From IMG/VR virus record IMGVR_UViG_3300042731_003906, positions 1-24,919 of that record: DNA of 24,919 nt. One strand, given 5' to 3'. Source of the stretch: a virus. The position numbers were made by a program, and so were the translations under genes. The stretch's first letter is position 1. Every line of letters starts with the position of its first letter. The notes under the pieces are model-generated. The model saw nothing but the letters and a program-made list of their open reading frames with translations. It was not told the origin of the DNA and made no database searches. Shown piece after piece: positions 1-24,919 of this stretch.

Positions 1-932
1 GGCTCGAAAAATTTGTCAGGGTTGATGATGGTTCGGAGCAGATGGCTATCAATGGATCATCCAGTTGGGCCGAGGATGTCTGGGACGGGGATGCTTCATC
101 ATGGACACGAGGAGGCGTTGGATCTGTTACAACTGGCTCTAAACGATCTGGAACTTACGGGCTGGATACGGGTGTTACTTCGCAAAATGATGTTTGTTGG
201 TTTGATTATGGTTCAAATAGAGATATGGAAGCCTCGTTTGATTCCATATCGTTTTGGATTAATGTTCAAGCTTATCCAGAGGGATCTGTTCTTCGATGCG
301 GTTGGGCTCAAAGCGGATCTAGTTCGATTGTAGGCGATACAAAAAAAGTTGAGGATTATTTACCCAATCACGATATAGGCGTATGGCAACGGGTGAGCAT
401 TCCTTTAGCTGATTTTAATTTAGGATCAACACAGGTTGGTAGGTTTGTATTGCAAGCGCGTCAAACATCAGGACAGCAATTTTATTTTGATGATATTGAC
501 ATGTTAAATTCCACCAGCGACGGTCCTTATAAATTCCGAGTTACCGGAGAGGCAGGCATCAGGAAACATGTCGCTAGGATTACGTTGTTAGTTGCGGCCC
601 CTGAATCAGGATGGTCTAGCACAGCATTTGCAAATATTGTTGGCGGATTAGAATTAGGGTTGATCTTGCGGCAAGGTGTCGTTAGCACTCAGGAGATAAT
701 TTGGTCAATAGTTGCGAAAACTAACATGGAACTTTTCGGCGCGCTTGTCCCGAGTGATCCTGTCAATTTCTCTGACGGTGAGTTGATGATTGTGTTTAAT
801 ATCACCCCAGAAATTGCATCCATTGTCCTCGATGATGATGCAGGATTGGAATTCATTATTAGGGATGATCTATCAACGTTGACCAACATGCGAGCTTTTC
901 TACAATACGGCGTTGAGGAGTTAGGGGCATGA
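1..932 (+). CDS. Virion-associated protein with CBM-like jelly-roll domain (5' truncated)
   Basis: The reading frame is open from base 3, so the gene almost certainly starts upstream. The first internal ATG, at 42, has a GGAG only 3 bases away and is a poor start. The first ~170 visible residues look like a galactose-binding or carbohydrate-binding beta-sandwich: a WxRGGVG-like opening, an SISFWINV strand, GVWQRVSIPLADF and a closing FYFDDIDML, the pattern typical of CBM-type jelly rolls. The last ~125 residues form a separate, unrecognised alpha/beta or beta-rich domain ending LQYGVEELGA. The stop overlaps the next start (ATGA). Its place upstream of the connector genes suggests a capsid- or neck-associated surface protein that may bind glycans; that role is inferred. 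I do not recognise the family of the C-terminal part. Confidence 0.75.
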   Translation, partial: LEKFVRVDDGSEQMAINGSSSWAEDVWDGDASSWTRGGVGSVTTGSKRSGTYGLDTGVTSQNDVCWFDYGSNRDMEASFDSISFWINVQAYPEGSVLRCGWAQSGSSSIVGDTKKVEDYLPNHDIGVWQRVSIPLADFNLGSTQVGRFVLQARQTSGQQFYFDDIDMLNSTSDGPYKFRVTGEAGIRKHVARITLLVAAPESGWSSTAFANIVGGLELGLILRQGVVSTQEIIWSIVAKTNMELFGALVPSDPVNFSDGELMIVFNITPEIASIVLDDDAGLEFIIRDDLSTLTNMRAFLQYGVEELGA

Positions 933-1645
933 GTAAGGATTTTCGATTAGACCCAAAAACGTCGGATAAAAAGAAGATCACGCGGGCTAGTGCCTACACT
1001 TTAGGCACACGATTATTCATGGCGAGTCGTGGCGACCATCGGACAAATGGTCGTGGCAAGGGAGCCCGGTTTGAATTGTCCAGGGATACCTCGGGCGAAT
1101 CAAACTGGCTTGAGGTTCAGTTTAATGATTGGATTGAGATGGGCGGGGGAGAGCTGGTTTTTAAAAACGCGGAGTTCGGCGATTGGGTATGCATGCGGCT
1201 TTTTGCCCCTGCAACCACATTGACATCTACTCCGGGGACCGGAAATTGCGTTGTGTCTGACGGAGTAATTGTTCCATATTCCAACGGGACTCATACGGTT
1301 GATTTAGAAACCGCCGACGATGCCATCCCGCTGCTTGATCCAAATGGTTTTTGGCAATGGTCTTATCCCGATGAAGGGTGTGGAACATTTGAGGCCAGGC
1401 CAGACCAGAACGGAAATTGCCATCTACTTTCTGTCCAGAAAGAGGTCCACACCTACGTGCATGAAGTGGGGATGTTGGGTGCAAATGGAACACTGAGTTT
1501 TAGTTATCCTGGGATTGATCCCACACGGATCCCGCCACAATGGAAAATTGCTACACGAATTCACCATGCCGGCGGATCAAATACGTTGCAGGTAAGCTGG
1601 ATTATTGTCTGCGCCAGAATAAACGGTTTTATTGATCATGCTTAA
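929..1645 (+). CDS. Hypothetical beta-rich virion protein
   Basis: This 238-residue protein starts at the ATG in an ATGA overlap with the previous stop and has GAGGAG eight bases upstream. The overlap and Shine-Dalgarno make the start firm. The N-terminal ~25 residues are basic (KTSDKKK). The rest has alternating hydrophobic residues with many Gly, Asn, Thr and Trp, as in beta-sandwich virion proteins, including FELSRDTSGESNWLEVQF and WIEMGGGELVFKNAEFGDWV. There are Cys residues at scattered positions but no signal peptide and no membrane segment. I do not recognise the family. Tight coupling to the preceding CBM-like gene suggests that the two products act together, for example as a surface decoration and its anchor; this is inference from gene order only. 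Confidence 0.7.
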   Translation: MSKDFRLDPKTSDKKKITRASAYTLGTRLFMASRGDHRTNGRGKGARFELSRDTSGESNWLEVQFNDWIEMGGGELVFKNAEFGDWVCMRLFAPATTLTSTPGTGNCVVSDGVIVPYSNGTHTVDLETADDAIPLLDPNGFWQWSYPDEGCGTFEARPDQNGNCHLLSVQKEVHTYVHEVGMLGANGTLSFSYPGIDPTRIPPQWKIATRIHHAGGSNTLQVSWIIVCARINGFIDHA

Positions 1646-1660
1646 TTTAGGATAACAGGA

Positions 1661-2188
1661 ATGTATCAACCAAAATTTACTGTTGGTTTTTCGACAACAA
1701 AAAAACTTATATCCTGCATGATCAGAAAAATAACTGGTTCATCCTGTTCGCATGCATGGTTTTGTTATAATTCGAGAGTTGATAACAGTAATAAATTAAT
1801 TCGACAGGTGGCGCAGGCAGAATGGTTTGGGTACGAATCACGTCCCCGATGGAGGTGGAATACACAAAATGTTTTAGTTGCAGAGTTTGAATTAATTGGC
1901 CCAGACCCAACCGAGGCTGTTAGTAGCATGTTGTTGCATTACTTGGGATCACGATATGATTACAGATCGGCTTTTCTTACGGGTACGTGGAGACTATTTG
2001 GACGCTGGGTCAAAAGTTTATTTCGCGATCCTTCAAAATTAATGTGTGTTGAGGGTGTGATCTATATGTTGGGGCGCGCTGGTTATGATTCGGTCAGAGA
2101 TCTAGATCCGGAATTTACTTCACCAGGAGAGTTGTTAACGGCATGTGAAAACAATCCAAAAGAATTTAAATTATTAAATACTAGGTGA
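1661..2188 (+). CDS. Permuted NlpC/P60-like (YiiX/YaeF-type) amidase or peptidase
   Basis: This 175-residue protein resembles the circularly permuted papain-like NlpC/P60 enzymes. In that family the catalytic His precedes the catalytic Cys. Here His31 lies in CSHAWFCY, a GSRYDY segment (residues 96-101) matches the family's G-x-x-YD stretch, and the likely nucleophile Cys129 lies in LMCVEGVIYML. A following FTSPGELL (152-159) matches the usual late SP-x-[DE]-L motif. Family members cleave amide bonds in peptidoglycan peptides, lipids or lysine linkages; the substrate here is unknown. There is no signal peptide, so it probably works from the virion or in the cytoplasm. AGGA at 1649-1652 is a plausible Shine-Dalgarno. 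The gene sits among head-proximal structural genes, away from any lysis cassette, which argues for a virion-borne or host-modifying role. Confidence 0.7.
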   Translation: MYQPKFTVGFSTTKKLISCMIRKITGSSCSHAWFCYNSRVDNSNKLIRQVAQAEWFGYESRPRWRWNTQNVLVAEFELIGPDPTEAVSSMLLHYLGSRYDYRSAFLTGTWRLFGRWVKSLFRDPSKLMCVEGVIYMLGRAGYDSVRDLDPEFTSPGELLTACENNPKEFKLLNTR

Positions 2189-2192
2189 TTTT

Positions 2193-2195
2193 GTG
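2193..2195 (+). promoter_or_regulatory. GTG start codon with AGGTGA ribosome site
   Basis: AGGTGA at 2183-2188 lies four bases before GTG 2193 and includes the stop codon of the amidase gene. No ATG lies near the start of this frame, so GTG is the best start. The arrangement would couple translation of this gene to that of the amidase. Confidence 0.5.
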
Positions 2196-2810
2196 AATTT
2201 ATTTGTATCCGGGGGATCTGCCCCCATAGCAGCACAGCTTGAAGATGGCGAGGAAAATCGCTATTTGCGAGCATTCGCGTATACAGGCGGATCGCTTGAG
2301 GGATATGTTGATTTAAATCACATTGGATTGGGCCATTATGCAGGGACATTCAATCCAGCCACGGCTAATGACTATCACATTATTTATATTGTATTCTCGG
2401 ACGCAGGCAGAACAACAGAGGATACGAATTATCATAGATCTGTTGAACTATGGCGCGCAATAAACACATTTAGCCCAACCGTAGCCGATCAGGTCTTACG
2501 CGAAGCTCTAGTTGATCACGTTGGATATGCAGGGAGCTTAGCCGAGGCTATTGATAATTTACACACGCGGCTTACAGCAGCGAGAGCGGCGGCATTAGAC
2601 AGCATTTCAGGGATGACCGTCGACATTACTCTTGTTAAAAAGATGTTAAAAAACAAGCTTGAGTTGGCCGAGGGAAGTTCAGATAATTGGATTTTATACG
2701 ATGACGATAAGGTCACGCCGATTTTAAAATGGAATGTTCGCGACAAAGATGGTCAAGGGATTAGGATTTCCGCGTATGCTCCGGCGAGAAGGGATCCGGT
2801 GTATCCATGA
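2193..2810 (+). CDS. Putative collar/neck appendage-like structural protein
   Basis: This 205-residue protein starts at GTG 2193, four bases after the previous stop, with AGGTGA at 2183-2188 as the ribosome site. Residues ~1-95 look like a small Ig-like or beta-sandwich domain, GHYAGTFNP followed by DYHIIYIVFSDAGRT, a pattern common in phage proteins that treat values as rate-like or appendage modules. Residues ~108-140 contain VADQVLREALVDHV followed by GSLAEAIDNL, a helical motif recurring in phage structural proteins just before a C-terminal tail. The C-terminal ~55 residues (ILYDDDKVTPILKWNVRDKDG) resemble the short strand pair that often ends such proteins. The exact family is not recognised. 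It is probably a neck or collar component, by position next to the connector genes. Confidence 0.6.
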   Translation: MNLFVSGGSAPIAAQLEDGEENRYLRAFAYTGGSLEGYVDLNHIGLGHYAGTFNPATANDYHIIYIVFSDAGRTTEDTNYHRSVELWRAINTFSPTVADQVLREALVDHVGYAGSLAEAIDNLHTRLTAARAAALDSISGMTVDITLVKKMLKNKLELAEGSSDNWILYDDDKVTPILKWNVRDKDGQGIRISAYAPARRDPVYP

Positions 2811-3256
2811 GCGCAATTACCACGCAAGGATGGGGCGGTGATGCGCTAGTTACCTCGTTCGGGTGGGGCGGCGTTGCTGTTGGAATTGAGCACCCGGATG
2901 CCTATGAATATGAGCCAGAAATCACCAATACGCTTAACATGCGGCCTTTTCTGATCGATACCTGGAAATTGCCCTTGCCGGCATTAGATACGCTTGAGTT
3001 GCGGCCTGGGCTCGATAAAACACAATTAGGTGAAAAGCCGATCATTATTACTACATTAGATATTAAGCCGGAAGTTGCAGAAACCACCGACGAATTAAAA
3101 CCGATTATCAAAACATCGGCAGAGCTGAAACCAACGCTTTCAACCGGCGAGCTTCGCCCCTCGTTATCTGGATCCAGTACAGAAATTCGACCCATAGTCG
3201 AAAAAAGTTCTATTATTGAGCCACAGATAACGGACACAGAAGAGGATGAGGAATAA
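2807..3256 (+). CDS. GWGG-motif small protein with ten proline-centred repeats
   Basis: This 149-residue protein starts in an ATGA overlap. The N-terminus carries two GWGG copies (residues 8-11 and 19-22) spaced by DALVTSF. This N-terminal signature occurs in small proteins of phage structural modules, from general familiarity. From residue ~40 the protein is a string of units of the form x-x-E-[LI]-[RK]-P-x-[ILV]. Prolines fall at 47, 56, 67, 78, 88, 99, 109, 118, 129 and 139, so the period is 9-11 residues, averaging 10.2. The end is very acidic (TDTEEDEE). There are no Cys and no membrane segments. Such regular strand-proline units suggest an extended fibrous or wrapping protein, perhaps a neck whisker or linker. 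The function is unknown. Confidence 0.65.
   Translation: MSAITTQGWGGDALVTSFGWGGVAVGIEHPDAYEYEPEITNTLNMRPFLIDTWKLPLPALDTLELRPGLDKTQLGEKPIIITTLDIKPEVAETTDELKPIIKTSAELKPTLSTGELRPSLSGSSTEIRPIVEKSSIIEPQITDTEEDEE
2940..3231 (+). repeat. Coding repeat: ten proline-centred units of ~10 residues
   Basis: Ten consecutive units encode a proline preceded by a hydrophobic-basic pair (LNMRP, LELRP, LDIKP, DELKP, AELKP, GELRP, TEIRP and variants). Spacing between prolines is 9, 11, 11, 10, 11, 10, 9, 11 and 10 residues. The repeat is visible at protein level; at DNA level the units have diverged, so it is an old duplication rather than a recent slippage product. Confidence 0.7.
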
Positions 3257-4278
3257 TGGCGGCAATTAAATTATATATTAAAGTCGTTGAGCTTGAAAAC
3301 GTTTTAACCTTGTTTAATCGCATTAAGGTTTATCGCAGTGATGATGGGATTAGTGGAACATATAACGAAATAACCGACGCGGATTCACGAATCAGATTAC
3401 AACAGGGTGTTACAACTTATTTATTCGACGATGCCGGCGGAACATCAACAAGCTGGTATAAAACCAGTTATTACCATTCTGACACGGCGATAGAATCGGC
3501 ATTAAGCGATCCTCGGCAAGGAGAGGATTTTGAAATAAATTCGCTCATTTTATCCGTTGACGAGCTAAAAACCGTTTATCTTAACGGATTGGATCTTACC
3601 GACGACAACGGCACGCCATATCCTGATATTATTTTTGAATGGTCAATCAAATTTGCCATTGATTGGATTGAAAAAGAGCTTGATATTTACACCAAGCCTA
3701 CAGCAATTACAGAACGTCAGGATTATTACCGACGAGATTGGGAAAGCTGGGTATTTTTGCAGCTTGAACATTATCCGACAATTTCCGTCGAGTCGATTAA
3801 GGTTATTTGGCCGGCAGGAACAACTGTTATGGAATTTGATTCCTCGTGGATACATTTGCGCCCAGAGATCGGGCATGTGAATATTATTCCGGCAGCGGGA
3901 TCAATTTCTCAAATGCTGATAACGGCAGGAGGATCGTTTTTGCCGCTCTTGGCGCGCGGCGCGGATTTCATCCCCGATCTGTTTGAAATTAAATATACGG
4001 CAGGATTCGCCCTGGGGGCGCTCGATATGGCGATTCGAGAAATTATTGGAAAAAAAGCGAGCTATGGTCCGCTCAACATCGCCGGCGATCTGTTAGGCGG
4101 AGCGGGGATTGCTAGTCAATCCCTAAGCATGGATGGGCTAAGTCAAAGTTTTAACACAACTTCTTCGGCTACCAATGCCGGATACGGCGCACGCCTACTC
4201 CAATATAAAGGCGAGATAAAAGAACAGATAGAAACACTTAAGCGATACTACAAGGGGATACGGATGGTTGCAGTCTAA
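3256..4278 (+). CDS. FN3-like plus head-tail connector (gp6-like) fusion protein
   Basis: This 340-residue protein starts at ATG 3256, sharing a base with the preceding TAA. Residues ~1-90 look like a fibronectin-III-like domain: VYRSDDGISGTYNEI, then a TYLFDDAGG turn and SWYKTSYYHSD, with ESALSDP at the end, the usual order of strands. Residues ~95-335 match the head-tail connector/adaptor type: SVDELKTVYLNGLDL, a helix with AIDWIEKELDIY, then paired strands, FEIKYTAGFALG and a helix AIREIIGKKASYG. The C-terminus ends in a long basic amphipathic helix (EIKEQIETLKRYYKG). Known connector proteins form a dodecameric ring under the portal. The N-terminal FN3-like domain would then be displayed on the neck. 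The connector call rests on overall pattern and gene order. Confidence 0.65.
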   Translation: MAAIKLYIKVVELENVLTLFNRIKVYRSDDGISGTYNEITDADSRIRLQQGVTTYLFDDAGGTSTSWYKTSYYHSDTAIESALSDPRQGEDFEINSLILSVDELKTVYLNGLDLTDDNGTPYPDIIFEWSIKFAIDWIEKELDIYTKPTAITERQDYYRRDWESWVFLQLEHYPTISVESIKVIWPAGTTVMEFDSSWIHLRPEIGHVNIIPAAGSISQMLITAGGSFLPLLARGADFIPDLFEIKYTAGFALGALDMAIREIIGKKASYGPLNIAGDLLGGAGIASQSLSMDGLSQSFNTTSSATNAGYGARLLQYKGEIKEQIETLKRYYKGIRMVAV

Positions 4279-5126
4279 TGTCAGATTATAAGCCACAAAT
4301 AATGCCAGCAGGGGGTTTGCCCACGGGCGTGAAAGAGGCGGGGCAGCGGGTTGATTTTCGCGCCGAGCAATTCAGCCTGCTAATCGCGACGAAAGGTTAC
4401 CGCGTATGGTGGTCGAGGGCGGCGATCTGTCCATGTCGCAACAATACGGAAACCGATCAGCCCAAAACAACATGTCAGTTGTGTCATGGGACAGGATTTT
4501 TTAAGTTTTTACCGGAGATCGGATTAGACAAATATCCCGTCGATTCGTTCGGAAATGCTATTCAGATCAATGCGGCTAAAAACGCTGTTTTGATCCAGCT
4601 AAACATTACGCAGGCATCGAAGGATCCGCAAATTTTAGAACGGTTCGGAACGTGGATCTTTGGGACAGTTAGGGTCACGTCGGAGTGGTGCAATAAATTA
4701 TCATATCGAGACTATTTAACGCTAGCCGACGCGATCATGGCGTGGTCACAGCTGATAGAATATCAGGGCGGAGAGACGATCCCGGTAACGGGTGGGTATA
4801 AGCAGGATGGGCCAAGATATAAAATTGTTCAATGCAACCTATTGCGATCTGTTGATCAAGTTTATACCGAGGGCGAGCATTATTTTGTCAACGAGTCCGG
4901 CGGTATCACATGGCTTTTGCCGGCGGCCAGCAGGCCTTCTACTGGCACATTGTTAAGCATTCATTATTATTTTAATCCGATTTATCGCGTATTGGATCAT
5001 GTTTACGCCTACCGCGATTCATTAATTGCGAAAAAAACCGGCGCGGCCACATTGGCTGAACAGGTTAAAAAATTGCCGACCCATGCGATGGCAAAGCTTG
5101 ATTTTTTACTCGAGGACGATAGCTGA
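4278..5126 (+). CDS. Neck/head-closure-type protein with Cys4 zinc-type motif
   Basis: This 282-residue protein starts in a TAATG overlap. Near the N-terminus lies CPC (Cys51, Cys53), then twelve residues, then CQLCHGTG (Cys66, Cys69), a CxC-x12-CxxCxGxG arrangement like zinc ribbons or DnaJ-type clusters. Tailed-phage neck proteins with such a motif are familiar in the slot just after the connector. The middle (~85-185) is beta-rich with GTWIFGTVRVTSE. Residues ~192-240 form a small hairpin module (QVYTEGEHYFVNESGGITW, then TLLSIHYYFNPIYRVLD) of a type used for protein contacts in virion proteins. By order it should lie between connector and tail terminator. Zinc binding is inferred from the Cys spacing. 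Confidence 0.6.
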   Translation: MSDYKPQIMPAGGLPTGVKEAGQRVDFRAEQFSLLIATKGYRVWWSRAAICPCRNNTETDQPKTTCQLCHGTGFFKFLPEIGLDKYPVDSFGNAIQINAAKNAVLIQLNITQASKDPQILERFGTWIFGTVRVTSEWCNKLSYRDYLTLADAIMAWSQLIEYQGGETIPVTGGYKQDGPRYKIVQCNLLRSVDQVYTEGEHYFVNESGGITWLLPAASRPSTGTLLSIHYYFNPIYRVLDHVYAYRDSLIAKKTGAATLAEQVKKLPTHAMAKLDFLLEDDS

Positions 5127-6001
5127 TGCTGCAATTTGACTTCCGCGATATGTATCCAGCTTCGCTTATGGCAATTCTTGATGATCAAGGGTTGACAAAT
5201 GCTATTTTGGATCAATTGGCTCAAGTTGCTCGAGCTAAATGGATCAATGTTGCCAGACGAGAGTTGTCAAAATCTAGGCAAACTTACGTTGAAGGTATTC
5301 AGCAAGTTGTTATTGAGGGAAATGCCCGTGTTATTACGTTAACTGGATGGTTGCCGGTAGCAATTGAGGAGGGTATTGCAGGATGGGATCTCCGCGAAAC
5401 TATTTTGTGGAATACCAATTCAAAGGCGCGACATCCTATCAAGGGTGGTCGAAGTGGATCGGTTATTGGATATTATGCGAATATTCCGTTTAGACATGGG
5501 ACGCCAGGCACGAGCGGACTAGCCCAATCCCCTATGGGATCGCTTTATGGTCCACGAGCAGCTGAAAGCTTGCGGCAGGGTCACGGCTTACTATCAGCAG
5601 AGCGCGCAGCGGATTTTGGAAAAGAAATTTACAAAATTGCAAAAAAGCTCCGAGCCGAAAACAAAACCGAAAGCTTGCGGCCAGAAAAAATGCGCGAAAA
5701 ATCGGTTGAACGCTTGTTTGAGGCGGCAGGCGGGCGGGGGTTGCCGCTTTTAAAACCGCACCACAAAACATCAATTTATGCAGGCATGACGCGCGAGCGA
5801 AAACCTTATAAAAAGGAATCAGGGAAAACCACGGTCCATACATATTATCAAACGTTTCGCAGAATAAGCACAATGAATGATGAAGGATGGCATCATCCGG
5901 GGATTAAGGCCAGAAATTTGGCAAACCAGGTCGTTGATCATTTACAAAAAATTACACCATTTACAATTAAGCGAGCTATCTCCGAGGCACTTAAAAAATG
6001 A
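5126..6001 (+). CDS. HK97-gp10-like neck/tail-completion protein
   Basis: This 291-residue protein starts in a TGATG overlap and ends in an ATGA overlap. It begins with helices (AILDQLAQVARAKWINVARREL) followed by YVEGIQQVVIEGNARVITLTG, which resembles the opening of minor tail/neck proteins of the gp10 type. The IPFRHGTPGTSG segment and the late FRRISTMNDEGWHHPGIKA (residues ~243-262) are the clearest signature: the W-x-HPG-[IL]-x-A motif is common to phage neck proteins of this slot. The region ~165-220 is unusually rich in Lys, Arg and Glu and probably forms an exposed helical insertion. It likely joins the connector to the tail terminator. Family assignment is from motif and order, not from a search. 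Confidence 0.55.
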   Translation: MLQFDFRDMYPASLMAILDDQGLTNAILDQLAQVARAKWINVARRELSKSRQTYVEGIQQVVIEGNARVITLTGWLPVAIEEGIAGWDLRETILWNTNSKARHPIKGGRSGSVIGYYANIPFRHGTPGTSGLAQSPMGSLYGPRAAESLRQGHGLLSAERAADFGKEIYKIAKKLRAENKTESLRPEKMREKSVERLFEAAGGRGLPLLKPHHKTSIYAGMTRERKPYKKESGKTTVHTYYQTFRRISTMNDEGWHHPGIKARNLANQVVDHLQKITPFTIKRAISEALKK

Positions 6002-6696
6002 TTTTCATTGAACGCATGATAAAATCCATCTTGGCTGAAGGCCTTCAGGAGTTTATTGATAATCCTGTAAAGTTTAAGGAATTTTTAATTGACGGCGGAT
6101 TAACAGAAACGGAGGCGGCAGAGCAACAAGCATTTTTTGAGGAGACGCCACCTAATATTATTTTGGGTCATGCCCGAACCGGCGATGGGTTTCCGCTTTG
6201 GGTCATTATGCTGGGAAGTGAAACCACGGATCAAGATTATCTTGACGAGACAGGATCATTTATCGACGAAAACGGATCAGAATACATAGATGATCATGGG
6301 AATCCCATTGATTATCATATTAGGCGTTGGGCTCATTCTTACCCTGTTATTACGATGACAACACATCCTGATGTTACGCTTTATTACTATTATTTATCAA
6401 AATATATCATGCAGGAAAAACGAACAAGACTGCAAGATCTTGCATTAGACGAAATAACGTTTTCAGGAAATGAGCTTACACCTGATGAAAAATATTTGCC
6501 AAGCGATTTATTTGTTCGTCAGCTGGTTATTAGCCTAAAATCCGATGATAGCTACCGTGAAACCTATAGGCCAGGGGTTGGGCTTGGAAAACGTATTGAA
6601 GGGATTCACTCACCGGAGGAAGATACCGACGAGGATGTTGACATCGGCGGGCCGGCCGGCGATGCAGGTGTTAAAACAAATATTCGGACATATTAA
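5998..6696 (+). CDS. Probable tail terminator/completion protein
   Basis: This 232-residue protein starts at ATG 5998 in an ATGA overlap. It begins with an amphipathic helix (MIKSILAEGLQEFIDNPVKFKEFL), then a beta core including NIILGHARTGDGFPLWVIMLGSE and HSYPVITMTTHPDVTLYYYYLSKYIM, and DLFVRQLVISLKSDDSY near the end. This helix-strand arrangement and its position immediately before the sheath fit tail terminator proteins, which cap the tube and sheath and bind the neck. Residues ~80-105 hold a run of acidic DENGSEYIDDHGNPI repeats. The C-terminal ~25 residues are acidic and glycine-rich, probably disordered. No specific family signature was recognised, so the role is inferred mainly from synteny. 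Confidence 0.5.
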   Translation: MIFIERMIKSILAEGLQEFIDNPVKFKEFLIDGGLTETEAAEQQAFFEETPPNIILGHARTGDGFPLWVIMLGSETTDQDYLDETGSFIDENGSEYIDDHGNPIDYHIRRWAHSYPVITMTTHPDVTLYYYYLSKYIMQEKRTRLQDLALDEITFSGNELTPDEKYLPSDLFVRQLVISLKSDDSYRETYRPGVGLGKRIEGIHSPEEDTDEDVDIGGPAGDAGVKTNIRTY

Positions 6697-6709
6697 CGAA
6701 GGTGAAAAA

Positions 6710-7063
6710 ATGATAGATGAAAGAGACAGGATTAATGATAAGCAGTGGGAGGAATTGGCGGAAAGTTTAAAATCTGAATCCCCAGAGGAGGACGAGGATA
6801 TATCCAACGTTGAACCTATAGAAAAGGATCCAACGCCGATCCCTGTAAAAAAACAGGAAACCCCGACCCCTGTTGAAGGACATTACCTAAAAATAACCGC
6901 CGTTCAATTTGTCCAGGCCAGAGGTATTCGGAAGGATGGATCCGGCGGGTTTTTAAATTGGTCACGTCGAAAATTTGGAATTAAGCACCGATTATCGATC
7001 AAGGAGTGGATTTCTGTTTGGGATGAATTCAGGAAGTCGCCCACAGGAAAACCAATAAAATAA
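6710..7063 (+). CDS. Small hypothetical protein between terminator and sheath
   Basis: The frame is open further upstream, but the supported start is ATG 6710. It has AAGG(TG) at 6699-6704 and avoids a 150-base overlap with the preceding gene. This gives 117 residues. The first ~55 are highly charged and proline-rich (ESPEEDEDISNVEPIEKDP, then PIPVKKQETPTPVEGH), probably disordered. The last ~55 look folded: YLKITAVQFVQARGI, then GGFLNWSRRKFGIKHRLSIKEWISVWDEF, a basic helical unit ending in KSPTGKPIK. Proteins with this Trp- and basic-rich helical end occur in phage structural operons. I do not recognise a named family. The location suggests an accessory factor for tail joining or sheath assembly. 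Confidence 0.6.
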   Translation: MIDERDRINDKQWEELAESLKSESPEEDEDISNVEPIEKDPTPIPVKKQETPTPVEGHYLKITAVQFVQARGIRKDGSGGFLNWSRRKFGIKHRLSIKEWISVWDEFRKSPTGKPIK

Positions 7064-7070
7064 CAATTTA

Positions 7071-7078
7071 AAGGAAGG
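7071..7078 (+). promoter_or_regulatory. Strong ribosome binding site of sheath gene
   Basis: AAGGAAGG lies eight bases before the sheath ATG at 7087, in a 23-base gap that is one of few real intergenic gaps in the window. It fits a need for many sheath copies. Confidence 0.6.
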
Positions 7079-7086
7079 TCAACAAA

Positions 7087-9420
7087 ATGACGGTAACAAC
7101 CATTTTTTTCAACGGGCGTCTCATTAGCGTCCCCGGGAGCTATTCTGAAATTAATGCCAGCGGATTAGAGGTCGTTGGCCTTTCTGCCACTGGGATCGTT
7201 GCCTGTGTCGGAGAGGCTGTTGGCGGCAAGCCGTGGACGGAAATCCCCGACAGCGAGGTAAAAGACAACCTTGAGGTCGACAACACGGGCCGAAAAACGT
7301 TTGATTTTTTCAAAAGCGGAGATCTGAAAGAGGCAGGTCCGTTGCTTTTTGGTCCGTCGAATGACGATGACATTCAAAACGGGGCGGCAGAGGTTGTTTA
7401 TGTGAAAACAAACCCGGCCATCCAGAGCACTTACACTTTTACAAATACCGACGGTGATGCCTGTTTGGTAACTAGCCGCGATTATGGTTACCATACCCGT
7501 CAAATCAAAATGGCGATCGGGACAGGGACAAATCAAGGAAAACTGATCACTATTGAATACGAGGATATCACCGAGACGTTTGATGATGTCGGCGGGGATG
7601 TTATGTTTAAAATCCAGTACGAGGCCACAACCCCGGCTAATGGATTTTCGACAATCGGCGTCAAGATGTTGACAACGGGCCTTGAAGCTCTATTTACTGT
7701 TGCTCGATCTGGGAAGGATGCCGATATTACCAATCAGGTAACGGCAGGCCAAAAAATCGAAATGGTCAGCGACGACGTTGGTGACACGATGAATGTCGTT
7801 ATTTACGGCACCAACACCTCGGACGCGGCGCAAACCGAAACGGTGGCGCTAACCGGAACCACGGTTGCAGAGAGTCAAAACACCTGGAATGAAATCCACG
7901 GGGCCTATATCGCCTCGGCACCGGCAGGGACCGTGACAATCCGTAACCTTTCCGGCGGGACCACAATCACGACATTAACCTCGGGAGCCATGACAAAGGG
8001 GCTCCACGCGATGAGCGAGGTTGCCGTGGCCGGCGAAACCATCGCCTTTGCGGCGGACGCGGCGACAACAAAACGGCTAACGGTTGTTGGCAAGGCCTAT
8101 AGCGGATCCGCTCAAATCGAAACCATCCAATTAAACGGCACCACATCTGTCCCAACGACGGGAACTTGGTCCGAAATAACTTATCTAGCAATGGGTGAGG
8201 TCGAGGCAGCGCGCACGGCTACAGCTAGCGGAAACGCGGTAAAAGTTGCCGCCACGGGCAGCCCGACGCCAACAATTCAGCGCGCGGCCGATAAATTCAA
8301 CGGCACGGCCGGGTGGACATTCACGATCGTTACGGGCAGAACGGCATATTTGCTCAGTGATCTGGATTATGTGACAACGGCATCCGATGTAAAAAGCCCG
8401 GCGGAGCCAAGCTTTTACGCAAACTTGGCGCTGTTCATTGAAAAACTGAACCTGGAAAGTGAACTTGTTTCCGCAGCGAGATCTACCGGCGGAACAACTT
8501 TCCCGGATAACACATCGGCCGATGTTTATTTATCGGGCGGCCACGAGGGGAGTTCCACCCCCGGGCAAGAGGGGATCCCAACATCAACACAGTCAGATTG
8601 GCAGGGCGCGCTCGATCTGCTTAAAAAAGTGCGGGTCAATTCGATCGTTGTGTTAACCGGCGATCCAGCCGTGCATGCGGCGCTATCTTCACATCTCAGC
8701 TACATGAACGGCGTTGGCCGAAGCGAGCGCGATGGATTCGTTGGGTTGTTAAACACGGCGATGACCGATTTGCCGACCAAGGCGGAAATCAAGAGTCAGA
8801 TTATCGATCTGAACACTCGATACATTCGGGCATGGGGGCAAAATGTTGAGAGGTATAACACTTCTGGCGAAAAAGAGGTTATGTCATCTCCGTTTGGCGC
8901 GGCAATCCTTGCCGGCATGCAAGCCGGATCCCCTGTTGGAACATCGCTAACGTGGAAATATATGAACACGTTATCCATTGAGCAGGACGCGAGCTGGAAT
9001 CCAACAGACGACGCCGAGGAAATGATCAACGCTGGCCTTGTTTTTGCGGAGGTTATCGACGGCGTTGGCCGGCGCGTTGTGCGAAACGTGACAACACATC
9101 TAACATCGAGCAATATTGCCTATACTGAAGGATCGGTGGTTGAGGCGGTGAATTACGCTGTTTACAATTTCCGAACAGCGATGGAGCGGATTGTAGGCCA
9201 GTCAGGTTTCGCGGGTACGGTTACGGCGGCAAAGGGGGTTGCTGTTAATCAGCTTGGATTGCTTGTCGGCGTGGCGCTTGTTGCATGGCGATCTCTTGTA
9301 ATCGATCTTATTATCGATTTTCTTGAAGCCGCCGTCGAAATGGCACCGGTATTGCCGATTAATTTCGTTGGCACAACTGTTCATTTGGTTACAATCCCGC
9401 AAAGTGCGGCAGCTGCATAA
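7087..9420 (+). CDS. Contractile tail sheath protein
   Basis: This 777-residue protein forms the outer contractile layer of the tail. The N-terminal ~100 residues (FFNGRLISVPGSYSEI, then GLSATGIVACVGEAVGG) carry the usual sheath opening, in which the chain asserts a PG-x-Y motif followed by a G-x-[AV]-x-[IV]-x-G-x-A strand. Residues ~480-640 hold the core with VNSIVVLTGDPAVHAALSSHLSYMN and GRSERDGFVGL. The C-terminal ~120 residues (EAVNYAVYNFRTAMERIVGQ, ending FVGTTVHLVTIPQSAA) are the conserved domain that threads strands between neighbours. An insertion at ~215-400 contains two Ig-like repeats and makes the protein longer than a minimal sheath of roughly 400-500 residues. The gene is followed by the tube gene, as expected. 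Confidence 0.9.
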   Translation: MTVTTIFFNGRLISVPGSYSEINASGLEVVGLSATGIVACVGEAVGGKPWTEIPDSEVKDNLEVDNTGRKTFDFFKSGDLKEAGPLLFGPSNDDDIQNGAAEVVYVKTNPAIQSTYTFTNTDGDACLVTSRDYGYHTRQIKMAIGTGTNQGKLITIEYEDITETFDDVGGDVMFKIQYEATTPANGFSTIGVKMLTTGLEALFTVARSGKDADITNQVTAGQKIEMVSDDVGDTMNVVIYGTNTSDAAQTETVALTGTTVAESQNTWNEIHGAYIASAPAGTVTIRNLSGGTTITTLTSGAMTKGLHAMSEVAVAGETIAFAADAATTKRLTVVGKAYSGSAQIETIQLNGTTSVPTTGTWSEITYLAMGEVEAARTATASGNAVKVAATGSPTPTIQRAADKFNGTAGWTFTIVTGRTAYLLSDLDYVTTASDVKSPAEPSFYANLALFIEKLNLESELVSAARSTGGTTFPDNTSADVYLSGGHEGSSTPGQEGIPTSTQSDWQGALDLLKKVRVNSIVVLTGDPAVHAALSSHLSYMNGVGRSERDGFVGLLNTAMTDLPTKAEIKSQIIDLNTRYIRAWGQNVERYNTSGEKEVMSSPFGAAILAGMQAGSPVGTSLTWKYMNTLSIEQDASWNPTDDAEEMINAGLVFAEVIDGVGRRVVRNVTTHLTSSNIAYTEGSVVEAVNYAVYNFRTAMERIVGQSGFAGTVTAAKGVAVNQLGLLVGVALVAWRSLVIDLIIDFLEAAVEMAPVLPINFVGTTVHLVTIPQSAAAA
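7795..8229 (+). repeat. Tandem Ig-like modules inserted in the sheath (coding repeat)
   Basis: Residues 237-287 and 331-381 of the sheath align without gaps over 51 positions. Shared positions include Gly5, Ser9, Ala12, Gln13, Glu15, Thr16, Leu19, GTT at 21-23, TW at 30-31 and EI at 33-34. The preceding residues also match (VTAGQKI versus VAVAGETI). The unit length is about 94 residues, consistent with two surface Ig-like domains derived by duplication. Confidence 0.65.
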
Positions 9421-9437
9421 TCGGGTTAACGCTCTTA

Positions 9438-9445
9438 AGAGGAGG
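9438..9445 (+). promoter_or_regulatory. Strong ribosome binding site of tail tube gene
   Basis: AGAGGAGG lies eight bases before ATG 9454, the closest match to a consensus Shine-Dalgarno in the window. It overlaps a 10-base palindrome, CTCTTAAGAG, at 9432-9441. Its strength fits the high copy number of tube protein. Confidence 0.65.
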
Positions 9446-9453
9446 AAATAAAA

Positions 9454-9900
9454 ATGCCTGAAAAAGGTCGAGTTTTTACCGGAGCGCGCGCCCGGTTAAT
9501 GATTCAAGGAAAAAAGGTTGGATATTGCACGAATTGTGCTGGATCTGAGGAGTTGCAGCTAGAGCCTATCGAGGTTCTTGATAATATCCAGGTCGAGGAG
9601 CATGTTCCTGTTGGCTATCGCGTAACCTTCACGGCCTCAACCGTTCGCATAATCGGAGAAACGATCAAATCCGTGGGTATTTTCCCGAAGGTTGGAAAAT
9701 CTCCCGAGGAGCACTTGACGAACGTTTTGGTAAGTGGTGAGCTGGTGGCGGTTATTGAGGACAATAAAACAAATTCGGCCATGATGACGCTTGAGCAGGT
9801 GAAATGCAGTAGCCATAATTTCACGGTCAATGCTCGCGGCGTTGTTGGTACGGATTTGACGTTCGTCGGGATCAGGATGCTAGACGAATCGGAAACCTAA
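9454..9900 (+). CDS. Tail tube protein
   Basis: This 148-residue protein has the size, order and pattern of a contractile-tail tube protein. These stack as hexameric rings to form the inner tube through which DNA passes. It opens with FTGARARLMIQGKKVGYCTNC, then LEPIEVLDNIQVEEHVPVGY, a beta-strand region with the EHVP-x-GY turn typical of this tube group. The remainder alternates strands (RVTFTASTVRIIGETI, LVSGELVAVIEDNKT) and ends GVVGTDLTFVGIRML. Cys25 and Cys28 form a CxxC. It follows the sheath directly and precedes the chaperone pair and tape measure, the canonical order. Confidence 0.88.
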   Translation: MPEKGRVFTGARARLMIQGKKVGYCTNCAGSEELQLEPIEVLDNIQVEEHVPVGYRVTFTASTVRIIGETIKSVGIFPKVGKSPEEHLTNVLVSGELVAVIEDNKTNSAMMTLEQVKCSSHNFTVNARGVVGTDLTFVGIRMLDESET

Positions 9901-9928
9901 AATTTAAATCTTTAATGGAGCGGGAAAA

Positions 9929-10450
9929 ATGACAATATTGCCTACGCAGGAAGTTACAGGGGAAGCAATTTCGCCAGAGAAGTTAAATAAAAAATTCATA
10001 GGCGAAGACAAAAGCCCTGAACAGCAGGTTGAAGATCTGCGAGATCCACGATTGCAAGAGGAATGGACGTTTGATTTTTCTTATACCGATCAACGTGGCC
10101 GAACATGGCAAGGGGAATTTACGAACAAGATTTTGAACTTGATCGAAATCCCTCGAGTGGCGGCTATTAGATCGCAAATGTTAGGCAATATTCCAATAGA
10201 TGCGGCCGACTACGGGACGTATCAACATACGCATCGATTAGCACATATGACGATTAGTTTAATCAATCGACCAAGATGGGCAGAAGGAGACAAGCTGGGA
10301 TCTTTATACGATCCTCAGATTGTATCCGAGCTTTTCGGGAAGGTGGCCTCGCACGAGGCAATATTTTTCGGACGAGACGAGGATCAGGAAGCTAGTTCGA
10401 GCGGAACAAAAAACGCAAACGGGAAAGCTAAGGGGTTGGTGGAAAAATAA
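9929..10450 (+). CDS. Tail assembly chaperone, upstream frame (gpG-like)
   Basis: This 173-residue protein has GGAG at 9917-9920 and starts at ATG 9929. It lies between tail tube and tape measure, where tailed phages place the gpG/gpGT-type chaperones that hold the tape measure in an assembly-competent state. The N-terminal ~45 residues are charged and probably flexible. The core (EEWTFDFSYTDQRGRTWQGEF, then TYQHTHRLAHMTISLINRP) is beta-rich and followed by a helical stretch (DPQIVSELFGKVASHEAIFFG). The C-terminus (from ~150) is low-complexity, Ser/Lys/Gly/Asn-rich and contains A-runs. The next frame overlaps it by more than 100 bases and lacks its own start, as expected if a fraction of ribosomes shifts to make a longer fusion. 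It is independent of sequence-family recognition and rests mainly on position. Confidence 0.65.
   Translation: MTILPTQEVTGEAISPEKLNKKFIGEDKSPEQQVEDLRDPRLQEEWTFDFSYTDQRGRTWQGEFTNKILNLIEIPRVAAIRSQMLGNIPIDAADYGTYQHTHRLAHMTISLINRPRWAEGDKLGSLYDPQIVSELFGKVASHEAIFFGRDEDQEASSSGTKNANGKAKGLVEK
10405..10450 (+). other. Candidate programmed frameshift region
   Basis: Two adenine runs lie in the overlap. At 10408-10413 the codons read ACA AAA AAC; a P-site AAA could slip +1 onto AAA and enter the downstream frame. At 10443-10447 the codons read GAA AAA TAA; the AAA tRNA at 10445-10447 could re-pair at 10443-10445, a -2 slip with the stop codon waiting in the A site. The first run is also a perfect -1 heptamer (A AAA AAC), but the -1 frame stops at 10429. 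Phage Mu is reported to use a -2 shift in the equivalent gene. Confidence 0.5.
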
Positions 10451-10763
10451 ATATGAACAGAACACAACGAACAGAAAATTCGACGAACAAACACTAGGAG
10501 GCTTAGTCCGGGAATATTACGAGGACGCAGCAAATGAGCTAGATCGGCTAAGGGGACAACTAAGCACCGATGGCTACAATTCAGATATTGAGGAGAGAAT
10601 AACCGATCTTGAGCGGCTATTTTCGGACGATCCCGTTGATCTCAGGAGCCTCGATGCCGACGAATCATTAGCAGAGTGGAATAAACCGCGAAAAACCGGC
10701 GATCCCTTGGCCGACAAATGGGAGGAACAAATTGCTCGTGGAGAAATCCCAGATCTAGGCTAA
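10410..10763 (+). CDS. Frameshifted extension of the tail assembly chaperone (gpT-like)
   Basis: This region is open in the frame one base ahead of the upstream chaperone and continues to TAA at 10761. It has no ATG or GTG, and its only TTG (10320) lies deep in the upstream gene with no ribosome site, so independent initiation is unlikely. An AGGAGG at 10496-10501 has no start codon within reach. The translated region after the overlap is helical and acidic (REYYEDAANELDRLRGQL, then IEERITDLERLF, and SLAEWNKPRKTGDPLADKWEEQ), a typical chaperone extension. Reaching it needs a +1 or -2 shift, giving a fusion of about 277-278 residues. The listed left edge is approximate because the shift site is not proven. 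Confidence 0.6.
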   Translation, partial: KTQTGKLRGWWKNKYEQNTTNRKFDEQTLGGLVREYYEDAANELDRLRGQLSTDGYNSDIEERITDLERLFSDDPVDLRSLDADESLAEWNKPRKTGDPLADKWEEQIARGEIPDLG

Positions 10764-10773
10764 GGGATCAAAA

Positions 10774-13041
10774 ATGCCAAACAATGCTGATTTTAGTTTA
10801 AAAATCAAAGCGGACAGCACCGAAGTTAAAGGCCTCCGAAACGAAATAAACAAGGCCTTTTCCCCTGTCAGCGCACGGCAGATGCGCACGGTAGTAAAAG
10901 ATCTCGAAGGCCAGTTTAACCAGCTGGTTCGTACCCAGAGCAAGCTAAATCGCGAGCTGTCCGGGCTAGACGTCGGCACCAAAGAATACAAAAAAATTGC
11001 CAAAGAATTAAAGCAGGTTCAGACCAACGCACAGGGCGTTGTTTCGATCATGCGCGAAATGAAACGTTTGCAGGACGAAACATCGAGGAAACGCCAGGGT
11101 TTTGTTGCAGGCCTGGGCCAGGGATTAGGCGTCGCTCAATATTTGCCGACAGGGCCAGGCATGATGGGCAGAATGGCCGGCGCAATGGTTGGCGGCGGAT
11201 TGCGGCGCGGCATTGGTGCGGGGATCGCACCGTTTCAAATGCCAGGGATCGGCGGGTTCGCACAGGCGCTTCAAGCGATCCCGTTTTTTGGACCGGCGGC
11301 GAGCGGTGCCATTCAGGCAGCAAGCGGCATGTATCAGCAGGCGGTTGGCTATCAACAATCCCAGCTGCAAAATCTTTATCTAGGCGGCGGTAGGCTTGGC
11401 GGGGGCATGCAGCAAGGGTTGGGTGGCGCAAGGGGACAAGCGAGCAGAGCGACGATTGCGGCGATTAATGCCGAACAGGCCACAATTCGCCGAAATGAAC
11501 AGATGGTTAATGACGCTAAAAAAGCAGAAAACTGGACGCGGCATTTCAATCAACTTCGGGGAGCATGGCGACAACAATACCTCGAGCAGGCCAAGAGAGA
11601 AAAGCGCGAAGGCAAGGCGACCGGGGGCGCGGCAGCCATTGACGAAATGAACATTCAAAACATTGTCGGGAGAATTCAAAAATTGACGCCTCAAAACGCT
11701 CCGGGGGCGTTTGGGCGCGCGGCAATGCGGCGCATGCCGGATTTTAGAAAAGAGGCTACACGGCTTTATCAGGGCACAATTGCAGCCGCCAAAGAGACAT
11801 TAGAAACATCAAAGGAACGCCTTGCGGATCTCCAGGCGCAGGCGCGAGCCGAGGCAGGGCGAAACCGCTTTTTGAAATTGCGTCAGCGGTTCGTTGGTCA
11901 AACGCTAGGGGTTGGATTTGGGGCCGAATTCGGATTTGGACCGACACAGGTTCAAGGCATGTTGGGCCAATTCGGTCAAGCCCGAGGAGGCCTTCTCGAT
12001 CGAGAAATGCGAGGACAATTACGCGAGGCAATGGCAGCGCAAGTTTTTGCCGGCGTAGGGGTTCAGCAATCTGGACAGTTTTACCGCATGGGCATGGCGG
12101 GCGGTGGCGGCACGGGCGCTAGATCATTATCGGAGTCGATCGCTTATTCCATGGTACAAGGCCTCGAGGGGAGTCAGATTGCCGAAAGTCTATCCACGCT
12201 TGTCAACTTGGGGCAATCGGCTGAACAGCAGGGTGTGAAAATAGATCCCCGTGAATTTCAGCGCGGCGTAACGCTAATGGGAGCACAGGGGATCGGTTTA
12301 CAAGGCCTTCAGGCGCAGCGGGTTACAGGGGGAATTTCCCGCGCGGCAATGCAACTAAGCCAGCAGGGTGTTAGGGGTCCTCAAGACATGCTTCTTATGC
12401 GGGCAGCAGGATACGATCCGTCGAAGGGGCCATTGAGCTATGTGCGGGCTATTCAGCGATTAGAGGGTGGGATCTCCGGCGAAGGCGGGGGGGAAATTTT
12501 AACAAATTTACTCGGCATGATGACACAGGGCACACAAGGCGGCGGCGTTTTTGCCGCGCCGGAGATGCAAGCGTTTTTTTTGAGGCGATTAATGGGTCGC
12601 ATGGGAGTAGGCATCGGTGCTGGACAGGCGACAAAAATTTTAGATGCGTACAGAAAAACCGGGCAAATAGATCCCGAAACGATGAGCCGCGTAAAAGAAT
12701 CGCAAAGAGCCGCAGAGGATCCAAATGTTCGACAGGATTTAATTACAGCCGGCGCGAGGAGAGCGGGTTTTGGCGCACCGGCGGCCGTTCAGGCAGCACG
12801 CATGCAGGCCGAGCAAATTCAGCAGGGCCAAAAGTTTGGCAAATTAATGGATCAATTACAACGCGCGAGTGTGGATACCGTAAAAGTTTTGGGAAATTTT
12901 GAAGGGGGATTAACATCGGCGGCCAGCAAAGTCCGAGAATTCATTCAGGCGGTTGATACCTTTACAAAATCTGGCCTTATGCGCGGCATAAAGAATTGGT
13001 TCGATCCTGATGTTCCATTAGGGGGCAGTGGCGGAAAATGA
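10774..13041 (+). CDS. Tape measure protein
   Basis: This 755-residue protein sets tail length and is packed inside the tube before being ejected. The N-terminus (ADFSLKIKADSTEVKGL) is the usual opening of tape measure proteins, followed by a charged coiled-coil region (~30-110). A Gly/Ala-rich, membrane-inserting type segment covers ~112-220, with LGQGLGVAQYLPTGPGMM and IPFFGPAASGAIQAASGM. Residues ~230-370 are helical, with EMNIQNIVGRIQKLTP among them, and ~375-600 are Gly-, Gln- and Met-rich. The end (TVKVLGNFEGGLTSAASKVREF) is helical. It follows the chaperone pair and its stop overlaps the next start (ATGA). At ~0.15 nm per residue, a helical tape of this length predicts a tail of about 110 nm, an estimate from general knowledge. 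Confidence 0.85.
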   Translation: MPNNADFSLKIKADSTEVKGLRNEINKAFSPVSARQMRTVVKDLEGQFNQLVRTQSKLNRELSGLDVGTKEYKKIAKELKQVQTNAQGVVSIMREMKRLQDETSRKRQGFVAGLGQGLGVAQYLPTGPGMMGRMAGAMVGGGLRRGIGAGIAPFQMPGIGGFAQALQAIPFFGPAASGAIQAASGMYQQAVGYQQSQLQNLYLGGGRLGGGMQQGLGGARGQASRATIAAINAEQATIRRNEQMVNDAKKAENWTRHFNQLRGAWRQQYLEQAKREKREGKATGGAAAIDEMNIQNIVGRIQKLTPQNAPGAFGRAAMRRMPDFRKEATRLYQGTIAAAKETLETSKERLADLQAQARAEAGRNRFLKLRQRFVGQTLGVGFGAEFGFGPTQVQGMLGQFGQARGGLLDREMRGQLREAMAAQVFAGVGVQQSGQFYRMGMAGGGGTGARSLSESIAYSMVQGLEGSQIAESLSTLVNLGQSAEQQGVKIDPREFQRGVTLMGAQGIGLQGLQAQRVTGGISRAAMQLSQQGVRGPQDMLLMRAAGYDPSKGPLSYVRAIQRLEGGISGEGGGEILTNLLGMMTQGTQGGGVFAAPEMQAFFLRRLMGRMGVGIGAGQATKILDAYRKTGQIDPETMSRVKESQRAAEDPNVRQDLITAGARRAGFGAPAAVQAARMQAEQIQQGQKFGKLMDQLQRASVDTVKVLGNFEGGLTSAASKVREFIQAVDTFTKSGLMRGIKNWFDPDVPLGGSGGK

Positions 13042-14519
13042 TAGCAACACCGGTTTTAAAAGGGTATCAGGGCCTAACTAGCAAGCCAGGTCAACGCCTA
13101 GTTAATCAAACCACGCGGATCAGGCTTGAGTTTTATCCTCAAGATAAAAACCAATTTTTTTCCAGCCGTCCCATCAACAAGCGCACGGTCTATTGGGGGC
13201 CGGATTCAGAGGCGATGCTGATTGCGTTTGTTTGGAATAATCAAATAGGTCAAGCTTCTGGAAAATGGAGCGCAACGATAAAATTAAATCAAAATTCAAC
13301 ACTCGATCTTGAAAATGGTGATGTTTGTGATGGGGATTGGGTAAGATGCACGGTTCAGCGAAATGGGGTTGATTTTAAGATCTTTTTAGGCGTTGTTGAT
13401 ATTGTTAGGCAATCTAAATATTCCTCGGGTGGGGCAACCGTAAAAACGTGGACAATTTCCGGGCGAGATCATGGCGCTCCATTTGAAGTTCCAATTGCAT
13501 GGGCGTCTTTATATGTTCAAACGGTTGGACAGTTGATTGAAGGACTTTACACTAGAAGTGTCAAAGGCGAGGTTGGCGGATCTCCTGATAAAATGTTCAA
13601 GCTTTTAATTGACGCGGCTTTTAACAGGGGCGCGGCGGGGACTAAAAATAAAAGTTCATGGGCGTTGCCGCCGGCATTAGAGGCTGAGTTAGGAAAAGAA
13701 ATTTTTCGCGACGCCTTAAATGTCATCACCAATCATACTGAAGGAGCGTATTTCAACGAGATCCAGCTATGGACACAGGCGGGCCAAAGCCTATGGGATA
13801 CATTGGGAACATGGTGCAATCCGCTTTTAAATGAATTTTGGCTAGATTTTGCAAACGTAAATCCATCTCAAAATCAAATCGAGGCGGTAATTAGAGAGAG
13901 GCCATTTATTAACACGGTAGATGGTCACAATTCGCCATGGTTTTCGTTGAATAGTTTCAAGGTTCCTTCATGGATAATAGAAGATGATGATCTAGGGCGA
14001 GGAGGGCTAGAAAGGTTCAATCTGTTTGAAGTTACCGCCGATTTTGCTTTTGGTAATATGCAGGAACAAACGGCACTGGCATCGCCTCTTATTGATGAAG
14101 AGGGCATTGTTAAACACGGAATCAGAGCTTATCAGCAGTCGACTAAGTTTATTTCACCAGGAAATGTTGGGCAAGGCGCATGGCCGGATGAAGTTAATAT
14201 ATGGATGCGAAAATTAGTTGACTGGTATGGACCTAACCCGCACTGGAAAAATGGTCAAATACGAACAGGTGTGGTATTCCCAGAGATAAAAATCGGGAAC
14301 ATCTTTACTCTCGATACTGGCAATGAACAAACGAATGAGCATTATTATATTGAAGGAACGGGGATCAATTGGCGCTATTCTGCCAATGGATCAAGGAGTC
14401 AATCTAGTTTTGTTCTGACAAGAGGATACAGAGGAAATAAAAGAGATGGGTTAAAACTGGTAAAATCTGTAAGCGATCGATTTAAGGAAGCATTTTCGCC
14501 ACCGTTTTCAAATGTGTAA
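13038..14519 (+). CDS. Baseplate hub protein (gp27/gpD-like)
   Basis: This 493-residue protein starts at ATG 13038 in an ATGA overlap with the tape measure. Residues ~60-150 carry a beta-barrel pattern (SGKWSATIKLNQ, then DGDWVRCTVQRNGVDFKIFLGVVDIVRQS) and TWTISGRDHGAPFE, typical of hub proteins of the gp27/P2 gpD/Mu gpP type, in which the barrel continues the tube lumen. The central part has NEFWLDFANVNPSQNQIEAVIRE, a strand group seen in hubs before the second barrel, and the end (KIGNIFTLD, HYYIEGTGINWRYS, FVLTRGY) resembles the closing barrel. It is immediately followed by a spike gene, which supports the call. It would bind the first tube ring and the spike trimer. Confidence 0.7.
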   Translation: MIATPVLKGYQGLTSKPGQRLVNQTTRIRLEFYPQDKNQFFSSRPINKRTVYWGPDSEAMLIAFVWNNQIGQASGKWSATIKLNQNSTLDLENGDVCDGDWVRCTVQRNGVDFKIFLGVVDIVRQSKYSSGGATVKTWTISGRDHGAPFEVPIAWASLYVQTVGQLIEGLYTRSVKGEVGGSPDKMFKLLIDAAFNRGAAGTKNKSSWALPPALEAELGKEIFRDALNVITNHTEGAYFNEIQLWTQAGQSLWDTLGTWCNPLLNEFWLDFANVNPSQNQIEAVIRERPFINTVDGHNSPWFSLNSFKVPSWIIEDDDLGRGGLERFNLFEVTADFAFGNMQEQTALASPLIDEEGIVKHGIRAYQQSTKFISPGNVGQGAWPDEVNIWMRKLVDWYGPNPHWKNGQIRTGVVFPEIKIGNIFTLDTGNEQTNEHYYIEGTGINWRYSANGSRSQSSFVLTRGYRGNKRDGLKLVKSVSDRFKEAFSPPFSNV

Positions 14520-14521
14520 AG

Positions 14522-15460
14522 ATGCGACAATATAAAACACAAGTTGCCCCCGGTGGGCATATAATACAAAGCGGAATCCCGTCGGGTCAATTAAATTGGG
14601 AGGCGTTGTCATGCATGGGATATATCACCCGGGCTATTGTGCTTCAGATATATTACGCCGACGATCCTTATTATAGTCAAATGGGTTGGGCGGCTAGTGA
14701 AACCATTAAGGGGATAACATGCGACGTTAGAACGTATGGAAAACGTCAACGGATTTTTCGTCGTGTGCCGGTGGCCCAATTTGCTCACGGTATGCACGAC
14801 GAGAACACGTTCAAGCCGCGACCGTCAAGAATAAACATTACTGGCGGATCAATCGTTGCCGAACCCAGCGCGACAGGGCAACCGCTTACACCGGCGGAAA
14901 ATTTGGACGGCGATCACGTTTTGCTAACATTTTTGGAAGGCGATCCATCTCAGCCAATAATTTTGCCTTTTGTGTTACCTCACCCCAATTCGGCAAGGCG
15001 GCACTTATCGGCAGACGGACGCAATAAACGGATCCGGCATAATGGCGTATCGATTGAATGGGATGATGATGGCAATCTAACTATTGATGCCACTGAAACC
15101 GCAAATGCAAACCTTGCCACCGATGGCAGCGAGCAAAGTAATGTAGGCACGGGCGGCAATATTTTGATTAAAACAAAGGCGACAGGTGATAAATTATTAT
15201 CTGTGAAATTAACATCAAATGGACAAATCCACTTAGGAAGCGATCCTGAAACGGCACCGACATCGCCAATTGTTTGCGGAACAGAATGGATCTCTATTAT
15301 GGGTCAGTTATTGGATGCGATCTTGGCACTAACCGTCGGCACAGGGGTCGGGCCGAGCACTCCACCGATAAATTCGGCAACGTTTACGGCGATAAAAAAC
15401 AGCATTAATGCCAATGACCAAGTGTCGGATTTTATCTTTACCAAAAAGAGTTTGGATTAA
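14522..15460 (+). CDS. Baseplate central spike protein (gpV/gp5-like)
   Basis: This 312-residue protein is the likely membrane-piercing tip under the hub. The N-terminal ~65 residues are not typical. Residues ~40-160 form an OB-fold-like region: GITCDVRTYGKRQRIFRRVPV, then GDHVLLTFLEGDPSQPIILP, where the GDP-x2-P-[IV]-[IV] element is characteristic of gpV/gp5 spikes. Then come short strands with repeated glycine turns (IRHNGVSIEWDDDGNLTID, NILIKTKATGDKLLSVKLTSNGQIHLG), consistent with a triple beta-helix stalk. The last ~70 residues (PIVCGTEWISIMGQLLDAILALTV) are helical and end at SDFIFTKKSLD, a cap found in other spikes. No histidine-rich metal apex is obvious. The stop overlaps the next start (TAATG). 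Confidence 0.75.
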   Translation: MRQYKTQVAPGGHIIQSGIPSGQLNWEALSCMGYITRAIVLQIYYADDPYYSQMGWAASETIKGITCDVRTYGKRQRIFRRVPVAQFAHGMHDENTFKPRPSRINITGGSIVAEPSATGQPLTPAENLDGDHVLLTFLEGDPSQPIILPFVLPHPNSARRHLSADGRNKRIRHNGVSIEWDDDGNLTIDATETANANLATDGSEQSNVGTGGNILIKTKATGDKLLSVKLTSNGQIHLGSDPETAPTSPIVCGTEWISIMGQLLDAILALTVGTGVGPSTPPINSATFTAIKNSINANDQVSDFIFTKKSLD

Positions 15461-15951
15461 TGACGTTAAATGTTGCAAATTTAATCTCAGATATTAAGAA
15501 CAGTTTCGATAACGCGACAACCTATCCATATAAAAGCGCAGAAACCGTAGCGTTAAATATAGCAGAAAATTACCATGATTATGCATCACTGGCGCAAAGT
15601 TGCGCGGGACTAACCCCAACCGTTGTTGATTATTCGGGCCTTCAGACGGCGCTTGTGGCAACGTTTGGCGATCCCGGTCAGTCAGCCGCCGAGGCGGCAT
15701 TAGAATGGTCTGATGCCTTTTACGGCTACTGGGAGGGTGCGCATTTTGGGGCCACCGGCGCGGTTGCTACTATTGTGGGTAAAACAGCGCTCAAAACGGC
15801 GCTTCAAAACATTTTTGAAAATACATCACAAACAGCGCAGCAAGCCGCAACGAATATTGGTAACGCTTTAAATACTTTTACAAAAACCGTCAACGTGCAA
15901 GATACGGCCGTCCCTCCGCCTTCAGGGTGCGGCCCCTTGCCGATATCGTGA
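15460..15951 (+). CDS. Hypothetical small helical baseplate-region protein
   Basis: This 163-residue protein starts in a TAATG overlap. It is mainly alpha-helical and Ala/Thr-rich: VANLISDIKNSF, SAETVALNIAENYHDYASLA, then QTALVATFGDPGQSAAEAALEW, YGYWEGAHFGATGA and a helix LKTALQNIFENTSQTAQQAATNIGNAL. The C-terminus is Pro/Cys-rich (PPPSGCGPLPIS). There is no signal peptide or clear membrane segment. Small helical proteins with this kind of IAxxYxxYA pattern often lie between spike and LysM-containing baseplate genes in contractile phages. I do not recognise a named family. It may be a minor baseplate component or chaperone; this is inferred from position. Confidence 0.6.
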   Translation: MTLNVANLISDIKNSFDNATTYPYKSAETVALNIAENYHDYASLAQSCAGLTPTVVDYSGLQTALVATFGDPGQSAAEAALEWSDAFYGYWEGAHFGATGAVATIVGKTALKTALQNIFENTSQTAQQAATNIGNALNTFTKTVNVQDTAVPPPSGCGPLPIS

Positions 15952-15957
15952 GAAATC

Positions 15958-17832
15958 ATGGCGTCAATTATAGATAAATTGTCAGAGTTAGCGCGGCAAA
16001 CCCGAACCGGGGATAGCTTTTATAATAAAAAACTTCCCTGGATTTTTCGGCTGAAGGTTGACGGTGAAAGTTTTGTGGGGCCAACAGGGGCCAACGGGGA
16101 GGCGCTTTTTATTCTCCCTATTAATCCCGATCGGTTTGATTATGATCTCCCCTACGCCATGGAGCTAACACCACAACAAGAAGGCGGCGTGTCGTCAGAG
16201 GAGGCCGGTTTTGTATTGGGAGAGATTAACATTTCCGGGACAACAGGATTTAAGTTAAGGCGACAACAAACCCTAACGTTTGCCAACGATGGCGGAAAAT
16301 TCACAGGTGGCTTAGGTGTTGGCGGCGGGGCATATGATGAGGTTTCCGGGCAAATGTCATTTTGGATTTTGGCGCAGCGATGTTTTGAGGGATATTCGGA
16401 GTTACAAAAAGATCCAAAACTAGGGCCAAAAACAAGGATGGAATTTCATGTGATGAAAGACCATCTTCATTTGCAAGTAAAACCCCGTCGATTTAAGATT
16501 TTGCGGACAGCCGCAAAAGAGCGCGTTTCTTATCGTTATGAAATTTCATTAGCTGTTATTGGAGCGGCGGAAAGTATTAGTTTCGAATCCCCTGATGAAA
16601 GAAGCCTTTTTGATAAAATTGGCGACACTATTAACGAGATCCGTGAATCCATCCAATCGGCAGCGGCGACCATTGATGATCTAACAGCGGCCATGGGCGA
16701 GCTGTCAAGGTATGTAAAAGGGATTGCCAGTCTTGTTGATGATATGCGATCTATTGTTAATGCAGCAACGAATTTTGTTAGCGGAGCAAAGAGTTTTTTT
16801 GATATTCCAGCCAAATTTATGGGACAAACGCTCGATCTGATAGAGTCAACACAGGAGTTATTTGAGGAGATTGATACAATCCCAAGCGATGTTTATCACA
16901 GCTTACAGGGTGTTCATGATGAATTTTGCCGAATGAAGGTTGCAGCGCGCGATCACTTCTATGAATCATGGGATGAAATAAGCAACGATTATGAGAATCA
17001 AACAGAATCCGCCTATGGAACTAATGTTAGCGATCGAGTTCAAAACGACATTGACGAAAAAGCTAGCGATGGATCATCTTCTCAAGGGCTAATGACCATT
17101 GATAAAGCTTTTGGTGGGGCCGTAAAACCAGGGGATCAAAAACGCCAATCACTGGCGACCATTCAGCGGAGGTTATCCAATAAAAATTATACTGGATTCA
17201 CCGAACGGGTTGTTGGCCAAGGCGATACAATTCAAAGCCTTGCAGCAAAACATTTAGGAAACGCACGGGATTGGATCGATCTTGTTATCGCTAATCGGCT
17301 GGTTGCGCCTTATGTTACAAATGGAGTAAAAATCCCAAATACCGTAACGGTTGGGGATAAAATAATTGTACCTATCACACAATCAAGCAAACCGCCGAAT
17401 GTTTTTACAACAGGGGACAGCGAGGCCGGCGAAAGTCAAGCTGAATCATTCCTGGGCACTGATTATGAGTTAACCAAGGACGGGGATCGATGGGGATGGG
17501 CAATTGATGTTGCTCATGGATCGGTTGATGCGAAAATGGTATCCGGGATTGATTGCCTGGGCCAAGGGTTAGCCTCTAGGTTAAGAACAACCAAAAACGA
17601 AAACATCCTTTATCCAGATGTTGGTATTCCGCGTATTACAGGAAAAACATTGATCGGCGATGACACGATCGAGACTAGGTTCTGGGTGAGAAATCAGCTT
17701 TTGTCCGATCCACGCATCGAAAAAATTACAAATTTTTCATTTGAAATAATAAATGATGCATTAATCATGAAAGTAACGGTTCAACCTATTGGGTTTAATA
17801 CGGCGAGAACGATCAGCCGCGTTTTGACATGA
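15958..17832 (+). CDS. LysM and gp25-like fused baseplate protein
   Basis: This 624-residue protein appears to contain three parts. Residues ~1-205 carry FILPINPDRFDYDLPYAM, then EAGFVLGEINISGTTGFKL, a beta domain often attached to tail LysM proteins. Residues ~220-340 are a long helical region (NEIRESIQSAAATIDDLTA and beyond). Residues ~413-478 form a LysM: TERVVGQGDTIQSLAAKHLG, then RDWIDLVIANRL and VTVGDKIIVP, the standard order of the peptidoglycan-binding or tube-binding module. Residues ~500-620 look like the gp25/W wedge domain: IDCLGQGLASRLRTTKNENI, then YPDVGI, LLSDPRIEKITNFSFEI and LIMKVTVQPIG. In Bacillus PBSX-like systems these are separate proteins (XkdP and XkdS types). The fusion would bind tube and wedge together. 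It precedes the J-like gene, as expected. Confidence 0.75.
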   Translation: MASIIDKLSELARQTRTGDSFYNKKLPWIFRLKVDGESFVGPTGANGEALFILPINPDRFDYDLPYAMELTPQQEGGVSSEEAGFVLGEINISGTTGFKLRRQQTLTFANDGGKFTGGLGVGGGAYDEVSGQMSFWILAQRCFEGYSELQKDPKLGPKTRMEFHVMKDHLHLQVKPRRFKILRTAAKERVSYRYEISLAVIGAAESISFESPDERSLFDKIGDTINEIRESIQSAAATIDDLTAAMGELSRYVKGIASLVDDMRSIVNAATNFVSGAKSFFDIPAKFMGQTLDLIESTQELFEEIDTIPSDVYHSLQGVHDEFCRMKVAARDHFYESWDEISNDYENQTESAYGTNVSDRVQNDIDEKASDGSSSQGLMTIDKAFGGAVKPGDQKRQSLATIQRRLSNKNYTGFTERVVGQGDTIQSLAAKHLGNARDWIDLVIANRLVAPYVTNGVKIPNTVTVGDKIIVPITQSSKPPNVFTTGDSEAGESQAESFLGTDYELTKDGDRWGWAIDVAHGSVDAKMVSGIDCLGQGLASRLRTTKNENILYPDVGIPRITGKTLIGDDTIETRFWVRNQLLSDPRIEKITNFSFEIINDALIMKVTVQPIGFNTARTISRVLT

Positions 17833-17842
17833 GGTAACAATA

Positions 17843-19243
17843 ATGGGCCAGTTTAGAGTTTTAACACAATCGCAAATATTAAACCGCATGATTAACCGTG
17901 TGGTTGCTAGAACCTTTTTAAAAGATCTGACAGACACATCGAGCGTTAAACAGGTTCTTGCGGCGGCGGCAAGAGAAGATGACGACCAATACTACCAGAT
18001 GTCTCAATTGCAAAAAATTATGGACATTGATCAAGCATATGGGCCAGATCTTGATCGCTTGGCGGTTAGATACAATCGAGACCTATTAATTCGCCAGGGG
18101 GCTCAAAAGGCAACTGGCGAGGTCACGTTTGGCAGGATTAACACTACCGGAGCCATAACCATCGCAATCGGCCAGGAGGTCAATGTTCCTGGCACTAATA
18201 TCAAGTTTGTCACAACCGAAGAGGGTTCAATGGCCGACGGTGTTGGCACATCAAACCCATGCGATATTACCGCAAGAGAAGTTGGAACCGATTATAATGT
18301 TGATATTGGTGCCATTACAGGTTTTGGCGTTAAGCCGTCGGGGGTTGATTCTGTGACCAATTCGGCGGCAATTACAAACGGGATAGATGAAGAGTCAGAC
18401 GATCAGTTTAGAGCGAGGATTAAACTTTATGTAAAAAGCTTGAGTCGAGGGACCGTCAACGCGCTAACTTATGCCGCGTTAACAGCGGTGGATCCGGTTA
18501 GTGGAAAGCGCGTTTTATTTGCGAATGTTGTCGAGGATATCGTCAATCTTGGAAATGTTATTCTGTACATTGATGACGGGAGCGGGACGGCAGAGGAGAC
18601 CGATACTCCGGTTAGTGGCGAAAGTGTCATTGCGAGCGCTATCGGCGGGGAAGTTGATTTATATACGCAAAAAAAGCCGATTAAGACAGAGTCCGGTTTT
18701 ACTGTCACGCGAACGGGATCGAGCCCGGCGGGTGAGCCCACTGGAACCTTAACCGTTGACGTTGATTACACGATTAATCCGGCAAGTGGCCACATTAAAC
18801 TTATTCAATCAAGCTTTCCAAATGGGTTGCCAACAGGATCGGCTGTAACGGCAAGCTATACTCCATTTAAAGGGTTAATCGCCGAATGTCAGAAAATTAT
18901 CGACGGCGATCCGAATGATTGGAGTAATTATCCCGGATATAGGGCAGCGGGTGTTTTAGTTCGCGTTTTATCGCCAACTATCACCCAAATGATATTTGAG
19001 GCCAATATAACTGTTTTATCGGGTTTTAGCCAAACTGATATTGCAGAAAAAGTGGCTACGGCCGTTTCCGGTTATATTAATTCATTGGGCATTGGCGAGG
19101 ATGTTATATTAAACGAAATAAGGGAACGCGCAATGTCAATCCCTGGCATGTACAATATTTTAACTACAAATCCAACAGAAGATAGAATTATCCTAGATAA
19201 CGGATTAGCGCGTATTTTATCAGGGAATATTAGTGTTGTGTAA
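17843..19243 (+). CDS. Baseplate J-like protein (gp6/gpJ family)
   Basis: This 466-residue protein matches the baseplate wedge J family. The N-terminus is helical (QILNRMINRVVARTFLKDLT, and AREDDDQYYQMSQLQKIMDI), then GPDLDRLAVRYNRDLLIRQG and GEVTFGRINTTGAITIAIGQEV, the conserved motifs, with DEESDDQFRARIKLYVKSLSR (~180-200) the clearest signature of family members. Residues ~290-340 contain a beta-hairpin insertion (TLTVDVDYTINPASGHIKL, then GSAVTASYTPF). The tail (FEANITVLSGFSQTDIAEKV, then INSLGIGEDVILNEI) matches the C-terminal J domain. J subunits form the ring of the baseplate that triggers sheath contraction. No gpI-like gene follows, which is unusual for this family. Confidence 0.88.
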   Translation: MGQFRVLTQSQILNRMINRVVARTFLKDLTDTSSVKQVLAAAAREDDDQYYQMSQLQKIMDIDQAYGPDLDRLAVRYNRDLLIRQGAQKATGEVTFGRINTTGAITIAIGQEVNVPGTNIKFVTTEEGSMADGVGTSNPCDITAREVGTDYNVDIGAITGFGVKPSGVDSVTNSAAITNGIDEESDDQFRARIKLYVKSLSRGTVNALTYAALTAVDPVSGKRVLFANVVEDIVNLGNVILYIDDGSGTAEETDTPVSGESVIASAIGGEVDLYTQKKPIKTESGFTVTRTGSSPAGEPTGTLTVDVDYTINPASGHIKLIQSSFPNGLPTGSAVTASYTPFKGLIAECQKIIDGDPNDWSNYPGYRAAGVLVRVLSPTITQMIFEANITVLSGFSQTDIAEKVATAVSGYINSLGIGEDVILNEIRERAMSIPGMYNILTTNPTEDRIILDNGLARILSGNISVV

Positions 19244-19251
19244 GTGATATA

Positions 19252-21024
19252 ATGGCCGATCCTAAACTATATACCATCGCCTATGATTCGGGCGACAATT
19301 CCATGGCCATCCTGGAATCGATCAATAATGGGGCCAGCTGGACCAAAAAAGCCGCCAACCTGGGGATGATTTCGTCCGCTCTAACTACGGGCGGATTGCA
19401 AGCTTATGAGGACGTTTTATATTTCGCTAATTATCAAACCATTGGCCGAATATTATCAAACGGCACGGTGCAGACTAAGCAAATCGTTACAGGGGATTGG
19501 TGCATTGGGGCTATACATGTCGTCGATCACGATAATATATACGTTGCTATTTGGGAGCGCGTTCGTCATTGGATGTACGCTTATCACATTGATGGGAATT
19601 GGCCGAATCCGGGGATAACCGGAATTGGCGGGGCTTATCTGTCATATGTTTATGGCATCCACACCATTTATGCTGTTAGTCCTAGCGATATTTATATCGC
19701 GGGTTATTTTTCCACGGGAGTTGGCTACGACGATTGCCTGGCGCATTATAATGGCGCAGGAAACCTCTACTACGATCCGACATTAAATGATCCGATTTGG
19801 ACTAATCGCACAGCAGGCGGGTTGGGTTATTATGACGGCTATGTATATGTTGCAACATATGGATATACTTATCCGCCGGAGCAGAAACGAATGGCCGTTT
19901 GGCGAGGGAGCGCGGGCAGTTGGACGCGACTATTTGAGTATACCCACGGAAGTTCCTATATGGGAGATGGAAATTCGTGGGTCTGTGGTAATACCATGTG
20001 GATTGATCCGGCCACCGGTTATATTTATTTAGCGCAAAGTCGAAATTCGCGTCGAGATATTTTGTATTGGGACGGAGGATCGCTCACAAATCCGTCGGAT
20101 TGGCATTGGTCGGGGCCGTTTTCTGTCTATTCAATGTCAAGCGTAATTGGCGCACTTTCCGGTCAAAGCGGGAGCCCTATTAGGCTATATTCAAGCCTTA
20201 CATATTCAACAATTGGCCAAAATGGAAGGTTTTGCGAATTCGATGGATCCGCATTTACAGATCTAGGCGGCCTTTCGAATAGAAATGTTTTTGGCATTTG
20301 TGCCATGGGGGATGCGACGCCACCGGTTGTTCAAAATCGAGATCCGGCGAACACTGAAACAGACGTGCTCGTTGAATCCAATTTCGAGTTAGAAGTTATC
20401 GATCCCGAATCCGGTGTTGATGCGGATAGCGTTATCATCCAGGTTAAACACGGCGTCGGAGGCAGTTGGATTGATGTTTGGAAAAACGACGCGGAGCAAA
20501 CCGGATATGATGTTACAAAATCGGTTATTACCGACGGATTTAAATATGTTGTAAACCCCGATAGTGATTTTCCGTATGATACAAGAATTTTTGTTCGCGT
20601 TTATGCCGAAAACGGATTCGAGGTCAGCGTTGATGAAACCAAATATTTTAACACCGAATTGCCCCCGATGGTTATCACAACAGTTGATCCGCAAATGTTT
20701 GACAACAGTGGCGGGATGCAGGTCACGGCGACGGGGCAATTCCCGACAGATCAGACGATTAAAATATATTTTGGCATATCGCAAAGCGAAAACGACGAGC
20801 CTTGCTATTGTGGCAAGGGCTATCAATATGAGTGTTTGTCGCCAGATGGCACGACATTAACATTTGTGACACCTCCAATTGATGGAACCGGAGACGCCTA
20901 TTATTTCACTTTTGTTCTTGAAGACTATTCTTTCAGCTTGGGGCCTTATAATGTTGTTGAACATAATTTAAATTTTAAAAAATTGTCGATTAAAAAAAGC
21001 CTAGTTCGCTGGCTAAAAGCATAG
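19252..21024 (+). CDS. Tail/baseplate adhesin: propeller-like, Ig-like and IPT-like domains
   Basis: This 590-residue protein begins nine bases after J. Residues ~1-350 show repeated aromatic strands with Gly turns and Asp (LYTIAYDSGDN, IYVAIWERVRHW, DIYIAGYFSTG, YVYVATYGYTYPP), and WIDPATGYIYLAQSRNSR, as in beta-propeller or sialidase-like repeats of receptor-binding proteins. From 354 (DATPPVVQNRDPANTETDV) an Ig-like domain of the bacterial Big type follows (~354-468), and ~470-565 resembles IPT/TIG (PPMVITTVDPQM, TVTATGQFP-like, then FVTPPIDGTG). Three close cysteines occur near ~520 (CYCGKGYQYEC). The basic C-terminus (FKKLSIKKSLVRWLKA) may be a docking peptide. Surface adhesion or host recognition is inferred; no enzyme motif was seen. 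Confidence 0.6.
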   Translation: MADPKLYTIAYDSGDNSMAILESINNGASWTKKAANLGMISSALTTGGLQAYEDVLYFANYQTIGRILSNGTVQTKQIVTGDWCIGAIHVVDHDNIYVAIWERVRHWMYAYHIDGNWPNPGITGIGGAYLSYVYGIHTIYAVSPSDIYIAGYFSTGVGYDDCLAHYNGAGNLYYDPTLNDPIWTNRTAGGLGYYDGYVYVATYGYTYPPEQKRMAVWRGSAGSWTRLFEYTHGSSYMGDGNSWVCGNTMWIDPATGYIYLAQSRNSRRDILYWDGGSLTNPSDWHWSGPFSVYSMSSVIGALSGQSGSPIRLYSSLTYSTIGQNGRFCEFDGSAFTDLGGLSNRNVFGICAMGDATPPVVQNRDPANTETDVLVESNFELEVIDPESGVDADSVIIQVKHGVGGSWIDVWKNDAEQTGYDVTKSVITDGFKYVVNPDSDFPYDTRIFVRVYAENGFEVSVDETKYFNTELPPMVITTVDPQMFDNSGGMQVTATGQFPTDQTIKIYFGISQSENDEPCYCGKGYQYECLSPDGTTLTFVTPPIDGTGDAYYFTFVLEDYSFSLGPYNVVEHNLNFKKLSIKKSLVRWLKA

Positions 21025-21037
21025 GAGAAAGAAATTG
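21023..21037 (+). promoter_or_regulatory. AGGAG ribosome site with TTG start
   Basis: AGGAG at 21023-21027 lies seven bases before TTG 21035. The upstream stop, TAG, is at 21022-21024. No ATG occurs at a suitable position near the frame start, and the N-terminal residues after TTG belong to a well-formed PKD-like domain, so TTG is the preferred start. TTG starts may lower expression relative to the sheath and tube. Confidence 0.6.
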
Positions 21038-23446
21038 CCGATTCCAGCAGTAACCGCAGGGGCGGATCAAGAATATAATTTTAGCGCATCCCCGCGAGAG
21101 GTAAACCTGTCAGCCAGCGCAACAGAGGGGGCCTACACGTACCAATGGACTATGAAATCCGTGCCCGAAGATTGTACGGCTGATTCGGGGACAAATGGGG
21201 ACTTTGTGAACGGCGTTTCATCCGTGCAAAACCCATCATTTTACACAACCGGTGGAGAGTGGGGCACGATTGTATGCGAATGCCTGGCTTACAACGATGA
21301 ATGGAGCGACCCAGATATTGACAGGGAGAATTGCCAGACGCAAATCATCATAAAAGGTCCGCGACTGTATGAACGCCTCATGAATGATTATTCGTTTAAA
21401 TGGGGCAAGAGTTTAATGAACAAATTCTGGCGCAAAATCGATGCTACAATGGCCAGAATAACCAGCGCCACCGTGCATTTGTATATAGATGCATCCTCCG
21501 GCGATGATGAAAATGATGGTTCGAGCTGGGGCAACGCGAAGGAAACGCTTTTGGCGGCGGTCGAGGCGGCGGCAGAATACCCTCGCCATGACATTGCATT
21601 TCACGCCAGGGGTGCGTTTAACGAAAATTCAAATTTAATTATTCCTATTTCTGGAAAACATCGAAAAGTTATTTTTGATTTCTTCGATAACGGCAATAAC
21701 GAAACTATAGTTGTTGCAGAACAAACTTCAACATCTGTCACAACGGATACGCTAACAAAAACTGGCGCGGGATGGACGGTAAATGCCTATCGCGGCGAGT
21801 GGGTCAAAATCACCGACGGCGCTCAAGCCGGCAACTACAGGCAGATCAGAAGCAACACTTCTGATACGATGACGTTTTGTAATTCTATCTCCGGTCTATC
21901 GGGCACGCCAAAATTCAAAATTGTTCGGTCGTCATGTCAGATCAATGGCAACGTAAACTTTTACAATTCTGGCAATGCAACCTGTGTGATTCAGGGGCTC
22001 GATAGCAATGGCGGGTTTATTGGGTTGTATGGCGGGGGGCATTACAAGACCATCGGTTGGACTCTGCGAAGTTCTGGTTGGTCTGAATTTGAGCAGATCA
22101 ACTCTATTAGCGACGGTTATTACATTAATCCTGATACGCTGGTCGAAAATTCTCTTATTCGATTAGGCATCCACTGTGATGACGATTATTTTTATTTTTA
22201 TGATCTCAACGTGTTTAATTTTGACTTTGGGATAACGGGTCTTGGCATCGATAGCGATGGGGTTAACTATGGCGTTTCAAATAAAACAGAATTTACCCGA
22301 GCTGTTACATGTGCTCGCAATAGATTTTTAAGGTTTTTGGATATAGTTGTTACCGGGGAGGTGACAGCTGGTACGGGATTTACGTTTGTCGAAGGCGGAA
22401 AATGCCAACTGGATAAAGCTTCGGTGTCCAATAAAAGCAGTCACGGGATTGCGGTCAGAGATGGGTTCCTCTATTTGGGTAATAGTGGGGGGATATCTGG
22501 ATCGGGAAACACAGGGGCGGGGCTGTTTGCCGATCATGGCTCCAGGGTCGTTTTGCATGACTCGCTGACACCAACGATCACGGGAACCGTGGGTGAGGTT
22601 TCTGTTGATGGAACGACGCAAAAATCAACATGGGCGGCAATAAACGGGGGGACGCCAGTTACATCCAGCGAGGGAACCTATGTTAAACGCAATCAGGATC
22701 ACCCGATTGACGCTGGCGGGGGTCAGACAAATACAGTAGCCGGAAGCAATGGCATTACCAATACCGGAGATAACGTTGATGCTACGCTAACGCCAACCTA
22801 TGGATCATCGGCTAATACGATTTGTCAAGGCAACGACAGCCGATTGAGTGATTCTAGAACGCCAACCAACCATGCATCGAACCACCAATTCGGGGGCGGT
22901 GATGCCATAAGGCTAGACGATCTTAATACGCCAGAGGACAATACCGATCTGAATTCGACAACAGCTGCTCACGGGCTCCTTCCGAAACTGGGTGGCGGCA
23001 CAACGAATTTTCTTCGGGCTGATGGAACATGGAATGCACCGCCAGGATCAGCCTCGCCGCTAACGACAAAAGGCGATCTGTACGGTTATGATACCGCCGA
23101 TGCTAGAATTCCGGTTGGCACAAATGGTCATGTGTTAACAGCCGACAGCACACAGACGCTAGGGGTAAAATGGGCAGCCGGCGGATCTTTTAGCGGATAT
23201 GAGGATGTTTTTACGGCAACCACGACGGGTCAGCAAACGTTCACATTAACCACGAATGCGGCGACCAATGCCAATTTTCCGGCGGGTTATTCCATTCTGG
23301 GGGTATATGTCAACGGTGTTAAACAGAAATATTCTTCGGGACCGAGCACACGAGAATATGATATGGGAGCGACGCCGGCGGCGAATACGGTTCGGGTTGG
23401 TGGGCTGAATATTGGCGACGAAGTTGAAGTGGTCTACGGAGCATAG
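21035..23446 (+). CDS. Tail fibre/spike: PKD-like, beta-helix and modular tip
   Basis: This 803-residue protein starts at TTG 21035. Residues ~4-105 look like a PKD-type Ig domain (VTAGADQEYNFSASPREVNL, then YTYQWTM). A helical linker (~108-148) follows with LMNDYSFKWGKSLMNKFWRK. From 149 a right-handed beta-helix/pectate-lyase-like region starts (LYIDASSGDDENDGSSW), the usual opening of such proteins, and continues to ~540. Residues ~560-715 contain short modules common in phage tail fibres (NDSRLSDSRTPTNHASNH, then GGTTNFLRADGTWNAPP and LTTKGDLYGYDTADARIPVG). The tip, ~718-803, ends in VYVNGVKQKY and GLNIGDEVEVVYG, a C-terminal domain familiar from fibres. The helix surface could bind or cleave polysaccharide; no catalytic site was identified. 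Confidence 0.7.
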   Translation: MPIPAVTAGADQEYNFSASPREVNLSASATEGAYTYQWTMKSVPEDCTADSGTNGDFVNGVSSVQNPSFYTTGGEWGTIVCECLAYNDEWSDPDIDRENCQTQIIIKGPRLYERLMNDYSFKWGKSLMNKFWRKIDATMARITSATVHLYIDASSGDDENDGSSWGNAKETLLAAVEAAAEYPRHDIAFHARGAFNENSNLIIPISGKHRKVIFDFFDNGNNETIVVAEQTSTSVTTDTLTKTGAGWTVNAYRGEWVKITDGAQAGNYRQIRSNTSDTMTFCNSISGLSGTPKFKIVRSSCQINGNVNFYNSGNATCVIQGLDSNGGFIGLYGGGHYKTIGWTLRSSGWSEFEQINSISDGYYINPDTLVENSLIRLGIHCDDDYFYFYDLNVFNFDFGITGLGIDSDGVNYGVSNKTEFTRAVTCARNRFLRFLDIVVTGEVTAGTGFTFVEGGKCQLDKASVSNKSSHGIAVRDGFLYLGNSGGISGSGNTGAGLFADHGSRVVLHDSLTPTITGTVGEVSVDGTTQKSTWAAINGGTPVTSSEGTYVKRNQDHPIDAGGGQTNTVAGSNGITNTGDNVDATLTPTYGSSANTICQGNDSRLSDSRTPTNHASNHQFGGGDAIRLDDLNTPEDNTDLNSTTAAHGLLPKLGGGTTNFLRADGTWNAPPGSASPLTTKGDLYGYDTADARIPVGTNGHVLTADSTQTLGVKWAAGGSFSGYEDVFTATTTGQQTFTLTTNAATNANFPAGYSILGVYVNGVKQKYSSGPSTREYDMGATPAANTVRVGGLNIGDEVEVVYGA

Positions 23447-23448
23447 TC

Positions 23449-24919
23449 ATGGCAAAGACGATACAAGCAAATCAAGTTGCAGACGCTTTTTCAGCGGTTC
23501 CTGGCAAGGGCATCACGCTGTTAGATCATGCGTTTACTACCAACAGAACCAGCACATCTGACACGTTTGTTACGATATCTGACGGTAACGCTGACGAGGC
23601 CAGCGGATCATTTGAAGTGCCATTTGCTGGCACGTACATGATTCGTGCCACAATCGCTACGTACACGACTATAACCCCTGGGTGCATAAACGAATTTCAG
23701 TTGCTTCTGGATGATGGGGAAAGCAACGAGCAAATTATTCGCGAAGACTATTGGGAAAATTTGCACAACGAAACTGGGGAACATTTGCGAAATTCGTTTG
23801 TGGCTTTCGCCGAACTATCGGCAGGGACGCACACAATTGCGGTCCAATGGCGACGGCGTTCTGGCCATACGCAGACAATGAATATAAATACGTGGGATCC
23901 CATAATGATCGATGGCATTTTGCTGTCGGGCTCGGGTGTTGGCGGGACGCTCATGCAACGGCGTCAAATGGATCAAGATGATTCGACCACGTCAACAACA
24001 TGGGATACTGTTCAAGACAGCCAAGGGGATGTCGCTTTAACGTTCAATTTTTCAAGCAACGAGGATGTTGTTACCATTAAAGGGTCATTTTGTTGTTATA
24101 CGCCTACTGTGGGAACGAATGCTAATATCGGGATAGGTGTTGATAGCAATGATCCCGAGATGAAAAACACGCTTAGGTTCGTTCCACCCGATGTCGGCGC
24201 TCGGACGTTAAGTTTTTCGTTTTCGTTCAAGGGTTCCGAAGTTGGGCTCGGAAGCCGGGTTTTCAAGCTCCGGTTTAAAGTTAATTCGAATTCATTAGGT
24301 ATTTTGTCGGATGGCGTAAACGACAAAAGTGTAATTGAGGGGATATTATACAAAGGTGGCCAGGTTCCCTTACGCAAAGACGGCACCGAGATTGCGGCTA
24401 CGCCTCGGTATCTTAATTTCATCGGCAGTCATGTGGATATTAGCGATGATGGTTTGGGCGGGGTGGATATCGGCATGAACGAGGCAGTGGCCGGACCCGA
24501 TGACAGTGACTCTTTAACCGATTACCCAGATGCCACCGTTGATTTTGACACGACGGACACCTATAAACAATTTTTTCCAGGCACGGGTGGGCCAACCTAC
24601 ACCCCAACGGTCACAGGCCCACATCGAGTGACGTTGCGCATTTCACCGTATCTGCAATGGACCAGTGGATCTGATAATTTTAAATTCAAAGTAGAATTCG
24701 ATGACGGCGTAAATCCAGCAATTGTTGCCGGTGATTCAGATTCATGGATTCAACGTGTATATGAAACATTATATCATGAGGGATATGTCCAACTGGCATT
24801 TTCGGCAATTGTTAACTTGGAGGCAGGTGTTGAGTACGCCGTAAAGGGATATGGGAAACGTGTGGGGTCCGCCGGAATAGTAATGAGCTTGTATTCTGCA
24901 ACCTCAACACCGGAGCCGC
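23449..24919 (+). CDS. Tail-fibre/virion surface protein of beta-sandwich repeats (3' truncated)
   Basis: ATG 23449 follows the previous TAG by two bases and the frame stays open for 490 codons to the window edge, so the gene is incomplete at its 3' end. Three sandwich-like units are visible: ~20-160 (TFVTISDGNADEASGSFEV, PFAGTYMIRATIATY, LSAGTHTIAVQWRR), ~165-300 (TWDTVQDSQGDVALTF, then TLSFSFSFKGSEVG) and ~350-485 (FPGTGGPTYTPTVTGPHRVT, then LQLAFSAIVNLEAG-type strand). Strand and turn order resembles C1q/TNF-like sandwiches of phage fibres. Between units two and three lies KDGTEIAATPRYLNFIG, then HVDISDDGLGGVDIGM, a connector motif used in fibres. It is likely the distal fibre tip or a binding subunit; binding target unknown. 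Confidence 0.65.
   Translation, partial: MAKTIQANQVADAFSAVPGKGITLLDHAFTTNRTSTSDTFVTISDGNADEASGSFEVPFAGTYMIRATIATYTTITPGCINEFQLLLDDGESNEQIIREDYWENLHNETGEHLRNSFVAFAELSAGTHTIAVQWRRRSGHTQTMNINTWDPIMIDGILLSGSGVGGTLMQRRQMDQDDSTTSTTWDTVQDSQGDVALTFNFSSNEDVVTIKGSFCCYTPTVGTNANIGIGVDSNDPEMKNTLRFVPPDVGARTLSFSFSFKGSEVGLGSRVFKLRFKVNSNSLGILSDGVNDKSVIEGILYKGGQVPLRKDGTEIAATPRYLNFIGSHVDISDDGLGGVDIGMNEAVAGPDDSDSLTDYPDATVDFDTTDTYKQFFPGTGGPTYTPTVTGPHRVTLRISPYLQWTSGSDNFKFKVEFDDGVNPAIVAGDSDSWIQRVYETLYHEGYVQLAFSAIVNLEAGVEYAVKGYGKRVGSAGIVMSLYSATSTPEP

Follow-up and report, generated by a model that had tools for sequence, protein, structure and literature searches.

Tail assembly chaperone gene of an uncultured tailed phage with a very probable +1 slip site at a conserved UUU codon

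The stretch of viral DNA analysed here (IMG/VR record IMGVR_UViG_3300042731_003906, positions 1 to 24,919, all 24,919 nt of which are referred to as the window) carries on its plus strand a tail module in which a two-part gene sits between the genes for the tail tube and the tape measure, as an earlier note on this DNA had proposed. The tail sheath protein is encoded at 7087-9420 (PHROG 279, tail sheath, E 4.9e-38), followed by the tail tube protein at 9454-9900, which matches the tube family PHROG 985 (E 1e-9) as well as PHROG 365 (tail protein) and could be aligned with the tube genes of Staphylococcus and Listeria Herelleviridae. The putative tape measure protein at 10774-13041 is assigned mainly by position and size, its PHROG match being weak (E 0.17); homologues occupy the equivalent place in two related loci, L003 and L009. 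The first part of the two-part gene, gene A (9929-10450, plus strand), extends from an ATG at 9929 to a TAA at 10448-10450 and would give the short, gpG-like form of a tail assembly chaperone of 173 aa (TAC-N). The second part, the T-like C-terminal half (TAC-C, 10368-10763, plus strand), is predicted to be read only as a +1 extension of the first. Gene A is read in frame 2 mod 3 and the downstream (B) frame is 0 mod 3, which places B at +1, or equivalently -2, relative to A and confirms that -1 slippage is unable to reach it. The B frame is open from 10263 to 10763, far upstream of 10405 or 10410, where the earlier note had let it begin, and alignment with relatives puts the start of its conserved coding part at about 10365. 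Neither ATG nor GTG occurs in the B frame between 10263 and 10763, as had been stated; TTG is found at 10320 and, contrary to the note's single occurrence, also at 10707, near the end of the frame and the sole TTG inside 10368-10763. A fusion of the two parts in the window would comprise 146 + 131 = 277 aa.

Used as queries in pattern searches and tblastn, the A and B proteins of the window recovered no relatives among viral contigs, and the A protein gave no match when searched against phages. The tail tube was thus taken as search anchor instead of the chaperone halves. The tube of the window yielded seven loci and the tail sheath one more, and an alignment of tubes as query returned 48 loci from viruses and, from genome assemblies, one each in a Planctomycetota MAG and a Myxococcales MAG chromosome. 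The A and B halves were then run by tblastn against the DNA that follows each tube; both halves are present in dozens of the tube loci, with the second half in the +1 frame in every one. The 44 homologous loci examined consist of the window, its environmental relatives and loci from SPO1, Kayvirus, Listeria, Enterococcus and other Herelleviridae phages. For 42 loci, the site and the surrounding stops were tabulated, with L056 and L068 checked separately, and the codon statistics are based on the 31 nearest non-redundant loci. The locus from the Myxococcales MAG assembled as a chromosome (L058; CP070713.1, 3219827-3228267) carries the same junction within a related tail module and possibly represents a prophage or a tail-derived element. 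In three further loci, L054, L055 and L056, the tubes are just 46-48% identical and the junctions read TCC or TCG TTT CGT; their N-terminal halves group with those of Herelleviridae while their C-terminal halves resemble those of the window's lineage, and by these mixed affinities they form a bridge between the two.

Gene A is identified as a tail assembly chaperone by the PHROG matches of its relatives, by profile comparison and by its predicted fold. When scanned individually against PHROG and Pfam, A and B returned nothing usable, the A protein of the window being without a PHROG match. Among the 31 nearest relatives, the first half matches PHROG 25000 in 26 and PHROG 1038 in 15, both of which are annotated as tail assembly chaperone. 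Similarly, a profile of gene A aligned to the Herelleviridae chaperones with a probability of 98.4 (hhalign, E 8e-15). The AlphaFold model of gene A (pLDDT 82) matched named tail assembly chaperones among others in BFVD, the best E values, down to 8.6e-8, being those to unnamed phage proteins; a fold search of the PDB with the same model returned nothing significant. For the C-terminal half, a PHROG scan gave no consistent family, and its similarity to the Herelleviridae counterpart is weak (39 columns, probability 87.9, in a comparison in which one side included the bridging loci L054 and L055).

The A/B frame relation is identical in all 44 homologous loci with both halves. Thus, the earlier proposal of a chaperone C-terminal frame which lacks a start of its own and is entered by shifting to the +1 frame is borne out well beyond the window, and the recurrence of the same relation in every homologue with both halves indicates more than chance and rules out a sequencing error. 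An error in sequence or assembly, such as an A lost from a run, would be the least probable of the explanations considered: the window is one contig of a metagenome, and one base added near 10471 would create an ORF from the ATG at 10453, but independent contigs and isolates show the same relation by the dozen, the Myxococcales MAG chromosome among them. Column alignment of the window with 43 homologous loci places the candidate frameshift site, ATA_TTT_TTC_G, at 10361-10370 on the plus strand. The codon context of the junction in the window is GCA ATA TTT TTC GGA with the TTT at 10364-10366, and an in-frame TTT is present at this junction in all 44 loci, usually as UUU_C (in L056, TCG TTT CGT; in L068, ACC TTT CGA). 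Of the 31 nearest non-redundant loci, 26 have a C directly after the TTT and 5 a T. The zone in which the ribosome would have to change frames, bounded upstream by the closest +1-frame stop and downstream by the closest zero-frame stop, was narrowed for 42 loci in common to -5 to +9 around the TTT. Amino-acid conservation in the +1 frame sets in at this very codon, and homology to the relatives in that frame extends from the shift site through to the stop. No excess stability of RNA structure was detected 3' of the site (mean z +0.26, 42 loci).

As a control for chance, the three Phe columns that are invariant in the first-half alignment were compared. The junction is TTT in 31/31 loci, while the other two columns are mixed, with TTT in 12 and TTC in 19 loci and with TTT in 10 and TTC in 21, respectively (22/62 pooled; Fisher p 1.3e-10). 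As this test counts loci as independent, the comparison was repeated on a tree, on which the junction codon shows no change, like two Glu codons at -24 and -9, against 4-10 changes at the 19 other two-fold columns tested. In the GC-rich loci L005, L003 and L041, TTT makes up just 9-11% of Phe codons, yet the junction is TTT.

Taken together, the long chaperone form of this uncultured tailed phage very probably arises from a +1 slip at the UUU codon, and we consider it highly likely that a lambda G/GT-type chaperone pair is expressed here by programmed +1 frameshifting of the kind known from SPO1-like phages. The majority of ribosomes would translate gene A from 9929 to 10450 and yield the short chaperone. 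A fraction would stall with tRNA-Phe in the P site on the UUU at 10364-10366; this tRNA would re-pair one base forward, on UUU at 10365-10367 (UUC in most relatives), and decoding would resume at UCG (10368-10370) and continue in the +1 frame to 10763. The fusion would then read ...SHEAIF|SDETR across the junction, with VASHEAIFSDETR as the tryptic peptide expected from a +1 shift. The short and the long form may cooperate in tail assembly around the tape measure, in a division of labour that we take over from lambda by analogy. In the window, the A-site codon is a common Phe codon, neither a stop nor clearly rare, and the cause of a stall is not obvious; on UUU_U, the re-pairing of tRNA-Phe is equal, not better. 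The sequences themselves show the frame relation, its conservation, where the frames cross and the homology to known chaperones; the slippage, its direction in the window and its efficiency are inferred.

The resulting frame in the window is also compatible with a -2 shift at the same place, by which tRNA-Phe on TTC (10367-10369) would move two bases back onto TTT and produce ...EAIFF|SDETR, with the peptide VASHEAIFFSDETR. Such a shift has a precedent in the tail chaperone gene of phage Mu, which is the same gene type with the same resulting frame and is the known -2 case (PMC3498833), and the earlier note had named -2 slippage, at another site, as an option. Re-pairing at -2 is indeed feasible in 13 of the 42 tabulated loci, the window and 12 relatives: the window, L006, L022, L036 and L052 have TTT_TTC and the eight others TTT_TTT_C. 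It is, however, impossible in the remaining 29/42, among them L003, L005 and L009, which are close relatives, and every Herelleviridae locus examined, whereas tRNA-Phe could slip +1 from UUU to UUC or UUU in 42/42, which makes +1 the common mechanism. A -2 shift in the window would require a switch of mechanism within one conserved site, and as a single conserved site is best explained by a single mechanism, +1 is preferred for the window as well. The Mu-like option thus holds as feasible in the window and fails as a shared mechanism, and we regard it as unlikely.

The B half might instead be a separate gene, translated from the TTG at 10320, from a non-standard start or by coupled re-initiation, and many annotated Herelleviridae records do give it as a separate gene from an internal ATG. 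This is very improbable. Many relatives have the B frame closed immediately before the site, and several offer no ATG, GTG or TTG in that frame ahead of the conserved domain; in L003, L005 and L058, there is no start for at least 142 nt into the conserved domain, and in L003 and L058, the first ATG, GTG or TTG of the +1 frame lies 184-196 nt in. With the UUU as its start, the homologous conserved region reaches further upstream than the internal ATGs of those annotations. Even less credit is due to a shift further downstream, at ACA AAA AAC (10406-10414, +1) or GAA AAA TAA (10442-10450, -2), the two sites suggested before. These A-rich stretches exist and the B frame is open at both, but they lie 42 nt and 78 nt downstream of the conserved TTT, respectively, and conservation is seen at neither. 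The zero frame of most relatives is over before the equivalent positions; most of the 31 nearest have its stop 12-45 nt past the UUU. Furthermore, conserved residues of the +1 frame are encoded upstream of the A-rich sites, including, for GAA AAA TAA, a Trp that is invariant in the C-terminal domain (codon at 10437-10439). Alignment of homologues thus upholds the frame relation given by the earlier note and removes the A-runs as sites.

The preferred +1 slip at the UUU is preceded by a conserved element in two parts. The distal part, at 10340-10345 on the plus strand and 24 to 19 nt before the TTT, reads AAGGTG in the window and GAGGTG in most relatives; the proximal part, a GAG at 10355-10357 on the same strand, lies 9 to 7 nt before it. 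GGT at -22 to -20 is invariant in 31/31 relatives, and AG at -8 to -7 is invariant in the lineage. The distal Glu codon is GAG in 25/25 loci with Glu and the proximal one in 30/30, each with 0 synonymous changes on the tree. This suggests that the two upstream GAG codons form a cis-acting 5' element, and as their region is not double-coding, a role at the level of the mRNA is likely. The distal part is Shine-Dalgarno-like; both parts may be functional, with a possible stimulatory role of the GAG elements on the shift. The proximal GAG occupies the position that the Shine-Dalgarno stimulator of prfB would have, and the distal part lies, to our knowledge, farther from the slip codon than any described stimulator. 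The upstream GAGGTG and GAG are absent from the Herelleviridae loci examined. It might tentatively be speculated that the uncultured lineage uses a UUU_Y +1 site without a stop or CGN in the A site, driven by the upstream GGAGGTG (~20 nt) and GAG (~7 nt), possibly by pairing with the anti-Shine-Dalgarno sequence.

A short and an extended chaperone between tail tube and tape measure are likewise known from lambda (gpG and gpGT) and from most tailed phages. Lambda-type chaperones are made by -1 slippage on a heptamer (PMC5009743), from which the window differs by its proposed +1 shift on UUU; its downstream half is outside the -1 frame. A +1 shift in this gene is already on record and hence known in kind, from the GenBank record of SPO1 and from Bacillus megaterium phage Moonbeam, whose +1 frameshift to a secondary tail chaperone was termed unusual, the site not being given (PMC4299906); by that description, it is like the shift proposed for the window. 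In the record of Bacillus phage SPO1, the homologous pair gp10.2 and gp10.2-gp11.1 is marked as ribosomal slippage with a joint product by a +1 shift, and it resembles the window in gene position, in profile homology of the N-terminal half and in the +1 position of the C-terminal half. The junction in SPO1 is CAT TCC TTT CGT, i.e. an in-frame UUU_C. TTT CGN is also present in representatives from phages of Staphylococcus, Bacillus, Listeria, Enterococcus, Lactobacillus and Aerococcus; in Staphylococcus phage S24, the first chaperone gene ends AAC TCC TTT CGT TAC TAA, with the opening of the +1 frame immediately ahead of the TTT, and the Quidividi record gives a joined frameshift product for the chaperone. 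All Herelleviridae examined have UUU_CGN, many of them with a stop two codons on, whereas the window's lineage has UUU_CNC, UUU_UUU_C or UUU_UUC; UUU_CGN is absent from the window itself (UUU_UUC), and its relatives have UUU_CNC or UUU_UUU_C. For the archaeal myovirus HSTV-2, a +1 frameshift in the chaperone gene has been described as very likely (PMC5009743), a likeness in gene and direction of shift going by the published description. In the literature searched, we did not find a definition of the UUU_C site for SPO1-like or Herelleviridae phages, many journals lying outside that coverage.

The same class of P-site UUU_C +1 slip is found in influenza A PA-X, where slippage on UUU_C at UCC_UUU_CGU was proven by peptide sequencing and UUC is the better partner of the tRNA-Phe anticodon (PMC3498833). 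PA-X differs in being an unrelated gene translated by a eukaryotic ribosome, and the likeness of its site to that of the phage chaperones is certainly convergent. The nine bases TCC TTT CGT in S24 (Kayvirus; L059:9759-9781) and SPO1 (L067, near 10355-10363) are identical to the PA-X site.

The window is thus a well-supported further example of the SPO1-type +1 chaperone frameshift, as judged from its sequence relatives. The apparently new element is a lineage beyond the sequenced phages, whose sites are UUU_CNC, UUU_UUC or UUU_UUU_C and in which the pair of upstream GAG codons never shows a synonymous change; the chaperone gene of this lineage is unrelated at the blast level to those of sequenced isolates. 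A +1 chaperone shift which has been called unusual in SPO1-like phages would accordingly be conserved across the sampled Herelleviridae subfamilies and in a separate environmental lineage. Pinning the site to the UUU codon allows the fused gene to be annotated correctly, and the conserved upstream GAG codons offer a testable case for what can drive a +1 slip on UUU when no stop codon is present. With regard to annotation, the second chaperone half is labelled as RNA polymerase (beta subunit) in Listeria phage LMTA-148 (L062:1412-2005), Lactobacillus phage Lbab1 (L065:1352-1966) and Aerococcus phage AVP (L066:1280-1807); judging by position and frame, these genes are the +1 chaperone extension.
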